Of a DNA stretch of 64,000 nt, positions 1 through 64,000 are shown piece by piece. The position numbers and the translations under genes are program-made. This DNA is from Acidimicrobiales bacterium. Lineage in GTDB: Bacteria > Actinomycetota > Acidimicrobiia > Acidimicrobiales > JAHWLA01. The notes under the pieces were generated by a model. The model worked only from the letters and a program-made list of their open reading frames with translations, did no database searches and had not been told where the DNA came from. The DNA is taken from contig DATLNE010000031.1 of assembly GCA_035536915.1 (NCBI GenBank), forward strand, positions 1 through 64,000. Direction: 5' to 3'. How positions within the stretch are numbered: position 1 is the first letter of the stretch; the number at the start of each line of letters is the position of its first letter.

Positions 1-603
1 GCCGAGCACGACGACCGTCCCGGGCTGTTCGAGCCCCGCCCGCAGCACGGCGTGGACGGCGCAGGCGGCGGGCTCCACCATGACTGCGCCCTCGTCGCTC
101 ATGGCCTCGGGGACAGGGTGGAGCTGGGTCTCGTGGGCCACCAGGGCGGTCGACCACCCGCCGCCGGTGTCGGCGCAGTAGCCGATCTGCAGGCCGGGCT
201 CGAGGTCGCCCAGGGCGACGTTCTGGCAGCTCCCGGCCGAACCCGCGGCGCAGAACGGGCACGGCGGCTCGATCCCCCGGGGGACGCAGCCCAGGACCGC
301 CTCGACGACCACCCGGCCGCCGTCCCCGGCGTCGGCCACGATCTCGTGTCCGGGCACGAACGGGAACGAGACGATCGGCTGGAAGTAGCGGGACGACTTG
401 CCGTCGATGGTGGCCAGGTCGGACCCGCAGATGCCTGCCAAGCGGGGTCGCACCCGGTGCCAGCCCGGACCGGGCAGCTCCGGTTCGTCGACCTCGGCCA
501 GGCGCAGCGGCCCGACGCGGGCGCCGCTGCCGGGCTTGAGCCGGCCCGCGACCATCGCCGCGCCGTACTTGGGCAGCGAGCGCTCGAACACCAACGCCTT
601 CAT
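1..603 (-). CDS. Zinc-dependent alcohol dehydrogenase (MDR family), 3' end outside the window
   Basis: The first 201 codons are visible, and the Rossmann NAD(P)-binding half lies beyond the left edge. The N-terminal GroES-like domain has a catalytic-zinc Cys at about residue 59 (GICGSD), a GHE motif at 85-87, and a structural-zinc lobe with Cys at about 106, 115, 118 and 126. These are hallmarks of medium-chain zinc dehydrogenases that interconvert alcohols and aldehydes or ketones. The ATG overlaps the TGA of the upstream acyl-CoA reductase gene in an ATGA junction, so the two are probably co-translated. That makes a fatty alcohol/aldehyde substrate plausible, but this is inference; the substrate cannot be read from the sequence. 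Confidence 0.85.
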   Translation of the reverse strand, partial: MKALVFERSLPKYGAAMVAGRLKPGSGARVGPLRLAEVDEPELPGPGWHRVRPRLAGICGSDLATIDGKSSRYFQPIVSFPFVPGHEIVADAGDGGRVVVEAVLGCVPRGIEPPCPFCAAGSAGSCQNVALGDLEPGLQIGYCADTGGGWSTALVAHETQLHPVPEAMSDEGAVMVEPAACAVHAVLRAGLEQPGTVVVLG

Positions 604-2972
604 CGCCCCGCCTCCCCGACGTTCTGGCCTGTCATTCGCGCCGCAGGCGGCGCGAATGACAGGCCAGAACCACGGCTGGCGACGCGGCCCATGGGGAGGA
701 GGGGACGGGGGCCGCCGGGCGCCTTCGACCACTGCTCCACGTGCCAGCCCCGCTTGCGGGCGATGGCGGCCAGCTTGGCCTCGGGGTTCACGGCAACCGG
801 GTGGCCGACGGCCTCCAGCATGGGCAGGTCGCTGGCCGAATCGGCATAGGCGACCGACTCCTCCAGTCGCAGCCCTTCGGCCTCGGCGTAGTCACGCAAG
901 ACGAGGGCTCGGGCCTCGCCGGTGGGTGGCCCCGCCAAGAGTTCGCCGGTCAACCGCCCGTCGACCGTCTCGCCCAAGCGGGCGCACACGATCTCGTCGA
1001 ACAGTGGCCGCAGCGGCTCGACCACGAAGTCGAGGGCGCCGGTGATGAGCACCGTACGGTGCCCGAGCGCCCGGTGCTCGCGCACCCGGCGCAGGCCCGC
1101 CGGGAACGACTTGGTGAGGATCAGCCCGCTGAACAGTTCCCAGGCGTCGCCGCGGAGCGTCTCGGCGGGCGCACCTTCGTACCGGCGGTAGAAGTGGCGC
1201 AGGAAGTCGCCCCGGTCGCGGCGGTCGAGGGCCAACAGCGCGGGCGCCTCGCGCAACGTCCGCAACGTGAAGCGCACCCGTTCGTCGACGTCGAGCCGGC
1301 GCGTCGCCAACCACGAGTACGACTCCACCACATTCGACGCGATGAGCGTGTTCTCCAGGTCGAAGGCGGCCAGGTGGCGGTCCGGCGACAGCACCGCTCG
1401 CCGTCCCCGCTCCGAACGGCTTGGCCCTTCCTTGCGGCCAGCCGTCGTGCGCACCCGGGCGTGCACGACGATCGACGGCAGGTGGATGTCGTGCACGTAG
1501 GTGCGCCAGTCGACAGCCGCCGGGTCGAAACAGAACGTCTCACGATCTGAGATGGGAATCTCATCCCACAATGTGATCAGCCGGTCGACGCGGAACAACG
1601 CCTCGGTTTCGGTGTACGCGCCGTACAGCTGCACGTAGCCGAGGGCGCGTTCGGCCTGCCCCCGCCGTTCTTCGAACTGCGCCGACAGCTCGGCCTTGCG
1701 ACCGCGCACCGGCAGGGCGGAGACGACCTTCTCGGCCTGCGCCAGCACCTTGGTGGCCCGTTCCAACTGGCGCTGCACCCGGCCGCGCCCGGGGAACGAC
1801 CACTCGGGCACCACGATGGGCTGGCCCTCGGTGTCGTAGAGCGGGTTGGCGGTGAACCACTCGCGAACCAGGTCGACCAACTGCCGGTAGCGCAGCGGGT
1901 TCCGGCTGCCGGACGCCACCTGGTACACCGACGGCGTGTCTTCCGGACCGCGGGCGGCTACGGCGATGATGGCGGCCACCACCAGGTCGACGGGGATCAC
2001 GTCGACCACGCCTTCGGGGATGCCGGGGAACTCCTTCAGCAGGCCACGTCCGTAGGAGATGATCACCGGCTCGGCCATGCGGAAGCCCCGGATCCAGCCC
2101 GGGCGGGGCTCGGCCAAGGCGGACTCGATGATCGAGGGGCGCACGGTGGTGACGGGGGTGTCGCCGCGCTCCTGCAACAGCGCTCGCTCACCCAGCGCCT
2201 TGGTGTAGGCGTAGGCGTCGGGCCAGCCGAGGGCCTGGGCGCGGGCCCGGCCTGCTTCGACCATGTGGTCGGCGATCCACTCCAGGCGCAACTTCTCGGA
2301 GCGTTCGGCCAACAGGGGCGAGCCTGCGGCACCGAGCTCGGAGCGGGCCTGCTTGGTGAAGCGGGCCAGGCGTTCCGGGCGCCTGCTGTCGGCATCGGCG
2401 TCGGCCCGGGCACGACGGGCGGCGTCGACTTCGGCCCGCCAGTCGACCTCGGTGGCGAAGGGCGTATCAGGCAGCAGGGCTTCGGGGGCGTCGCCCCGGC
2501 GGGTGCCCGCCACGTAGGCGGTCGACACCGCCACCAGGTGTGTGTCGGCCCCCAGCACACGGGCCACCCGGGTGGGGCCGAGCAGGTTCACCTCGACGGC
2601 GCTGTCGAGGGGGGAGTCGAAGCTCACGGCCGCCGCCGAGTGCACGACCACGTCGCACGACGTGAACAAGGCACGGTCGTCGTCGGACAGCCCCAGCCCG
2701 TCGGTGCCGACGTCGCCGTCGACGACGGCCACCCGGCGCGCCACCTCGGCGTCGAAGCGTTCGCCCCACTCGCCGCGCAAGCGGTCGAAGCAGTCGTTGC
2801 GCAAGATCTCCCGGCGCACCCGCTCGGCAGCGCCGCGCCGGCCGCCTCGCACCAGCAGGACGAGCGTGCAGTCGGGGACCGAGCGCAGCAGCCGTTCCAC
2901 CAGCGCGGTGCCGAGGAACCCGGTGGAGCCGGTGATCCCGACGCGTCGTCCCGCCAACGCCTGCTCGATCAT
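600..2972 (-). CDS. Fatty acyl-CoA reductase (SDR) fused to HAD-IB hydrolase
   Basis: A protein of about 790 aa. The N-terminal half is an extended-SDR 'male sterility' domain with the nucleotide-binding motif TGSTGFLG near residues 14-21 and a YxxxK-type motif (YAYTK) typical of fatty acyl-CoA reductases. The C-terminal third, from about residue 530, is a HAD-IB phosphatase-like domain with motif I DLENT, a motif II threonine in VLITGA, and motif III/IV DSASDLPML. Such fusions are known in actinobacteria and are thought to make fatty aldehyde or alcohol from acyl-CoA; the HAD role is unclear. I chose the ATG at 2972 because further upstream extension would run over the divergent TetR gene and its operator. 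The last residues are encoded by a perfect 24-bp inverted repeat, and the stop overlaps the next gene's start. Confidence 0.85.
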   Translation of the reverse strand: MIEQALAGRRVGITGSTGFLGTALVERLLRSVPDCTLVLLVRGGRRGAAERVRREILRNDCFDRLRGEWGERFDAEVARRVAVVDGDVGTDGLGLSDDDRALFTSCDVVVHSAAAVSFDSPLDSAVEVNLLGPTRVARVLGADTHLVAVSTAYVAGTRRGDAPEALLPDTPFATEVDWRAEVDAARRARADADADSRRPERLARFTKQARSELGAAGSPLLAERSEKLRLEWIADHMVEAGRARAQALGWPDAYAYTKALGERALLQERGDTPVTTVRPSIIESALAEPRPGWIRGFRMAEPVIISYGRGLLKEFPGIPEGVVDVIPVDLVVAAIIAVAARGPEDTPSVYQVASGSRNPLRYRQLVDLVREWFTANPLYDTEGQPIVVPEWSFPGRGRVQRQLERATKVLAQAEKVVSALPVRGRKAELSAQFEERRGQAERALGYVQLYGAYTETEALFRVDRLITLWDEIPISDRETFCFDPAAVDWRTYVHDIHLPSIVVHARVRTTAGRKEGPSRSERGRRAVLSPDRHLAAFDLENTLIASNVVESYSWLATRRLDVDERVRFTLRTLREAPALLALDRRDRGDFLRHFYRRYEGAPAETLRGDAWELFSGLILTKSFPAGLRRVREHRALGHRTVLITGALDFVVEPLRPLFDEIVCARLGETVDGRLTGELLAGPPTGEARALVLRDYAEAEGLRLEESVAYADSASDLPMLEAVGHPVAVNPEAKLAAIARKRGWHVEQWSKAPGGPRPLLPMGRVASRGSGLSFAPPAARMTGQNVGEAGR
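621..670. repeat. Perfect 24-bp inverted repeat inside the 3' end of a coding region
   Basis: Arms at 621-644 and 647-670 are exact reverse complements separated by 2 nt (AG). The element lies within the last codons of the acyl-CoA reductase/HAD gene, about 20 nt before its stop, and upstream of the coupled alcohol dehydrogenase start. It could form a very stable hairpin in the mRNA. It resembles a mobile palindromic (REP/MITE-like) insertion more than an ordinary coding tail, but no direct repeat is obvious. Confidence 0.8.
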
Positions 2973-2982
2973 CGGGCACCTG

Positions 2983-2998
2983 TCTACCATCTGGTAGA
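2983..2998. promoter_or_regulatory. Putative TetR operator between divergent genes
   Basis: TCTACCATCTGGTAGA is a perfect 16-bp inverted repeat. It lies in the 25-bp gap between the acyl-CoA reductase start (2972) and the TetR start (2998) and touches the latter's ATG. Position and symmetry fit autorepression plus control of the divergent reductase/dehydrogenase pair. Binding by the adjacent TetR is inferred. Confidence 0.65.
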
Positions 2999-3591
2999 TG
3001 GCCGAGACGACCGCCGACCGCATCCTGCAGGCGGCCCTGCTGTCGTTCGGCACCCGCGGCTACGAAGCCACCTCCCTCGACGCCCTCGCCGCCACCCTGG
3101 GAATCCGCAAGCAGACGATCCTCTACTGGTACCCCAGCAAGGAGGTGCTGCTCGACGCGGTGATCGACTACAGCGCCGCAGAGCTGTCGGCCGCCTTGGA
3201 GCGCACGCTGAGCCGGGCGGGCCGGGGGTGGGAGCGAGTGGAGGCGCTGGTGCGGTCGGTGTTCCGCCTGGCCGCCCGCCGGCCCGAACTCCTGGGCCTG
3301 TTGCGGGAGATGGGCCGCCTCGGGCCGCCCGCCTCGACTCGGCTGTCCGACGCCCTCGACCCGCTGCTGGCCCGGGCCACCGGTTTCCTCGAAGAGGAGA
3401 TGGAGGCGGGACGCATGCGCCGCAACGACCCCCGCCTGGTGCTGCTGGCCGCCTATTCAGCAGTCGTCGGCGTGGCCACCGAGGTCGAGGTGTACCGGGC
3501 CATGGGGGAGGAGCCGACGGCCCGTTCCCTGGTGCGCCGGCGCAACGAGCTCCTGCAGTTCCTGCGCTCGGCGTTGCTCGAAGTGCGTTAA
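2998..3591 (+). CDS. TetR/AcrR family transcriptional regulator
   Basis: A protein of 197 aa. An N-terminal TetR helix-turn-helix occupies about residues 5-55: TADRILQAALLSFGTRGYEA is helix 1, followed by the recognition region LGIRKQTILYWYPSKEVLL. The C-terminal ligand-binding/dimerisation domain is variable and does not reveal the effector. The gene is divergent from the acyl-CoA reductase gene with a perfect palindrome in between, so it probably represses that gene and itself, perhaps relieved by a fatty acyl compound (inference). Its stop codon overlaps the stop of the convergent small membrane protein gene. Confidence 0.9.
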   Translation: MAETTADRILQAALLSFGTRGYEATSLDALAATLGIRKQTILYWYPSKEVLLDAVIDYSAAELSAALERTLSRAGRGWERVEALVRSVFRLAARRPELLGLLREMGRLGPPASTRLSDALDPLLARATGFLEEEMEAGRMRRNDPRLVLLAAYSAVVGVATEVEVYRAMGEEPTARSLVRRRNELLQFLRSALLEVR

Positions 3592-4010
3592 CGCTTCGGC
3601 GGCGTGTAGCGCTTCGACGGCTCCGGGGCGCGCTTGGCCGCCGGTGCCTCCGGAACTTCCTTGCGGGGCCTGCGGGGTTCGCGCGGCGCTCGTGTGGCCG
3701 CCGCCTGCTTCGACGCCCGGTACATGAGCAGGCCGCCCGCGGCGATGTAGACGGCGCCCAGCATCCAGGTCAGCGGCGTCCACGGTCCGAACGAGATGAG
3801 GAACGAGGCCAGCCCGGTCATCACCACGCTGCGGCGGCGGGCGGCGAACCACAGGAAGCCCGCCAGCACCAGGCCGATGGCCGAGGCCACGAAGGCCACC
3901 GTCTCGGGGAACTGCGTGGCTCGCCCGCCCACGAAGGCGGCGGCAGCGACGGCGGCGCCGAGATAGGCCCAGCGCTGCTGTCGGTCGTCGAGGACTACGG
4001 CAGCAGCCAC
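3588..4010 (-). CDS. Small membrane protein with basic proline-rich tail, unknown function
   Basis: A protein of about 140 aa if started at the GTG at 4010. It has about four hydrophobic segments (YLGAAVAAAAFVGG, VAFVASAIGLVLAGFLWF, VVMTGLASFLISFG, WMLGAVYIAAGGLLMY) followed by a roughly 40-residue Arg/Lys/Pro/Ala-rich cytoplasmic tail ending KRYTPPKR. I do not recognise the family. The GTG start overlaps the end of the preceding small ORF by 16 nt, suggesting coupling within a TetR-led operon. A longer in-frame extension upstream overlaps both other genes of the operon and was rejected. Confidence 0.65.
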   Translation of the reverse strand: MAAAVVLDDRQQRWAYLGAAVAAAAFVGGRATQFPETVAFVASAIGLVLAGFLWFAARRRSVVMTGLASFLISFGPWTPLTWMLGAVYIAAGGLLMYRASKQAAATRAPREPRRPRKEVPEAPAAKRAPEPSKRYTPPKR

Positions 4011-4204
4011 GGCCGGATCACCACCCAGGAGTCGTCGGGCCGTCGCGGCTCCAGGTGCAGCTCGATGGCGACGGTGGGGTCGAACGGGGGCAGGTCGATC
4101 TCCTTGACGATGGCGACCTCGTCGTCGCCGTCGTCGACAGCATGGCGGACGCCGAGCGACATGGCGGTGAAGACCGCGCCGGCTGCCGTCTGCTGCTGCC
4201 ACAT
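3995..4204 (-). CDS. Hypothetical protein of about 69 aa
   Basis: A small acidic protein without a signal peptide or membrane segment. The codon third positions are strongly G/C-biased like the neighbours, supporting a real gene. The ATG at 4204 (MWQQQTAAG) is used; GTG 4207 and TTG 4216 are alternatives. It lies 23 nt downstream of the TetR stop and overlaps the following membrane-protein gene by 16 nt, so all three are probably one transcript. I do not recognise the family and assign no function. Confidence 0.55.
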   Translation of the reverse strand: MWQQQTAAGAVFTAMSLGVRHAVDDGDDEVAIVKEIDLPPFDPTVAIELHLEPRRPDDSWVVIRPWLLP

Positions 4205-4227
4205 CACGCTGCCCAAGATATCGGTGC

Positions 4228-4845
4228 TCAGGCGCTAGCCAGACGGGCGAGCAGGCCGTCGACGGTGGCACCCACCTCGGCCCGGGCCTTGCGCCGGTTC
4301 TTGGCATTGGCCACCAAGAGCGCCGCCTCGTTGAGGGCGGCCAGCAGCATGTGGGCCAAGGGCTCAAGGGGCGCCGCCGGCACCACGCCCGCCGTGACGC
4401 ACGCTTCCAGGCCTTCCTTCATGAGCTTGATGCCGTGCTCGGCTTCGATGTCGCGCCACGCCTGCCAGCCCAAGACGGCGGGGGCGTCGAGCAGCACGAT
4501 GCGGCGCACGGCGGCGTCGTCCATGGCCGAGTCGAGGAAGGCCTGGCACCCGCGGCGCAGGGCGTCGAGCGGGTCCGTGCCCTGCAGGGCGGCGGCGGCC
4601 ACCCGGTTGCCGATCTCGGCTTCAACCTCGAAGAGCACGGCCCGGAACAGGTCTTCCTTGTTGGTGAAATGGTGGTAGAGCGCACCCCTGGTCACCCCGG
4701 CCCGTTCGACGATCTCCTCACGGGCCGCACCTGCGAATCCCCGCTCGGTGAACAGCTCGCGTCCGGCCGCCAGCAGGGCAGCACGCGTGGACGCGGATCG
4801 CTCGGCCTGGGTGCGCTTGTGTCCTTTGTCACGGTTGACGGGCAT
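4228..4845 (-). CDS. TetR/AcrR family transcriptional regulator
   Basis: A protein of 205 aa. A basic N-terminus is followed by a TetR HTH at about residues 18-65 (RAALLAAGRELFTERGFAGA, then VERAGVTRGALYHHFTNKEDLF), the highly conserved GxLYxHFxxK helix-turn-helix end. The C-terminal all-helical domain gives no ligand clue. The gene is first of a three-gene operon with two small unknown proteins and is divergent from a DinB-family enzyme gene. The 48-bp intergenic gap holds a good palindrome, so autoregulation and control of the divergent gene are likely (inference). Confidence 0.9.
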   Translation of the reverse strand: MPVNRDKGHKRTQAERSASTRAALLAAGRELFTERGFAGAAREEIVERAGVTRGALYHHFTNKEDLFRAVLFEVEAEIGNRVAAAALQGTDPLDALRRGCQAFLDSAMDDAAVRRIVLLDAPAVLGWQAWRDIEAEHGIKLMKEGLEACVTAGVVPAAPLEPLAHMLLAALNEAALLVANAKNRRKARAEVGATVDGLLARLASA

Positions 4846-4865
4846 CGCCGGCCAGAGTATAGATG

Positions 4866-4880
4866 CATGCAGCCTGCATG
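4866..4880. promoter_or_regulatory. Putative TetR operator
   Basis: CATGCAGCCTGCATG is an odd-centred perfect inverted repeat (7-bp arms, 1-nt centre). It lies between the TetR gene starting at 4845 and the divergent DinB-type gene starting at 4894. A TATAGA sequence just before it (4858-4863) could be the rightward -10 element. The assignment to the neighbouring TetR is inferred from position. Confidence 0.55.
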
Positions 4881-4893
4881 TAAGGGGGAAGTC

Positions 4894-5556
4894 ATGACGT
4901 TGTCATTGTCCGAGGTCGGTCCTGGGCTCCAGCAGGAATACCAGGCGTTCGCCGACCTGATCCGTTCGCTGAGCGACGAGGAATGGCGCACGCCGACCCG
5001 GTGCGAGGGGTGGTCGACCGGTGACGTGGCCGCCCACGTGATCGGCACCCTGACCGATGTCGTCAACGGCAACCTGGCCGACCTCGGCACGCCCGAGACC
5101 ATCGCCCGCCAGGTCGAGGAACGCCGGGGCCGTTCGCCGGAGCAGTTGGCCGAGGAGCTCGAGGCCTCCGGCAAGGTGGCCGCCGACATGGTGGGCAGCT
5201 TCAGCGACGAACTGTGGGAGATGCCCGCGCCTCCCGGCGTCGAGGGCACCCTCGGCTGGGGCGTCGAAGCGCTTTGGTACGACACCGTCGTGCACGCCGA
5301 CGACATCCGCACCGCCGTCGGCCGGTCGTCGCAGCCCGGACCCGGCATCCGGGCCGCCGTCTCGCACGTGGCCATCGAGTTGGAGAAGCGCAATTGGGGC
5401 CCTGCCACCCTCGCCCTCGAGGGCGTGGAGGAGTTCCCGGTGGGCAGCGGTGAAGGCTCTCGCGTGACGGGCGACGCCTGGCAGTTCGTGCTCGCCGCCA
5501 CCGGCCGGGCCGACGGCGCGCCCTTCAACGACGTGCCCAACATCTACGCCGATTGA
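4894..5556 (+). CDS. DinB/maleylpyruvate isomerase-type mycothiol-dependent enzyme family protein
   Basis: A protein of 220 aa of the TIGR03083-like family: a DinB-fold helical bundle whose N-terminal region carries the signature TRCEGWSTGDVAAHVIG (about residues 30-46), with a candidate metal-binding His, and a second conserved Asp/His region (YDTVVHADDIRTAVG). Members are mostly uncharacterised; known relatives use mycothiol or handle small electrophiles, so a detoxification role is possible but unproven. The ATG at 4894 follows GGGGGAAGTC, a usable ribosome binding site. The gene is monocistronic, divergent from TetR, and followed by a strong terminator hairpin. Confidence 0.75.
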   Translation: MTLSLSEVGPGLQQEYQAFADLIRSLSDEEWRTPTRCEGWSTGDVAAHVIGTLTDVVNGNLADLGTPETIARQVEERRGRSPEQLAEELEASGKVAADMVGSFSDELWEMPAPPGVEGTLGWGVEALWYDTVVHADDIRTAVGRSSQPGPGIRAAVSHVAIELEKRNWGPATLALEGVEEFPVGSGEGSRVTGDAWQFVLAATGRADGAPFNDVPNIYAD

Positions 5557-5561
5557 CCTTC

Positions 5562-5595
5562 CCGCGCCGGTTGCCTCGTGCAACCGGCGCGGTTT
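5562..5595 (+). terminator. Intrinsic-type terminator after the DinB-family gene
   Basis: A perfect 13-bp stem, arms 5562-5574 and 5580-5592, with loop CTCGT, followed by TTT. It starts 6 nt after the TGA. The stem is almost entirely G/C apart from three A/T pairs. The short T run is typical of high-GC genomes. Confidence 0.75.
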
Positions 5596-5611
5596 GGGGT
5601 AGGCAGGGGGC

Positions 5612-6232
5612 ATGGAAGCACTCACGTCCGGCGCCCGATCGCGCCCCCGTTGGCTCATCCCCGTGGCCGTCATCGGCGGCATCGTCCTCCTGCTGATCCT
5701 CCCGTTGGTCGGTTCGTACAACGGCATGGTCGACAAGGAGGCTCAGGTCGACCGCACCTTTGCCGACCTGGACGCCCAGCTCCAACGGCGCAACGACCTC
5801 ATTCCCAACCTGGTCGGTGCCGTGCGAGGTGCCCTCAACCAGGAGCTCGCCGTGTTCGGTGAGATCGCCCGCGCCCGCCAGAACTACGCAGGGGCCCAGT
5901 CCCCGCAACAAAAGGACGCGGCGGCCGGCGAGGTGTCGGGTGCCCTGGGCCGGCTGCTGGTGATCATGGAGGCCTACCCGCAGCTCCAGAGCAACCAGAA
6001 CATCCGCGACCTGCAGGTGCAGTTGGAAGGCACCGAGAACCGGATCGCCCAGGCCCGTCGTGACTACAACGGCCAGGCGGGCGACTTCAATCGCACAATC
6101 CGTCGCTTCCCCCGCAGCATCTTCGCCGGCTTGTTCGGGTTCGACAAGCGTGACCTGTTCACCGCCGAGCCCGCGGCGCGCACGGCACCCACAGTCGACC
6201 TCGGCAACAGCACCACGACGACCACCCGTTGA
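5612..6232 (+). CDS. LemA family protein
   Basis: A protein of 206 aa. A short basic N-terminus precedes one transmembrane helix (about residues 14-34, LIPVAVIGGIVLLLILPLVG), then the LemA helical domain with the diagnostic stretch DAQLQRRNDLIPNLVGAVRG and the later EAYPQLQSNQNIRDLQ. The C-terminus is a Thr-rich tail. LemA proteins are membrane-anchored with helices probably on the outer face; their biochemical role is not established. The stop overlaps the start of a TPM-domain gene by 4 nt. Together with the DUF5130 gene this forms a LemA-TPM cluster, a pairing seen widely in bacteria. Confidence 0.9.
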   Translation: MEALTSGARSRPRWLIPVAVIGGIVLLLILPLVGSYNGMVDKEAQVDRTFADLDAQLQRRNDLIPNLVGAVRGALNQELAVFGEIARARQNYAGAQSPQQKDAAAGEVSGALGRLLVIMEAYPQLQSNQNIRDLQVQLEGTENRIAQARRDYNGQAGDFNRTIRRFPRSIFAGLFGFDKRDLFTAEPAARTAPTVDLGNSTTTTTR

Positions 6233-6939
6233 GCGTCCTCGCCGCACTGTTCGGGCTGGCGTTGGCGCTGCCTGCCTTCACCGCGCCCGTGGTCGACGAA
6301 GCCCGCCGGGTGCCCGACGACGTGGAACGCTCGGTGTCGGCCGAGCTCATCGACTACGAGCGCCGCACCGGCAACGAAGTGGCGGTCGCGGTGATCGCCA
6401 CCACCGGCAACGCCTCCATCGAGGACTACGCCAACGACCTCGGTGAGGAGTGGAAGCCGGGCAGCGGCGGCCGCGACAACGGCGTGGTCGTGGTCATCGC
6501 CCTCGACGACCGACGGGCCCGCATCGAGGTCGGCGACGGGCTGCAGGGTGACCTGACCGACGCCGAGGCAGGGCGGATCGTGCGCGACCGCATGGTCCCG
6601 CTGCTGGCGGGCGGCGATGTCGGTGAAGCGGTTCGCCTGGGCACACGCGCCGTGCGGGAGGCGCTGGGCGACGACCAGGTCGGCACCTTGCCTCCTGTGG
6701 CCGAGAACACCGAAGGCGACGACGGCGGCGCCACACCGGTGTTCCCGCTGTTGGTCATCGGGCTGTTCGCCCTTTCGATGGTCGGCGGACAAAGGCGGCG
6801 GAGCTTCGGTGGCGGCGTGCCGATCTTCTGGGGTGGCGGCGGCTTCGGAGGCGGCGGCGGCGGTGGTGGCGGCGGCGGGTTCAGCGGCGGCGGCGGTGGC
6901 GGCGGGTTCAGCGGAGGTGGCGCCAGTGGCAGTTGGTAG
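6229..6939 (+). CDS. TPM (YgcG-like) domain membrane protein with glycine-rich tail
   Basis: A protein of 236 aa starting with ATGA... or GTTGAGCG context; the GTG-type or TTG start at 6229 overlaps the lemA stop by 4 nt. A signal-like hydrophobic N-terminus (about residues 3-20) is followed by a TPM domain (about 25-145: TGNEVAVAVIATTG, GRDNGVVVVIALDDRRARIEVG), one transmembrane segment (VFPLLVIGLFALSMVGG), then a long Gly/Ser tail ending GGGASGSW. TPM proteins are found beside LemA and have been linked to membrane protein quality control or phosphatase-like activity in some lineages; here the role is unknown. The glycine tail is typical of YgcG. Confidence 0.85.
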   Translation: MSVLAALFGLALALPAFTAPVVDEARRVPDDVERSVSAELIDYERRTGNEVAVAVIATTGNASIEDYANDLGEEWKPGSGGRDNGVVVVIALDDRRARIEVGDGLQGDLTDAEAGRIVRDRMVPLLAGGDVGEAVRLGTRAVREALGDDQVGTLPPVAENTEGDDGGATPVFPLLVIGLFALSMVGGQRRRSFGGGVPIFWGGGGFGGGGGGGGGGGFSGGGGGGGFSGGGASGSW

Positions 6940-7321
6940 GAAGGCCAAAGTCGGTGAGGCGGTGCGAGCCGCGGAGGCGGCCACCGGCATCCAGTTCTGT
7001 GTCTACCTCGGTCCCCTGCGGGGCGACGACGCCCACGCCGCGGCCGAAGCCATGTTCGTGGAGCGGGGCCTGGCCGACCGGCCCGGCGTGCTCCTGCTGG
7101 TGGCGCCCAAGGAGCACCGGGTGGAGATCGTCACTTCGCCCGCGGCCGCCGAGCGGGTGCCCGACGAGGCCTGCCGAGCCGCCATCGACGTCATGGTCGA
7201 GGACTTCCGGCGCAAGCGGTTCGACCGGGGCATCGTCAACGGCATCGAATACCTGGCCACGGTGGCGGGCGCAGGGGTAGCGCCCGAGGGCGCCGTCGAC
7301 CTCCCCGACGTCTTCGAGTGA
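6926..7321 (+). CDS. DUF5130 family protein
   Basis: A protein of about 131 aa, matching the actinobacterial DUF5130 family as I know it: AVRAAEAATGIQFCVYLGPL, then a middle AAAEAMF, the strand LLLVAPKEHRVEIVTSPAA, and a C-terminal GIVNGIEYLATVA. The fold resembles the TPM domain of the preceding gene, with no membrane segment. GTG 6926 is preferred because GGAGG (6913-6917) sits 8 nt upstream; GTG 6917 is an alternative. It overlaps the TPM gene by 14 nt and is the last gene of the LemA-TPM-DUF5130 group. Function is unknown. Confidence 0.75.
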   Translation: MAVGRKAKVGEAVRAAEAATGIQFCVYLGPLRGDDAHAAAEAMFVERGLADRPGVLLLVAPKEHRVEIVTSPAAAERVPDEACRAAIDVMVEDFRRKRFDRGIVNGIEYLATVAGAGVAPEGAVDLPDVFE

Positions 7322-7332
7322 ACTGACCGCCG

Positions 7333-7400
7333 CGTCGAGCGAAGTTGCGGAGGAATCGCGCCGTTTTGCAGCGCGATCCGTACGCAACTTCAGCGAGGCG
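7333..7400. terminator. Long imperfect hairpin between convergent genes
   Basis: Arms 7333-7361 and 7371-7400 pair with one bulge and a few mismatches around a CGTTTTGCA loop. It lies between the convergent DUF5130 gene (stop 7321) and flavoprotein gene (stop 7390-7392, inside the right arm). It probably terminates both transcripts. The core CGAAGTTGCG (7340-7349) recurs in another intergenic palindrome at 49136-49145. Confidence 0.6.
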
Positions 7401-8982
7401 GGTCGAGGAGCACGCCCGGGTTGAGGATGCCGTCGGGGTCGAGCGCTGTCTTGGCCGCCCGCAGGGCAGCGGCGAACAGGTCGGGGCGCTGGCGGTCGTA
7501 CCAAGGCCGGTGGTCGCGCCCCACGGCGTGGTGGTGGGTGATGGTGCCCCCGTGGGCCAGCAGGGCCTCGCCCGCCGCCGCCTTGACCTCGTCCCACATG
7601 GCGATCTGCGAACCCCGCTTCGACGGCGCCACCACCGAGAAGTACGGCGCCGGTCCGTCCGGGTAGACGTGGGTGAACCGGCACGTCACCCAGCCGCCGC
7701 CGCAGATGTCGGCCAGCGCCTTCTCGACCGCAGCGGTCACGCCCGCGTGCAGGTCGGGGAAGGCCGACCACGTGCACGCCGTCTCGAAGGTCTCGGCGAT
7801 CATCCCCATGGCCACCAGCGCGTCACGCGTGTAGGGAGCCCGTACGAAGGCGTTGCGCCAGGCCCCGACCGAGCCTTCACGCGACGAGGTGCTCACGCCG
7901 TCGGGCGCGGTGCCGCCGTGGTCGTGGCACAACTCGACCGCCCGGGCTATCCAGGCGTCGACGGGATGGTCGGCCGACTCGAAGCCGAGGACCAGCAGGG
8001 CCCCGTCGACAGCAGTGCCCGCCAGCAGTGCCTCGCCCACGTCGAGCAGGCGGCAGTTGGTGGGGAACAGGCCCGACTGCGACACCGCCCGCACGGCGGC
8101 GACGCCGTCGTCGTAGGAAGCGAAGTGCACGCCCGCCGATGCCCGGAACTGCGGGCGCGACTGCACCCGCATCCACGCCTCGGTGATGACGCCGAGCGTT
8201 CCTTCCGAACCCAGCACCAGCCGGTCGGGCGACGGCCCGGCGCCGGAGCCGGGCAGCCGACGCGACTCCATGACCCCTGCGGGGGTGACGGTGCGGATCG
8301 ACTCCACCATGTCGTCGATGTGCGTGTAGACGCTGGCGTAGTGGCCGCCCGATCTGGTGGCGAGCCAGCCGCCGAGCGTGGAGAACTCGAAGCTCTGCGG
8401 GAAGTGGCGCAGCGTGTAGCCGTGCGGCTTGAGCTGCTCCTCGAGCACGGGGCCCAAGGTGCCGCCTTGGATGCGGGCGGCCCGGCTGGTGGTGTCGACC
8501 TCGAGCACCCGGTCGAGCCGTGTGAGGTCGATCGACACCGCGCCTCGGTAGCCGTCTCCCACCTCGCACTCGACCCCACCCACCACCGACGAGCCGCCGC
8601 CGTAGGGGACGGCTGCCGCGCCGGCTGCGGCGCACCAGTCGAGGATGTCGACCACCTCGGCTTCGGTGCGCGGGAAGGCGACCACGTCGGGCGGATTGCG
8701 CAGTTCGCCGGAAAAGCCCCGCACGATGTCGCGGAACGACTTGCCGTAGGTGTGGCCTGCCCGGTCGTAGGGCGCCGACGAGCACACGGCGGCCAGGGAG
8801 TCGGGCGGTGCGAGGCGGGACGCAGGCAGCGCCACGTCGTCGAGGTCGGGTGGTGGCGCTACCCGCACGTCGTCGAGTTGCAGCCGGGAGGCGACGGCCG
8901 CCGCCAGCTTCTCGGCTTGTTCGGCCGGGACCGCTTCGTCCTCCCAGCCCCATCCCCACCACGAGCGTCGGCGCTCCCCCAT
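7390..8982 (-). CDS. FAD-binding oxidoreductase, alkyldihydroxyacetonephosphate synthase-like
   Basis: A protein of about 530 aa of the vanillyl-alcohol-oxidase (PCMH-type) flavoprotein family. The N-terminal RRRSWWGWGWEDE resembles the WGWG/WDAWGDP start of bacterial AGPS homologues. An FAD-binding domain follows (VAFPRTEAEVVDILDWC, then the P-loop-like VPYGGGSSVVGGVE). A C-terminal FAD-linked oxidase domain carries a His cluster (GGTITHHHAVGRDHRPWY) that matches the active-site HHH motif of alkyl-DHAP synthases. This enzyme class swaps the acyl chain of acyl-DHAP for a fatty alcohol, giving ether lipids. Function here is inferred; other VAO-family roles remain possible. ATG 8982 is used because upstream extension would enter the divergent gene. 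Confidence 0.8.
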   Translation of the reverse strand: MGERRRSWWGWGWEDEAVPAEQAEKLAAAVASRLQLDDVRVAPPPDLDDVALPASRLAPPDSLAAVCSSAPYDRAGHTYGKSFRDIVRGFSGELRNPPDVVAFPRTEAEVVDILDWCAAAGAAAVPYGGGSSVVGGVECEVGDGYRGAVSIDLTRLDRVLEVDTTSRAARIQGGTLGPVLEEQLKPHGYTLRHFPQSFEFSTLGGWLATRSGGHYASVYTHIDDMVESIRTVTPAGVMESRRLPGSGAGPSPDRLVLGSEGTLGVITEAWMRVQSRPQFRASAGVHFASYDDGVAAVRAVSQSGLFPTNCRLLDVGEALLAGTAVDGALLVLGFESADHPVDAWIARAVELCHDHGGTAPDGVSTSSREGSVGAWRNAFVRAPYTRDALVAMGMIAETFETACTWSAFPDLHAGVTAAVEKALADICGGGWVTCRFTHVYPDGPAPYFSVVAPSKRGSQIAMWDEVKAAAGEALLAHGGTITHHHAVGRDHRPWYDRQRPDLFAAALRAAKTALDPDGILNPGVLLDPPR

Positions 8983-9007
8983 GGCGGGGAGGCTACCGTG
9001 GCCACAC

Positions 9008-9514
9008 ATGCAGCAGGCTTGCGACGTGGCGCTGCTGATCCCCTCGTGGTCCGAGTTGAAGGATTGGCGCGACCGCACCCACCTCTATGTGCACCAGCGA
9101 CCGCAGGCGGCCGAACCCGGCTCGCGGGTGTGGTTGTGCAAGGAGCGCAAGCTCATCTACAGCTATCGCATCGACGACTTCCTCGAACTCCGCGGCGCGC
9201 TGCCCGGCACCGCCGACGACGAAGAGGCTGGGTGGGCGTTGGTCGTCAGCGACGGCAAGCGGGCCAATCGCGACCTCGACAACATCGCCGATCCCGACGG
9301 TGTGGCCGCCCGCTGGATGCAGGGGTTCCGGTACCTGGAGCCGGGAGCCAAGGCGTTCGTGAAGGCGACGCGCCGGCCCCGGGGGGCGCAGGCGCCGCCG
9401 TCGGGACCGTCACCCACGCCGGAGGCGGAGGCCGCACCTGCTACCGAGACGGCGCCGGAAGCCCGGCCGTCGTGGGCGGCCCGAGCGGCTCGTCGCCTCG
9501 GTCGTCGTTCGTGA
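9008..9514 (+). CDS. Hypothetical protein, about 168 aa
   Basis: A soluble protein with no signal or membrane segment. The N-terminal 110 residues (SWSELKDWRDRTHLYVHQRP, DDFLELRGALPG, RWMQGFRYLEPGAKAFV) look like a folded domain. The rest is an Ala/Pro/Glu-rich linker ending in a basic stretch (RAARRLGRRS). I do not recognise the family. It is divergent from the flavoprotein gene (25-bp gap); TACCGT at 8994-8999 could be a -10 element for a nearly leaderless mRNA. It lies 37 nt before pilB and might be co-transcribed with it. Confidence 0.65.
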   Translation: MQQACDVALLIPSWSELKDWRDRTHLYVHQRPQAAEPGSRVWLCKERKLIYSYRIDDFLELRGALPGTADDEEAGWALVVSDGKRANRDLDNIADPDGVAARWMQGFRYLEPGAKAFVKATRRPRGAQAPPSGPSPTPEAEAAPATETAPEARPSWAARAARRLGRRS

Positions 9515-9551
9515 AGGTCATGTTCGCTCCGTACCTGCCGATGGGACCGAC

Positions 9552-11312
9552 ATGGCACTGAGACGCGCCGAGAAGGTCGCGCGCCCCGCCGCTGCTCCGG
9601 CAGCGATCGACGACGAGTTCCACGTCGACTCCGGCGGCCAACGTTTGGGCGAGCTGCTGGTGGCGCGCAACGTCGTCACCAAGACCCAGCTCATCGAGGC
9701 GTTGCTGCAGCAGTCGGCGTCGGGCAAGCGCATCGGCGCCCTGCTGGTGGAGCTGGGCGCCCTCGACGAGCGGGCGTTGGCCGAGCTGTTGGCCGAGCAG
9801 ATGGGCGTGCCGCTGGTCGACCTGCGCACCGACATCCCCGACCCCGAGGCCGTGAAGCGCCTGCCGGAGACGGTGGCCCGCAACGTCAACGCCGTTCCCA
9901 TCCGGGTCGACGGCGACGTCATCGAGATCGCCGTGGCCGATCCTTCCGACCACTTCGCCAAGCTGCTGTCCGACGCCGCCAACTCGGCTGTGCGGCTGTG
10001 CATCGCGCCGGCGTCCGACATCCGTTGGGCCGTCGACAACAGCTATCGAGCCCTGGCGGGCGTCGACGAGCAGATCCAGGCCTTCGAAGCCACCGACTCA
10101 CTGCGCCGGGCCGCCGCGCCCCTGGAGTTCCAGCAGTCGTTGGCGGGCGACGACGCCCCCGTGGTCAAGGTCGTGAACCTCATGATCACGCAGGGCTTGC
10201 GCGACCGGGCGTCCGACATCCACATCGAGCCGCAGGACCGGCGGGTGCGCATCCGTTACCGCATCGACGGGGCGCTGCACGACGTGTTGGCCCTGCCCGC
10301 CAACATCGGCCCGGCGCTGGTCAGCCGCATCAAGATCATGGCGGGCATGAACATCGTGGAGAAGCGACGCTCCCAGGACGGCCAGATCGCCATGGACGTC
10401 GACGGTCGCGACCTCGACATCCGGGTGTCGACCACGGCCACCATCTGGGGCGAAAAGGCCGTGCTGCGCCTGCTCGACAAGAGCCGCACCCTCTACCGGG
10501 TGCAGGACCTCGGCATGCCCGACGACACGGCCGACACCTACAGCAAGCTGGTGCACTCGCCGTTCGGCATGGTGGTGTGCAGCGGCCCCACCGGCAGCGG
10601 CAAGACCACGACGCTCTACGCGACGTTGGCCGAGATCAACGACCCGCGGAAGAACATCGTCACCATCGAGGACCCCGTCGAGTACGTGTTCCCGTCGATC
10701 AACCAAATCCAGATCAACGAGCAGGCGGGCATCACCTTCGCGGGCGGGCTGCGCTCGATCCTGCGCCAGGACCCCGACATCATCCTGGTGGGCGAGATGC
10801 GCGACGTGGAGACGGCGCGCATCGCCGTGCAGTCGGCCTTGACCGGGCACTTCGTGCTGTCGTCGATCCACGCCACCGATGCGTCTGCGGCGTTGCACCG
10901 CTTCATCGACATGGGCATCGAGCCGTTCCTGATCTCGTCGTCGCTGCGGGCCATCGTGGGCCAGCGGCTGCTGCGCCGCATCTGCACGTCGTGCGCGGTG
11001 GAGGCAACGCCGACGGCCGAAGAGCTCGCCTTCTACGAGGCGTCGGGCGGCACGGCCAAGAAGCGCTTCTGGCGCGGCGAAGGCTGCAACTTCTGCGCCA
11101 AGACGGGCTACCTCGACCGCATCGGGGTCTACGAGTTGCTGCGGGTCACCGAACGCATGAAGTCGCTGGTGCTGGCGGGGGCAGGCCACGACCAGATCCG
11201 CGGCCTGGCTATCGAGGAAGGCATGCGCACGCTGCGCCAAGAGGCCATCCGACTGGTGGAGGAGGACGTCACCACCGTCGACGAGGTCATGCGCACCGTC
11301 TACACCCTGTGA
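9552..11312 (+). CDS. pilB: Type IV pilus assembly/extension ATPase PilB with MshEN domain
   Basis: A protein of 586 aa. The N-terminal MshEN region (about residues 30-110) holds two copies of the RLGxLL...LxxxLxxQ motif (RLGELLVARNVVTKTQLIEA and RIGALLVELGALDERALAEL), known in other bacteria to bind c-di-GMP. The GspE/PilB ATPase core follows, with Walker A GPTGSGKTTT near 345, Walker B IILVGEMRD near 410 and a C-terminal zinc-binding pair of CxxC motifs (CTSC near 477, CNFC near 513). It powers pilin polymerisation at the inner face of the membrane. It is first of the pilus gene block; pilC follows after 55 nt. Confidence 0.95.
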   Translation: MALRRAEKVARPAAAPAAIDDEFHVDSGGQRLGELLVARNVVTKTQLIEALLQQSASGKRIGALLVELGALDERALAELLAEQMGVPLVDLRTDIPDPEAVKRLPETVARNVNAVPIRVDGDVIEIAVADPSDHFAKLLSDAANSAVRLCIAPASDIRWAVDNSYRALAGVDEQIQAFEATDSLRRAAAPLEFQQSLAGDDAPVVKVVNLMITQGLRDRASDIHIEPQDRRVRIRYRIDGALHDVLALPANIGPALVSRIKIMAGMNIVEKRRSQDGQIAMDVDGRDLDIRVSTTATIWGEKAVLRLLDKSRTLYRVQDLGMPDDTADTYSKLVHSPFGMVVCSGPTGSGKTTTLYATLAEINDPRKNIVTIEDPVEYVFPSINQIQINEQAGITFAGGLRSILRQDPDIILVGEMRDVETARIAVQSALTGHFVLSSIHATDASAALHRFIDMGIEPFLISSSLRAIVGQRLLRRICTSCAVEATPTAEELAFYEASGGTAKKRFWRGEGCNFCAKTGYLDRIGVYELLRVTERMKSLVLAGAGHDQIRGLAIEEGMRTLRQEAIRLVEEDVTTVDEVMRTVYTL

Positions 11313-11314
11313 TT

Positions 11315-11358
11315 CATCAATATTGGGGAGTTCGCCCCGGCGGGCTCGGTCGTACGGT
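11315..11358 (+). promoter_or_regulatory. Candidate pil promoter: CATCAAT box and -10 upstream of pilC
   Basis: CATCAATATTGGGG (11315-11328) shares its first seven bases with the CATCAATTCTGATG palindromes upstream of pilA and pilT. TACGGT (11353-11358) lies 38 nt after the start of the box, the same offset as ACACT-type sequences in the other two, and 10 nt before the ATG. This copy is a half-site. Promoter function is inferred. Confidence 0.45.
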
Positions 11359-11367
11359 TCGGATGGG

Positions 11368-12579
11368 ATGACCAAGTTCAAGTACGAAGCCACGCGCGAC
11401 GACGGCACCGTCGTCACCGGTGTCGTGAAGTCCGACACCATCGGCGGCGCGCGCAACGCCCTGCTGGGCAAGGGCCTCGACGCCGACACGCTGGAAGAGA
11501 AGCACTCGAAGCTCAACATCGAGATCACCAAGGAACGGGTGCCCCGGGCCGAGCTGATGCACCTTTCGCGTCAGTTGGCAGCATTCCTTCGGGCGGGCAT
11601 CCCCATCCTCGAAGCCATCGAGGTGCTGCGCGACGGCGCCCCCAACCGCACCCTGCGGCGCGTGCTCGGCGACATCGGCGAGTCGTTGCGTGGCGGGTCG
11701 ACCTTCCTGGCCGCCATCGGTGAGCACCCCGAGGTCTTCCCCGACTTCTACCGGGGCATGATCGGCGCCGCCGAGCTCACCGGCCAACTCGACTCCGTGC
11801 TCGACCAGCTCTCCCACTACATCGAGCGCGACCTGGAGGCCCGGCGCAAGATCAAGTCGGCCCTCGCTTATCCCATCGTCATCTTCGTGATGTCGATCGT
11901 GACGGTGGCCATCCTGACCGTGTTCGTGCTGCCTCGCTTCAAGTCGTTCTTCGCCTCGCTCGACGCCGAGCTGCCGTTGCCGACGCGGATCATGCTGGCC
12001 GCCACCGACTTCCTCGGCGTGTGGTGGTGGGCGCTGGGTGCCGGGGCTGCCGCCGTCGTGCTCGCCGTGTTCCTCCATCGGCGCACGGCATCGGGCCGAG
12101 CCCGTTGGGACTCGTTGCTGCTGAAGGTACCGGTCATCGGCGAGACGGTCCGGTTCGCGGTGATCGAACGGTTCTGCCGAGTGATGGCGTCGATGGTGCG
12201 CGCCGGTGTCCCGTTGCCCGATGCCATGGTCGTGGCGGGCGACAGTGCCAACAACGCTGTCTTCCAGAAGGCGCTGGGCGGCGCGCGCGGCGCCATGATG
12301 CGCGGCGAAGGCATCGCCCGCCCCATCGCCGCTACCAACCTGTTCCCGATCGCTGCCGTGCAGATGTTCCGGGTGGGCGAGGACACCGGCTCCCTCGACG
12401 ACCAGTTGCAGTCGGCTGCCACCTACTTCGAACAGGAGCTCGACTACAAGGTCAAGCGGATGACGACGCTCTTCGAGCCCGCCGTGATCATCGTCATGGG
12501 CCTGGTGGTCGGCTTCGTCGCCATTGCCTGCGTCTCGGCGATGTACGGCATCTTCCGCCAGACGAGCAATCTGCGGTGA
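11368..12579 (+). CDS. pilC: Type IV pilus inner-membrane platform protein PilC
   Basis: A protein of 403 aa, the usual PilC/GspF size. An N-terminal T2SF_N-like segment (KFKYEATRDDGTVVTGVVKS) is followed by two T2SF domains (about 65-190 and 265-390) and three strong membrane segments: IVIFVMSIVTVAILTVFVLP, WWWALGAGAAAVVLAVFL and the C-terminal VIIVMGLVVGFVAIACVSAM. PilC anchors PilB/PilT at the membrane and passes their motion to the pilus fibre. ATG 11368 is chosen for its fit to the PilC N-terminus. The TGA overlaps the GTG of the next prepilin gene in a GTGA junction. Confidence 0.95.
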   Translation: MTKFKYEATRDDGTVVTGVVKSDTIGGARNALLGKGLDADTLEEKHSKLNIEITKERVPRAELMHLSRQLAAFLRAGIPILEAIEVLRDGAPNRTLRRVLGDIGESLRGGSTFLAAIGEHPEVFPDFYRGMIGAAELTGQLDSVLDQLSHYIERDLEARRKIKSALAYPIVIFVMSIVTVAILTVFVLPRFKSFFASLDAELPLPTRIMLAATDFLGVWWWALGAGAAAVVLAVFLHRRTASGRARWDSLLLKVPVIGETVRFAVIERFCRVMASMVRAGVPLPDAMVVAGDSANNAVFQKALGGARGAMMRGEGIARPIAATNLFPIAAVQMFRVGEDTGSLDDQLQSAATYFEQELDYKVKRMTTLFEPAVIIVMGLVVGFVAIACVSAMYGIFRQTSNLR

Positions 12580-12974
12580 TTCGCGCCGCGCGCGACGAGA
12601 GCGGGCTCACCCTCGTCGAGGTGCTCGTCACGGTCATGATCATGGGCATCGCCTTCACCGTCCTCCTCGGCGGCATGGGCACCTCCGTGCTCTCCTCGGG
12701 CTTGCACGAGAAGCAGGCCAAGGTGGAAGTCGAGGTCCGCAGGTTCGCGGAGCTGGTGAAGCAGCGTCCCTACGAGGCGAGCGGCACCTACGCCGGCGCG
12801 TACACGGCGCCCGCCGGGTTCAGTGCGTCGATGCCTACGCCCGCCGTCTGCAGGAACGGACAGGGGCACGTGGCGCCGTGCGACGAGCCCAAGGTCGTCC
12901 AACTGCTGACGTTGTCGGTGGCGTCCGACGGGGGCGACGTCACAGAGACCGTCGAAGTGTCGAAGCGCTCATGA
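12576..12974 (+). CDS. Prepilin-like protein (minor pilin, PilV/GspI type)
   Basis: A protein of 132 aa. A short basic leader (VIRAARDESG) is followed by a class III signal: cleavage after Gly, then LTLVEVLVTVMIMGIAFTVL with Glu at position +5 of the mature protein, as prepilin peptidase substrates require. The short globular domain holds a Cys pair (PAVCRNGQGHVAPCDE) that could form a disulphide loop. It is probably a minor pilin that primes or caps the fibre. It is translationally coupled to pilC upstream (GTGA) and to the next prepilin gene (ATGA). Confidence 0.8.
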   Translation: MIRAARDESGLTLVEVLVTVMIMGIAFTVLLGGMGTSVLSSGLHEKQAKVEVEVRRFAELVKQRPYEASGTYAGAYTAPAGFSASMPTPAVCRNGQGHVAPCDEPKVVQLLTLSVASDGGDVTETVEVSKRS

Positions 12975-13564
12975 CGCGGACCGACGACGGGTTCACGCTG
13001 ATCGAGCTCCTCATTGCGGTGACGCTGAGCACGATGCTGGTGGCTGCCCTCGGCATGGGCGTGTTCACCTACATCCGCACGGCCGACGCCACCGCCAACC
13101 GTCTGGGCGAGACGCCCCAGTTCCAGGTGGCCGCCACTCGGTTCGCGGCCGACGTGCAACGAGCATCCAGCGTGCAGTTGACGGACCCGGCGGCATGCTC
13201 GGTCCCTGCGGGGTCGACGTTGGTGGTCGGCTTCTCGGCCAGCGAGGCGGGCAGTGACCTGGCCTCCGTCGCCGACGATGTCTTCGTCGGAGTGTCGTAC
13301 TCGTACCGCACGGTGGCGACGTCCACTCAGAAGCAGTTCGTTCTCGAACGATCGGAATGCCGGGGCTCGTCGACGCCCGTGGCGACGATGTCGTTCGTGA
13401 ACTCCGGGAACCCGGCGTTCGTGCCCACGGCTACGTGCGGCCCGACCGGGTGCGGCGCCCTCGCCACCGTCAGCCTGCCGCTGCACATCTGCACTGCCAA
13501 CGCCGACGGCACCTGTCGGGACGGTGACGTCACCGCCACGCTCACCGGCGCCAGGCGGTTCTGA
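12971..13564 (+). CDS. Prepilin-like protein (minor pilin, PilW/GspJ type)
   Basis: A protein of 197 aa. The leader MTRTDDG is followed by FTLIELLIAVTLSTMLVAAL, an exact type III signal with Glu at +5. The mature domain has several Cys residues (AACSVP, SECRGS, TCGPTGCG, ICTANADGTC), suggesting disulphides in an exported pilin-like protein. Class is judged from operon position and leader; PilW-like is the best guess. It overlaps the preceding minor pilin by 4 nt, and the PilX-like gene begins 1 nt after its stop. Confidence 0.8.
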   Translation: MTRTDDGFTLIELLIAVTLSTMLVAALGMGVFTYIRTADATANRLGETPQFQVAATRFAADVQRASSVQLTDPAACSVPAGSTLVVGFSASEAGSDLASVADDVFVGVSYSYRTVATSTQKQFVLERSECRGSSTPVATMSFVNSGNPAFVPTATCGPTGCGALATVSLPLHICTANADGTCRDGDVTATLTGARRF

Positions 13565-13565
13565 C

Positions 13566-15593
13566 ATGGCTCGGGTACAGCGAGACGAAGAAGGCTCGTC
13601 GCTGATCTTGGCGTTGATCTTCCTCAGCGTCATGTCGATCGTGGTTGCATCGACGCTCGGGTTGGCAGACGTCGACTTCCGTCACACGGTTGCTGTGCGC
13701 GACGACCGCAAGCTCGTCTACGCGGCCGACGCCGCGCTCGACGCCGCCATCAACTCCTACTGGTCGACCGGCACCTGCGCAACGCCGGAGCGCGGCGTGG
13801 TCCAAGAGGTCAACGACGTCACCCCCGCGGTGTCGTGCGAAACGAGCGGGGGCGGCACAGCGGTGACGCCGTTGAACCAACCTGCTCTTGCCGTCAGCGC
13901 GCAGGCCGTGGCGCCCGAGGTCGGCATCAACATCGTCGGCGGTGCTGTTGCCTCTGTTCGTGGTGGCGTGTACTCCAACACCGGGATCAACACCACGAGC
14001 GGCGCCAACCTCTACGCGGCATCGCCCGATCGCATCGTGACCCGGCTCGGCTGCACCGGGGGAGGAACTGTCGGCCCGGCGGCGTGCGAGACCGTCACGG
14101 GTCCGTACGTGCCGGGCAACGACCCGGGGTACCCGACGGCGGTTGCGTCTGCTCCGCCCTTCGCGTCGGTGCCGTCGTGCCCGGCGACGGAACCGGTCAC
14201 CTTCGCACCGGGTACCTACACCGATCGCCTGGCCTTGGAGGCGTTCATGGCGACCTGCGCCCGGCGCACCTACCACTTCCCGGCCGCAGGCGGCATCGGC
14301 AGTCCCGGCGTCTACTACTTCGACTTCACCGACGACGGGGCGTGGACGATCCCGCAGGGCTACACCGTCGTCGGCGGCACCTTCCCCAGCGGGGTCACGG
14401 GCGCGACGGTGGGCGCTGTCGAGACACTCCCGGGTGGACGGTGCGACCAGGACGCCGAGGGCGTGCAGTGGCTGTTCGGGGGTGGCAGCCGGGTCGTCGT
14501 CAAAGGCGCCCTCGAGCTGTGCGCGCCCCACAGCGACCCGACCAGCTCGACACCGCGCGTCGCCGTCTACGGCGTCCGCACGACCGACTCACCGCCCGCG
14601 GCACCGACGCCGCAGACTCTGGCCGTGAACGCCACCACTGCGGCGGCGGGCTCCCCGTTCACACCGTCGTCCGGGGCGTACATGCCCAACGACGGCTCCA
14701 TGGCCGTGGCCACCGTCCCCGACAAACAGATGTCAGCGATCTCGGTGGCCGGGTTCAACGTCTCCTCGATCCCCGACACGGCGGTGATCACCAGCGCCAC
14801 CATCACCGTTCGTCATGTGGAGAACGAGTCACCGCCTCCGACTCGCGGGCAGCCCAACTTGGCAAAACTCGATCTGCAAGCGACGGCGATGTCGGGCGCG
14901 CTGACGTCGACCGTGCAGACGAGCTCGTGCGGCAACGCCCCCAACTGCACGACGACCCTGAACAAGTCCACCGACCCGCGCGACGACGTGCTGACGCTGC
15001 CCGCGTCATTCCGCACCAAGGCAGGCCTGGCGGCCATGAACGTCGCCTACAAGGCGACGTCGACCGGCGGGGCGTTCTCGGCGTCGCTCGACGGCGTCAG
15101 CTTGGCGGTGACGTACACGCCGGTGGTCGCCGCCGTGCCCCGCTTCCGGGCGGAGAGCGGGTGCATCACGAAAGCGCCCTACGACCCGCCCACGGGCGAC
15201 CCGTCGCTGCCGATCGCCGCCACCAGCCCGTGTGCGCTCATCACGACCGCAGGAAGCAACGCGTCGCTTGCCGTGAAAGGCACGATCTACGCGCCTGCCG
15301 CAGCACTCGACATCCAACTGGTGGGCACGTCGTACCAGGTGTTCGGGCGCGGCCTTGTCGTGCGTTCGTTGCGCAGCAACATCACGTCGTCGGTCGGCGC
15401 GTGCAACGCGGTACCGCCGCCCGACGAGGACCGGTGCTACCCGTTCCAACTCCCGAGGGGTGTGGTGTCGGCGGCCGAGCGCGTGCTGTTCACGGTGAAG
15501 GTGGCGGGCGTGACCCGGCTGCGGTCGTTGGTGCGCTTCAACGGCGCGGCGGCGCCGACGGTGCAGTCGTGGAACGTGGTCAACGAGCCCTGA
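13566..15593 (+). CDS. Large PilX-like pilus-associated protein
   Basis: A protein of 675 aa. The N-terminus RDEEGSSLILALIFLSVMSI is a PilX-type membrane start (Gly-Ser-Ser, no Glu at +5), and a following ALDAAINSYW resembles the N-terminal helix of PilX proteins. The long exported remainder is Thr/Ser/Pro-rich with many paired cysteines (for example LGCTGGGTVGPAACETV and APNCTTTLN). It is far longer than ordinary PilX (about 150-200 aa), so it may be a tip or adhesin-like subunit, as long minor pilins can be (inference). The extra domain from about residue 350 (IPDTAVITSATITVRHVENE) looks like a beta-rich fold. Confidence 0.75.
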   Translation: MARVQRDEEGSSLILALIFLSVMSIVVASTLGLADVDFRHTVAVRDDRKLVYAADAALDAAINSYWSTGTCATPERGVVQEVNDVTPAVSCETSGGGTAVTPLNQPALAVSAQAVAPEVGINIVGGAVASVRGGVYSNTGINTTSGANLYAASPDRIVTRLGCTGGGTVGPAACETVTGPYVPGNDPGYPTAVASAPPFASVPSCPATEPVTFAPGTYTDRLALEAFMATCARRTYHFPAAGGIGSPGVYYFDFTDDGAWTIPQGYTVVGGTFPSGVTGATVGAVETLPGGRCDQDAEGVQWLFGGGSRVVVKGALELCAPHSDPTSSTPRVAVYGVRTTDSPPAAPTPQTLAVNATTAAAGSPFTPSSGAYMPNDGSMAVATVPDKQMSAISVAGFNVSSIPDTAVITSATITVRHVENESPPPTRGQPNLAKLDLQATAMSGALTSTVQTSSCGNAPNCTTTLNKSTDPRDDVLTLPASFRTKAGLAAMNVAYKATSTGGAFSASLDGVSLAVTYTPVVAAVPRFRAESGCITKAPYDPPTGDPSLPIAATSPCALITTAGSNASLAVKGTIYAPAAALDIQLVGTSYQVFGRGLVVRSLRSNITSSVGACNAVPPPDEDRCYPFQLPRGVVSAAERVLFTVKVAGVTRLRSLVRFNGAAAPTVQSWNVVNEP

Positions 15594-15597
15594 AAAC

Positions 15598-15641
15598 CAT
15601 CAATTCTGATGACGCCTCGGGCACCGCGGGCGTCGCACACT
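15598..15641 (+). promoter_or_regulatory. Candidate pil promoter upstream of pilA
   Basis: CATCAATTCTGATG (15598-15611) is an inverted repeat (CATCA-N4-TGATG) identical in all 14 bases to the one upstream of pilT. CACACT (15636-15641) lies 38 nt after the box start and is a candidate -10, placing transcription start near the 15645-15675 hairpin. Function is inferred from recurrence and spacing. Confidence 0.55.
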
Positions 15642-15644
15642 CGT

Positions 15645-15675
15645 AGGAGAGCAGGGGAACTTGGTCCCCTCTCCT
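15645..15675 (+). promoter_or_regulatory. Hairpin at the predicted 5' end of the pilA mRNA
   Basis: AGGAGA (15645-15650) pairs with TCTCCT (15670-15675), and GGGGA (15654-15658) pairs with TCCCC (15665-15669), giving an 11-bp stem with a 3-nt bulge. It lies in the 110-nt leader before pilA and, if the proposed promoter is right, at the very 5' end of the transcript, where stems often protect mRNA. It contains an AGGAG that would be masked. Confidence 0.5.
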
Positions 15676-15703
15676 CGGAAGGCTCTCGGAAAGGGACCAC
15701 GCA

Positions 15704-16132
15704 ATGATCGAGCAGATTCGCAAGCGTCGCGGTGATGACGGTTTCACCCTGGTGGAACTTCTCATCGTGATCGTCATCCTCGGCATTCTCGCCGCCATCG
15801 TCGTCTTCGCCGTGGGTTCCACCCGCAAGGACTCCGTTGTCAGCTCCTGCACCACGAACCAGAAGTCGGTCGAGCTGTCGGCGGAGGCGGTCAAGGTGAA
15901 GAGCGGCAAGTACCCGCTGACCGCAACCGTCTGGGACGCAGCGGCGAAGGCTCCGGTGGGCGACTCCACCAATGCGCTCGTCGTCCCGCAGTCGGGCGCC
16001 CTGCTCAAGAGCTATCCGACCAGCAGCGACTACAAGCTGTCGTACACCTCGGCTGACGGTTCGGCCTTCTCGGTGGGCGTGCTCGACAAGGACGGCGTCG
16101 CCGTCTCGGCAGGTTGCAGCGGCCTCACCTAG
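15704..16132 (+). CDS. pilA: Type IV major pilin (PilA-like)
   Basis: A protein of 142 aa. The leader MIEQIRKRRGDDG is cut after Gly; the mature protein starts FTLVELLIVIVILGILAAIV, a textbook type IVa pilin N-terminus with Glu at +5 and a hydrophobic assembly helix. The globular domain has two Cys (VVSSCTTNQ and the C-terminal AGCSGLT), the usual pilin disulphide. GGAAAGGGA precedes the ATG as ribosome binding site. It has its own upstream box, a leader hairpin and a following terminator, consistent with a strongly expressed separate transcript. Confidence 0.92.
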   Translation: MIEQIRKRRGDDGFTLVELLIVIVILGILAAIVVFAVGSTRKDSVVSSCTTNQKSVELSAEAVKVKSGKYPLTATVWDAAAKAPVGDSTNALVVPQSGALLKSYPTSSDYKLSYTSADGSAFSVGVLDKDGVAVSAGCSGLT

Positions 16133-16159
16133 TTAAACAATTTCGGGGCGGGACACCCA

Positions 16160-16189
16160 CGAAGGGCTCGGCTGCGGCCGGGCCCTTCG
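16160..16189 (+). terminator. Terminator hairpin after pilA
   Basis: Arms 16160-16171 and 16178-16189 form a 12-bp stem with a single G-T wobble and a 6-nt loop. It lies 28 nt after the pilin stop and before the pilT promoter box. There is no long T run. Confidence 0.6.
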
Positions 16190-16282
16190 TCGCGTCTGAG
16201 GAGTTGCCCAGATAGGTCACCTCGCCACGCGCCGTAGGCACTGTGCTCATTGGTCGCCTCGCCTGTCGGCTGACTCCTGAAT

Positions 16283-16326
16283 CATCAATTCTGATGTACC
16301 GCCCGAACCTCCGAACCCGGACACTG
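16283..16326 (+). promoter_or_regulatory. Candidate pil promoter upstream of pilT
   Basis: CATCAATTCTGATG (16283-16296) matches the pilA box exactly, and the preceding TGAATCAT resembles TGATTCAT before pilC. GACACT (16320-16325) is a candidate -10 about 37 nt after the box start. It lies only 6 nt from the ATG at 16332, which suggests a leaderless mRNA. The box would be centred near -43, a usual activator position. Confidence 0.55.
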
Positions 16327-16331
16327 GTCCA

Positions 16332-17435
16332 ATGACCACGCGTGCGGCGGCCACCCTCGACAAGTACCTGGCCTACCTCTGGGACAACAGCGGCTCCGAC
16401 CTGTTGCTCACCGCGGGCGCACCGCCGCTGGCCCGAGTGGACGGCGCCCTGGCCCCCATCCCCGGCACCGAGCCGCTCGACGGCGCGACCATCGAGAAGC
16501 TGACGGCGGGCGTCATGCCCCAGGAGCACCACGAGCGTTTTCGCACCGGCAGGGAGGTCGACTTCTCCTTCAGTTGGGAGGGCAAGGCCCGCTTCCGGGC
16601 CAACGCCTTCCACCAGCGCCGCACGGTGGCGCTGGCCGTCCGCCTCATCCCCTTCGCCATCCCCAGCTTCGAAGAGCTCGGCCTGCCCGCCGTCGCCGAG
16701 CGCCTGGTGAACCTGCAGCAGGGCCTGGTGCTCGTCACCGGTCCCACCGGCGCGGGCAAGTCGACCACCTTGGCCGCCATGCTCGACTGGATCAACGAGC
16801 ACCGCCAGTGCCACATCCTCACCATCGAAGACCCCATCGAATACGTGCACAGCCACAAGCGCTCGGCCGTCAACCAGCGAGAGGTGGGCGACGACACCGA
16901 CTCGTTCGAGCGGGCCCTGCGCAGCGCCCTGCGGGAAGACCCCGACGTCCTCCTGGTCGGCGAGATGCGCGACCTGGAGTCCATTCAGATCGCGCTCACG
17001 ATCGCCGAGACCGGCCACCTGGTGTTCGCCACCCTGCACACCAACGACACGGCCCAAGCGCTCGACCGCATCGTCGACGTCTTCCCCGGCGACCGCCAGG
17101 ACCAGATCCGGGTGCAGTTGGCCAACACCCTGGCCGCGGTCGTGCACCAGCGGCTCGTGCCCAAGAAGGACGGTGGCCGTGTCGCCGCCTTCGAGGTGCT
17201 CGTCGCCAACCACGCCATCCGCAACCTCGTGCGCGAAGGCAAGAGCCGCCAGATCCGCAACATGTTGGTGGCGGGCCAGAACGACGGCATGCAGACGCTG
17301 GAGATGTCGCTCAACGACCTCGTCGCCCGCGGGCTGGTCGATTACGAAGAGGCCCTCGGCCACGCCCTCGTCGCCAACGAGGTGCGCCGCCCGACGCCGC
17401 CTGCAGTCGTCCCCAACGGCAGCCGCCGCCGTTAA
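16332..17435 (+). CDS. pilT: Type IV pilus retraction ATPase PilT
   Basis: A protein of 367 aa, the usual PilT length. It has Walker A GPTGAGKSTTLAAM near residues 136-145, the Asp box TIEDPIEY, Walker B DVLLVGEMRD, and the PilT-specific His box HLVFATLHTND. No MshEN domain is present, unlike PilB. PilT depolymerises the fibre and drives twitching or DNA uptake. It is probably transcribed from its own promoter and ends tail-to-tail with a patatin gene (4-nt overlap of stops). No pilMNOPQ or prepilin peptidase is in the window; a secretin is not expected in a monoderm. Confidence 0.95.
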   Translation: MTTRAAATLDKYLAYLWDNSGSDLLLTAGAPPLARVDGALAPIPGTEPLDGATIEKLTAGVMPQEHHERFRTGREVDFSFSWEGKARFRANAFHQRRTVALAVRLIPFAIPSFEELGLPAVAERLVNLQQGLVLVTGPTGAGKSTTLAAMLDWINEHRQCHILTIEDPIEYVHSHKRSAVNQREVGDDTDSFERALRSALREDPDVLLVGEMRDLESIQIALTIAETGHLVFATLHTNDTAQALDRIVDVFPGDRQDQIRVQLANTLAAVVHQRLVPKKDGGRVAAFEVLVANHAIRNLVREGKSRQIRNMLVAGQNDGMQTLEMSLNDLVARGLVDYEEALGHALVANEVRRPTPPAVVPNGSRRR

Positions 17436-18421
17436 GCCCGCAGGAGCGCGGCGGCGCCTGCGTTGCGCGGGTCGTCCAGCCATCGACGGGTCGAGTCCTG
17501 CGCCTGCGCGGTGACGGCTGCCCGTCGTCCCGTGTCCATGGCGTTGAACCCCATGACCGCCAAGTCCGCACTCGTGGGCTGGAAGGCGACCACGGCGGCG
17601 CCTGCGCGGGTGACCCGGCGGACCTCGCGGTCGAGTTCGCGTCGCGCCCACTGTCGAACCGGGCTGATGCGGGCGCTCATCGTCCGCCCCGCCCGTGACA
17701 TGGGCGACGACACCACCACCACGTCGTAGGCGCCGTCGGCCACCAGGTCGGCGTTGGTGGGGGAGTGGGCGCCGCCGTCGACGTAGCGGTGGCCCTCGAT
17801 CACCACCGGTTCGAAGAACCCGGGGATGGCGCACGACGCGGCCACGGCGTCGGCGACACGGGCGGGCGGCGCCGACGGTGTCCCGAACACCACTCGTTCG
17901 CCGGTCGACAGCCGCACGGCCACGACCCACAGCTCAGCCGATGGCCATCCCTCCGGGAACAGCGGCACCATGCCCGCGGAGATCATCTCGGTGGGCACCG
18001 TGCCCGCCGGGAGCAGCGCGCTGGCCAGCAAGCCGAAGCGGGCGTCCCACGGGCGGCGGGCGGCGCGGGCCAGCATGCCCGGCGCCGTCACCTGCGGTCG
18101 CAGCGGCACCCGGGCGAGCAGCGGGCGCAGGGGCACGGCCCGGGCCTCCGCCCGCGCCGCGGCGGCGGCCGCGCGGGCCATGACCCGAGCGCCTTCCGGC
18201 GACAGCCGCGTGCCCAGTGCCTCGGCGGCGAGGTCGGCGGCGGGCATCCCGGCCCGAAGCAGGGCGCCCGTCCCTGAACCCGCCGAGGTGCCCACGATCA
18301 CCTCGGCCCGGCGCGCGTCCCAGCCGGTGTGGTCGGCCAGCGCGCTCAGCACCCCGGCGTGGAAGGCCGATCCCACCACCCCGCCTGCGCCGAGGACCAA
18401 GCCGACTCTCGCCATGGCCAT
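17432..18421 (-). CDS. Patatin-like phospholipase
   Basis: A protein of about 329 aa. The patatin signatures are all visible: oxyanion loop GLVLGAGGVVG at the N-terminus, nucleophile elbow GTSAG (about residues 44-48), and the catalytic Asp motif VDGGAHSPTNADL (DGG). This Ser-Asp dyad hydrolyses acyl esters of lipids. No signal peptide, so it is cytoplasmic or membrane-peripheral. The start is ATG 18421; ATG 18415 is equally possible. It is divergent from the MscS-type channel gene. Physiological substrate is unknown. Confidence 0.88.
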   Translation of the reverse strand: MAMARVGLVLGAGGVVGSAFHAGVLSALADHTGWDARRAEVIVGTSAGSGTGALLRAGMPAADLAAEALGTRLSPEGARVMARAAAAAARAEARAVPLRPLLARVPLRPQVTAPGMLARAARRPWDARFGLLASALLPAGTVPTEMISAGMVPLFPEGWPSAELWVVAVRLSTGERVVFGTPSAPPARVADAVAASCAIPGFFEPVVIEGHRYVDGGAHSPTNADLVADGAYDVVVVSSPMSRAGRTMSARISPVRQWARRELDREVRRVTRAGAAVVAFQPTSADLAVMGFNAMDTGRRAAVTAQAQDSTRRWLDDPRNAGAAALLRA

Positions 18422-18482
18422 GCGTAGCACCCGGTGCCGAGGGTCGCCGCCGCGGCGCCGTCCATGGCCGAGACTGGGGGGC

Positions 18483-19415
18483 ATGGAGCACGGCTACATC
18501 TACCAGCTGCTGCGCAAGATCGGCCTCAACGACTTCGGGGCGAGCACGGGCGAGTTCCTGCTCGTCCGCCCCCTCAAGATCGTCCTCATCGTCGTGGCCA
18601 TGATGGTCCTGTCCCGCCTGGGCGCCCGTGCCCTGCGCCGTTTCGCCCGCAGCGTCCACACCCGCACGCCGATGCTGGCCAACTCCGTCCGCGCCGAGCA
18701 GCGGGCCGTCACCGTGGGCGACGCGCTGGCCGGGCTCGTCCGGGTCGTGCTGTGGGTGGTGGCCGCCCTGCTGGTGCTCGACCAGATCGGCGTGAACCTG
18801 GCCCCGCTCATCGCAGGCGCAGGCATCGCGGGCGTGGCCCTCGGCTTCGGCGCCCAGACGCTCGTCAAGGACTTCATCTCCGGCTTGTTCATCCTTCTGG
18901 AGGACCAGTACGGCGTGGGCGACGTGGTCGACGTGGGCACCAACGCCAAGGGGACCGTGGAGGACGTGAGCCTGCGGGTGACCCGCATCCGGGGCGTTGA
19001 CGGAACCGTCTGGTTCGTGCCCAACGGCGAGATCCGGGCGGTCGGCAACTCCTCGATGGAGTGGAGCCGGGCCGTCATCGACGTGGTGCTCCCGTACGAC
19101 GTCGACGTGGCCACCGTGAGCCGGGCCATTGGTGAGGAAGCGGCCGCCATGGCCGAGGAAGCGGCGTGGCAGGAGTCGGTGCTCGAGCCCCCGGAAGTGT
19201 GGGGCGTGCAGTCGATGGGCCCCGACGGCCTCACCATCCGCATGGTGGTGAAGACCGCGCCTCGAGAGCAGTACCCCGTGGCCCGCGAGCTACGAGCGCG
19301 GATCAGCGCCCGGCTGCGGCGGGAGGGCGTGCGGGGGCCGACGCATGCCGTGCTGGTGAGCGCCGGGCAGCTCGACCAGGGCACGCCGCCTCCGCCGCCC
19401 CCTGCCACGGGCTGA
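18483..19415 (+). CDS. MscS-type small-conductance mechanosensitive channel
   Basis: A protein of about 310 aa. A first membrane helix (KIVLIVVAMMVLSRLG, about residues 35-50) and a second (LVRVVLWVVAALLVLDQIG) are followed by the pore-lining TM3 region (LIAGAGIAGVALGFGAQTLVKDFISGLFIL), which has the Gly/Ala packing pattern and the GFGAQxLVKDFxSG signature of MscS. The beta domain follows (VGDVVDVG, GTVEDVSLRVTRIRG), then the alpha/beta vestibule. The C-terminus is Pro-rich. It releases osmolytes on hypo-osmotic shock. An ATG at 18483 gives a plausible start. Confidence 0.92.
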   Translation: MEHGYIYQLLRKIGLNDFGASTGEFLLVRPLKIVLIVVAMMVLSRLGARALRRFARSVHTRTPMLANSVRAEQRAVTVGDALAGLVRVVLWVVAALLVLDQIGVNLAPLIAGAGIAGVALGFGAQTLVKDFISGLFILLEDQYGVGDVVDVGTNAKGTVEDVSLRVTRIRGVDGTVWFVPNGEIRAVGNSSMEWSRAVIDVVLPYDVDVATVSRAIGEEAAAMAEEAAWQESVLEPPEVWGVQSMGPDGLTIRMVVKTAPREQYPVARELRARISARLRREGVRGPTHAVLVSAGQLDQGTPPPPPPATG

Positions 19416-19466
19416 CGCCAGGCGGTCCCGTTTAACTGTCTCACCCCCGGCGTACCCTCGTTCCAC

Positions 19467-22400
19467 ATGACGTTGGGAGCGGGCCCGAGGGCTCGATGGG
19501 TCGAAGTGGGCAGGCCTGCGCAGGAAGCGTTGGCCGCCGCGGTGGTCGAGGCCAAGGGCGGCGACCCCTTGGCACCGGTGACCGTTGCCGTGCCTTCGGT
19601 TTTCGCTGGCTTGGCCCTGCGGCGGGTGCTGGCGGCCCTGTTGGGCGGGCTGGTCAACGTGCGCTTCCTGGTCCCTGCTCGGGTGGCCGAGCTGCTCGGG
19701 GCGCCCCGGTTGGCGAGCATGGGACGGCGCCCGCTCACCCGGGCCATCCGGGCCGAGGCCGTGCGCCGGGCCTTGGCCGACGACCCAGGCCCGTTCGGCG
19801 ACGTGGCCCTCCATCCGGCCACGGTGCGGTCGGTGGAGCAGGCCTTCGTCGAGCTCCGCCGGGCCGGGCCGGCGGCCATCGCCGCCTTGGCCCGCCGTGA
19901 CGAACGAGGGCGCCACCTCGCGGGCCTGGTGCGCAGGGTGCTCGACGCAACCGCCGATTGTTACGACGACCACGACCTGTTCCTCTCGGCGGCCGAGGTG
20001 GCACGGGGCTCACCTGCGGCCTTGGCCGATGTGGGCCACGTCGTGCTCCACCTGCCGCGCCGCATGACCGCCGCCGAAGAGCAGCTGGTGGGGGCATTAA
20101 CCGCCGCCGGTCGCCTCACCGTCCTGTTGGGCACCACCGGCGACGCCATGGCCGACGAGCCTGCGCGCCTGCTGGCCGAACGCCTCGACCTGCCGCCTCC
20201 GCCCGCGGGCGGGCCACCGCCGCTGGCCGAACGAGTGCTGGTGGCCCCCGACTCGGAGGTCGAGGTGCGCGCCGTCGTGCGGGCCGTCGCCGCCCGGCTG
20301 GGCAACGGTCGGCCCTTGCACCGCATGGCCGTGGTGTACCGCTCGCCCCGGCCGTACGCGCTGATCCTCCACGAGCAGTTGGCCGCAGCCGGCATCCCCC
20401 ACAGCGGCCCGGCGCTGCGCACGCTGGCGCAGACGGCTGCGGGCCGAGTGCTGCTGGGGCTGCTCGGCCTTCCGGCCGAACGGTTCTCCCGCAGCGCGGT
20501 CATGGCCTGGCTCAGCAGCGGGCCGGTTCTGGCGACGCCCGGCGGCGACCGGGCACCGGCGCCTCGATGGGACGCCCTCTCCCGCGCTGTCGGCGTCGTG
20601 GCGGGCGCGACGGCGTGGCGCGACGCGCTGGCTCGCCACCGGTGGATGGCTGAGCACCGGTTGCAACGGCTCGACGCCGAAGGCGACGACGACGGGGTGG
20701 CGCGCGGCCTGCGGGTGGAGCTCGACCATGTCGAACGCCTCGACGCCTTCATGGCCGAGCTGGTTGGCAATGCCTCGCCGCCCGCTCGGCTGTCGTGGAC
20801 GGCTTGTGCCGAATGGGCGCGCGGTCGCTTGGACCGTTATCTCGGGGGCGAAGGCCACCGCACCGGCTGGCCCGACGAGGAGATCGAAGCGGTGCGTGCC
20901 GTGCAGTCGGCCCTCGACGGGCTGGGGGCGCTCGACGCGGTGTCGCCTGCGCCCGACGCGGCTGCCTTTGCGGCGGTGCTGGAAGAGCAGTTGCGGGCGC
21001 CGTTCGGGCGCCACGGCCGCTTCGGCGACGGGGTGTTCGTGGGCAGGGTGGCCGACGCCGCCTGCCTCGACCTCGACACCGTGTTCGTCCTGGGCATGGC
21101 CGAAGGCTCGTTCCCCGAGCGCCATCGGCCCGACGCCGTCTTGCGCGACGACAACCAGGCGCCGCTGCGCCGGGCCGAGGAGCGACGCGACCTGCTGTGG
21201 GCCACGGCGGGCGCGGCCGAACGGGTGCTGTCGTACCCACAGGCCGACTCCCGAGGCCAACGCGAGCGCCTGCCGTCGCGTTGGCTGCTCGACGCAGCGT
21301 CGTCGTTGGCGAGCCGTCGGCTCTATTCGGAAGACCTGGCCGCCCACCCACCGGCACCGTGGCTGGATCGGGTGGCCTCGTTCTCCGCCGTGCTCGGTTC
21401 GCCCGCGGTGGCAGGGTCGTCGCAAGAGGTGCGGCTCGGTTCGCTGCTCCGCTGGACGGGTGCAGGAGGGCGGGCGGTCGACCACCCGCTCTTGGGCAGC
21501 GAGCCGCGGCTGGCGCTGGGGTTGGAGGCGGTCGCTGCCCGTCGCTCGACGCGGCTGTCGCGTTGGAACGGCATGGTCGGGCCTGCCGCCGGCCATGCCG
21601 GGGTGTTCGACGCCGTGCAGTCGCCCACGGGCGTGCAGTCGTGGGCCGTGTGTCCTCGCCGCTTCCTGTTCGAACGCGTGCTGCGGGTGGCCGAGACCCT
21701 GGTGCCCGAAGAAGAGCTCGACATGACGCCCGTCGAGCGCGGCAACCTCATCCACGCCGTGCTTGAACGGTTCCTCGACGAGGTGCCGCGCCGCTCGTCG
21801 CCTGCCCAGCCGTGGTCGGCCGACGAGCGAGGGCATTTGGAGCGCATCCTCGACGAGCTGTTCGTCGATGCCGAACGCAGGGGCGTCACCGGCCGTCCCT
21901 TGCTGTGGCGCGGCCAGCGCCGCCGCATCCGCCGCGACGTGCTCGGCCTCCTCGACCGTGACGAAGAGCTCCGTGCCCAGGCCGGCGTCGTACCTGTAGC
22001 GGGGGAGTTGGCCTTCGGCCTCGACCCCGAGGGGCTTCCCGCCGTGGAGGTGGTGACGCCCAGCGGCCGCAAGGTCGCCTTCCGGGGACGCATCGACCGT
22101 GTCGACCTGGCGCCCGACGGCAGCCGTTTGGTCGTGCTCGACTACAAGACCGGTTCCCCACAGACATACGGCGGCCTCGACGCCGACCCCGTGAAGGCCG
22201 GCCGGTTGCTCCAGCTCCCGCTCTACGCGCTGGCCGCGCAGCAGCGCTATCCCGCGGCCCACGTCGAAGCGGCGTACTGGTTCGTGGGCGCGGCCGTCGA
22301 CTACCGGCGGGTGCCTGTCGTGCTCGACGACCGCACCACGGCGCGGTTGCACGACGTGCTCGACGCCATCGGTGACGGCGTGGAGCGCGGCATCTTCCCG

Positions 22401-22571
22401 GCCAACCCCGGCGGCCGAGGCGGGCGCTCGGGCTTCGCCAACTGCACGTACTGCCCCTACGACCGAGTGTGCCCGGGCGACCGCCAAGCAGCGTGGGAGC
22501 GGGTGCAGTTCGACCCGTCGCTGGCGCCCTACCGCCGGCTGTCGGGTGCCGACGAGGGAGGAGAGCCGTGA
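19467..22571 (+). CDS. addB: AddB-type helicase-nuclease subunit with Fe-S nuclease domain
   Basis: A protein of 1034 aa. The N-terminal region is a degenerate SF1 helicase fold; I see no intact Walker A at the usual place (VTVAVPSVFAGLALRRVLAA). The C-terminal PD-(D/E)XK nuclease has the catalytic VVLDYKTGSP near residue 890. The four Fe-S cysteines expected of AddB-like nucleases are visible: one in WAVCPRRFLFERVL (about 729) and three in CTYCPYDRVC (about 993, 996, 1002). With AddA it would process double-strand breaks for RecA loading. Its stop overlaps the AddA GTG (GTGA), so the pair is co-translated. Confidence 0.85.
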   Translation: MTLGAGPRARWVEVGRPAQEALAAAVVEAKGGDPLAPVTVAVPSVFAGLALRRVLAALLGGLVNVRFLVPARVAELLGAPRLASMGRRPLTRAIRAEAVRRALADDPGPFGDVALHPATVRSVEQAFVELRRAGPAAIAALARRDERGRHLAGLVRRVLDATADCYDDHDLFLSAAEVARGSPAALADVGHVVLHLPRRMTAAEEQLVGALTAAGRLTVLLGTTGDAMADEPARLLAERLDLPPPPAGGPPPLAERVLVAPDSEVEVRAVVRAVAARLGNGRPLHRMAVVYRSPRPYALILHEQLAAAGIPHSGPALRTLAQTAAGRVLLGLLGLPAERFSRSAVMAWLSSGPVLATPGGDRAPAPRWDALSRAVGVVAGATAWRDALARHRWMAEHRLQRLDAEGDDDGVARGLRVELDHVERLDAFMAELVGNASPPARLSWTACAEWARGRLDRYLGGEGHRTGWPDEEIEAVRAVQSALDGLGALDAVSPAPDAAAFAAVLEEQLRAPFGRHGRFGDGVFVGRVADAACLDLDTVFVLGMAEGSFPERHRPDAVLRDDNQAPLRRAEERRDLLWATAGAAERVLSYPQADSRGQRERLPSRWLLDAASSLASRRLYSEDLAAHPPAPWLDRVASFSAVLGSPAVAGSSQEVRLGSLLRWTGAGGRAVDHPLLGSEPRLALGLEAVAARRSTRLSRWNGMVGPAAGHAGVFDAVQSPTGVQSWAVCPRRFLFERVLRVAETLVPEEELDMTPVERGNLIHAVLERFLDEVPRRSSPAQPWSADERGHLERILDELFVDAERRGVTGRPLLWRGQRRRIRRDVLGLLDRDEELRAQAGVVPVAGELAFGLDPEGLPAVEVVTPSGRKVAFRGRIDRVDLAPDGSRLVVLDYKTGSPQTYGGLDADPVKAGRLLQLPLYALAAQQRYPAAHVEAAYWFVGAAVDYRRVPVVLDDRTTARLHDVLDAIGDGVERGIFPANPGGRGGRSGFANCTYCPYDRVCPGDRQAAWERVQFDPSLAPYRRLSGADEGGEP

Positions 22572-25500
22572 TCGAGGTGCAGCCCAGCGACGAAGCGGCT
22601 CGGGAGGCCATCCGTTCGCGGCTCGACGCCACCTTGTTCGTCGAGGCGGGTGCGGGCACGGGCAAGACCACCGAGCTCGTGCGGCGGGTGGTCAACCTGG
22701 TCCGCGCAGGCGGCTCGATGGCACGCATCGCCGCCATCACGTTCACCGAAAAGGCAGCGGCCGAACTGCGCGACCGCATCCGCATCGAACTCGAGCGTGC
22801 CGCAGCGGCGGGCGACGATCGCTGCGCGGCAGCCGTGGCCGAGGTCGACGAAGCCGCCATCCAGACGCTCCATGCCTTCGCCCAGCGCATTCTGGCGGCG
22901 CACCCGCTCGACGCGGGCCTGCCGCCGGGGTTCGAGGTCGTCACCGAGACCGAGTCGTCGGTCTCGTTTTCCGACCGGTGGTCCGAGCAACTCGACCGCA
23001 TGCTGGCCGACCCTGCCTTGGAGCCGGTGGTGGCGCCCGCCTTCGCCTTGGGCCTCACGCCCGCCCACCTGCGTTTGGTGGCGTGGGAGCTGCACCGCAA
23101 CTGGGACCGGCTCCACGCACCGTTCGGCCCCGATGCGGTTGAGCGCCGGCCCGTCGATGCCGGCCCCGTGCTCGACGCCCTCGACAATGCCGTGGCCGCG
23201 CTGTCGTCGTGCGCCGACCCCGACGACAAGCTCTACATCCACCTCGACCAACAGGTGCGGCCCTATCGCGACCTGCTGGCGCGCATGGTGGCCACGGGCG
23301 ACGAGTCCGAGGTGCTCGCCGTGTTGGCCGACCCCCGGAAGCTGACCTGCCGGTTCGGCAAGGCGCCCAACTGGTGCGGAGGCGTGACCAAGGCAGAGGC
23401 CGCCGACCGGTGCAGCGCGGCCGACGACGCACGGGCCCGACTCGTCACGCGGGTCAAACGTGAGGTGTTCCCCCCGTTGCTCGAACGGCTGCGCCGCTTC
23501 ACCCTGGCGGGCGCCGAGCGGCGTCGGGTCGACGGTCGCCTGGAGTTCCACGACCTGCTCGTGCTGGCCCGCGACCTGCTGCGGGCCAACGGGGAGGTTC
23601 GCCTCGCCGTTCGCGGCGAGCTCGACCACCTGCTCATCGACGAGTTCCAGGACACCGACCCGCTCCAGATCGAGATCGCCGTGGCGCTGGCCGCGGCGGG
23701 CGACGGGGGTGGGCCGCTCCCGCCGTGGGGTGACGTGGCCGTGGAGCCCGGGCGGCTGTTCTTCGTGGGCGACCCCAAGCAGTCGATCTACCGGTTCCGG
23801 CGGGCCGACATCCTCCTCTATCAGCAGGTGCAGGCCCGTTTCGGACGTGACGCCGTCGTGCGGCTGCAGCAGAACTTCCGTTCAACCGAGCCTGTCCTGG
23901 CCTGGGTCAACCACGCCTTCACCGGCCTCATGGGCGACGGCACCACGGCGGGCCAGCCCGTTTACATGCCGCTCGACGCCACGTGGCCCGCCACTGCCAC
24001 CGGTCCGAGCGTCGCCTTGGTCGGCGGTCCCACCGACGCGCCCGACATCCACACCGTGCGCGAAGCAGAGGCGGCCGACGTGGCCACGGTGGTGGCCCGG
24101 GCCAAAGCCGACGGTTGGCTCGTCGCCGACCGCGACGACGGCGGGCAGCGCGTGCACCGTCCCGCGCAGTACCGCGACATGGCCGTGCTGCTGCCGACGC
24201 GCACGTCGCTCCCCGCCCTGGAACGGGCACTGGAGGGGGCGGGCGTGCCCTACCGGGTGGAGAGCCGGTCGCTGGTCTGGTCCACGGCCGAGGTGCGCGA
24301 CCTGCTCGGGCTCCTGCGGGCCGTCGACGACCCCACCGACGAAGTGGCCCTTCTCACTGCCCTGCGCTCGCCCGCGCTGGCGTGCGGCGACGACGACCTC
24401 CTCGCCTTCGTCCTGGCGGGCGGGAGGTGGGACCACCGCCACCCCGGCGCCGACTCGCTCCCGGCCGACCACCCCGTCCTGGCAGGCATGGCCACCTTGC
24501 GAGGGTTCTGGGAGCGGCGGTGGTGGGCCAGCGTCAGCGCGGTAGTCGAGGAGGCCGTGCGCGAACTGCGCTTGCTGGAGCTCGCGTTCGCCTCCCGCCG
24601 CCAGCGGGAGGCGTGGCACCGGCTGCGTTTCGTCGTCGACCAGGCCCGTGCCTATGTCGAGGCGGGCGGGGCGACCTTGCGGGGGTTCCTCGACTGGGCC
24701 GAGCAGCAGGCCGACGAGCGCTCGGCGGTGATCGAGAGCGTGGTGCCGGAGTCCGACGACGACGCCGTGCGAGTCATGACCGTGCACGCAGCCAAGGGGC
24801 TGGAGTTCCCCATCGTGGTGCTGGCCGGGCTCCACTCGGCGGGGGCCCCGGGGGCAGGCACGCAGGTGGTGTGGGACGACGACGGCACCGCCCACGTGCG
24901 GGCCGGGCGGGAAGGCGCCCGCTTCGAGACCGCAGGCTTCGAGTCGGTGGCCGCCACCGAAGACGTCCTGCAAGCGCTGGAAGACGTGCGGCTGCTCTAC
25001 GTCGCTGCCACCCGGGCCCGTGACCACCTGGTGGTGGGCGTGCACCACAACGGCCCCCGTTGCCCGGCGGCCGAGGTGTGGCAGCAGTCGCAGTCGGCGC
25101 CGCACCTGGCCGTGTACCTCGAAGGGCTGGTGCCGCCCGACGTGACCACGGCCGACGGGCTCGACTTGGGAGCCGAGCCGATAGGCGAGGCGACCAATGA
25201 GCACAGCGCCCGTCTCGACGGCAGCAGGCCGTCGAGAACGAACGACGGCGTGCGGCGGGTGACCGATCCGCGCAACTCCTTAACGCCGACCCCGCCGCCC
25301 GCCGACCTGGTGGCGCAGTGGGAAACGGAGCGGGCGGCCCTGGTCGAGCGCCATGCCCGTTTCCCGTCGATGGCCGCCACCGACGTGGCCAAGAAGGTGG
25401 CGGGGGTAGCAGTCGACGACGAGCCCGAGAAGGACGAACCCGAAGCCGAGGCGCCGCCGTGGCAGCGGGGGCGGGCGGGCACCGCCTTCGGGCGGGCCGT

Positions 25501-25990
25501 ACACGCCGTGCTGCAGACCGTCGACCTGCGCACCGGTGAGGGGGCCGACGGGGCCGCGGCCGCCCAAGCCGCGGCCGAGGGCATTCCCGACCGCGCCGCC
25601 GACGTGGCCCGGGCCGTGCGCAACGCGCTGCGGTCGCCTGCCGCCCAGGAGGCCGCCGCCGGCCGCTCGTGGCGGGAGGTCTACGTCGCCGCCGACCTCG
25701 ATGGCACCGTGCTCGAAGGCTTCGTCGACCTCCTCTACGAAGCCCCCGAAGGCTTGGTGGTTGTCGACTGGAAGACCGACGCCGTCCGCTCCGCCGCCGA
25801 CCTCGACGCCGCCGTGGCCCGGTACCGGGCGCAGGCCGCGGCCTACGCCGTGGCGCTGGAGCGCACCCTGCAGCGCCCCGTGGTGCGCTGCGAGTTGGTG
25901 TTCACCGCGGGCGACGGCCCGCAGCAGCGCACGGTCGCCCATCTGGCCGCCACCAAAGCCCTGGTGGCCGAGGCAGTGGCTGCGAGGTAG
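22568..25990 (+). CDS. addA: AddA-type UvrD-family helicase/nuclease
   Basis: A protein of 1140 aa starting at GTG 22568. SF1A helicase motifs in order: Walker A EAGAGTGKTTELVRR (about 26-40), motif Ia ITFTEKAAAELRDR, motif II LLIDEFQDTDPLQIEI, motif III GDPKQSIYRFRRADI, motif IV LQQNFRS, motif V VMTVHAAKGLEFPIVVLAGL, motif VI LYVAATRARDHL. The C-terminal RecB-type nuclease carries VVVDWKTDAV near residue 1065. It unwinds and degrades DNA ends in the AddAB complex. Actinobacteria usually have AdnAB and/or RecBCD; the AddB partner's Fe-S arrangement supports AddAB here, though naming by homology alone is not certain. Confidence 0.88.
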   Translation: MIEVQPSDEAAREAIRSRLDATLFVEAGAGTGKTTELVRRVVNLVRAGGSMARIAAITFTEKAAAELRDRIRIELERAAAAGDDRCAAAVAEVDEAAIQTLHAFAQRILAAHPLDAGLPPGFEVVTETESSVSFSDRWSEQLDRMLADPALEPVVAPAFALGLTPAHLRLVAWELHRNWDRLHAPFGPDAVERRPVDAGPVLDALDNAVAALSSCADPDDKLYIHLDQQVRPYRDLLARMVATGDESEVLAVLADPRKLTCRFGKAPNWCGGVTKAEAADRCSAADDARARLVTRVKREVFPPLLERLRRFTLAGAERRRVDGRLEFHDLLVLARDLLRANGEVRLAVRGELDHLLIDEFQDTDPLQIEIAVALAAAGDGGGPLPPWGDVAVEPGRLFFVGDPKQSIYRFRRADILLYQQVQARFGRDAVVRLQQNFRSTEPVLAWVNHAFTGLMGDGTTAGQPVYMPLDATWPATATGPSVALVGGPTDAPDIHTVREAEAADVATVVARAKADGWLVADRDDGGQRVHRPAQYRDMAVLLPTRTSLPALERALEGAGVPYRVESRSLVWSTAEVRDLLGLLRAVDDPTDEVALLTALRSPALACGDDDLLAFVLAGGRWDHRHPGADSLPADHPVLAGMATLRGFWERRWWASVSAVVEEAVRELRLLELAFASRRQREAWHRLRFVVDQARAYVEAGGATLRGFLDWAEQQADERSAVIESVVPESDDDAVRVMTVHAAKGLEFPIVVLAGLHSAGAPGAGTQVVWDDDGTAHVRAGREGARFETAGFESVAATEDVLQALEDVRLLYVAATRARDHLVVGVHHNGPRCPAAEVWQQSQSAPHLAVYLEGLVPPDVTTADGLDLGAEPIGEATNEHSARLDGSRPSRTNDGVRRVTDPRNSLTPTPPPADLVAQWETERAALVERHARFPSMAATDVAKKVAGVAVDDEPEKDEPEAEAPPWQRGRAGTAFGRAVHAVLQTVDLRTGEGADGAAAAQAAAEGIPDRAADVARAVRNALRSPAAQEAAAGRSWREVYVAADLDGTVLEGFVDLLYEAPEGLVVVDWKTDAVRSAADLDAAVARYRAQAAAYAVALERTLQRPVVRCELVFTAGDGPQQRTVAHLAATKALVAEAVAAR

Positions 25991-25998
25991 CGCGGTGC

Positions 25999-27351
25999 CT
26001 AGTGCTCGTCGCCGGGGCCGTGGCCGGCCCGCTGGTCGGCAAAGCGGCGCAGGGCGTCGGTATCCACGTCGGTGCACGTCATCTTGTGGCGCCAGGCCGT
26101 GGCCACGACGCGAGCGGGCAGCGTCGGGTTGGGCGCCACCACCACCTGCTCGCCCGCCAGCCCCACTACCGCAGCCCGGTCGGCCGGGTCGCGGTACTGC
26201 ACGAGCACCCGTCCCTCTTCGAGCACGCCCACCTGCACCGGGCGGGGGAGGGGCTCGTCGACCGCGCCCGTGGGCAGCCCGCCCGTGCGGTGTGGCCCCG
26301 AGGTGGGCGGGTCGGTCACGTACACGGTCTCCGGCCCGCCGGCGAACAGGTGATGGGTGCTGCCCGGGTCGAGCGGCTCCTCGACCACGCCCGCGCACGC
26401 CCGTCCACCAGCCGGAGCCATCCCGTCGTCGTCACGGCAGCCGACGAACAGCATGGCCACCACCAGCAAGACGCTGGCCGCAGGCACCCGCCGCAGGTTG
26501 CGCAGCCGGTCCTGCAACAGGGCGATGCCCAATGCCACCAACGCCGCGCCGACCAGCAGCGACAGCCGGAACGGCTCGTCGAGGAACACCACCCCCAGCG
26601 TGATGGCGACGACCGGGATCACATAGGTGACGGTAGACGCCCGCGTCGGCCCCACCTCGGTGATGGCCTCGTAGTTGAGGACGTAGGCCAACCCGCTGGC
26701 GAACACCCCGAGCAGCAGCAGGCTGAGCAACGACCGCCACTCCAGGTCGACGCCCCGGGTGGCGATGCCCACCACCGCCTGCGGCGCCGTCAGCACCGTG
26801 GCCGCCGCCAACTGCCCGCCCACTGCCACCAACGACGCCACCCCCACCACGTAGCGCTGCGTGTAGGCGTAGCCGAACCCGTAACAGGCCGCCGCACCCA
26901 GGGCCGCGCCCGCGCCGACCAACGACGACGACCCCAGGCTGTCGCCGCCAACCCCCGCCGCCACCGCCACGCCCACGAAGCCCAGCGCCAGCCCCGTCAC
27001 CTGCGGGAGCCGCAACCGTTCGTGCAGCCCGATCGCCGCGGCGATGGCGGCGAACATCGGCGTGCCCGCGTTCATCACCGATGCCAGCGCCGAGTCGATG
27101 TGCTGCTGCCCCCACGCCAGCAAGGTGAACGGCACTGCCCCGTAACAGAGCCCCATGACCACGAAGTGCCGCCACATGACGGCGTCGCGGGGCAGCGACA
27201 GCCCCCGCCGCCGCATCACGAAGGTGATGACGACGAACCCGATGGCGATGCGCCCGAAGGCCACGGTGCCCGGCGTCATGGCCCGCAGGCCCACCTTGAT
27301 GAACAGGAACGACCAGCCCCAGATGAAGGCCAGGAGGAGCACGCGCCGCAC
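25999..27351 (-). CDS. EamA/DMT-family transporter fused to a DUF3105 domain
   Basis: A protein of 450 aa. Residues about 1-290 hold roughly ten hydrophobic helices in two EamA repeats (AFIWGWSFLFIKVGLRAMTP at the start, SGLAYVLNYEAI and TYVIPVVAITLGVVFLDEPF in repeat two), typical of drug/metabolite exporters. Then comes a segment that reads like a lipoprotein signal (ASVLLVVAMLFVGC, about 293-306), followed by a DUF3105-like exported domain with TDPPTSGPH, VQYRD, VVAPNPTLPARVVATAWRH and TCTDVD. The fusion is unusual. A GTG just before the second signal could serve as a separate internal start, so two products are possible. Confidence 0.8.
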   Translation of the reverse strand: MRRVLLLAFIWGWSFLFIKVGLRAMTPGTVAFGRIAIGFVVITFVMRRRGLSLPRDAVMWRHFVVMGLCYGAVPFTLLAWGQQHIDSALASVMNAGTPMFAAIAAAIGLHERLRLPQVTGLALGFVGVAVAAGVGGDSLGSSSLVGAGAALGAAACYGFGYAYTQRYVVGVASLVAVGGQLAAATVLTAPQAVVGIATRGVDLEWRSLLSLLLLGVFASGLAYVLNYEAITEVGPTRASTVTYVIPVVAITLGVVFLDEPFRLSLLVGAALVALGIALLQDRLRNLRRVPAASVLLVVAMLFVGCRDDDGMAPAGGRACAGVVEEPLDPGSTHHLFAGGPETVYVTDPPTSGPHRTGGLPTGAVDEPLPRPVQVGVLEEGRVLVQYRDPADRAAVVGLAGEQVVVAPNPTLPARVVATAWRHKMTCTDVDTDALRRFADQRAGHGPGDEH

Positions 27352-27441
27352 CGCCCGACCCTACCGACGCCCCGGCCGCTACCCGGAAACGCATTCTCCA
27401 AGGAGCCCCCTGGAGACCCTCCGGCCTACACTGGCCGCGCC

Positions 27442-27735
27442 ATGTCCCGGTCTCTCATCGAGCGCCGCCTCCTCGAGGTGAACGAGCGCCTTCGCCGCGC
27501 CCGTGAGGAGTTGGCCGTGCTCGACGAGCAGTCGGCCGTCTTCAACGACGCCGCCGACGACGCCCGCATCCGGGCGTTGGTGTCGGAGACACCGCTGGCC
27601 GACAAGGAGCACCGCGAGGCCCAGAAGCACGCCGACGCCATGCTCCGGAGCCGGGCAGCCGCCCTCGCCACGATCACCGAGCTCGAGCGCCTCCAAGGAG
27701 AGCTGCTCGACCGCTTGGTGGTCGAACCCCGCTAA
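27442..27735 (+). CDS. Small coiled-coil protein, unknown function
   Basis: A protein of 97 aa, almost entirely charged helix: LIERRLLEVNERLRRAREEL at the N-terminus and ATITELERLQGELLDRLVVE at the C-terminus suggest an antiparallel coiled-coil dimer. No signal or membrane segment. It resembles conserved small actinobacterial proteins of unknown role. TACACT (27427-27432) is a possible -10. It lies 24 nt before the ANTAR response-regulator gene and may be its operon partner. Confidence 0.75.
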   Translation: MSRSLIERRLLEVNERLRRAREELAVLDEQSAVFNDAADDARIRALVSETPLADKEHREAQKHADAMLRSRAAALATITELERLQGELLDRLVVEPR

Positions 27736-27759
27736 CCCCCGAGCCAAGGAGCGACCCAC

Positions 27760-28335
27760 GTGGCCGTCCGAGTCGTCGTCGCTGAAGACGAGGCCATTGT
27801 CCGCCTCGATCTCAAAGAAATCCTCGAAGAAGAGGGCTATGAAGTCGTCGGCGAGACCGGCCGCGGCGACGAGGCCGTGACTCTCGTCCGCGAGCACAAC
27901 CCCGACCTCGCCATCCTCGACATCAAGATGCCGGGCCTCGACGGCCTGGCCGCCGCCCGGGAGATCGCCGGCGAGCGCCGGGCCGCCGTGCTCATCCTCA
28001 CCGCCTTCAGCCAGCGCAACCTCATCGAGGAGGCCCGCGACGCGGGCGCCCTGGCCTACCTGGTGAAGCCCTTCCAGAAGAGCGAGCTGCTGCCCGCCAT
28101 CGAAGTGGCCTTGGGCCGCTTCGCCGAGCTGAAGGCGCTCGACAGCCAGACCAAGTCGCTGGAAGAGCAACTGGAGATCCGCAAGATCGTCGACCGGGCC
28201 AAGGGCATGCTCATGGACCGCCACGGCATGACCGAGTCCGACGCCTTCTCGTTCATCCAGAAGACGGCCATGCACGAGCGGGAGACGATGAAGACCATCG
28301 CCCAGCGCGTGCTCGACGGCGACCTGCAGCCGTAA
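27760..28335 (+). CDS. pdtaR: ANTAR-domain response regulator (PdtaR-like)
   Basis: A protein of 191 aa. The receiver domain (1-120) has the acidic pocket VVAEDEAIVR, the phospho-acceptor Asp54 in AILDIKMPG, and Lys in LVKPFQ. The C-terminal ANTAR RNA-binding domain (about 128-188) contains IRKIVDRAKGMLMDRHGMTE and ETMKTIAQRVL. This architecture matches mycobacterial PdtaR, which on phosphorylation acts as an antiterminator at paired RNA hairpins. The cognate PdtaS kinase is not beside it. The start is GTG 27760 with AAGGAG 8 nt upstream. Confidence 0.9.
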   Translation: MAVRVVVAEDEAIVRLDLKEILEEEGYEVVGETGRGDEAVTLVREHNPDLAILDIKMPGLDGLAAAREIAGERRAAVLILTAFSQRNLIEEARDAGALAYLVKPFQKSELLPAIEVALGRFAELKALDSQTKSLEEQLEIRKIVDRAKGMLMDRHGMTESDAFSFIQKTAMHERETMKTIAQRVLDGDLQP

Positions 28336-28376
28336 GAACTTGTCGTAGTGCGCTGACCCGTCGTAGGTTTCCCAAC

Positions 28377-28844
28377 GTGTTAGGACAACCTAAGAAAGCA
28401 GCAGCATCCGTCCTCCTCCTGGCCACGTTGGCGCTCGGCGCGTGCGGCGGCGGCGAGGACCGTCCGGGCAGCGCGGGCTCGGCCAGCGGCAGCGGCTCGG
28501 GTTCGGGCAGCCACGCCCACGAGACCACGCTCAAGACGGTGCCCGCAGCCGAGGCCACCACCACCGTCGACGTCGTGATGCGCGACTTCAAGTTCGAGAT
28601 GCCCACCACCGTCAAGGCGGGCAAGGTCCTCTTCCGGGTGAAGAACGAGGGCCCCACCGAGCACGAGTTCGTCATCATGCAGGGCACCAAGGAGCTGGCC
28701 GAGGTCCACGGCGTCGACGCGGGCAAGAGCGGTGAGCTCGCCGTCGACATCCCCGCGGGCCGCTACACCGCCAAGTGCCTGATCGGCTCGGGCGGCGGCC
28801 GCCACGACAACCTCGGGATGGTCCAGAACTTCACCGTTGAGTAA
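28377..28844 (+). CDS. Cupredoxin-domain lipoprotein with type-1 copper ligands
   Basis: A protein of 155 aa. The signal peptide ends in a lipobox, LALGAC, so Cys22 would be lipidated, followed by a Gly/Ser linker. The cupredoxin domain (about 65-155) shows all four type-1 copper ligands: His in PTEHEF, Cys in AKCLIG, and His and Met in RHDNLGM. It is probably a periplasm-facing, membrane-anchored electron carrier or copper-binding protein. The GTG start at 28377 overlaps a TTAGG-N4-CCTAA palindrome like the one at the DtxR-family gene, hinting at metal-responsive control (inference). Confidence 0.85.
   Translation: MLGQPKKAAASVLLLATLALGACGGGEDRPGSAGSASGSGSGSGSHAHETTLKTVPAAEATTTVDVVMRDFKFEMPTTVKAGKVLFRVKNEGPTEHEFVIMQGTKELAEVHGVDAGKSGELAVDIPAGRYTAKCLIGSGGGRHDNLGMVQNFTVE
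28380..28393. promoter_or_regulatory. Putative IdeR/DtxR-type operator on the cupredoxin gene start
   Basis: TTAGGACAACCTAA: 5-bp perfect arms with a 4-nt centre, the same arm sequences and spacing as the site at 34013-34026. It starts 1 nt after the GTG start codon, so a bound repressor would block initiation. Regulator identity is inferred. Confidence 0.5.
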
Positions 28845-28845
28845 A

Positions 28846-28896
28846 CGAACTGTGCGGGGTTCCGGCGCGTCCTGCGCGGGAACTCCGCACACTTCG
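28846..28896 (+). terminator. Long imperfect hairpin after the cupredoxin gene
   Basis: Arms 28846-28869 and 28873-28896 pair at 20 of 24 positions around a TCC loop. It starts 2 nt after the stop. The right arm read on the minus strand begins CGAAGTGTGCGGAG, close to CGAAGTTGCGGAG of the 7333-7400 hairpin. Likely a terminator or member of a palindrome family. Confidence 0.6.
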
Positions 28897-28941
28897 ATCC
28901 TCCATCGCAACACCTCGGGCACCAGCCGCTCGGCCGGGCCG

Positions 28942-30993
28942 ATGGAGGAGGCTGCGGCACGGGCCTGGAACGTGCTCAACGAGGGCAAGCCCTTCACCCT
29001 CGTCTTCGTCGGCTTCCTCCTGCTCGTCACCGGCGCCCCTCTCGCAGGCATCGCCGCCTGCGCGCCCCTCGCCCTGGCCTGGTTCCGCCACGCCTACCCC
29101 CTGCACCTGCGGGCCATCCTGTGGGCGGTGGCCGCCGCCGTGGTCGTCGTCGCCGGCGGCCTCCCCCTCGGCGCCGCCGCCTTGGCCCTCGGCCTGTACC
29201 TCACCTTCACCATCGTGTTGTGGGGTACCGTCTACTACCACCTCCGGCTGGGCGCGCCCCTCACCAACTTCGTGCGCTTCTGGCGCCTGGTGCTGGAGAA
29301 CCCCGACCCCACCTCGGGCAACTTCCTCGAACAGGTGCCCAAGGTGGCCGCCCTCCTGGCCGTCGGCCACTCGACCCGCCCGACCGCCACCCTGCTGGCC
29401 GCGGGCATTGCCGCCTGGGCCGTGGGTGCTGTGGTGCACCGCCACCTCGTCACCTGGGTGCCCGGCCGGGCCACCGGCGACCACGCCGCCGACCGGCGCC
29501 CCCGCAACGCAGGCGTCGCCGAGTGCGGCCCGCCCAGCCGCAAGGTCCTGCTGCTGGTCATCGACGGCTGCCGCAACGACCGTTTCGACGAAGCCCATAC
29601 GCCGTTCCTCGACCGCTTGGCCGCCGAGGGCATCCGCTACCACACCTGCGAGACCGTCTACCCGGCTCGCACCGTCACCTGCTTCAGTTCGATCCTCACC
29701 GGCGCGCCCCCAGCAGTCCACGGCATGCACTCCAACTTCGTGCCCTCGCTGGGCGTGAAATGCGAGTCGATCTTCGACGTCGTGCCCAGCGCCCACATGG
29801 TCGGCATCGCCCACCTGGTCGACGCCTTCGGCGACGACGTGAGCACGGTCACCGCGGTCATGCCCAACGACGAGATCGACTGGGCCCTGTGCAACAAGGC
29901 CCGTGAAGTGGTGGAGGCCGACGACCCCGATTTGCTGGTGGTGCAGACCCTCAGCGTCGACCAGACCGGCCACTTCCGGGGCTCCTACTACGACGAGTAC
30001 CTGGCCCACATCGAGTCGACCGACACAGAACTGGAGCGCCTGGTCGACTGGCTGGCGGACCGGTGGGGCGGCCTCGATGGCGTGACCATCGGCGTGCTCT
30101 CCGACCACGGCCAAGGCATCGGCATCGGCGGCCACGGCCACTGGACCCCGACCGAGCGCTACGTGCCCTGCATCTGGTGGGGCGCCGGGGTGCCGCCGCG
30201 ACCGCTGCGCGACGAGGTGTCGCTGCTCGACGTCACCGCCACGTTGGCCCACCGCATGGGCGTGCGCACCCCCGAGCGTTCGGTGGGCACGTGCCTGCTC
30301 TGCAACGCCGATCCCACCCCGGCCACCGGGCCAAAGGTGGCGATCCTTCCCGTGCGCAACGAAGCAGCCACCGTGGCCTCGGTCATCGAGCGCGTCCCTG
30401 CCGACTGGGAGACCGTGGTGGTCGACGACGGCTCCACTGACGACAGCGCGGCGATCGCTGTCGCCGCGGGCGCCAAGGTCGTGGCCCACGACCGCAACCT
30501 GGGCCTCGGCGCCGCCGTGCGCACCGGCCTGGAAACGGCGCATGCCATGGGTGCCTCGGTGGCCGCCTTCCTCGACGCCGACGGCGAGTACGACCCCGCC
30601 GAACTGCCGACGCTGGCCCGGCCCATCATCGACGGCGAGGCGGACTACGTGGTCGGTTCCCGCTTCAACGGCACCATCCGCTCGATGCTCCCGCACCGCC
30701 GCCTGGGCAACCGGTTGCTCACCCTGCTCACCGCCGCGGTGGCCCGGCACCGCATCAGCGACGGCCAGTCGGGGATGCGAGCGCTCGGCGCCGATGCCCT
30801 CGCCGTCGCCCGCATCAACCACGACTACAACTACGCCCAGGTCCTCACCCTCGACCTGTTGCGCAAGGGCTTCCGCTACCGCGAAGTCCCGATCACCTAC
30901 GAACGGCGCCGTACCGGCCGCAGCTTTGTCACGCTGGGCCGGTACGTGCGCCGGGTGCTGCCTGCCATGGTGCGGGCCGCCCGCACCCGCTGA
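28942..30993 (+). CDS. Membrane-anchored alkaline phosphatase/phosphodiesterase fused to GT2 glycosyltransferase
   Basis: A protein of about 683 aa. The N-terminal 160 residues have several membrane helices (FTLVFVGFLLLVTGAPLAG, LWAVAAAVVVVAGGLPLGAA). Residues about 201-445 form an alkaline-phosphatase-superfamily domain with metal ligands in LLLVIDG, a nucleophile region YPARTVTCFSS, DQTGH, SDHGQG and HGHW. From about 465 a GT2 domain begins (KVAILPVRNEAATVASVIER; VVVDDGSTDD; AAFLDADGEYDP), like polyprenyl-phosphate sugar transferases, with a C-terminal YREVPITYERR. The fusion is unusual and suggests one enzyme that trims and transfers on a lipid or cell-wall glycan (inference). ATG 28942 is preferred over an upstream extension through the hairpin. 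Confidence 0.82.
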   Translation: MEEAAARAWNVLNEGKPFTLVFVGFLLLVTGAPLAGIAACAPLALAWFRHAYPLHLRAILWAVAAAVVVVAGGLPLGAAALALGLYLTFTIVLWGTVYYHLRLGAPLTNFVRFWRLVLENPDPTSGNFLEQVPKVAALLAVGHSTRPTATLLAAGIAAWAVGAVVHRHLVTWVPGRATGDHAADRRPRNAGVAECGPPSRKVLLLVIDGCRNDRFDEAHTPFLDRLAAEGIRYHTCETVYPARTVTCFSSILTGAPPAVHGMHSNFVPSLGVKCESIFDVVPSAHMVGIAHLVDAFGDDVSTVTAVMPNDEIDWALCNKAREVVEADDPDLLVVQTLSVDQTGHFRGSYYDEYLAHIESTDTELERLVDWLADRWGGLDGVTIGVLSDHGQGIGIGGHGHWTPTERYVPCIWWGAGVPPRPLRDEVSLLDVTATLAHRMGVRTPERSVGTCLLCNADPTPATGPKVAILPVRNEAATVASVIERVPADWETVVVDDGSTDDSAAIAVAAGAKVVAHDRNLGLGAAVRTGLETAHAMGASVAAFLDADGEYDPAELPTLARPIIDGEADYVVGSRFNGTIRSMLPHRRLGNRLLTLLTAAVARHRISDGQSGMRALGADALAVARINHDYNYAQVLTLDLLRKGFRYREVPITYERRRTGRSFVTLGRYVRRVLPAMVRAARTR

Positions 30994-31000
30994 GTTTCGA

Positions 31001-31594
31001 CTACCCGCCGATGGTGTAGGTCCGGCCGGCGGTGGCACCGTCGCCCCAGCGGCCGTCCGACGTGGAAGCGGCGACGTCGCCCAGCACCGAGCCCCTGCCG
31101 ATCGGCGCGCACGCCGGGCAGGCCTGGGCCCGCAGCGCGTCGAGCGTGGCGAGGGGGACCGACCACGTCACGGTGTCGGTGGCCGTGTCGACGACGACGT
31201 CGGCCGGCGCGGAGGCATAGCCGACGTGCATCTTGTACACCTCGACCAAGGCGGTTCCGTCGGCGGCCAAGCGGACGCCCAGGTCGGCGCCGCCGCTGCG
31301 CGCCGACATGCCGTACGTGCGCCCCGCGGTGTCGTCGAGGTCGAGCAGTGTCGTCGACCACACCAGCTTGCTGCCGGTGGTGTCGAGGTCACCCGACACG
31401 ATGTCGAGCGTGGGGTCCGACAGCGGCCGAGCCCCACATGTGTCGATGCCTTGCTCGGCCCAGGTGACGCAGACGGCCAGTGGGGTGGCGTCGCCTGCGG
31501 TGTCGGAGATGAGGGGGTCGTCGGCATGGGCAATGCCGGGGGCGAGGGCCGCGGCAATGGCGGCAACGGCGGCAAGGGTCTTGATGGGCAACAT
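31001..31594 (-). CDS. Secreted protein, unknown function
   Basis: A protein of 197 aa with a clear Sec signal peptide (MLPIKTLAAVAAIAAALAPG, cleavage after AHA) and a strong AGGAGG ribosome binding site. The mature domain is beta-rich, Asp/Thr/Gly-rich, with Cys in VCVTWAEQGIDTCGA and CPACAP, and the motif AGRTYTIGG at the end. I do not recognise it. It lies 36 nt downstream of the beta-propeller gene in the ECF sigma operon and may be an exported effector or partner of it. Confidence 0.75.
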   Translation of the reverse strand: MLPIKTLAAVAAIAAALAPGIAHADDPLISDTAGDATPLAVCVTWAEQGIDTCGARPLSDPTLDIVSGDLDTTGSKLVWSTTLLDLDDTAGRTYGMSARSGGADLGVRLAADGTALVEVYKMHVGYASAPADVVVDTATDTVTWSVPLATLDALRAQACPACAPIGRGSVLGDVAASTSDGRWGDGATAGRTYTIGG

Positions 31595-31630
31595 GGTGTT
31601 CCTCCTGGTTGGGGTTCGCGTTGGTGCGAG

Positions 31631-32776
31631 TCAGGTGCCCGATCGGGCATCGAGCAGGGCGCCGAGGTGGGCGTCGACCACCAGTCGGGCATCGCTCCCG
31701 TCGAGGGCCACCGACCAGATGCCGGTGTCGTCGGGGCAGGGCGCCTGCGTGCACGGCTGGTTGTCGGGCAACACCGAGTCGGGCGGGAGCAGGTCGACGA
31801 CGAGGCGGGTGCTGTCGGCGAACCACACCGGTCGACGTGTGACCCGCTCGCGCACGACGGCATGGCGAGCCGAGCCGTCGGGACGCAGCAGCATGACGCC
31901 GGACGACGGCCCCCCGAACCCGACGGTGACGGCGATCCAGGCCCCGTCGGGTGACCACGAGAGGTGCCCGTACCAGTCGCTCCCGGGGACGACGCCGAGG
32001 TCGGCTCCGGTGCGGTCGGTCAGGCACACGCGGGCATAGCCGCCTGCCGCGCACTGGTAGGCGATGCGCCCGTCGGGGGCCACCGTGGGGGTGACGCCAC
32101 CGCCGTCGAGGTCGCGCACCCGCTTGAGCGCCCCGGCGCGGACGTCGACCGCCCACAACGCGTGCGTGGGCTCCACCAATCCCTGCCTGCGCACGAACAC
32201 GACCGTGCGGTTGTCGGGCAGCCACACCGGGGCAGCGGCGGCATCGCGGTCGGAACCGTCGAAGATGCGCCGGTCGGCCACCCACAGGTCGTCGTCGTCG
32301 CCGCGCACCAACGACGTGCCGTCGGGCGACCACCGCATCTCCATGCCGGTGGGGGACTCCACAGGGCGCACGGTGCGATCCAGCCCGTCGACCTCGGAGA
32401 GGCCGCCGTCGTTGACGAGCACCCACGTGCGTGGCGCGAAGGCCGGAGCCAGTGGCCGTACGCCCGGAACGGAATCCGACAGGCGGGGCGCCTGTGGTGC
32501 GACGACGGTGGCGCCCCCCGCTGTGGGCGGCGGCGGCGTTGCGACAACGCTGGTGTCGACCGGAGAGCCTTCAACCGCCGGGCCAGCGGGAGTCGAGACG
32601 TCGTACCCGATCGGCCCGCCGGCCATGGCGACCGCCACGGCCACCGCCGAAGCAAGCGCAGTCGTCGCCAGTCCGAACCGTCGCCGACGCGCACTGCGCA
32701 GGCGGGCCGAGCGCCGCAGCACGTCGTCGTGCAAGTCGGCAAACGGCCGTTCGGGCAGGACGAGGCTGTCGATCAT
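31631..32776 (-). CDS. Membrane-anchored beta-propeller (WD40-like/TolB-like) protein, candidate anti-sigma partner
   Basis: A protein of 381 aa. About 36 cytoplasmic residues (LHDDVLRRSARLRSARRRRF) precede one membrane helix (LATTALASAVAVAVAMAGG). The exported part has repeated PD40-type blades with SPDGT/SPDGA motifs (EMRWSPDGTSLV, LSWSPDGAWIAV, TVAPDGRIAYQC), typical of TolB-like propellers. The ATG overlaps the stop of an ECF sigma gene in an ATGA junction. One-pass topology and coupling are those of an anti-sigma factor, although no ZAS/RskA domain is seen in the short N-terminus. An external sensing role is inferred. Confidence 0.75.
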   Translation of the reverse strand: MIDSLVLPERPFADLHDDVLRRSARLRSARRRRFGLATTALASAVAVAVAMAGGPIGYDVSTPAGPAVEGSPVDTSVVATPPPPTAGGATVVAPQAPRLSDSVPGVRPLAPAFAPRTWVLVNDGGLSEVDGLDRTVRPVESPTGMEMRWSPDGTSLVRGDDDDLWVADRRIFDGSDRDAAAAPVWLPDNRTVVFVRRQGLVEPTHALWAVDVRAGALKRVRDLDGGGVTPTVAPDGRIAYQCAAGGYARVCLTDRTGADLGVVPGSDWYGHLSWSPDGAWIAVTVGFGGPSSGVMLLRPDGSARHAVVRERVTRRPVWFADSTRLVVDLLPPDSVLPDNQPCTQAPCPDDTGIWSVALDGSDARLVVDAHLGALLDARSGT

Positions 32777-33279
32777 CGTTCCTCCATGCCGGCCCGTAGT
32801 CGGCGAAGCCCCCGGTCGACATGACGGCGCACGCTGCCCTCGGCGATGCCGAGCACGCGGGCGACCTCGTGTTCGGGGAGGCCGAGCAGGAAGCGCAAGG
32901 CGACGGCTTCCCGCTGGCGCCTCGAAAGGCGCCGCAACGCCGAGGTGAGCACCAGGCGCGACGCCACCTCGTCCTCGAACGAGCTCGGCGGCGCGGCGGG
33001 GGCGGGCGCCGGTCCTCGGCGCACGACGTCGAGGGCTCGGTTGGTCGCTACCCGCACCACCCAGGCGTCGCGGTGCGCCGCCGAACCGAGCCGGCCCCAG
33101 CGGTCGTGGAGGCGGCCGAGCACGTCGGCGGCCACGTCTTCGGCCGCCGCGGTGTCACGCAGGATGCGATGGGCGGCGCGGAAGGCCAGCAGGAACAGCG
33201 GCCGGAAGGCCTCGTCGAAGTCGGCGGCCACCACCACTGGTGGGGCGATCGCTCGGAGATCGGCGGCGGTGACAACCAT
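32773..33279 (-). CDS. ECF-type RNA polymerase sigma factor (SigE-family)
   Basis: A protein of 168 aa with sigma region 2 (FRPLFLLAFRAAHRILRDTA; AAEDVAADVLGRLHDRWGRL) and region 4 (LRRLSRRQREAVALRFLLGL; HEVARVLGIAEGSVRRHVDR), the pattern of small actinobacterial SigE-family ECF factors. It directs a stress or surface regulon, unknown here. It is first of a three-gene operon; its stop overlaps the start of the anchored beta-propeller, the likely regulator. TGTCAC at 33316-33311 and CGTTG at 33292-33288 with 18-nt spacing may form an autoregulated promoter just upstream of the ATG. Confidence 0.88.
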   Translation of the reverse strand: MVVTAADLRAIAPPVVVAADFDEAFRPLFLLAFRAAHRILRDTAAAEDVAADVLGRLHDRWGRLGSAAHRDAWVVRVATNRALDVVRRGPAPAPAAPPSSFEDEVASRLVLTSALRRLSRRQREAVALRFLLGLPEHEVARVLGIAEGSVRRHVDRGLRRLRAGMEER

Positions 33280-33281
33280 CT

Positions 33282-33298
33282 CCCGCTCAACGAGCGGG
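33282..33298. repeat. Small palindrome upstream of the ECF sigma start
   Basis: CCCGCTCAACGAGCGGG: perfect 7-bp arms with AAC between. It lies just upstream of the sigma start and 35 nt after the DtxR-family gene's stop on the same strand. It could terminate the upstream transcript or be an operator; it overlaps the candidate -10 CGTTG. Confidence 0.4.
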
Positions 33299-33316
33299 CT
33301 GGCGGTTTGAGTGACA
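33288..33316 (-). promoter_or_regulatory. Candidate ECF-type promoter of the sigma operon
   Basis: On the minus strand TGTCAC (33316-33311) and CGTTG (33292-33288) are separated by 18 nt, ending 8 nt before the ATG at 33279. The layout suits an ECF promoter and would give a very short leader. Only one instance is seen in the window, so this is a guess from form. Confidence 0.3.
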
Positions 33317-33333
33317 GGGGCCGGCGGGTATTT

Positions 33334-33993
33334 CTAGGTGCTGGAGACGTACAGCTGCTCGGCCAGCGAGGGGCCGAGGGCGATGGTGCCGTCGGACAGC
33401 TCCAAGGTGAGCGTGCCGTCGGGCGCCTTCGAGCGCACCTTGGCGTCGGCGCCGGGCGTGAAGCCGTGGGTCGACAGGTAGGTCAGCGTCTCCAAGTCGA
33501 GCTCGACCTGTTCCATGACCCGCTCCAGGCGCACCTGCGCACCGGGCTCGGCGTCCGACAGCGGCACCACGTCGGGGGCCACGCCCGCTGTGCCGGGGAT
33601 GGGGTTGCCGTGGGGGCAGGTGCTGGGGTTGCCGAGCAGCGCCACCAAGCGCTCTTCCACCTCGTCGGAGATGACGTGCTCCCAGCGGCACGCTTCCACA
33701 TGGGCCTTGTGCCACGGCAGGCCGATGACGTCGGTCAACAGCCGTTCGGCCAGGCGGTGCTTGCGCACCACGCTCTCGGCCAGCGTGCGCCCCTTGTCGG
33801 TGAGGGTGACGGCCCGGTCACGCACGTCGAGGTAGCCCTCGCCCCGCAGGCGCCGGATCATCTCCGAGACCGAGGGCGCCGAGTGCCCGAGCCGTTCCGC
33901 CAAGCGCGCCTGGATGACCTGCGTGCCTTCCTCCTCCAACTCGTGGATGGCTTCGAGGTACTCCTCGAGCGGAGGGTGGAACCCGTCGGACAT
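33334..33993 (-). CDS. ideR: DtxR-family iron-dependent regulator (IdeR-like)
   Basis: A protein of 219 aa with the full IdeR/DtxR architecture: winged HTH (about 5-70, LAERLGHSAPSVSEMIRRL), metal-binding/dimerisation domain with KHRLAERLLTDVIGLPWHKA and EACRWEHVISDEVEERL, then STCPHGNPIPG, and a C-terminal SH3-like FeoA domain. The Cys in EACRWEH is an iron-type ligand (MntR has Glu there), so iron rather than manganese is favoured. It represses iron-uptake genes and may activate storage. A TTAGG-N4-CCTAA palindrome lies 20 nt upstream of its ATG, consistent with autoregulation. A longer upstream start would cross this site. Confidence 0.9.
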   Translation of the reverse strand: MSDGFHPPLEEYLEAIHELEEEGTQVIQARLAERLGHSAPSVSEMIRRLRGEGYLDVRDRAVTLTDKGRTLAESVVRKHRLAERLLTDVIGLPWHKAHVEACRWEHVISDEVEERLVALLGNPSTCPHGNPIPGTAGVAPDVVPLSDAEPGAQVRLERVMEQVELDLETLTYLSTHGFTPGADAKVRSKAPDGTLTLELSDGTIALGPSLAEQLYVSST

Positions 33994-34012
33994 AGCGTCG
34001 AAGTCTACGCCC

Positions 34013-34026
34013 TTAGGTGCGCCTAA
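34013..34026. promoter_or_regulatory. Putative IdeR/DtxR-type operator in a divergent promoter
   Basis: TTAGGTGCGCCTAA is a perfect inverted repeat (TTAGG-N4-CCTAA), in fact self-complementary over all 14 bases except none of its centre (TGCG/CGCA partly). It lies between the IdeR-like gene (start 33993) and the membrane protein gene (start 34040). The arms match the TTAGG half-sites of known DtxR/IdeR boxes. Confidence 0.6.
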
Positions 34027-34039
34027 CATCGGCCCGACC

Positions 34040-35392
34040 ATGCGCCGGCCCGCCCTCGTCGTCTTCCTCGTCGTGTTCCTGGCCGGGCAGGCCGCAGTGG
34101 GGATGCGGGCCTCGCGCACGGCGGCCACAACCGGCGACGAGCCCTTCTACCTCTTGACCGTGCAGTCGCTGGTGAGCGACGGCGACCTCGACCTGCGCGA
34201 CGAGTACGCCAACGAAGAGATGCGCTCCTTCTGGGACGGCACCGTCCCGTTGTGGAAGCAGATGACGCCCGCACCCGACGGGCGATTGCTGGCGCCGCAC
34301 GACCCGGGCCTGCCGTTGCTGCTGGTGCCCGCCTACGCGCTCGGAGGGCTGCGCGGCGTGCAGCGGTTCCTCGTGTTGCTGTGGGCGCTGGCCATGGCGG
34401 CCATGGCCGTCGTCGCCCTGCGCACCAAGGCCCCGCAGTGGGCGGCCGTGCTCGCCGCCGTGGCCGTGGGGGCGGGCGTGCCCGGCCTGGTCTACGGCTC
34501 GCAGGTCTACCCCGAGGCCACCGCCGCGCTGCTCCTCAGCCTCGCCCTGTTGCTGGTCACCGACGAGCGGGCTCGCCCGTTCCTCTTCGCCGCGGTGTTG
34601 TTCGCCCTCGCCTGGTTGGGCGTGAAGTACGTGCCCCTCGGCACGGTGCTCGCCGTCGGCTACGCCCGCCGCCATCCCGTCGACAGGCGAGCGGTGGCCC
34701 TGCTGGCCCTGGGCGCGGTGCACTTCGTGTGGTGGCACCAGCACACCTTTGGCGGCCTCACCCCGTACTCCACCAACATCGTGTGGTCGGGCGAAGGCGA
34801 CAGTTCGATCCTGGCCGACCACGTCGACTGGGGCGGCCGTTCCTATCGCCTCTACGGCCTGTTCCTCGACGCCCGCTTCGGCCTCTTCCGCTGGCTGCCC
34901 CTTGCCCCGCTCGCCCTGTGGGGCATCACCCGCCGCACGGCGGCGTACCTGGCACCCCTCGCCGTGTGCGTGCTCATGGGCACGTTCGTGTCGATCACCA
35001 TCATGGGGTGGTGGTTCCCGGGCCGCATGCTCATCGCCGGCCTGCCCGTGCTCGTGGTGCTGATCGCCCACGGCGCCGCCCGCCTGCCCCGCACCGCCGC
35101 CGTGCTCGCCGCTTGGTCGCTGGCCGTCGCCGCCGCCGTCGCCCTAGCCGCCCACACAGAAGCCATCCGCTTGGCCGTCGACCCGTTCACAGTGGGCTTC
35201 CCGCTCCCGCCGCACCAGGTGTTCCCCGACTTCCGGGCCTTCGGTGCCCGCCAGGTCACCCTCACGATTGCCTGGGGCGCGGCGCTTACGATGCTGCTGT
35301 GGCGAAGCTCCTCCTCCTCGACGGCAACTCCCTCGCCTACCGGGCCTTCTTCGCCCTTCCCACCGATATGGCGACCGCTTCGGGCCAGGTGA
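34040..35392 (+). CDS. Polytopic membrane protein, glycosyltransferase-39-like topology
   Basis: A protein of about 450 aa with around ten hydrophobic helices (ALVVFLVVFLAGQAAVGM, FLVLLWALAMAAMAVVAL, AAVLAAVAVGAGVPGLVYG, ALLLSLALLLVTDE). An early acidic motif TGDEPFYLLTVQSL after helix 1 recalls the first-loop D/E motif of GT-C (PMT/ArnT/mannosyltransferase-like) enzymes, so a lipid-linked sugar transferase is possible but unproven. It is divergent from the IdeR-like gene across a metal-box palindrome. Its last 94 nt overlap the beginning of polA in another frame; the C-terminal Ser/Pro-rich tail is encoded there and may be dispensable. Confidence 0.7.
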   Translation: MRRPALVVFLVVFLAGQAAVGMRASRTAATTGDEPFYLLTVQSLVSDGDLDLRDEYANEEMRSFWDGTVPLWKQMTPAPDGRLLAPHDPGLPLLLVPAYALGGLRGVQRFLVLLWALAMAAMAVVALRTKAPQWAAVLAAVAVGAGVPGLVYGSQVYPEATAALLLSLALLLVTDERARPFLFAAVLFALAWLGVKYVPLGTVLAVGYARRHPVDRRAVALLALGAVHFVWWHQHTFGGLTPYSTNIVWSGEGDSSILADHVDWGGRSYRLYGLFLDARFGLFRWLPLAPLALWGITRRTAAYLAPLAVCVLMGTFVSITIMGWWFPGRMLIAGLPVLVVLIAHGAARLPRTAAVLAAWSLAVAAAVALAAHTEAIRLAVDPFTVGFPLPPHQVFPDFRAFGARQVTLTIAWGAALTMLLWRSSSSSTATPSPTGPSSPFPPIWRPLRAR

Positions 35393-37923
35393 CCAACGCC
35401 GTCTTCGGGTTCACCTCCATGCTCGTCAACCTGCTGAAGGACCACCGGCCCGACAGCATCGCCGTGGCTTTCGACCGGCCCGAGCCCACCTTCCGCCACG
35501 AGATGGTGCCCGACTACAAAGCGGGCCGAGCCGAAGCCCCCGACATCCTGCGACAGCAGATGGGCCTGGTGCGCCAAGTGGTGGAAGCCCTGCGCATTCC
35601 CCTGCTGGAGCAGCCCGGCGTCGAAGCCGACGACATCATCGCCACCCTGGCCACCCAGGCCCGCGACCGGGGCGACGACGTCATCGTCGTCACCGGCGAC
35701 CGCGATGCCTACCAGCTCGTCGAGGACCCGCACGTGAAGGTCCTCTACAACCGGCGCGGCGTGAGCGACTACGTGCTCTACGACGAAGCCGGCATCAAGG
35801 AGCGCACCGGCGTCACCCCGGCCATGTACCCGGAGTACGCGGCGCTGCGGGGCGACCCGTCCGACAACCTGCCCGGCGTGCCCGGGGTGGGGGAGAAGAC
35901 GGCGGCCAAGCTGCTCAACGACTACGGCAACCTCGACGGCGTGTTCGCCAACCTGGCCAAGTGCACGCCGAAGCTGCGGGAGAACCTGGGTGCCTACGAG
36001 GAACGGGTGCGCCTCAACGCCCGGGCCACGCCGCTGATGCGCGACATCGCCATCGACTGCGACATCGACCAGTTGAAGATGGGCGGCTGGGACACCGAGG
36101 AGGTGCGCAACCTCTTCAACTTCCTCGAGTTCCGCACGCTGTGGGACCGCTTGCTCGAAGCGGTGGGCACCGCCCCCGCACCGGGCGAAGAGATCGCCGT
36201 CGAGGCCTTCGAGGTCGAGGTGCGCCGAGGGGCCGCCGCAGTGGACGAACTGGCCGACGGCCCGGTGGCCGTCACCGCGGCGTGGACCGGCATCGAGGGG
36301 CGTTCGCCCTTGGCCGGCGTCGCCCTTTCCGACGGCGAGGTGGCGGCCTGGGTGTCGGCCGAGGAGATCACCGCCGCGCTGCTCGACCGGCCCGTGCACG
36401 CCCACCAGGCCAAGGAGCTGATGCGTGCGCTGCGCCGCCAGCACGGCATCGACGTGCGCACGCTGGAGGTCGACACCGCCATCGCCGCCTACCTGGTCGA
36501 CCCGGCCGAGACCCAGTACCTGCTGGAAGAGCTCTGCACCCGCTATGCCCAGATCGAGGTCCGATCGCCCGACGCCCCGCCCGCGGGCCAGCTCGACCTC
36601 GACGGCACCGCCACCGACCCGGCCGAAGAAGCAGGGCGCCGCGCCGCGGCGATCGCCCGCCTGGTCCCGCCGCTCACCGCGGCGTTGGAAGCCCGCGCCC
36701 TGCGCCCGCTCTACGACGACATCGAACGCCCCCTGGTGCGCGCCTTGGCCCGCATGGAGGACATCGGCGTCCGCGTCGATGCCGACTACCTGCGCAGCCT
36801 GGTGGCCACGCTGACCGAGGAAGCCCGTGCCCTCGACACCGAGATCCAAGAGCTGGCGGGCCACCCGTTCGTGGTGAACTCCACCAAGCAACTGCGCACA
36901 GTCCTCTACGACGAGCTCGGCCTCCAGCCGCAGAAGAAGACCAAGACGGGGTTCTCCACCGACGCCGCCACCCTTGAGAAGTTGAAGGGCGTCCATCCCA
37001 TTGTCGACAAGCTGTTGCGCTATCGGGAAGTGGAGAAGCTGCGCTCCACCTACGGCGAAAGCCTGCTCAACGAAGTCGACCCCGCCGACGGCCGCATTCA
37101 CGCCACCTTCCAGCAGACGGTGGCCCGCACCGGCCGACTGTCGTCGGACCGGCCCAACCTCCACAACATCCCAATCCGAACCGAGGAAGGGCGCCAGTTC
37201 CGCCGGGCCTTCATCCCCGAAGAGGGTTGGGACCTGTTGGTGGCCGATTACAACCAGATCGAGCTGCGAGTCATCGCCCATTTGGCCGAAGACCCGGGGC
37301 TCATCGAGGCCTTCACGTCGAAGAGCGACATCCACAATGCGACCGCCTCGCGGATCTTCGCCGTCGACCCGGGCGAGGTGACCATGGCGCAGCGTTCGAA
37401 GGCCAAGATGGTCTCGTACGGCTTGGCCTACGGCATGGAGTCGTACGGATTGGCCCAGCGACTCGGCATCCCCGTCGACGAAGCGGCCGAGATCCTCAAC
37501 GCCTACTTCGTTGCCTTCCCCAACGTGAAGGCCTACATGGAGCGGACGGTGCAGGAAGCCCGCAAGAAGGGCTACACCGAGACCTTGTTCGGCCGCCGCC
37601 GCCTCATCCCCGAGCTGTCGTCGTCGAACTTCCGCATCCGCCAAGCAGGTGAACGCCAGGCCATGAACGCAGGCATCCAAGGCTTGGCGGCCGACATCTT
37701 CAAGGTGGCGTTGGTGCGCCTCGACGATGCGTTGGAACGAGAGCAACTGCGCAGTCGATTGATCCTCCAGGTACACGACGAGGTAATCCTCGAAGTGCCG
37801 CCCGAAGAGCACGACAAGGCCGCCGAATTGACCCTCGCCGCCATGCGGGGAGCGTGCGAGCTTCGCGTCGACCTCGAAGTCAACCTGTCGTGGGGCAAAA
37901 GCTGGGCCGACGCCAAGGGCTGA
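35299..37923 (+). CDS. polA: DNA polymerase I
   Basis: A protein of about 874 aa starting at GTG 35299 (VAKLLLLDGNSLAYRAFF). Residues 1-300 are the 5'-3' exonuclease (VAFDRPEPTFRHEMVPDYKAG; GVEADDIIATLA; YAALRGDPSDNLPGVPGVGEKTA). The middle 3'-5' exonuclease-like domain lacks obvious catalytic carboxylates, as in mycobacteria. The polymerase domain shows motif A LLVADYNQIELRVIAH, motif B RSKAKMVSYGLAYGMESYG and motif C LILQVHDEVILEVP. It fills gaps in repair and removes RNA primers, and it completes the excision-repair pathway encoded downstream (uvrB, uvrA, uvrC). The start lies inside the 3' end of the preceding membrane gene. Confidence 0.95.
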   Translation: MAKLLLLDGNSLAYRAFFALPTDMATASGQVTNAVFGFTSMLVNLLKDHRPDSIAVAFDRPEPTFRHEMVPDYKAGRAEAPDILRQQMGLVRQVVEALRIPLLEQPGVEADDIIATLATQARDRGDDVIVVTGDRDAYQLVEDPHVKVLYNRRGVSDYVLYDEAGIKERTGVTPAMYPEYAALRGDPSDNLPGVPGVGEKTAAKLLNDYGNLDGVFANLAKCTPKLRENLGAYEERVRLNARATPLMRDIAIDCDIDQLKMGGWDTEEVRNLFNFLEFRTLWDRLLEAVGTAPAPGEEIAVEAFEVEVRRGAAAVDELADGPVAVTAAWTGIEGRSPLAGVALSDGEVAAWVSAEEITAALLDRPVHAHQAKELMRALRRQHGIDVRTLEVDTAIAAYLVDPAETQYLLEELCTRYAQIEVRSPDAPPAGQLDLDGTATDPAEEAGRRAAAIARLVPPLTAALEARALRPLYDDIERPLVRALARMEDIGVRVDADYLRSLVATLTEEARALDTEIQELAGHPFVVNSTKQLRTVLYDELGLQPQKKTKTGFSTDAATLEKLKGVHPIVDKLLRYREVEKLRSTYGESLLNEVDPADGRIHATFQQTVARTGRLSSDRPNLHNIPIRTEEGRQFRRAFIPEEGWDLLVADYNQIELRVIAHLAEDPGLIEAFTSKSDIHNATASRIFAVDPGEVTMAQRSKAKMVSYGLAYGMESYGLAQRLGIPVDEAAEILNAYFVAFPNVKAYMERTVQEARKKGYTETLFGRRRLIPELSSSNFRIRQAGERQAMNAGIQGLAADIFKVALVRLDDALEREQLRSRLILQVHDEVILEVPPEEHDKAAELTLAAMRGACELRVDLEVNLSWGKSWADAKG

Positions 37924-38050
37924 CAAAGCTCCCGCTGCGTGCGTTTCGCGTCACCCGCGGACTATGTACATGACTACCTGAAAGCATCATCCTGCCCCCA
38001 GGTCCTTGCTATCGGCTTTGATCGTCTGTTCTATGACCGATGAGGGGGAT

Positions 38051-39253
38051 ATGACGGGGGAAACGGACACGCAGGCCGTGACGGGTAGTACGGGCGTGCC
38101 GGAGGAGTTGCTCCTGCTGCGGCGGGCAACCAGCGCAGTGGCCAATGCGGGCGACCTGGCGGACGCTTTGCGCGACGTCCTGCACCTGGTGATGCAGCGC
38201 ACCGGGTGGCTGGCTGCTGCCGCCTGGCTCTGCGAGGCCGACGCCCTGCTGCCCAGTGGTGACGTCGGTGCCCTCGACGTGGACGTGGCCACGACGGCAT
38301 GGCGCCACAACCGTGTGGCGTGGGGCTACAACAACGTGGCTGTGCCGGTGCTGGCGGCCGACGAGCTTGTCGCCGTGTTCTGCTTCAACGTCGGCGTGCG
38401 CACCGTGCACGACGACGCCATGGTCGACGTCGTGGCCTTGGTGACCGCCCACCTCGGCAGCCAGATCCGACGCCGCCAGCTCGAAGACCGCGTGGCCGCC
38501 GTGCAGCACGAGCTCGCCCGCTACAACCGGGAGCTCGAAGCGGCCAACGAGGACCTGCGACGCTCCAACGCCGACTTGGTGGAGTTCGCCTACGTGGCAT
38601 CCCACGACTTGTCGGAGCCGCTCCGGGTCATCTCCGGCCACGTGCAGCTCCTGGCCCGCCGTTACGAAGGCAAGCTGGGCGACGACGCCGACCGTTACAT
38701 CGCCTTCGCCGTCGACGGGTGCAACCGCATGCAGTCGTTGATCAAAGACCTGCTGGAGTACGCGCGGGTGGGCCAGTCGCCGCTGGCGACCAAGGACGTC
38801 GACTGCAACCGGGTGATGGACGAGGTGATGATCGGGCTGTCGTCGGCCATCGCCGACGGCGGCGCCGACGTGCAGGTGGGCGTGCTTCCCGAGGTGCACG
38901 GCGACCCCGGCCAACTCCGGGAGCTGTTCGCCAACCTCGTCGCCAACGCCGTGAAGTTCACGGTGCCCGGCGAGGTGCCGGTGGTCACCGTCGCCGGGGT
39001 CCCCGACGGCCGCTACGTACGTTTCGCCGTTGCGGACCACGGCATCGGCGTGCCCGAGCGGCACCGCGAGCGCATCTTCCGAATGTTCCAGCGACTCCAT
39101 GCCCGTGAGGACTACGAAGGCACCGGCATCGGCCTCGCCATCTGCCGGCGCATCGTCGAGCGCCACGGCGGTCGCATCGAGGTGGAAGACACGCCCGGCG
39201 GTGGCGCCACCCTCGTTTTCACCCTGCCGGCTTCACGAAAGGTTTTCGGATGA
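38051..39253 (+). CDS. Sensor histidine kinase, cytosolic (GAF-like input, bacteriophytochrome-type HisKA)
   Basis: A protein of about 400 aa with no membrane helix. The N-terminal 140 residues look GAF-like ([41 protein letters not shown]). A coiled-coil linker follows, then HisKA with phospho-acceptor His185 in [17 protein letters not shown], a form common in phytochrome-type and Rcp1-linked kinases, and HATPase_c with [20 protein letters not shown] and [18 protein letters not shown]. The ATG at 38051 has GAGG five nt upstream; ATG 38033 is an alternative. The gene overlaps the next response regulator by 4 nt, so they form a pair. No chromophore Cys is evident. Confidence 0.88.
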
Positions 39254-39699
39254 CCACCGCGGCCATCAGCCCCATCCAGATCCTCTTGGTAGAGGACAGC
39301 CCGGGCGACGTCGCCCTCACCACCGAGGCGTTGCGCGACGCCCGCATCGCCAACGACCTGCACGTCGTGGGCGACGGCGAGTCAGCCATCGCCTTTTTGC
39401 GAGGCGAGGGCGACTACGCCGAGTCGCCGCGCCCCGACCTCGTGCTGCTCGACCTCAACCTGCCCCGCAAGGACGGGCGCGAGGTGCTGGCCGAGATCAA
39501 GTCGGACGAAGCGCTCCGCCGCATCCCGGTAGTCGTGTTGACCACCTCGACGGCCGAGGTCGACATCCTCAAGAGCTACGACCTGCACGCCAACTGCTAC
39601 ATCAGCAAGCCCGTGGACTTCACCGAGTTCCTCGGCGTCGTGCAGTCCATCGAAGGCTTCTGGCTCTCGATCGTGCGACTGCCGAAGGACGAGTTGTGA
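39250..39699 (+). CDS. Single-domain response regulator (Rcp1/CheY-like)
   Basis: A protein of 149 aa: one receiver domain, with [14 protein letters not shown] (acidic pair), phospho-acceptor Asp68 in [24 protein letters not shown] (Thr switch) and [10 protein letters not shown] (Lys). The form with a long loop after beta-3 ([13 protein letters not shown]) is that of Rcp1-type partners of phytochrome-like kinases. There is no output domain. It is coupled by ATGA and GTGA overlaps to the kinase upstream and the REC-PAS-GGDEF-EAL protein downstream, so a phosphorelay through these three is likely. Confidence 0.92.
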
Positions 39700-42600
39700 A
39701 CGCCGCTCCGGAAGCCTTGCGCGTCCTTCTCGTAGAGGATTCGCCGGGGGATGCCGCCTTGGTAAAAGCGGCATTGGCCGAAGGAGCCCCGCACGCCTAC
39801 CTGCGTTGGGTACCGACGCTGGCCCAAGCCGACGCCCTGCTGCACACCGCGCCGTGGTCGTGCGTCCTGCTCGACCTCGGCTTGCCCGACGGCACAGGCG
39901 TCGAAGCGCTCGACGTGGCGCTGTCTGCCGCGGTCGACACCCCGGTCGTCGTGCTCACCGGCAACGACGACGAAGCGGCAGGCCACGCGGCCGTGGCCGC
40001 GGGCGCCCAGGACTACCTCGTCAAAGGCCAGGTGTCGCCTGCCCTCGTCGTGCGCGCCGTCGAGTACGCCGTCGAGCGGCACCGGTTGGGACGCGAATTG
40101 CAACTGCTGCTCGACTCGGCAGGCGAGGGCGTCTTCGCCACCGACATCGATGGCGTCTGCACGTTCGTGAACCGGGCCGCCTGCGACATGCTCGGCTACA
40201 AGCCTGCGGAGATCCTCGGGCGCTCCCTTCACGACCTGGTGCATCACACCAAACGCGATGGCACGCCGTACCCGCGCGGGGAGTGCCGCATCCACCAGGC
40301 CATGCTCGACGGCCAGGAATTGCGCATCGACCACGAGCTGCTCTACCCCAAGGACGGGCCGCCGTTCGAGGCCGAGCTCTCCTGCGCGCCGCTGGCCGAC
40401 AACGGCAGCATCAAGGGCGCCGTGGTGTCGTTCTCCGACGTCACGGCTCGCCTGCAAGTGGAAGACGCATTGCGCGCCAGCGAGGCCCGCTACCGCACCA
40501 TCGTGGAGACCGCCGAGGAAGGCATCTGGCTGCTCGACAACCAAGGCGTCACCACCTTCGTCAACACGACCATGGCGCTCATCCTCGGCCGCGACCCGTC
40601 CGAGATCGTGGGCACGCCGGCCGCCGAGTACCTGGGTTCGGCCACGATCGGCTGGGACGAACAACGCGTCGAAGCCCGCCTGATGCGCGGCGACGGCGAA
40701 GAGGTGTGGGCGTTCCTGGCTACCAGTCCCACCTACGACGAAGCGGGGGAGCGGACCGGCATCCTCGCCATGGTCTCCGACATCACCGCGCGCCGGCAGG
40801 CCGAGCAAGGGCTGCGCCGGCTGGCGGCCATCGTGGAGCACTCCAACGACGCCATCTTGAGCCTCGACCTCGACGGCAACGTGCTGAGCTGGAACTCGGC
40901 TGCGGAGCGCACCTTCGGCTTCGAGGCCGATGCCATGATCGGCCGCTCCGTGCAGGCCATCATTCCGCCGGAGCGGGCCCACGAGCTCGACTACGTGCTC
41001 AGCGAAGTGCGGCGGGGCCGCAGCGTCGAGCACCTCGAGACCGTGCAGTTGCGTAGTGACGGCCGCAAGCTCGACGCGTCGATCACCGCATCGCCCACCC
41101 GCGACGCCGACGGCACCTTGGTCGGCGTCTCCGTCATCGCCCGCGACATCACCGAACGCAAGCGGGCCATGACGGCGCTCGCCGTGCAGACCGAAGTCCT
41201 CGCCATGGTGGCCCAGGGCCGGCCGTTGCGCGAGACGCTCGACGCGGTCATCGGCATCGTCGAAGGCGAGCTGTCGGAGTACACATGCGAGATCACGCTC
41301 GACGACGAAGGCCGCACGGCCGACGAGGGCGACGGCACCGGTTGGTCGGTGGCTGTGCGCGGCGAACGCGAGAACCGTGTGCTGGGCGCCATCACCGTCC
41401 GCCACGCCGGCGACGAAGCACCGTCGTCGGTGGTCATGGCCCGCGCCGAGCTCGGCGCTCGCCTGGTGGCCATCGCCGTCGAAAGGACGCGCTTCGAGGA
41501 GAGGCTGGTCCACCAAGCCCTGCACGACGCGCTGACGGCGCTTCCCAACCGCACGTTGTTCATGGACCGGTTGCGCAACGCGCTGGCGCGCGGCGTGCGC
41601 GGCGGCGTGGCCACGGCGGTGTTGTTCCTCGACCTCGACCGGTTCAAGGTGGTCAACGACAGCCTGGGCCACGCTGCGGGCGACACCCTCCTGCAACAGG
41701 TGGGCGAACGGTTGCGGCGGGTCCTTCGGCCGGGCGACACCATCGCCCGCCTCGGCGGCGACGAGTTCGCCGTGCTGTGCGAAGACCTCTCCGACCAACG
41801 GCAGGTGGCCGAAGTGGCCAACCGCGTGCAGCGGGTGCTCGACCAGTCGTTCGTCATCGACGGGGCCGAAGTACACGTGAGCGGCAGCATCGGCATCGCC
41901 TTGGCCACCGACCCGGACGCCACGCCCGAGTCGTTGCTGCGTGACGCCGACGCCGCCATGTACCGCGCCAAGGACCGCGGCCGCGCTCGTTACGAGGTGT
42001 TCGACCAGGCGTTGCGCACCCAGGCCATGCGGCGCCTCGACATCGAGAACGCCCTGCGACGCGCCGTCGACGGCAACGAGCTGCGGGTGCACTACCAGCC
42101 CGAGGTCGACCTCATAACCGGCGTGGTGACGGGAGCCGAAGGGCTGGTGCGCTGGCAGCACCCGGAACAGGGGCTGCTGCTGCCGGGGGCGTTCATCCCC
42201 GTGGCCGAAGAGACCGGGCTCATCGTGCCGCTCGGCATGTGGGTGCTGGAGGAGGCCTGTCGGCAACGGCGGGCGTGGACCGACGCCCATCCGGAGTGGC
42301 CGGCGCTCGGCATCTCCGTCAACATCTCGGCCCGCCAGTTGGCCGGGAGCGAGCTGCCCGAACAAGTGGCCGCCGTACTCGCTCGTCACGGCGTGCCGCC
42401 CGCGGCCCTGTGCTTGGAGATCACCGAGACCGTCCTCATGGACGACGTCGAAGTGGTGTCGGTGGCCCTCGACGCCTTGCGCCGCCTCGGCGTGCGCGTG
42501 GCCGTCGACGACTTCGGCACCGGCTATTCGTCGCTCGTGTACCTGAAGCGGTTCCCGGTGCGGCGGTTGAAGGTCGACCGTCGTTTCGTGGACGGCTTGG

Positions 42601-43160
42601 GCCACGACCCCGACGACGCCGCCATCGTGGCGGGCGTGGTCAGCCTGGCCCATGCCTTGGGGCTGGAGGCGGTGGCCGAAGGGGTGGAGCGGCCCGAGCA
42701 ACTTGCTGCCCTGCGGGCCACCGAGTGCGACCTGGCCCAAGGCTTCCACTGGAGCGCGCCGCTGCCCGCCTCCGAGTTCGAACAGTGGATGAGCGCCAAC
42801 GGCACCTCGTGGGCCACGCCCGGCGCCCTCGGCCACGACAACTCGCGAGCCCGCACGCTGGCCGCCGCGGCGGGGTCGGAAGCTTCGGTGCTGCAAGCGG
42901 CAGGCGAGGCCCGCGCCGCCCTGGCATCGGCCCGCACCAAGGCCGACGCCGTCGCCGCGCTGTCCGCGCTGGTGCACAACCTGGGCGGCACCGTGGTCAA
43001 GGCCTCGGCCGGCGATCCGCGAGCCATCCCGGTCGATCTGTCGTTCGGGTTGGGCGAGCCCCTGCTGCCTGCGTGCGACTCGTTCTCCGTGGCCCGCATG
43101 CACCTGATCCGCCTGCTGCCGGTGATGGTGGAAGAAGCCGAAGCCGCCCTCAGACGGTGA
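39696..43160 (+). CDS. REC-PAS-PAS-PAS-GGDEF-EAL c-di-GMP turnover protein
   Basis: A protein of about 1154 aa from GTG 39696. Receiver (1-125, Asp in [11 protein letters not shown]), three PAS domains (about 130-250, 260-375, 385-500; [55 protein letters not shown]), a GAF-like linker (about 510-600), GGDEF ([10 protein letters not shown] near 686) preceded by an RxxD inhibitory site (RPGD), and an EAL domain whose signature reads AEGLVRW instead of EAL. Other EAL residues persist ([31 protein letters not shown]). A C-terminal helical stretch of about 120 residues resembles an Hpt-like module without clear His. Both cyclase and phosphodiesterase appear intact. It probably tunes the c-di-GMP read by PilB. 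Confidence 0.9.
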
Positions 43161-43169
43161 CCCCCGTCC

Positions 43170-43208
43170 CGAGTACATAGCCGGTGAAATTCGCCGGCCA
43201 TGTACTCG
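43170..43208. terminator. Palindromic hairpin after the GGDEF-EAL gene
   Basis: Arms 43170-43188 and 43190-43208 pair at 17 of 19 positions around a single A. It starts 10 nt after the stop codon and ends before the methyltransferase start. It is probably a terminator, though it lacks a T run and is nearly a pure palindrome. Confidence 0.55.
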
Positions 43209-43236
43209 TGTTGTCGGGCGCCGGCAGGATTCAGCC

Positions 43237-43950
43237 ATGCGGCATTGGTTCGAGCCGGTGGCCGACCACCTGGGCGAGGCGTACTTGCGGTACTCGTTCA
43301 CCAAAGGGACCGAGCAGGAGATCGACTTCCTCGTCGAGGCGCTCGGCCTGCGCCCCGGTGCCCGCGTGCTCGACGTGGGCTGCGGCCCGGGACGCCACGC
43401 GCACGCGCTGGCCCGCCGGGGCATCGAGGCCCACGGCGTCGACATCTCCGAGCGTTTCGTGGAACTGGCCCGGCGCGACGCGCCGACCGGCGCCACCTTC
43501 GAGGTGGGCGACGCCCGCGCCCTGCCCTACGACGGCGACTTCGACGCGGTCATCTCCTTGTGCCAGGGCGGCTTCGGCCTGGTGGGGGAGGACGACCCTG
43601 CCGTGCTCGACGGCATGGCCCGCGCCACCCGCGATGTCGTCGCCCTCTCGGCGTTCTCCGCCTACTTCGCCGTGCGCTTCCTCGAAGAGACCGACAGCTT
43701 CGACGCCGCCGCGGGCGTCAACCACGAGCACACGACGGTGAAGAACGAGGCGGGGGAAGAGGCCAAGTTCGACCTGTGGACCTCGTGCTTCACCCCGCGA
43801 GAGCTCCGCTTTCTGTGCGCCCGCAGCGGCCTTGCCGTCGAGCACCTGTGGGCCGTCACCCCCGGCGCCTACGGCCGCAACCAGCCCGACCTCGACCATC
43901 CCGAGTGGCTCGTGGTGGCTCGTAAAGCCGGCGGTAGTACCCTTTCTTGA
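43237..43950 (+). CDS. Class I SAM-dependent methyltransferase
   Basis: A protein of 237 aa. Motif I is VLDVGCGPGRHAHALARRG (about residues 44-62), motif II HGVDISERFVELARR, and an acidic motif IV region FDAVISLCQGGFGLV. The middle holds an extra insert (DSFDAAAGVNHEHTTVKNEA). The substrate is not identifiable; small molecules or lipids are both possible. The gene is single, with a palindromic element upstream and rpsA 55 nt downstream. Confidence 0.85.
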   Translation: MRHWFEPVADHLGEAYLRYSFTKGTEQEIDFLVEALGLRPGARVLDVGCGPGRHAHALARRGIEAHGVDISERFVELARRDAPTGATFEVGDARALPYDGDFDAVISLCQGGFGLVGEDDPAVLDGMARATRDVVALSAFSAYFAVRFLEETDSFDAAAGVNHEHTTVKNEAGEEAKFDLWTSCFTPRELRFLCARSGLAVEHLWAVTPGAYGRNQPDLDHPEWLVVARKAGGSTLS

Positions 43951-44005
43951 GCCGTCGGCACCAGGTCGACGCGATTCCTGTCCGAACCGAAAGCGACCTA
44001 CCTCC

Positions 44006-45412
44006 ATGTCCGACGTCACCCAGACCACCGAAGTGCCCACTGCTGTCGACGACGCAGACGAGTACGTCCCCAAGCAGATCACCGAGGACGACCTTGGGGG
44101 CATGTCCCTCGAAGACGCCATCGCCGGCACCATCGTCGAGTTCGACGACGGCGACATCGTCAAGGGCACCGTGGTCAAAGTCGACAAGGACGAGGTCCTG
44201 CTCGACATCGGCTTCAAGTCCGAGGGCGTGATCCCCGCCCGTGAGCTGTCGATCCGCCACGACGTCGATCCCTCAGAGATCGTCAGCATGGGCGAGGAGA
44301 TCGAGGCGCTCGTCCTCCAGAAGGAGGACAAGGAAGGCCGCCTCGTCCTGTCCAAGAAGCGGGCCCAGTACGAGCGGGCCTGGGGCACGATCGAGCAGAT
44401 CAAGGAAAACGACGGCGTCGTCACAGGCCCGGTCATCGAGGTCGTCAAGGGCGGCCTCATCCTCGACATCGGCCTGCGCGGCTTCCTCCCCGCGTCGCTG
44501 GTCGAGCTGCGCCGGGTGCGCGACCTCCAGCCCTATGTGGGCAAGACGCTCGAGGCCAAGATCATCGAGCTCGACAAGAACCGCAACAACGTCGTGCTCA
44601 GCCGCCGGGCGTGGCTGGAAGAGACGCAGAAGGAACAGCGCGAGGACTTCCTCACCAACCTCAAGCCCGGCGAGGTTCGCCGCGGCGTGGTGAGCTCGGT
44701 GGTGAACTTCGGCGCCTTCGTCGACCTCGGCGGCATGGACGGCCTCGTGCACGTCTCCGAGCTGTCGTGGAAGCACGTCGACCACCCCTCGTCGGTCGTC
44801 AACGTGGGCGACGAGATCGACGTGCAGGTGCTCGACGTCGACCTCGACAAGGAGCGCATCTCCCTCTCGCTCAAGGCCACCCAGCAAGACCCGTGGCAGG
44901 AGTTCGCCAACGCCCACCGCGTCGGCGAACTGGTCTACGGCCGGGTCACCAAGCTGGTGCCGTTCGGCGCCTTCGTCCAGGTGGGCGAAGGGATCGAGGG
45001 CCTCGTGCACATCTCCGAGATGGCCGTGCACCACGTCGACCTCCCCGAGCAGGTCGTCACCCCCGGCGAAGAGCTGTGGGTCAAGATCATCGACATCGAC
45101 CTGGCCCGCCGCCGCATCAGCCTATCGATCAAGCAGGCCGCCGAAGGCGGTGAAGTGGCCGCCGAGTACCGCGAGCACTTCGGCGAGCACGCCTACGACG
45201 AGCAGGGCAACTACATCGGCGTCACCGAGTTCACGCCCGACAACGAGGCGCAGGCGGCCTGGGCCGACTATGCGGCGGAGTACGGGCTCGACCCCAAGAC
45301 GGGCGAGGCGCTGGAAGGCACGGCTGCCGCCGAGGCGCCCGCCGAGGCGTCGGCCGAGGCACCCGCGGAGGCGCCCGTCGAGGAGGGCGGCGAAGCCACG
45401 CCGGCCGAGTAG
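44006..45412 (+). CDS. rpsA: 30S ribosomal protein S1
   Basis: A protein of 468 aa with four S1 RNA-binding domains: roughly 45-115 (GTIVEFDDGDIVKGTVVKVD), 130-195, 215-285 (LKPGEVRRGVVSSVVNFGAF, DGLVHVSELSWKHVDHPS), and 300-375 (GELVYGRVTKLVPFGAFVQV, EGLVHISEMAVHHVDLPEQV). The C-terminus is an Ala/Glu/Pro tail. The four-domain form is typical of actinobacteria. It helps mRNA bind the 30S subunit. coaE begins 7 nt later, a conserved actinobacterial pairing. The ATG at 44006 is chosen; an Ala/Pro-rich upstream extension in frame overlaps the methyltransferase gene. Confidence 0.96.
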   Translation: MSDVTQTTEVPTAVDDADEYVPKQITEDDLGGMSLEDAIAGTIVEFDDGDIVKGTVVKVDKDEVLLDIGFKSEGVIPARELSIRHDVDPSEIVSMGEEIEALVLQKEDKEGRLVLSKKRAQYERAWGTIEQIKENDGVVTGPVIEVVKGGLILDIGLRGFLPASLVELRRVRDLQPYVGKTLEAKIIELDKNRNNVVLSRRAWLEETQKEQREDFLTNLKPGEVRRGVVSSVVNFGAFVDLGGMDGLVHVSELSWKHVDHPSSVVNVGDEIDVQVLDVDLDKERISLSLKATQQDPWQEFANAHRVGELVYGRVTKLVPFGAFVQVGEGIEGLVHISEMAVHHVDLPEQVVTPGEELWVKIIDIDLARRRISLSIKQAAEGGEVAAEYREHFGEHAYDEQGNYIGVTEFTPDNEAQAAWADYAAEYGLDPKTGEALEGTAAAEAPAEASAEAPAEAPVEEGGEATPAE

Positions 45413-45418
45413 CAGGCG

Positions 45419-45988
45419 GTGCTCGTCGTCGGGCTTACCGGCGGCATCGGTTCCGGCAAGTCGACGGTCTCGGCGCTGCTGGCCGAGCGCGGCGCGGTGA
45501 TCATCGACGCCGACGCCGTCCATCGAGAGAACATGGCACCCGGGGGCCGCGTCCACGACGCGGTCCTCGGCCGTTTCGGGACCGTCGACCGACCCGCCTT
45601 GGCCGCCATCGTGTTCAACGACCCCGACGCCCTGCGCGACCTCAACGCGCTGACGCACCCCGCCATCGGCGAGGTGATCGTCGAGCGGTTGGCGGCCGAG
45701 GCCGACACCGACCATGTCGTCGTGCTCGACGTGCCGCTGCTGGTCGAGTCGATCAACCCCTATCCGGTCGCGGGGTTGATCGTGGTCGACGTGCCGCCTG
45801 ACGTGGCGGTGCAGCGGCTGGTGCAGCAGCGGGGCATGGACGAAGCCGATGCCCGGGCACGCATGGCGGCCCAGGCCACGCGGGAACAGCGGCTGGCCGC
45901 CGCCGACTTCGTGATCGACAACAGGGGATCGCTCGACGAGCTGCGGGCCGAGGTCGATCGGTGTTGGGCATGGATCCGTTCGCTCTGA
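45419..45988 (+). CDS. coaE: Dephospho-CoA kinase
   Basis: A protein of 189 aa. Its P-loop is VGLTGGIGSGKSTVSALLAE, the CoaE-specific GGIGSGKS, with DADAVHRENMAPGG as the second conserved motif and VVVLDVPLLVES next. It phosphorylates dephospho-CoA at the 3' hydroxyl, the last step of CoA synthesis, in the cytoplasm. The GTG start lies 7 nt after the rpsA stop. The usual C-terminal GrpB-like fusion seen in some actinobacteria is absent here. Its 3' end overlaps the next gene's start region. Confidence 0.94.
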   Translation: MLVVGLTGGIGSGKSTVSALLAERGAVIIDADAVHRENMAPGGRVHDAVLGRFGTVDRPALAAIVFNDPDALRDLNALTHPAIGEVIVERLAAEADTDHVVVLDVPLLVESINPYPVAGLIVVDVPPDVAVQRLVQQRGMDEADARARMAAQATREQRLAAADFVIDNRGSLDELRAEVDRCWAWIRSL

Positions 45989-46677
45989 CCCCGTTCGCCT
46001 TCTTCTTCGTGGTCGCCGGCGTCTTCGCGCTCGTCATCGCTGTCGCCGTGCACCAGTGGCAGGCCAAGAACCGCCGGCGCGAAGCCCTGGCCACCTGGGC
46101 CCTGACCCGGGCGATGACGTTCGTGCCCGTCGACAAGTCGATGCCCACCCGGTTCGACTTCGCCCTGTTCGAACGGGGCGACGGGCGAGGGTGCGACAAC
46201 GTCGCATCCGGCACATGGGAGGGCTTCGACGTCCACGTCGCCGACTACTGGTTCTACGAGGAGTCGAGCGACAGCAAGGGCGGCCGGTCACGCAACTACC
46301 GGCGCTTCTCCGTGGTGCTGTTGCGCATCGACGCAATGGTCCCCCATGTGCGCATCGAGCGCGAGACGGCGTTCTCCCGGTTGGCAGACCACGTGGGCTT
46401 TCGCGATATCGAGTTCGAGTCGGAGGACTTCAACCGCCGCTTCGACGTGCGGGCCGACGACCGGCAGTTCGCCTTCAAGCTGCTCGACGCACGGTTCATC
46501 GAGTGGCTGCTGGCGGCCACGCACAAGCATTGCTACGAGGTGAGCGGGCCCTGGTTGCTTGCTTACAGCGAGCAGTTGCCAGTCGAGCAGGTGCCGACAC
46601 TGCTGTCGTCGGCGCAGGCGTTCGTCTCGCACATCCCTCGGCTCGTGTGGGCCGACTACGGAAAGGCGTCGTCGTGA
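45970..46677 (+). CDS. Membrane protein of unknown function, DUF3137-like, paired with LemA
   Basis: A protein of about 235 aa. One N-terminal membrane helix (FAFFFVVAGVFALVIAVAVH) is followed by a cytoplasmic, beta-rich domain (YWFYEESSDSKGGRSRNYRR; VVLLRIDAMVPHVRIERE; RFIEWLLAATHKHCYEVSG). Such proteins often sit beside lemA, as here (4-nt GTGA overlap); DUF3137 is my best guess. Start choice: ATG 45970 rather than GTG 45961; both overlap the coaE end. Function unknown. Confidence 0.7.
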   Translation: MDPFALTPFAFFFVVAGVFALVIAVAVHQWQAKNRRREALATWALTRAMTFVPVDKSMPTRFDFALFERGDGRGCDNVASGTWEGFDVHVADYWFYEESSDSKGGRSRNYRRFSVVLLRIDAMVPHVRIERETAFSRLADHVGFRDIEFESEDFNRRFDVRADDRQFAFKLLDARFIEWLLAATHKHCYEVSGPWLLAYSEQLPVEQVPTLLSSAQAFVSHIPRLVWADYGKASS

Positions 46678-47240
46678 CCGGAGTGTGGGTCGTCCTCGGG
46701 GCCATCGTCGTCCTCGTGCTGGCGGTGGTCGTCTCCTACAACCGCTTCGTGAGCCAGCGGAACCTGGTCCGCAGTTCGTGGGCCAACATCGACACCGAGT
46801 TGCAACGCCGCTACGACCTGGTGCCCAACTTGGTGGAGACGGTCAAGGGCTACGCGGGCCACGAGCGCGAGACGCTCGACGCCGTGGTGCGCGCACGGGC
46901 CACCGCGCAGGCGACGGAAGGGCCGCCCGCGCAACAGGCCGCGGCGGAAGGGCCGTTGGTGGGGGCGCTGCGCCAACTGTTCGCAGTGGCCGAGGCGTAC
47001 CCGGCACTGCGGGCCAACGAGAACTTCGTGCAACTGCAGCAGGAGCTGGCCGTCACCGAGGACCGGTTGCAAGCGGCCAGGCGCTTCTACAACGCCAACG
47101 TGCAGGAGCTGAACCGGCGGGTGCAGGCGTTCCCGTCGAACCTCATCGCCCGCCAGTTCGGCTTTACCGAGGCGCAATACTTCGAGATCGAGGCGGCCGT
47201 GCGCGACGACGTGGCCCGACCGCCCCGGATCGAGTTCTAG
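46674..47240 (+). CDS. LemA family protein (second copy)
   Basis: A protein of 188 aa: one N-terminal helix (WVVLGAIVVLVLAVVVSYN), then the diagnostic DTELQRRYDLVPNLVETVKG and the rest of the LemA helix bundle (RATAQATEGPPAQQAAAEG; FAVAEAYPALRANENFVQLQ; NRRVQAFPSNLIARQFGF). This copy is closer to the classic LemA motif than the one at 5612-6232. It follows a membrane partner gene with a GTGA overlap; a TPM gene is absent here. The two copies lie in different neighbourhoods, suggesting distinct partners. Confidence 0.9.
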   Translation: MTGVWVVLGAIVVLVLAVVVSYNRFVSQRNLVRSSWANIDTELQRRYDLVPNLVETVKGYAGHERETLDAVVRARATAQATEGPPAQQAAAEGPLVGALRQLFAVAEAYPALRANENFVQLQQELAVTEDRLQAARRFYNANVQELNRRVQAFPSNLIARQFGFTEAQYFEIEAAVRDDVARPPRIEF

Positions 47241-47268
47241 GCAGCACGCCGACTAGCGTCTCCTCCTC

Positions 47269-48081
47269 GTGGAAGAAGCACTGCGCGAGCGCGTCAACGC
47301 CATCACGTGGCATCACGCCATCGACTTGGGCAACGGCATCGTCACCCCCGGCAGGGCGGGGCTGGCGGCAGGGATGCCGCTCGGCACACTGCCCGATTTC
47401 AGCGAGCGCAGCGTGCTCGACATCGGTGCGTGGGACGGCTACTACTCCTTCGCTGCCGAGCGGGGCGGCGCCACGTCGATCACTGCGCTCGACCACTACG
47501 CCTGGGGCGTCGACCTCAAGGCTCGCGACGTCTACTGGGACCAGTGCCGGGCGCAAGGCACGCTGCCCGAGCACGACCGTGACGACACCGACTTCTGGCT
47601 GCCCGACCTGCCGGGCCAGTCCGGCTTCAACCTGGCCCGTGAGGTGCTGGGCAGCAAGGTCGAGCCCAAGGTGGGCGACTTCATGAAAATCGACCTCGAC
47701 GAGTTGGGCGTGTTCGACGTCGTGCTCTACCTCGGGGTGCTGTACCACATCAAGGAACCCCTGACCGCCATGGAGCGGGTGCGCAAGGTGACCCGCGAGG
47801 TGGCCGTCATCGAGACCGAGGCGGTGTGGCTGCGAGGGCTCGAGGACACCGAGCTGATGCTCTTCTATCCGGGCACCGAGCTCAACAACGACTTCGGCAA
47901 CTGGTACGTGCCCAACGAGAGGGCACTGCACGGCTTGTGCCGGGCCGCCGGGTTCTCACGGGTGGAGACCACCATCGGCCCGCCCCACATCGGCCCCCGC
48001 ACGCAGGCCAAGCGACTGGCCAAGGGCAACCCGATGCTGAAGAAGTTGAACTACCGCATCGTCGTCCACGCCTTCCCGTAG
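47269..48081 (+). CDS. SAM-dependent methyltransferase, DUF1698/CmoB-like
   Basis: A protein of 270 aa. The SAM motif I is VLDIGAWDGYYSFAAERGGA, with a post-I Asp in ALDHYAWGVD; the stretch DVVLYLGVLYHIKEPLTAME is characteristic of the CmoB/DUF1698 group. The GTG start and ISR are plausible but unproven. Substrates of DUF1698 members range from tRNA wobble uridine to small molecules, and I cannot choose between them here. It ends 10 nt from the convergent endonuclease gene. Confidence 0.82.
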   Translation: MEEALRERVNAITWHHAIDLGNGIVTPGRAGLAAGMPLGTLPDFSERSVLDIGAWDGYYSFAAERGGATSITALDHYAWGVDLKARDVYWDQCRAQGTLPEHDRDDTDFWLPDLPGQSGFNLAREVLGSKVEPKVGDFMKIDLDELGVFDVVLYLGVLYHIKEPLTAMERVRKVTREVAVIETEAVWLRGLEDTELMLFYPGTELNNDFGNWYVPNERALHGLCRAAGFSRVETTIGPPHIGPRTQAKRLAKGNPMLKKLNYRIVVHAFP

Positions 48082-48091
48082 CCCTCGGACC

Positions 48092-49054
48092 TCAGACGAG
48101 GAACTCGACCCACAGGGGAAGGTGGTCCGACATCTTCCACGACAGGTCGTTGGTGTCGAGGTCGGCGAAGACCACGTCGACGAAGTTCACGCAGCCGGCC
48201 TGGCCTGCGTAGGTGAGCGAGAGCGCGGGCGCCTTGCCCTCGCCGTTGAACCAGGCGATCTGGTCGTAGTGGTTGGCTGTCGGGTCGTTCGACGAGATGG
48301 TGCGAGGCACCTCGTGCAGCTCGGGCGGCACCCAGAGGTCGGTCGACATCAGCGCCTGGTAGTTGGGGTCGTCGCGGCGGTCGGTGTTGAAGTCGCCGAG
48401 CACCAGCAGGTTCTGGTCGTAGGCGTTGACGTCGAGGGCCATGTCCTCCACCCACTTGGCGATGGCAGCCAACTCCGGCGTGCGGTCCTGTTTGCGCTTG
48501 CCGTAGAGGACGTGGAGCGTGACGAGGATGAAGGTGGCCTTGAAGTCGCGGCCTGCCGACAGGAAGCTGACGGCGTACGGGGTGCGGGCGAACTGCTCGA
48601 CGCCCTCGGCGTAGTCGGCGGGCAGCACCAGTTCGCAGGCCAGCCCCGACATGCGCGCTCGCCGTGTGTCGAAAAGGAAGGCCATGCGCTCGTCGTTGCC
48701 GGGCTTGCCGCGGGTGACGTCGGTGAGCACGAACGACCAGTCGGGGCCGAGCAGCTTCAGCAGGTGGCGCAGCGCCTTGAGGTTGCCGCGCACCTCCTGG
48801 ATGCCGATGACGTCGAAGCGCGAGACGATTTCGGCGATGCACGCCAAGGCGTGGTAGTCGCGCTTGGGGCTGGCGTCGGGCGGGGCCTGCCAGGCCTCGG
48901 TGAGGTCACCGAAGGCCCTGATGTTCCAGGTGGCGATCAGCAGGTTGTGGTCGAGTCGCTTGCGGGGGACCTTCTCGTCGAGGGCGGCGCCCAGGCGGGC
49001 CACGTCGTCGGTGACCGCCTTGGGCGGGCGCGACAGGTCGAAGGGCTCGGGCAC
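48092..49054 (-). CDS. Endonuclease/exonuclease/phosphatase family protein
   Basis: A protein of about 320 aa with the EEP fold motifs: IATWNIRAFGDL (N), VIGIQEVRGN (E), LVTLHVLYG, LVLGDFNTDRRDDPNYQALM (the GDFN motif) and MSDHLPLWVEF (SDH). The family hydrolyses phosphodiesters or phosphomonoesters; nucleic acids are one possibility. There is no signal peptide. The start used is GTG 49054 (VPEPFDLSRP); a start at 49135 would enter the palindrome shared with the divergent uvrB region. Confidence 0.85.
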   Translation of the reverse strand: MPEPFDLSRPPKAVTDDVARLGAALDEKVPRKRLDHNLLIATWNIRAFGDLTEAWQAPPDASPKRDYHALACIAEIVSRFDVIGIQEVRGNLKALRHLLKLLGPDWSFVLTDVTRGKPGNDERMAFLFDTRRARMSGLACELVLPADYAEGVEQFARTPYAVSFLSAGRDFKATFILVTLHVLYGKRKQDRTPELAAIAKWVEDMALDVNAYDQNLLVLGDFNTDRRDDPNYQALMSTDLWVPPELHEVPRTISSNDPTANHYDQIAWFNGEGKAPALSLTYAGQAGCVNFVDVVFADLDTNDLSWKMSDHLPLWVEFLV

Positions 49055-49134
49055 GGCTCGGACGGTACGGACGGGGCCGAGCGCCGTGCGACCTCCATCC
49101 GGGTGAATCTCCTGTCGCCCGCCCGTCCCCCGCA

Positions 49135-49189
49135 CCGAAGTTGCGCCCGAAACGTTGCGGAATCCGCAACGTTTTCAGGGCAAGTTCGG
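49135..49189. repeat. Palindrome in the divergent intergenic region upstream of uvrB
   Basis: Arms 49135-49161 and 49163-49189 match at 22 of 27 positions, with a perfect inner core AAACGTTGCGGA/TCCGCAACGTTT. It lies between divergent genes, so it is not a simple terminator. Its start CGAAGTTGCG is identical to that of the hairpin at 7340-7349. Confidence 0.6.
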
Positions 49190-49253
49190 CGGCCGGCCCA
49201 CCACCCGGCGGCACCCTCCGAAATTGTCGCACCCCCTCGGTAGCCTGGTCCCC

Positions 49254-51265
<2,012 letters not shown>

Positions 51266-51269
<4 letters not shown>

Positions 51270-51475
51270 CCGGGGCGCGCGATGTCGGGTGGGGTGCCCT
51301 TGCCGCCGTCATGGCCGTCGCCCTCGTGGGCAACGTGGTCGGCGTCGTCGCTGCCGGGGGCCGAGGCGACGTGTTGCAGGCGCTCAGCGGCGTAGCGGGG
51401 CTGTTCGCCGCCTACTGGATCGGGATGGGCGCTTGGCGCCGCACCACATGGGGGGTGCTCTTGGGCAGGGAGTGA
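51266..51475 (+). CDS. Small membrane protein, 69 aa, unknown function
   Basis: Two hydrophobic helices ([20 protein letters not shown] and [20 protein letters not shown]) separated by a short loop. The GTG start overlaps the uvrB stop (GTGA), so it is probably co-translated with uvrB. I do not recognise the family. The downstream region (441 nt) has no convincing gene. Confidence 0.6.
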
Positions 51476-51916
51476 GCAGCCGACCCGGCACACATGCACG
51501 GCGATTGCCCGCCGCAGGGCGAGCGCCGAGCGGCGCTCGCGCACGGCCGATGCCGAGACAGCCGCCACGCGGGCGGTGCGAGCGCGCCGCGCCAAATCTG
51601 CCCGCATCCCGGTGAAAGGCCCTCGCGCACGGCGATGCCGCAGCCCGTCGCGCGTGGCGTGCGCAGACGCCGCGCGTTGGTCCGCCCGCATGCGGGCGCC
51701 GGGTGGCCGCCGCACATGCCGCCCCTCAGTCGGTCGCTCACCCATGCCGAGGGTGCTCTGTAGGCGGTGTGCGCACGTGCGGTCGGCCTGCCCGACCGCT
51801 GTCCCGAGCGACTGCGCCGCCGCAGCCGCAGTCCACGGCGCCGTCCGGCGTGGCCAGTGGCAGCAGCGGTCCGCCATGCGAGACGGGCGCCAGGGCGGGC
51901 CGGTAGTTTCTGCGGC
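51476..51916. other. Gene-poor region with imperfect repeats
   Basis: A 441-nt gap between the small membrane gene and the Crp/Fnr gene. All reading frames give Arg/Ala/Pro-rich low-complexity peptides without family resemblance. GCACGG-type starts recur at 51496, 51541 and 51627, and a related GCACATGCCG at 51712. The blocks starting at 51541 and 51627 are similar over about 80 nt, an approximate 86-bp spacing. Read on the minus strand, two copies would begin MRAD. Confidence 0.55.
51541..51712. repeat. Two imperfect ~86-bp tandem units
   Basis: GCACGGCCGATGCCG (from 51541) and GCACGGCGATGCCG (from 51627) start two blocks that both continue through a CAGCC run and a GCCGCGC...GCCCGCAT segment. 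Spacing is 86 nt. The match is by eye and includes small gaps. Confidence 0.45.
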
Positions 51917-52576
51917 GTGGCCAAGTGGGAGCTTTTGAGCGGTTTGTCCGACGACGACCGCCGTCGGGTGTTGTCGGCGGCGCAGCGCCGGCGCTACGGC
52001 CGGCGTGAGGTCGTGTTCCACGAGGGCGACCCAGGCGACACGTTGCACCTCATCGACTCGGGGCGGGTGGCCGTGCGCATTACCACCCCGTTGGGCGAGG
52101 TGGCGACGATGGTCGTGCTCGGCCCGGGCGACGTCTTTGGCGAGTTGGCCTTGGTCGGAGGCGGTGGCCGCCGCACGGCCAGCGCAGTGGCGTTGGAGAA
52201 GACCGAGACGTTGGCCGTGCACCGCGACGAGTTCGAGGAACTGCGGCGCAAGCACCCCTCCGTCGAGGGGCTGCTGGTGGCGGCGTTGTCGGCCCAAGTG
52301 GCGCGGCTGTCGGGGCTCTTGGTCGAAGCGCTGTACGTGCCGGCCGACAAGCGGGTGGCGCGCAGGCTGGTCGACCTCACCGCGGTCTACGAGGACGGCT
52401 CAAGCGAGGGCACCGAGATCACCGTCACCCAAGAAGACCTGGCGTCGCTGGCGGGAACGTCGCGTGCCACGGCGAACCGAGTGGTAGGGGAGTTGGAGCA
52501 GGCAGGCGCTCTCGCCGTCAGCCGCGGCCGAATCACCGTCGTCGACGACGGCGTCCTCGCCCGCCGCGCCCGCTGA
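51917..52576 (+). CDS. Crp/Fnr family transcriptional regulator
   Basis: A protein of 219 aa. A cyclic-nucleotide-binding-like domain (about 1-125: VVFHEGDPGDTLHLIDSGRV; VLGPGDVFGELALVGGGGRR) is followed by the dimer helix and HTH_Crp domain (about 145-215: ITVTQEDLASLAGTSRATAN; AGALAVSRGRITVVDDG). In the phosphate-binding cassette the sequence GELALVGGGGRRTASAVA resembles Crp (RxA/S), so a cyclic nucleotide ligand is possible. There are no N-terminal Fe-S cysteines, so it is not a classical FNR. A 26-bp palindrome lies 46 nt downstream and may be its target. Confidence 0.9.
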   Translation: MAKWELLSGLSDDDRRRVLSAAQRRRYGRREVVFHEGDPGDTLHLIDSGRVAVRITTPLGEVATMVVLGPGDVFGELALVGGGGRRTASAVALEKTETLAVHRDEFEELRRKHPSVEGLLVAALSAQVARLSGLLVEALYVPADKRVARRLVDLTAVYEDGSSEGTEITVTQEDLASLAGTSRATANRVVGELEQAGALAVSRGRITVVDDGVLARRAR

Positions 52577-52621
52577 CCAACGGCCCAGCGCCATGCCGTG
52601 ATCCGGACCAGAACCCGCCGG

Positions 52622-52647
52622 CGAACTGTCACGCCCGTGACAGTTCG
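52622..52647. promoter_or_regulatory. Perfect 26-bp palindrome, possible Crp/Fnr-family site
   Basis: Two 11-bp arms, CGAACTGTCAC and GTGACAGTTCG, flank GCCC. The inner part TGTCA-N6-TGACA has Crp/Fnr-like half-site spacing. It lies downstream of the Crp/Fnr gene and about 65 nt upstream of a short ORF start at 52700. Binding is unproven; it could also be the crp gene's terminator. Confidence 0.5.
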
Positions 52648-52699
52648 AGCGTCGCCTGCGTGACGGACGCCGCGGCCCTCTGTCCGTACCGTCAGAGAT

Positions 52700-52765
52700 A
52701 TGGACACGACGACCGCAGCCCGGGCAGGAGTCAGCTGGGGCGACAACGGGAGCACCCGGCGCTGA
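52700..52765 (+). CDS. Possible 21-aa micropeptide
   Basis: ATG at 52700 gives a 21-residue peptide ending SWGDNGSTRR, with a TGA at 52763-52765. TACCGT (52687-52692) could be a -10 for a leaderless message. The coding signal is weak at this length. I see no RiPP-modifying enzyme nearby, so a modified peptide is not claimed; it could equally be a leader peptide or chance ORF. Confidence 0.25.
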   Translation: MDTTTAARAGVSWGDNGSTRR

Positions 52766-52814
52766 GCGTCGTGTCCATCTGATCCCCATCCAGTGGGGCA
52801 CCAGGGGGCTGTAA

Positions 52815-52848
52815 CCGAAGGCGCCGACAGCGTGGTCGGCGCCTTCGG
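52815..52848. terminator. Perfect 14-bp stem hairpin
   Basis: Arms 52815-52828 and 52835-52848 with loop AGCGTG. It lies in the 365-nt stretch between the Crp/Fnr gene and the convergent VOC gene, probably terminating the rightward transcript. Confidence 0.65.
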
Positions 52849-52861
52849 CGCGCCCGGGGCA

Positions 52862-52914
52862 GGTTTCCGTGAGCCGAAACGCCCGCTCAGCGGGCACAAC
52901 GGCTCACGGAAACC
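52862..52914. terminator. Nested hairpin before the convergent VOC gene
   Basis: Outer arms 52862-52875 and 52901-52914 (14 bp, perfect) enclose an inner stem 881-886/890-895 (GCCCGC/GCGGGC). It lies 27 nt from the VOC gene's stop (52942). It could terminate the leftward transcript. Confidence 0.6.
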
Positions 52915-52941
52915 CGGCGCCCCCCGCCCGACCGCCGGACC

Positions 52942-53715
52942 TCAGCCGCCCGGTGGCATCTCGAACACGGCGAAGTGCGCCCCCTGCGGGTCGGTGACCA
53001 CCGCGAAGCGGCCCACGCCGGCCATGTCGATCGGCCCCACCGTCAACGACCCGCCCAGCTCCTGCACCGTGGCCACGGCGGCGTCGCACGACTCGACGCC
53101 GAAGTAGGTCATCCAGTGCGCAGGCACCTCGGCCGGTACCCGCTCGGTGATGTCGACCATCCCGGCGATCGACTTCCCCTCGAGCTGGAGCTCGGTGTAG
53201 CCGCCCCCGCCCTCGCTTGTCTTGCCCTTCCACCCGAAGACCGCCCCGTAGAAGGCCGCCGCCGTCTCCGAGTCGCGGGTGTTGAGCTCGTTCCAGCAAA
53301 ACGCCCCCGGCTCGTTGGCCAGCTCCGCCCCAATGTGCGCCCCCGGCTGCCACAACGAGAACCCGGCTCCGGTGGGGTCCGCGCACACCGCCATGCGCCC
53401 GGCATCGAGCACGTCCATCGGCTCCACGAACACCGTGCCGCCCGCCTCGCGTACCAACCCCACGGCGGCCTCGACATCAGCCACCGACACGTAGGTGGCC
53501 CAGTTGGGCGGCGCCCCCTCGGCAAACTGCGGCCCCAACCCGGCCACCGCCTTCCCGTCCTTCATGAAGATGGTGTAGCCCCCCGCCTCCGGCCCCTGGT
53601 CGGCCGCTTCCCACCCGAACAGCGCGCCGTAGAAGGCGATCGACCCCGGCAGGTCGGTGCTGGCCAGGTCAACCCACGAGGGCGTACCCGGGGCGTACTC
53701 GGTGAACGCAGGCAT
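52942..53715 (-). CDS. Two-domain VOC (glyoxalase/bleomycin-resistance) family protein
   Basis: A protein of 257 aa with two VOC repeats: residues about 8-120 ([37 protein letters not shown]) and 135-255 ([39 protein letters not shown]). This tandem form is common in actinobacteria; members act on small electrophiles or serve as binding proteins. Metal-ligand residues vary and I cannot assign a reaction. GAGGAAATCC before the ATG is a good ribosome binding site. It is divergent from uvrA. Confidence 0.88.
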
Positions 53716-53758
53716 TGGATTTCCTCCCCTTTTTCGAGCAACGGCCAGACCCTAATCC

Positions 53759-53774
53759 TCGAACGTGCGTTCGA
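53759..53774 (+). promoter_or_regulatory. SOS box (LexA operator) upstream of uvrA
   Basis: TCGAACGTGCGTTCGA matches the actinobacterial LexA consensus TCGAAC-N4-GTTCGA exactly and is itself a perfect inverted repeat. It lies 31 nt upstream of the uvrA ATG and 44 nt from the divergent VOC gene start, so damage induction of uvrA, and perhaps the VOC gene, is likely. Confidence 0.85.
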
Positions 53775-53779
53775 TCAAG

Positions 53780-53796
53780 GGATATCGCGGATATCC
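53780..53796. promoter_or_regulatory. Second palindrome between the SOS box and uvrA
   Basis: GGATATCGCGGATATCC: 7-bp perfect arms with a GCG centre, 5 nt after the SOS box and 9 nt before the uvrA ATG. It could include a -10 element (GATATC) or be a separate operator. Confidence 0.4.
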
Positions 53797-53805
53797 TGGG
53801 AGGCA

Positions 53806-56648
<2,843 letters not shown>

Positions 56649-56652
<4 letters not shown>

Positions 56653-57587
56653 GCCTGTCTGAGGTCGCGCCCCGCACCTACGCCTACGTGCAAGGCGACG
56701 GGGGATGGGGGCTCAGCAACGCCGGACTGGTGGTGGGCGACGACGGCCAGGCCCTCTTGGTCGACACCTTCTTCGACCTGCCTCGCACCCGGGCGCTGCT
56801 CGACGCCCTGCCGCAGCGGCCGACCGTCGTGGTCAACACCCACTTCAACGGCGATCACTGCTGGGGCAACGAGTTGGTGGCCGACGCCCGCCTCGTCTCC
56901 CACGCCATGTGCCGCGACCAGATGGTCAACGGCCCGTCGCCCGCCTTCCTGGCCGGGATCGTCGAGGGCGACAGCGGAGGCGACCCGACGATCGAGTACC
57001 TCCAGCGCGCCTTCGCGCCCTTCGACTTCAACGGCATCACGCTCACGCCGCCCACCGAGACGTTCGAGGCCGAACAGGCCGTCGACGTCGGTGGCCGCCA
57101 GGCGGTGCTGCGCCACTACGGCCCCGCCCACACCTTGGGCGACTGCGTGGCGTGGGTGCCCGACGAACGGGTGCTGTTCACCGGCGACCTGGTGTTCTAC
57201 CGGGTGTGCCCGCTGGTGTGGGACGGCACCATCACCACGTGGTTGGCCGCCCTCGACGACATGCTGTCGCTCGACCCCGCCGTGGTGGTGCCCGGGCACG
57301 GCCCCGTCGCCGGCCCCGAGGCGCTGCGCGAGATGGCCGGCTACTTCCGGGCACTTACCGACCAAGGCCAGGCCCTGCACGACGAGGGCCTTCCGGTGGA
57401 GGAGGCCTACGCCCGCCTCGATCTGGGCCGCTACACCACGTGGGTCGACTACGAACGCACCGCCCTCAACCTGCTCGCCGTCTACAAGGAGATCGACGGC
57501 GAAGAGCCGGGCGTCGACGCCTTCACCGCGTTCGGTGCCATGGCCACTGCGGCACAGCAACGTCGCATCGCCGGCGGCTGTTGCTGA
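56649..57587 (+). CDS. MBL-fold metallohydrolase
   Basis: A protein of 312 aa. The metal motif [13 protein letters not shown] (HxxGDH-like, the first ligands), a His in [15 protein letters not shown], Asp in [10 protein letters not shown] and a C-terminal His in [14 protein letters not shown] are those of the metallo-beta-lactamase fold with two zinc ions. It may hydrolyse an ester, lactone or thioester; the sequence does not decide. It is translationally coupled to uvrA (ATGA overlap), which is unusual for a repair operon. Confidence 0.85.
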
Positions 57588-57931
57588 AGTTCCTGCGCGT
57601 CGTCGGCGTCGTCCTGGCCCTCGTGGTGGTGGGCGTGTTCGTCAACCGCCTGTTCGAGCCCAGGGTCGACCCCGGCGCCGCGGTGAGCACCTACCTCGAC
57701 GCCGTGCGCCGGGGCGAGACGCCGGCCACGTGCAAGCAGCTCTCCACCTCGCCCGACGACTTCAGCGGCGTGGACGGCTATCGGATCGTGCGCACGACCA
57801 CACTCGACAACCGGGACGGCCGGGTGGTGTTCGACGCCACCCGCGGCGGGCAGACGCACACATACGAAGCGGTCATCGTTCGCGAGGGCACGACCTGGAA
57901 GTGGTGCGGCCTCAATCCAACGGGCCCCTGA
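57581..57931 (+). CDS. Small membrane-anchored protein, unknown function
   Basis: A protein of about 116 aa if started at TTG 57581, overlapping the MBL gene's TGA by 7 nt; no ATG or GTG is near. One N-terminal hydrophobic helix (VVGVVLALVVVGVFVNRLF) precedes an exported domain with two Cys (ATCKQLSTSPD and WKWCGLN), a DUF4878-like layout. Function unknown; start uncertain. Confidence 0.55.
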   Translation: MLKFLRVVGVVLALVVVGVFVNRLFEPRVDPGAAVSTYLDAVRRGETPATCKQLSTSPDDFSGVDGYRIVRTTTLDNRDGRVVFDATRGGQTHTYEAVIVREGTTWKWCGLNPTGP

Positions 57932-57941
57932 CGAGCCCTCG

Positions 57942-59036
57942 TCAGACGATCGACAGCATTCGCTCCAGCGCCACCTTGGCCCACTCGGTGGTGTCGGGGT
58001 CGACGGTGATGCGGTTCACCACTCGTCCCTCGACCAGGTTCTCCAGCACCCAGGCCAGGTGGGCGGCGTCGATGCGGAACATGGTCGAGCACGGGCAGAT
58101 GAGCGGGTCGAGCGACACCACGGTCTTGTCGGGCGTGTCGGCGGCGAGGCGCTGCACCAGGTGGATCTCGGTGGCCACGGCGATGGTCGAGCCCACCGGG
58201 GCGGCGGCCACGGCCTTGATGATGGCGTCGGTCGAGCCCACCTCGTCGGCCAGCTCCACCACGTCGCGGGCGCACTCGGGGTGGGCCAGCACGATGCCGT
58301 CGGGGTGTTCGGCGCGGAAGGCGGCCACGTGCTCGGGCCGGAAGCGCTGGTGCACCGAGCAGTGCCCCTTCCACAGCAGGAAGGTGGCTTCCTTGACGTC
58401 CTTCTCGGCCAGGCCGCCCAGGTCGAGGCGGGGGTTCCACACCCGCATGTCGGCCTCGGTGAAGCCCAGCTGGTAGCCGGTGTTGCGCCCCAGGTGCTGG
58501 TCGGGGAAGAACAGCACCTTGTCACCCCGCTCGAGCGCCCAGGTGAGCACGGCGCGGGCGTTCGACGACGTGCACACCGCCCCGCCCTTGCGGCCCACGA
58601 ACGCCTTGAGCGCCGCCGACGAGTTCATGTAGGTGATGGGCACGATGCGCTCGACGTCGGTGACGTCGGCCAGGGCGTCCCACGCCTCTTCCACCGACTC
58701 CAGGTCGGCCATGTCGGCCATCGAGCACCCGGCGTTGAGGTCGGGGAGGACGACCTGCTGGTGGTCGGCGGTGAGGATGTCGGCCGACTCGGCCATGAAA
58801 TGCACGCCGCAGAACACGATGTACTCGGCGGCCCGGTTGTCGGCGGCCATCCGGCTGAGGCCGAAGGAGTCGCCTCGCAGGTCGGCCCAGCGCATGACCT
58901 CGTCGCGCTGGTAGTGGTGGCCGAGCACGAGCAGGCGGTCACCCAGGGTTTCCTTGGCCGCGGCGATGCGTCGGGCAAGGTCGTCTTCGGTTGCGTCGGT
59001 GAACCCCTCGGGGAGGGGCGTCTGGAGCCGGAGCAT
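57942..59036 (-). CDS. nadA: Quinolinate synthase
   Basis: A protein of 364 aa. It has NadA signatures: LVLGHHYQRDEVMRWADLRG, the first cluster Cys in YIVFCGVHFMAESA, GCSMADMA, MNSSAALKAFVGRKG, CTSSNARAVL, and the later Fe-S cysteines in LAHPECARDVVELA and LICPCSTMFRIDA. It condenses iminoaspartate with DHAP to quinolinate in NAD synthesis and needs a [4Fe-4S] cluster. nadB and nadC are not adjacent here. AAGGGA precedes the ATG. It is divergent from uvrC across a gap with a GTACA-AG-TGTAC palindrome. Confidence 0.95.
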   Translation of the reverse strand: MLRLQTPLPEGFTDATEDDLARRIAAAKETLGDRLLVLGHHYQRDEVMRWADLRGDSFGLSRMAADNRAAEYIVFCGVHFMAESADILTADHQQVVLPDLNAGCSMADMADLESVEEAWDALADVTDVERIVPITYMNSSAALKAFVGRKGGAVCTSSNARAVLTWALERGDKVLFFPDQHLGRNTGYQLGFTEADMRVWNPRLDLGGLAEKDVKEATFLLWKGHCSVHQRFRPEHVAAFRAEHPDGIVLAHPECARDVVELADEVGSTDAIIKAVAAAPVGSTIAVATEIHLVQRLAADTPDKTVVSLDPLICPCSTMFRIDAAHLAWVLENLVEGRVVNRITVDPDTTEWAKVALERMLSIV

Positions 59037-59155
59037 GTTGAGTCCCTTCGTGGGAACAGCTCCGATTAACGGCCGGCGGGGACAGCCTGGTCGCCCATCC
59101 GCGGGGTTGTCGGCCTCGGAGCTCGATATGTCGCCGGATACCAGGCCGGCACTGA

Positions 59156-59167
59156 GTACAAGTGTAC
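59156..59167. promoter_or_regulatory. Palindrome in the nadA-uvrC intergenic region
   Basis: GTACAAGTGTAC: 5-bp perfect arms with AG between. It overlaps the possible -35 of each divergent promoter. No known NAD regulator site is matched for certain. Confidence 0.4.
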
Positions 59168-59191
59168 GCGCCGGGCTGCTATTCCTGACAG

Positions 59192-61051
59192 GTGGCCGTT
59201 GTCCGCCCCCCCGCCGGGACCATCCCCGACTGCCCTGGGTCCTACCAGTTCAAGGACCGGGACGGGCGCGTGGTCTACGTGGGCAAGGCCAAGTCGCTGC
59301 GGTCCCGCCTGTCGAACTACTTCCAGACGTCGCTGCCGCCCCGAACGGCCCAGATGGTGGCCGCCGCCGCCTCCGTCGAGTGGATCGAGGTGCGCAACGA
59401 GGTCGAGGCGCTGCACCTGGAGTACAACCTCATCCAGCAGCACCAACCCCGCTTCAACGTGCGGCTGCGCGACGACAAGAGCTACCCGTTCCTGGCCGTC
59501 ACCCTCGACGACGAGTGGCCCCGGGCCATGGTCATGCGGGGGCAGAAGCGCAAGGGGGTGCGGTACTTCGGCCCCTACGCCCACGCCTACGCCATCCGCG
59601 AGACGCTCGACCTGCTGCTGCGCACGTTTCCGGTGCGCACGTGTTCCGACAACAAGTTCGGGCGCCACGAGCGCCAGGGCCGGCCGTGCCTGCTGTTCCA
59701 CATCGAGAAGTGCAGCGGGCCGTGCGTGGGGGAGGTGGGGCGGGAGGAGTACGACCGGCTGGTGGGCGAGCTCATCTCGTTCCTCGACGGCGACACCGCC
59801 GAGGTGGTGCAGCGGCTTGAATCGTCGATGCGGGAGGCGGCGAGCGAGCTGGAGTTCGAACGGGCGGCCCGGCTGCGCGACCGGCTCACCACCGTGCGCC
59901 GGGCCATCGAGAAGCAGCAGATGGTGCTCGACCGGTCGGAGGACATCGACGTCATCGGGCTGGTGGAGGACGAGCTGGAGGCGGCCGTCCAGGTCTTCTG
60001 GGTGCGCAAGGGGCGGGTGAGCGGCCGCAAGGGGTTCGTGATCGACAAGGTGGAGGACCTCGACCGGCCGCAGTTGGTGGCCGAGATCCTTGAGCAGCTC
60101 TACGCAGGCGACCCCACGTTGGGCATCCCCCGGGAGGTGCTGGTGCCCGACCTGCCCGACGACCCCGGGTTCTACGAGTCGTGGCTGTCGTCGCTGCGGG
60201 GGTCGCGGGTGACGGTGCGGGTGCCGCAGCGGGGCGACAAGCGGGCGCTGCACGAGACGGTCACCCGAAATGCGGCCGAGGAGTTCACACGGCATCGCCT
60301 GCGTCGGTCGGCCGACCACAACGCCCGGGCCCGTGCATTGAATGCGCTGCAAGAGGCGCTTGGACTGCCGGAAGCTCCGCTACGAATTGAGTGCTTTGAC
60401 ATGTCGCATATCCAAGGCACCGACTATGTGGGATCCATGGTCGTCATGGAAGACGGGTTGGCGAAGAAGTCGGAGTACCGCCGGTTCAAGGTGAAAGCGG
60501 TGGCCGGGAACGACGACTACGCGGCCATGGAAGAGGTGCTGACTCGGCGTCTCACTGCGCTGTTGGCCGAGCGCGACAACCCGCTGTCGGAACGGCCTCG
60601 AAAGTTCGCCTACCCGCCGCAGTTGTTGCTGGTCGACGGGGGCAAGGGCCAGTTGGGGGTGGCCCTCAAGGTGGTGGAGGAGCTGGGGTTGGAGGACGAG
60701 ATCCCCGTGGCCGCCCTGGCCAAGCAGTTCGAGGAGGTGTACCTGCCGGGGCGGGCCGACCCGGTGCGCATCCCTCGCCAGTCGGAGGCCCTGTACCTGT
60801 TGCAACGGGTGCGCGACGAGGCCCACCGGTTCGCCATCTCGTACCACCGGCAGCTGCGGGGCAAGCGCATGACGACATCGGTGCTCGACGACATCCCCGG
60901 GCTGGGACCGACCCGGCGGAAGCGGCTGCTCAAGGAGCTCGGCGGGGTCGGCGCCGTCAAGGCGGCGTCGCTGGAGACGCTGCGAGCGCTGCCCTGGCTC
61001 CCCGACGCCGTCGCCGACGCCGTGCATGCCAAGCTTCACGGCCCCACCTGA
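59192..61051 (+). CDS. uvrC: Excinuclease ABC subunit C
   Basis: A protein of 619 aa from GTG 59192. The N-terminal GIY-YIG nuclease (about 15-95: GSYQFKDRDGRVVYVGKAKS), UVR domain (about 200-240: ELEFERAARLRDRLTTVRRA), RNase H-like 5' nuclease (IECFDMSHIQGTDYVGSMVV; LLLVDGGKGQLGVALKV) and C-terminal HhH pair (LDDIPGLGPTRRKRLLKELG; ALPWLPDAVADAVHAKLHG) are all present. It makes both incisions around UvrB-bound damage. TATTCC at about 59182 could be a -10 with a near-leaderless message. No SOS box seen. Confidence 0.97.
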   Translation: MAVVRPPAGTIPDCPGSYQFKDRDGRVVYVGKAKSLRSRLSNYFQTSLPPRTAQMVAAAASVEWIEVRNEVEALHLEYNLIQQHQPRFNVRLRDDKSYPFLAVTLDDEWPRAMVMRGQKRKGVRYFGPYAHAYAIRETLDLLLRTFPVRTCSDNKFGRHERQGRPCLLFHIEKCSGPCVGEVGREEYDRLVGELISFLDGDTAEVVQRLESSMREAASELEFERAARLRDRLTTVRRAIEKQQMVLDRSEDIDVIGLVEDELEAAVQVFWVRKGRVSGRKGFVIDKVEDLDRPQLVAEILEQLYAGDPTLGIPREVLVPDLPDDPGFYESWLSSLRGSRVTVRVPQRGDKRALHETVTRNAAEEFTRHRLRRSADHNARARALNALQEALGLPEAPLRIECFDMSHIQGTDYVGSMVVMEDGLAKKSEYRRFKVKAVAGNDDYAAMEEVLTRRLTALLAERDNPLSERPRKFAYPPQLLLVDGGKGQLGVALKVVEELGLEDEIPVAALAKQFEEVYLPGRADPVRIPRQSEALYLLQRVRDEAHRFAISYHRQLRGKRMTTSVLDDIPGLGPTRRKRLLKELGGVGAVKAASLETLRALPWLPDAVADAVHAKLHGPT

Positions 61052-61054
61052 CCT

Positions 61055-61099
61055 TCTCTGTGCAAAAAAGGTCGCCTGGCGACACTTTCTGCACACAGA
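61055..61099. terminator. Hairpin after uvrC
   Basis: Arms 61055-61076 and 61078-61099 pair at 18 of 22 positions. It starts 4 nt after the uvrC stop and contains an A6 run in its left arm. Likely terminates uvrC; its terminal loop is only 1 nt by strict pairing. Confidence 0.6.
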
Positions 61100-61140
61100 A
61101 CCGCTTGACATGAGATGACATGGCGCGTTTGGATGGCGCC

Positions 61141-61734
61141 ATGCGGGGTGCGAGGGTGGCCCTCGTAGCCGCTCTGCTGCTGGGGGCGTGCGACGGGGGA
61201 GGGGGAAGTGGTGCCAACACGACCTTGCCGCCGCGCGTCTCCACGACGGCCTCCACGCTGCCTGACTATTCGGTGCCTGCCGTGATCGACGCGGCCTACG
61301 TGGAGAAGGTGATGGCCGCCCTCGACCACGTCTACGGCGACGCCATCCGCATCCTCGCCCGCGAACGAAAGATCACCCAGGACTTCCTGGATCGCCTCGC
61401 CGCCATCTACGGCGATCGCTTCTTCCGACTAGCGCAGCAGTCTTGGAGCCGGGAGGCACTCGACGGCTTCGCGACCCTGGCGTCTACGCCAGGTGACCCC
61501 ACGGTGACGGTCACATCACTAGTGAAACACGATCGAGAGTGTGTTATCGCGGCCGTCATTCGAGACTTTAGCCTCGTACGCAATGGAATCCCTGCAACGA
61601 CGCCTCAGCGATATATTGCACTCATCCCGAAAGGTGGCGCCACTAACGGATTAAATCCGACGCCATGGGTCTTATCTTATGACGGGTGGACCTCAACCGG
61701 TGTCGAGCCAAGCGAGCCATGTTCCGCAAACTGA
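61141..61734 (+). CDS. Putative lipoprotein, unknown function
   Basis: A protein of about 197 aa. The signal MRGARVALVAALLLGAC ends in a lipobox (LGAC), followed by a Gly/Ser/Thr linker. The exported domain is mixed (YVEKVMAALDHVYGDAIRIL; ITQDFLDRLAAIYGDRFFRL; YIALIPKGGATNGLNPTPWV). ATG 61141 gives the cleanest lipoprotein signal; ATG 61120 is in frame. The 3' half is richer in A/T than the surrounding genes. It overlaps the next gene by 16 nt. I do not recognise the family. Confidence 0.65.
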   Translation: MRGARVALVAALLLGACDGGGGSGANTTLPPRVSTTASTLPDYSVPAVIDAAYVEKVMAALDHVYGDAIRILARERKITQDFLDRLAAIYGDRFFRLAQQSWSREALDGFATLASTPGDPTVTVTSLVKHDRECVIAAVIRDFSLVRNGIPATTPQRYIALIPKGGATNGLNPTPWVLSYDGWTSTGVEPSEPCSAN

Positions 61735-62510
61735 TCACTGTGGTAAAGGCGGCCTGCTTAGGCACCTTGTTGATGCCTGGAGTTGCCGCAGCATTGCCGG
61801 TGGCAGATAACTACGGCTCCGGAGGAATTGCTGTTACAGACAGCGCACCTGGCGCTTCAGGAGGGGGAGGCGGCGGCGGTGGGAGTAGTGAGCAGTGGTA
61901 CTCGTATCGCTCCGTCGATGTCGGCCCCGACGGGCTGTGCTGGGCATACCACTCGACCACCGACGCGGCCGAAGCGGCGGCTTACAACTCCGTCTACAGC
62001 CCTAACGCAGTGGCAGGAGACGGCCTCGCATCCCTGCCGCCCTGCCCCACTGGGGCGGGGGCGCCGGCGCCGCCGACCCCTGAGCAACTGGCTCGTGACT
62101 TCTGGGCCAGTCGGCAACTCCCGGCTCCCACGCTCGACGTCACCCCCGACTACGCGGTGGCGGGCAAGCGGGTGTTCCTCCAGATCGCCGGCGCCAAGGC
62201 GACAACCTTCCACGTCGACAACCCGCTCGGCCCCGCCGTCGACATCAACGCCACCTCTCGCTACGTCGTCGACTGGGGCGACGGCAGCCCGCCGACGACG
62301 ACCACCTCGCAGGGCGGCGCTTGGCCCGACGGCGACGTCACCCACGTCTACGACCGCGCCACCACGGCCGTCACCATCCGGGTCACGCAACGGTGGTCGG
62401 CCACCTGGACGGCAGGCGGAGGCAGCCCGGGCGGCACCCTCGACGACCTGCAGACGGGCAGCACGTTGACCCTCCGAGTGGAGCAGGTGCAGCCGGTCCG
62501 CAATCGTTGA
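61719..62510 (+). CDS. Secreted protein with PKD-like domain
   Basis: A protein of about 263 aa. A signal peptide (MFRKLITVVKAACLGTLLMP, cleavage near AAA/LP) is followed by a Gly/Ser linker (GGGGGGGGSS), a Pro-rich region and a C-terminal beta domain with the PKD-like motif YVVDWGDGSPPTTTTSQGGA and VTHVYDRATTAVTIRVT. It may be a cell-wall or extracellular binding protein. ATG 61719 lies within the end of the upstream lipoprotein gene (16-nt overlap), so the two are coupled. The first 150 nt share the lower G+C of the upstream gene. Confidence 0.7.
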   Translation: MFRKLITVVKAACLGTLLMPGVAAALPVADNYGSGGIAVTDSAPGASGGGGGGGGSSEQWYSYRSVDVGPDGLCWAYHSTTDAAEAAAYNSVYSPNAVAGDGLASLPPCPTGAGAPAPPTPEQLARDFWASRQLPAPTLDVTPDYAVAGKRVFLQIAGAKATTFHVDNPLGPAVDINATSRYVVDWGDGSPPTTTTSQGGAWPDGDVTHVYDRATTAVTIRVTQRWSATWTAGGGSPGGTLDDLQTGSTLTLRVEQVQPVRNR

Positions 62511-62514
62511 CCGG

Positions 62515-63258
62515 GTGACCGACGACGCACCCGACACCGACGACCTCTGGGAGAGCCACGCCGACTGGTGGCAAGCAGGCTTCACCGAAGGAGCCGACGC
62601 CGAGTACGAGGAGCAGATCCTCCCCATGGCGGCCGCCCACCTGGCAGGGACCACCCGGGTCCTCGACGTCGGCACCGGTGAGGGCCAGATCGCCCGCCTC
62701 GCCGTCAACCGGGCCGACGCCACCACCGTCGTGGGCGTCGACCCCACCTGGGCCCAGATCGCGACGGCCAAGCAACGCGCCCACGGCCCCGACTACGCCC
62801 GCGCCGGCGCCGCCCAGCTCCCGTTCGCAGCCCAGTCGTTCGACGCCGTCGTGGCCTGCCTCGTCTTCGAGCACATCGACGACGTCGACCAAGCCATCGC
62901 CGAGGTGGCCCGCGTCCTGCAACCGGGCGGCCGCTTCCTGTTCTTCCTCAACCACCCCCTGCTCCAGACGCCTGGAAGTGGCTGGATCGACGATCGCATT
63001 CTGGAGGAGCAGTACTGGCGCATCGGCCTCTACCTCCACGAGGACAAGACGGTCGAAGAGGTCGAGAAGGGCGTCTTCATCCCCTTCATCCACCGCCCGC
63101 TGTCGCGGTACGTGAACGCCCTCGCCGAGAACGGCCTGTCGATCGTCCGCATGGACGAGCCCGCCCCGCCGCCCGGCTTCTTGGCGCGGGCGGCAGAGTA
63201 CGAACAGGCGGCAGCTATACCTCGCCTTCTCTTCGTGCGCGCGCACAAATCAGACTGA
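62515..63258 (+). CDS. Class I SAM-dependent methyltransferase
   Basis: A protein of 247 aa. SAM motif I VLDVGTGEGQIARLAV (about residues 49-64), post-I Asp in VVGVDPTWAQIATA, motif II FDAVVACLVFEHIDDV, and LQPGGRFLFFLNHPLL. It belongs to the Methyltransf_11-type group; the substrate is unknown. The GTG start is 5 nt after the preceding gene's stop. Its strongly G/C-rich codon use resembles the main genome again, unlike the preceding secreted pair's junction. Confidence 0.85.
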   Translation: MTDDAPDTDDLWESHADWWQAGFTEGADAEYEEQILPMAAAHLAGTTRVLDVGTGEGQIARLAVNRADATTVVGVDPTWAQIATAKQRAHGPDYARAGAAQLPFAAQSFDAVVACLVFEHIDDVDQAIAEVARVLQPGGRFLFFLNHPLLQTPGSGWIDDRILEEQYWRIGLYLHEDKTVEEVEKGVFIPFIHRPLSRYVNALAENGLSIVRMDEPAPPPGFLARAAEYEQAAAIPRLLFVRAHKSD

Positions 63259-63288
63259 AACGCGCCCTTCGGGGAAAGCTTTTTAAAG

Positions 63289-63324
63289 AAATAACGCGAC
63301 GTGGTGCCTAGTCGCACGTTATTT
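63289..63324. repeat. AT-richer inverted repeat
   Basis: AAATAACG-CGAC (63289-63300) and GTCGCACGTTATTT (63311-63324) are inverted with a 1-to-2-nt gap and a 10-nt loop. It follows a methyltransferase stop by 30 nt and precedes the PucR-like gene by 48 nt. It could be a terminator or an operator; the AT content stands out here. Confidence 0.4.
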
Positions 63325-63372
63325 GGTTATGCCTACGCGCTCACGGAACGGAGGAGAACCCACAACGTGGTC

Positions 63373-64000
63373 ATGGCTGAGCTGCTTTCCATCGTCGCCT
63401 TCCGATCTGAGCTGGCGTCCCGCTTGCGGGCGCGAGCAGACGAATCGGTGGACGCCATCACGTCGAACCTGTACGCCGAAGTCGGCGCCCTGCACGAAGC
63501 CGCAGGGTTCGCCGACGTCGAGAAGCTGCGCGCCCGCATCCGAGGCACAGTGGACGGCTTCATCGGCTTCATCGCCAACGGCACCCCGCTGAGCGGGGCC
63601 GAACGCGAAGCGCTGCACCGGATGGGTGCGGAACGGGCGCGCCACGGCGTGTCGCTGGAGGCCGTCAGCGACACCGTCGACATCACCATGGAGGTGCTGT
63701 GGCGCTTCGTCCGCGAAGTCGTCCAGCAGCCCCCCGTCCCGCCGATCGCTGCCGCCGTGGTGGCCGACATCGGCAGCCAGGCCCACACCTTCGCGGCGGC
63801 CGTACGCGACGCCGTGCTCTCCGGCTTCGCCCTCGAGCGGCGCCACGGGGAGATCGGCCGCATCTACGGCGTCGCCGACATCGTCGACATGCTCGTCGAC
63901 GGCCGGTGGGTGAACCGCCGCGACGTGCTGCGCACGGCCGACGCCCTCGGGGTGGAGGTGAGCGACCCGCTCGCCCTGCTGTTCGTCGTCCCCGTGAGCC
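63373..64000 (+). CDS. PucR/RsbR-N-like helix-turn-helix regulator, 3' end outside the window
   Basis: About 209 residues are visible. The N-terminal helical domain (VAFRSELASRLRARADESVD; FADVEKLRARIRGTVDGFIG; GAERARHGVSLEAVSDTVDI) resembles the RsbRD-N/PucR input region, followed by a long helix (GSQAHTFAAAVRDAVLSGFA) and the start of a second domain (DIVDMLVDGRWVNRRDVLRT). The expected C-terminal HTH lies beyond the right edge. ATG 63373 is chosen; GTG 63367 is possible. Ligand and targets are unknown. Confidence 0.65.
   Translation, partial: MAELLSIVAFRSELASRLRARADESVDAITSNLYAEVGALHEAAGFADVEKLRARIRGTVDGFIGFIANGTPLSGAEREALHRMGAERARHGVSLEAVSDTVDITMEVLWRFVREVVQQPPVPPIAAAVVADIGSQAHTFAAAVRDAVLSGFALERRHGEIGRIYGVADIVDMLVDGRWVNRRDVLRTADALGVEVSDPLALLFVVPVS

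Follow-up and report, generated by a model that had tools for sequence, protein, structure and literature searches.

A shared promoter box before pilC, pilA and pilT of an Acidimicrobiales bacterium and an orphan NarL-type response regulator as its candidate activator

The stretch analysed (64,000 nucleotides, hereafter the window) carries a run of pilus genes on its plus strand. The gene for PilB with its MshEN domain (positions 9552-11312) is followed by pilC, encoding the T2SSF-type pilus platform protein (11368-12579; PF00482, E = 1.8e-57), and by two overlapping prepilin-like genes spanning 12576-13564 (12576-12974 and 12971-13564, with starts inferred by eye). Between these minor pilins and pilA lies the gene for a 675-aa prepilin-like protein (13566-15593) that matched no Pfam or NCBIfam family. 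The pilA-type major pilin (15704-16132; PF07963 N_methyl, E = 5e-9) and the retraction ATPase PilT (16332-17435; PF00437, E = 2.9e-47) follow. When plasmids were searched with the pilA region, the matches were to the prepilin motif only. The genome holds five PilT-type genes, indicating several pilus or related systems.

The first-pass annotation had reported an identical 14-mer before pilA and pilT and a related CATCAAT site before pilC at 11315, and both were recovered by searching the window. The sequence CATCAATTCTGATG occurs at 15598-15611 and 16283-16296, and its close variant CATCAATATTGGGG at 11315-11328. Extended by two bases, the plus-strand boxes read TTCATCAATATTGGGG before pilC (11313-11328), ACCATCAATTCTGATG before pilA (15596-15611), which has perfect 5-bp arms, and ATCATCAATTCTGATG before pilT (16281-16296), with weight matrix (PWM) scores of 33.9, 37.1 and 39.0, respectively. 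Each is followed on the same strand by a hexamer resembling a -10 element: TACGGT for pilC (11353-11358; offset 39 from the box, 9 nt to the ATG), CACACT for pilA (15636-15641; offset 39) and GACACT for pilT (16320-16325; offset 38, 6 nt to the ATG). No PWM site was found upstream of the two overlapping prepilin-like genes, which are probably co-transcribed with pilC; the gene for the 675-aa protein is probably the end of the same unit. Within the window, matches to CATCAATTCTGATG at up to three mismatches were unremarkable in number (two, against 0.97 expected); what gives the box its weight is that the matches are exact, that they stand before genes, and the counts over the whole genome.

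The member set for the whole genome (3,225,851 bases, 3.23 Mb, approximately 70% GC) was drawn from pattern searches, with the PWM applied to chosen loci. With at most one mismatch to CATCAATTCTGATG, only the pilA and pilT sites were found; two mismatches added a single match, CATCGATCCTGATG on another contig, and the reversed control gave none. A looser form of the box, WTCATCAATNYTG, had four exact matches, at pilC, pilT, C15:6463 and C44:110901, and the pilA site fits it with one mismatch. The pattern WTCATCAANNNTGNNG also had four, at pilC, pilT, C44:110901 and C44:110226 (minus strand). All exact matches to either pattern precede genes, and together they form one small set. The site at C15:6465 lies upstream of a 907-aa open reading frame with a SpaA-type prealbumin-like domain, a surface protein. 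The site at C44:110903 lies a few bases past the stop codon of an orphan NarL/LuxR-type response regulator (RR; C44:110250-110894) and ahead of a gene for a 164-aa secreted protein. The sixth, on the minus strand of C44, separates the RR from a divergent 108-aa partner gene and stands 49 nt from its GTG start, the same distance as separates the pilT box and the ATG of pilT. The proposal of a pilus regulon site held for pilC, pilA and pilT, but the regulon extends beyond pili and the box is not pilus-specific, since it also precedes two secreted or surface protein genes and the RR partner gene.

The 164-aa secreted protein had no Pfam match and a BLASTP E value of 0.26 to a camelysin-like protein of the related genome G058, and a TasA-like identity for it is supported by neither search. 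Matches to CATCAA followed by ACNNT were mostly coding in appearance, and a site at C44:336363 that seemed promising at first had a low score. The other four PilT loci (C31:176263, C44:149768, C12:67942 and C3:33307; L099-L102) carried no box site by PWM.

Comparison of the members refined the description of the box. The symmetry CATCA-N4-TGATG holds for the pilA and pilT sites, but most members are imperfect, with a consensus of about AWTCATCAATNYTGRNGAT. From the weight matrix, the full element would be an inverted repeat of 18 bp, about ATCATCA-ATTC-TGATGAT, to which single sites fit imperfectly.

The distance from box to hexamer was then considered in 22 sites (five from this genome, 12 linked to RR homologues and five from the genome G038). 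The hexamers had been placed 37-38 nt after the box start counting from 0, which is 38-39 counting from 1, and at 38/39 an xAxxxT motif starts in 19 of the 22. The motif was found at the offset pairs 24-36 and 40-49 in zero of the 22 sites, and at 38/39 in one of 27 unrelated WTCATCAATNYTG matches from other genomes of the order. Only three sites were visible to the first-pass annotation, so the recurrence of the spacing in 14 of the 17 sites from other genomes is an independent test. The box-to-minus-10 spacing is far beyond chance. The PWM, built from the box plus the -10, scored its training sites at 27-40 and two held-out sites at 35.4 (L196) and 29.1 (RR partner gene); the best score in 384 kb of shuffled sequence was 14.4. 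Order-wide counts of a 16-mer at two mismatches and of WTCATCAATNYTG were uninformative, as genomes of lower GC give chance or coding matches; real and chance sites are told apart by the -10 spacing.

The box lies about 31 bp upstream of the -10 element, and no obvious -35 is present. With the hexamer starting at about -12, the centre of the box falls near -43. An operator that overlaps the -35 region and keeps a constant spacing to the -10 is the mark of an activator-dependent class II promoter, and the box promoters look to be of this type; a box near -43, typical for an activator, had been proposed in the annotation. Projected from the same spacing, the pilT start is predicted at its ATG, giving a leaderless message, and the pilC start about 3 nt before its ATG, giving a nearly leaderless one, both in line with the earlier suggestion; the pilA leader would be about 56 nt.

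The annotation had also noted that no regulator gene lies within the block. This stands, and a candidate, the RR at C44:110250-110894, is encoded elsewhere in the genome, unlinked to the pil cluster. Its receiver (PF00072, E = 3e-15) and GerE (PF00196, E = 1.1e-11) domains both exceed the gathering score, and its closest named or solved relatives include NarL, NarP, VraR and DevR. The combination of receiver and GerE domains with a palindromic site near -43 is that of NarL/FixJ regulators acting at class II-type promoters. The RR differs from the named members in falling below every NCBIfam equivalog cut-off (NarL, NarP, FimZ, MadR and others; best score 80 bits against a cut-off of 300), and literature searches found no description of its operator or targets.

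Homologues of the RR were gathered by protein sequence alone from other families of the order. A box matching at least 12 of 14 positions was present after the RR stop codon in nine of 32 downstream windows, compared to 10 of 749 control windows drawn from these loci (Fisher p about 7e-9) and 11 of 9600 shuffles. Boxes matching at all 14 positions were found in five of the 32 (one being the RR's own locus) and in none of the 749. At L195, an RR of 49% identity is followed by the identical CATCAATTCTGATG. The box CACCAATTCTGGTG at L133 has both arms changed together, CGGCAATCTTGCCG at L141 keeps the same spacing, and more divergent RRs pair with the co-changed arms CACCA/TGGTG and CGGCA/TGCCG. 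Box-bearing RRs are not one clade, and about half of the homologues had no recognisable adjacent box. A genome of the same genus (76% complete) contained no close orthologue of the RR or of the pil cluster. What the sequences show is the box itself, its fixed spacing to the -10 and its linkage to RR homologues.

The genes behind the box, for surface structures or regulators, differ from one genome to another. They encode a camelysin-like protein with a SipW-type signal peptidase in G058, a secreted protein with a signal-peptidase-like gene in G152, a TadE-like product in G114 and a TadZ/CpaE-like product in G277 (the last two by sequence reading only), a sigma-70-type factor in G049 and a second response regulator in G211 and G271. 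In G038, from another family, RR, box and pilB (MshEN) stand in a row. This pilB, whose homologue in the window has no box of its own, is the one exception to a general failure of the expectation that the box would be conserved before orthologous pil genes: about 20 relatives (PilT mostly 55-65% identical, generally without a close RR) had no box at their pil genes, and the box tracks the RR instead. The same G038 genome has five regulator copies and at least six boxes (L130, L144-L147; L150, L153-L156). Four of its five further sites have a -10-like element at 38/39; one site, at L154, lies before a regulator-partner-like gene and is without such an element.

We consider it probable that the box serves as operator for an activator, most likely the RR, that drives the small surface-gene regulon. 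A dimer of the activator bound near -43 would recruit RNA polymerase to promoters with weak -10 elements (xAxxxT). The RR would thereby activate pilC and its downstream genes, pilA and pilT. Its further targets would be the genes for the SpaA-like surface protein and the small secreted protein, together with the divergent partner gene of the RR itself; homologous RRs in other families would drive the adjacent surface-filament or surface-protein genes. We infer that the RR binds the box and that it activates and does not repress, and likewise infer the start sites and an inducing signal.

It is also conceivable, if unlikely, that an activator does act at the box but is a different DNA-binding protein, with the RR gene simply adjoining the site. 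The box follows the RR rather than preceding it, a box is missing near some RR homologues, and the genome contains many LuxR-type regulators (56 candidates at first look), so that a paralogue could be the binder. Against this, the RR stays constant while the gene behind the box changes (pilB, TadE, CpaE-like, camelysin, sigma factor, second RR), which makes the RR the likely binder; the divergent partner promoter bears a box too, and the box arms co-change with divergent RRs.

A repressor operator appears very unlikely. Palindromic operators near promoters can repress, and some NarL-family members also do so, but from known promoter types an upstream box fixed 31 bp before a -10 with no evident -35 would fit activation. 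Extremely unlikely is control by a sigma factor switch of WhiG type. In Rubrobacter, WhiG with its c-di-GMP-dependent anti-sigma factor RsiG directs the pil promoters of type IV pili, and RsiG has been reported from Acidimicrobiales (PMC8325347). In both systems several actinobacterial pil units share one promoter signal and c-di-GMP is involved, but the Rubrobacter signal is a sigma-factor promoter (TAAA and GCCGATAA), whereas here it is an activator box; the consensus TAAA-N14-16-GCCGATAA was absent before pilC, pilA and pilT even with as many as three mismatches allowed in total, and a box about 31 bp before the -10 is too distant for a sigma -35. Chance likeness of AT-rich spots in a genome of 70% GC, suggested by the expected number of loose matches in the window and by relatives' pil genes without a box, has a negligible probability, given how rare the box is in the whole genome, that it lies just before genes, and that its spacing to the -10 is constant in several families.

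Two features may link the preferred regulon, with the RR as activator, to c-di-GMP: riboswitch leaders and the MshEN domain of PilB. Aptamers of the c-di-GMP-II-GAG class (RF03169) scored above the Rfam gathering score in the leader on C44 of this genome (L106:1573-1656; 55.6 bits against a threshold of 40) and in leaders of G058, G135 and G152; these RR-linked box leaders are at loci L106, L132, L141 and L200. The leader on C15 (L103:1546-1626) matched the c-di-GMP-II-GCG class (RF03170) at 42.4 bits, below the threshold of 47.9, with E = 1.1e-6 in a 221-base search. Box promoters thus lead into c-di-GMP-II aptamers at two of the six sites in this genome and at three in relatives, one of the matches being sub-threshold. 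No c-di-GMP-II aptamer was found in the window, pil promoters included; the riboswitches are on the surface-protein transcripts of the regulon and not at the pil promoters of the window.

On balance, we favour a reading in which this regulon extends across many families of the order, with an orphan NarL-type RR driving the surface filament of each lineage through one promoter design, and with c-di-GMP-II riboswitches and the PilB MshEN domain providing a second, c-di-GMP-dependent layer. The filaments would include type IV pili, Tad pili, camelysin/SipW fibres and SpaA-like proteins, and in some genomes the RR would stand beside a small pseudo-receiver-like protein. Little is known about how this part of the Actinobacteria controls its pili and surface filaments, and the sigma-factor case of Rubrobacter was the only one that full-text searches brought up. 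The analysis yields a concrete operator sequence, a promoter architecture, a candidate regulator and a small regulon that could be tested in vitro or in cultivated relatives, and predicts both leaderless pil messages and a response regulator joined with c-di-GMP sensing at surface structures.

The small proteins encoded divergently from the RR (L157:8865-9191 and L161:9895-10242) appeared receiver-like by eye and matched no family. Just before pilT, four relatives (L004, L005, L006 and L008) share another conserved stretch, about TCAACCGTTCGGACACAC, which is perhaps their own pil promoter signal.

Follow-up and report, generated by a model that had tools for sequence, protein, structure and literature searches.

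An EamA transporter and a DUF3105 domain joined in frame across a conserved internal lipobox in Acidimicrobiales

The window analysed here, a stretch of 64,000 nucleotides from an Acidimicrobiales genome, carries on its minus strand a single open reading frame of 450 amino acids (25999..27351) that begins with GTG, contains no internal stop codon and has homologous single reading frames in relatives. From its sequence, it is one gene in which an EamA/DMT transporter is followed by a charged stretch, an eleventh helix with a lipobox at its end and, last, a DUF3105 domain. The EamA (drug/metabolite transporter) part occupies residues 4-279 (26515..27342, minus strand) and is matched by Pfam PF00892 in two stretches, the best being 4-130, with 137.2 bits against a curated cut-off of 28.2 (E 5.6e-40). 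At the other end, residues 343-445 (26017..26325, minus strand) form a presumably exported domain matched by DUF3105 (PF11303), which scores 54.4 bits where the curated cut-off is 25 (E 1.7e-14). The two are separated by the segment RLRNLRRVPAASVLLVVAMLFVGC, in which the cysteine is residue 305, and the inter-domain sequence reads RLRNLRRVPAASVLLVVAMLFVG followed directly by C305. Within it, residues 284-305 (26437..26502, minus strand) look like a lipoprotein signal, with a charged n-region, helix 11 and the lipobox LFVG ending before C305, where the putative Lgt/LspA site would lie. The sequence-only reading of this DNA had described an EamA transporter running without a stop into an exported DUF3105 domain across a lipobox-like LFVGC, and the reading frame and the Pfam matches to both halves bear this out. 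Matches to PHROGs are confined to the transporter part. Upstream, a -10-like element, TAGGGT, lies 7-12 bases 5' of the GTG start (27358..27363, minus strand).

In an AlphaFold2 model of the fusion built from 11 sequences (mean pLDDT 77.8, pTM 0.59), the ten helices of the transporter are followed by an extra helix at residues 291-304, which stops directly before Cys305. Residues 301-316 are poorly defined and of low confidence, and beyond them lies a compact, better defined C-terminal domain. The transporter part adopts the DMT fold, its best Foldseek match being LicB (7paf; E 2.4e-07 over 290 columns). Over 17 sequences, the invariant positions of DUF3105 are PTSGxH, a Gln, LExG, TAW and a C-terminal Cys. 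The conserved cysteines are 319, just before the Pfam match, and 426, the C-terminal one being the only cysteine present in all aligned rows of this set. A model of the domain from the 17 sequences reaches a pLDDT of 91.4 and has no Foldseek match to known structures at E under 0.001; by sequence there is no clear solved relative either, the three matches standing at E 1.2 or worse. VIA-align finds it weakly thioredoxin-like (best Z 6.8, rmsd 3.0, 92 aligned), and the 50 matches listed are thioredoxins by title, or proteins with the thioredoxin fold such as ERp27 and ERdj5. In the model, this weak likeness may be only a common arrangement. Two more DUF3105 copies occur in the same genome (G000:C33:39623-40006 and G000:C47:71221-71562), scoring 87.4 and 84.0 bits against 58.0 for the fused one.

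Divergent from the fusion, on the plus strand, lies a gene for a 97-aa protein (27442..27735) that has no match in Pfam or NCBIfam; a small protein of this type often sits at the same position in relatives, between the fusion locus and a response regulator. The response regulator itself (27760..28335, plus strand), recognised by receiver-domain matches in NCBIfam and presumably PdtaR-like, marks the syntenic place. The product of the next gene past it (28377-28844) is small and predicted to be a lipoprotein (LALGACGGG); Pfam recognises a cupredoxin-like domain in it (3.5e-07), and such a gene is also present in the G001 and G008 loci. Close by lies a 718-aa reading frame (28837-30993) with an unusual in-frame combination of a type I phosphodiesterase/nucleotide pyrophosphatase-like part (Pfam 4.8e-25) and a family 2 glycosyltransferase (1.4e-22).

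Among 298 genomes of the order, 21 match the fusion at E 1e-60 or better. Nine of these hold the full in-frame fusion (G000, G001, G008, G010, G066, G103, G135, G230, G286), and two are cut by a contig end: in G018 the lipobox is still visible, while G046 is cut before it and is left out of the fusion counts. One genome (G209) has separate adjacent genes, seven (G030, G145, G251, G142, G100, G171, G014) have the EamA gene at the same place without a tail, and the remaining two (G292, G062) hold more distant EamA genes. Searches within families added two full fusions (G517, G528), bringing the number of distinct full fusions to 11, spread over five families of the order (f1, f3, f8, f10, f14); the YX2bin34 record, whose protein is identical to that of G528, is counted once. 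The contig-cut G018 comes from a further family (f18) and is a twelfth case, with a DUF3105 piece at the edge of another contig of that genome. In G209, the stop codon of the EamA gene overlaps the ATG of the lipoprotein gene as ATGA, the two are in different frames, and the lipoprotein has a lipobox of its own. Four more genomes (G003, G004, G013, G027) carry the DUF3105 lipoprotein alone at the same place, beside the same response regulator. These homologues of the tail have a lipoprotein signal at their start, their motif fits resting on start residues chosen for typing. The response regulator adjoins every locus except the distant EamA genes of G292 and G062 and the fusion of G517, where the available stretch ends before the position in question. 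Thus one chromosomal place is found in four states: a fusion, two separate genes that overlap, the transporter by itself, and the lipoprotein by itself.

The fusion was also sought in samples wider than the order. The only matches in a class sample of 296 genomes are G000, G010, the cut G018 and the distant G292. Among 396 genomes of the phylum, with four candidates scored per genome, none but the window's own genome gives a whole-model match at E 1e-45 or better, a negative limited by the search model, which may end before the true tail (the fused G286 is reported as 3-280). In the phylum sample, some matches run past residue 290 only by way of stop codons, the longest (G609) covering 4-359 with two TAG. 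The available flanking stretches of 11 loci beyond the order contain no match to DUF3105, the flank of one of them (L086) being 286 bases after the gene.

This comparison of gene boundaries in relatives, which the sequence-only reading had proposed, recovers fused, separate and single-half states. The same reading had seen a transporter gene and a lipoprotein gene joined by read-through. The joining of two such genes in frame across a lipobox is in keeping with the separate genes of G209 and the four lone lipoproteins; its accidental nature is contradicted by a single reading frame in 11 distinct full-length cases from five families. A strain-specific read-through or an assembly error is ruled out by the same 11 fusions. 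We also considered that adjacent genes of a very GC-rich genome might simply lie open in frame without any importance. Stop codons are indeed rare at high GC, the fused, separate and single-gene states are mixed on the tree, and the fusions share descent and hence are not independent trials. Against this, only one separate adjacent pair faces the 11 distinct full fusions, and the frame has been kept in all 12 fusions through changes in linker length: the lipobox cysteine lies 62 to 97 residues past the last transporter motif, and the next cysteine another 10 to 29 residues on. Moreover, dN/dS between G135 and G517 is 0.10 for EamA and 0.39 for DUF3105, and, from few sites, 0.33 for the n-region with helix 11 and 0.84 for the 11 residues after the cysteine. 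Chance openness is thus a very improbable account of the locus.

What is conserved between the two domains can be seen when the 12 fusions (the 11 full-length ones and the contig-cut G018) are aligned on the lipobox cysteine. This cysteine is kept in all 12, as is a small residue (Gly, Ala or Ser) at position -1, and position -3 is Leu in nine. The 20 residues preceding the h-region hold three to six Lys or Arg and at most one Asp or Glu in every case. The n-region, h-region and lipobox cysteine expected of Lgt/LspA substrates are therefore present in all 12. The consensus of the lipobox is given as Leu-Ala/Ser-Gly/Ala-Cys in the available passages of PMC9360617. By comparison, mean pairwise identity is only 22% in the h-region (positions -16 to -4) and 25% in the eight residues that follow the cysteine. 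From these alignments, it is the lipobox and not the linker that is the conserved element between transporter and DUF3105. The sequence-only reading had held that a long protein with a conserved linker in all relatives would speak against a read-through fusion: the long protein is found in many of them, and what is conserved is the lipobox instead of the linker. The un-anchored form of the G+LPPv2 lipoprotein-signal motif fits 11 of the 12 fusions, and the twelfth (G230) only when an h-region of more than 20 residues is allowed. It also matches once elsewhere in G008 and G103 (residue 178), and so by itself the motif is unspecific. Export of helix 11 by the twin-arginine route was considered and rejected, as the arginine pair before the helix is absent in G008, G010, G066 and G018.

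The following model can be proposed. EamA proteins have their C-terminus on the cytoplasmic side, and helix 11 would accordingly run from inside to outside, like a signal peptide. Lgt would then add a diacylglyceryl group to Cys305, and LspA would cut before the lipidated cysteine. The cut would release a lipid-anchored DUF3105 lipoprotein, and a short tail would stay on the transporter; one gene would thus give both partners 1:1 and at the same membrane spot. In the window's genome, LspA and Lgt are each matched once above the curated cut-offs. We judge it somewhat probable that the fusion is such a conserved transporter-lipoprotein polyprotein, with helix 11 acting as an internal lipoprotein signal that is lipidated and cut by Lgt and LspA. 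Counted against the polyprotein are the seven genomes in which the transporter stands at the same place without a tail, and Cys305 could have another role. The transporter and DUF3105 probably work as a pair, one moving a small molecule and the other acting as its extracytoplasmic partner, which fits the overlapping genes of G209.

Alternatively, the fusion may stay whole. Helix 11 would then be an extra span that tethers DUF3105 outside the cytoplasm, where the domain would act as a sensor or handle the substrate, and the lipobox would be a relic or would be lipidated and left uncut. The whole reading frame is open and recurrent, as such a tether would have it, and an uncut tether is workable, since a second fusion family described below retains its architecture after loss of the cysteine in two of its eight fused loci. 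A relic, however, is unlikely to have kept both its cysteine and a small residue at -1 in every one of the 12 fusions when identity in the preceding helix has dropped to 22%, and the genome encodes both LspA and Lgt. We therefore regard an uncut tether as rather unlikely.

A free lipoprotein might also be made beside the long protein by internal initiation. The sequence-only reading had offered the GTG at residue 289 (26485..26487, minus strand) as the start of such a product. This proposal finds no footing: the codon has no Shine-Dalgarno match, the resulting signal would be without any Lys or Arg, and the other 11 fusions all lack a start codon at this distance, 16 residues, from the cysteine. 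Starts further upstream make a better case. Over the 12 fusions there are 44 in-frame ATG, GTG or TTG codons within 42 codons of the cysteine, and in 11 of the fusions at least one of them is far enough upstream to take in the charged stretch. The lipobox could thus also be under selection for the sake of an internally initiated lipoprotein. Residue 279, in the last helix of the transporter, is a start codon in seven of the 12 and would include the charges. Yet a Shine-Dalgarno match of four bases or more precedes only six of the 44 internal starts (five GGTG, and one GGAGG in G018), and the seven at codon 279 all lack one. This codon encodes a Val or Leu of the helix, for which GTG and TTG arise easily in a GC-rich gene; it is not a start in G001, G528 and G286, and G286 has no charge-including start in the range at all. 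The natural starts fare no better in this respect, with four-base Shine-Dalgarno matches in four of the 12 fusions. Positions -12 to -7 hold TANNNT in five (G000, G001, G066, G103, G010) and CAGRAT in three (G230, G528, G286). These upstream elements suggest that the fusion mRNAs are leaderless, a mode of initiation tied to mRNA ends, which speaks against starts inside the gene. Internal initiation, at GTG289 or upstream, for example at codon 279, is on this evidence improbable.

To see how often a lipoprotein motif falls inside a membrane protein, 2,279,136 bases (70.7%) of the window's genome were scanned. Of 1,636 reading frames that passed the filter, 153 have four or more hydropathy helices, with 1,011 internal helices in all, and the un-anchored motif has 12 internal matches among them. 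For only two of the 12 is the matched helix the final one, with a tail of at least 60 residues behind it: the reading frame of the window and G000:C5:8713-9894. With a laxer cut of two or more helices (272 reading frames), there are 15 matches, three of them of this kind. The third is G000:C4:11833-12696, on the minus strand, which has two hydropathy helices and may be a wrong-frame reading frame.

The second case (L098:8713-9894, plus strand) is an unrelated protein of 393 amino acids, with about four helices, the segment RPLALVGAVVAVAVLLAAC and then an exported domain of about 200 residues that has no match in Pfam or NCBIfam. It is matched in 20 of 296 genomes, 11 of which hold both parts and the other nine one part only. 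The parts are fused in frame at eight loci (G000, G001, G187, G272, G014, G165, G213, G106), the membrane region of the G001 locus being recognisable in its later part only, and are separate at three (G018, G211, G152). The cysteine is missing from two of the eight fused loci (G187, G014) and from two of the three separate ones (G018, G152), from which it appears that a plain anchor does without it. Its loss here, against its retention in 12 of 12 EamA-DUF3105 fusions, speaks more strongly than any other observation for a lipobox that is in use in the latter. We give even chances to the broader proposition that signal peptidase II cutting of an internal signal after a multi-spanning transporter arose at least twice in one actinobacterial order, in EamA-DUF3105 and in this four-helix protein with its uncharacterised exported domain.

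In a tree of the transporter part, G209 is sister to the fused G286 (100/100), within a group that holds other fusions, and the transporter-only genes are intermixed with fusions. By a hand count on this tree, which is partly unresolved, about seven changes (six losses of the tail and one split) are required if the ancestor was fused, and about 11 (five fusions and six losses) if it had separate adjacent genes. An old origin of the fusion within the order is therefore probable, with repeated fusion as a possible alternative history.

Judged from its sequence, the locus is a real, recurrent in-frame fusion with a conserved internal lipobox, the parts of which are known and the combination of which is new, and processing by Lgt and LspA is the best-supported reading of it. 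The signals on which Lgt and LspA are known to act are N-terminal, and it is at N-termini that lipoprotein signals are normally sought, so internal ones are easily missed. No internal lipoprotein signal or internal Lgt/LspA substrate was found reported in the open-licence literature, as far as its accessible portions go, review passages included. The same literature yielded no case of permease polyproteins, frame-joined genes or an EamA-lipoprotein fusion, and no mention of DUF3105, which the fusion now links to a transporter. If LspA does cut the internal signal, a single gene can supply equal amounts of a transporter and of the lipid-anchored protein that partners it, and LspA, an antibiotic target, accepts more kinds of substrate than has been assumed. 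In addition, since fused, overlapping and single genes all occur at this one place, the locus is a natural series in which the reasons for gene fusion can be tested.

Several known systems can be set beside it. Lipoprotein signal peptides have the same charged n-region, h-region and lipobox cysteine as the fusion. In known Lgt/LspA substrates, however, the signal is N-terminal, whereas here it begins at about residue 284, after the transporter helices; the fusion would thus work like these substrates without being a standard member of them. EamA/DMT transporters such as LicB (7paf, 7b0k) share the fold of the transporter part, but the matched chains, at 255-278 residues, are too short for an exported tail. 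Conversely, the stand-alone DUF3105 lipoproteins of the same order have a homologous tail at the same chromosomal place, but with their own N-terminal signal and with the transporter absent. In mycobacteria, the MFS transporter Rv1410 likewise has a lipoprotein partner outside the membrane, LprG; in the parts of the account available, these are two separate proteins, and both belong to other families (PMC10576003), so the likeness to an EamA-DUF3105 pair is one of analogy. Among transporter fusions that are cut, the closest precedent to come to light is Chlamydia YtgC-YtgR, in which, according to the available portion of the source, a membrane permease likewise carries a second functional domain, which cleavage sets free (PMC5599777). 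There the tail is a DNA-binding repressor and the protease is unidentified (PMC5599777); here the tail is predicted to be exported, and the candidate protease is LspA.
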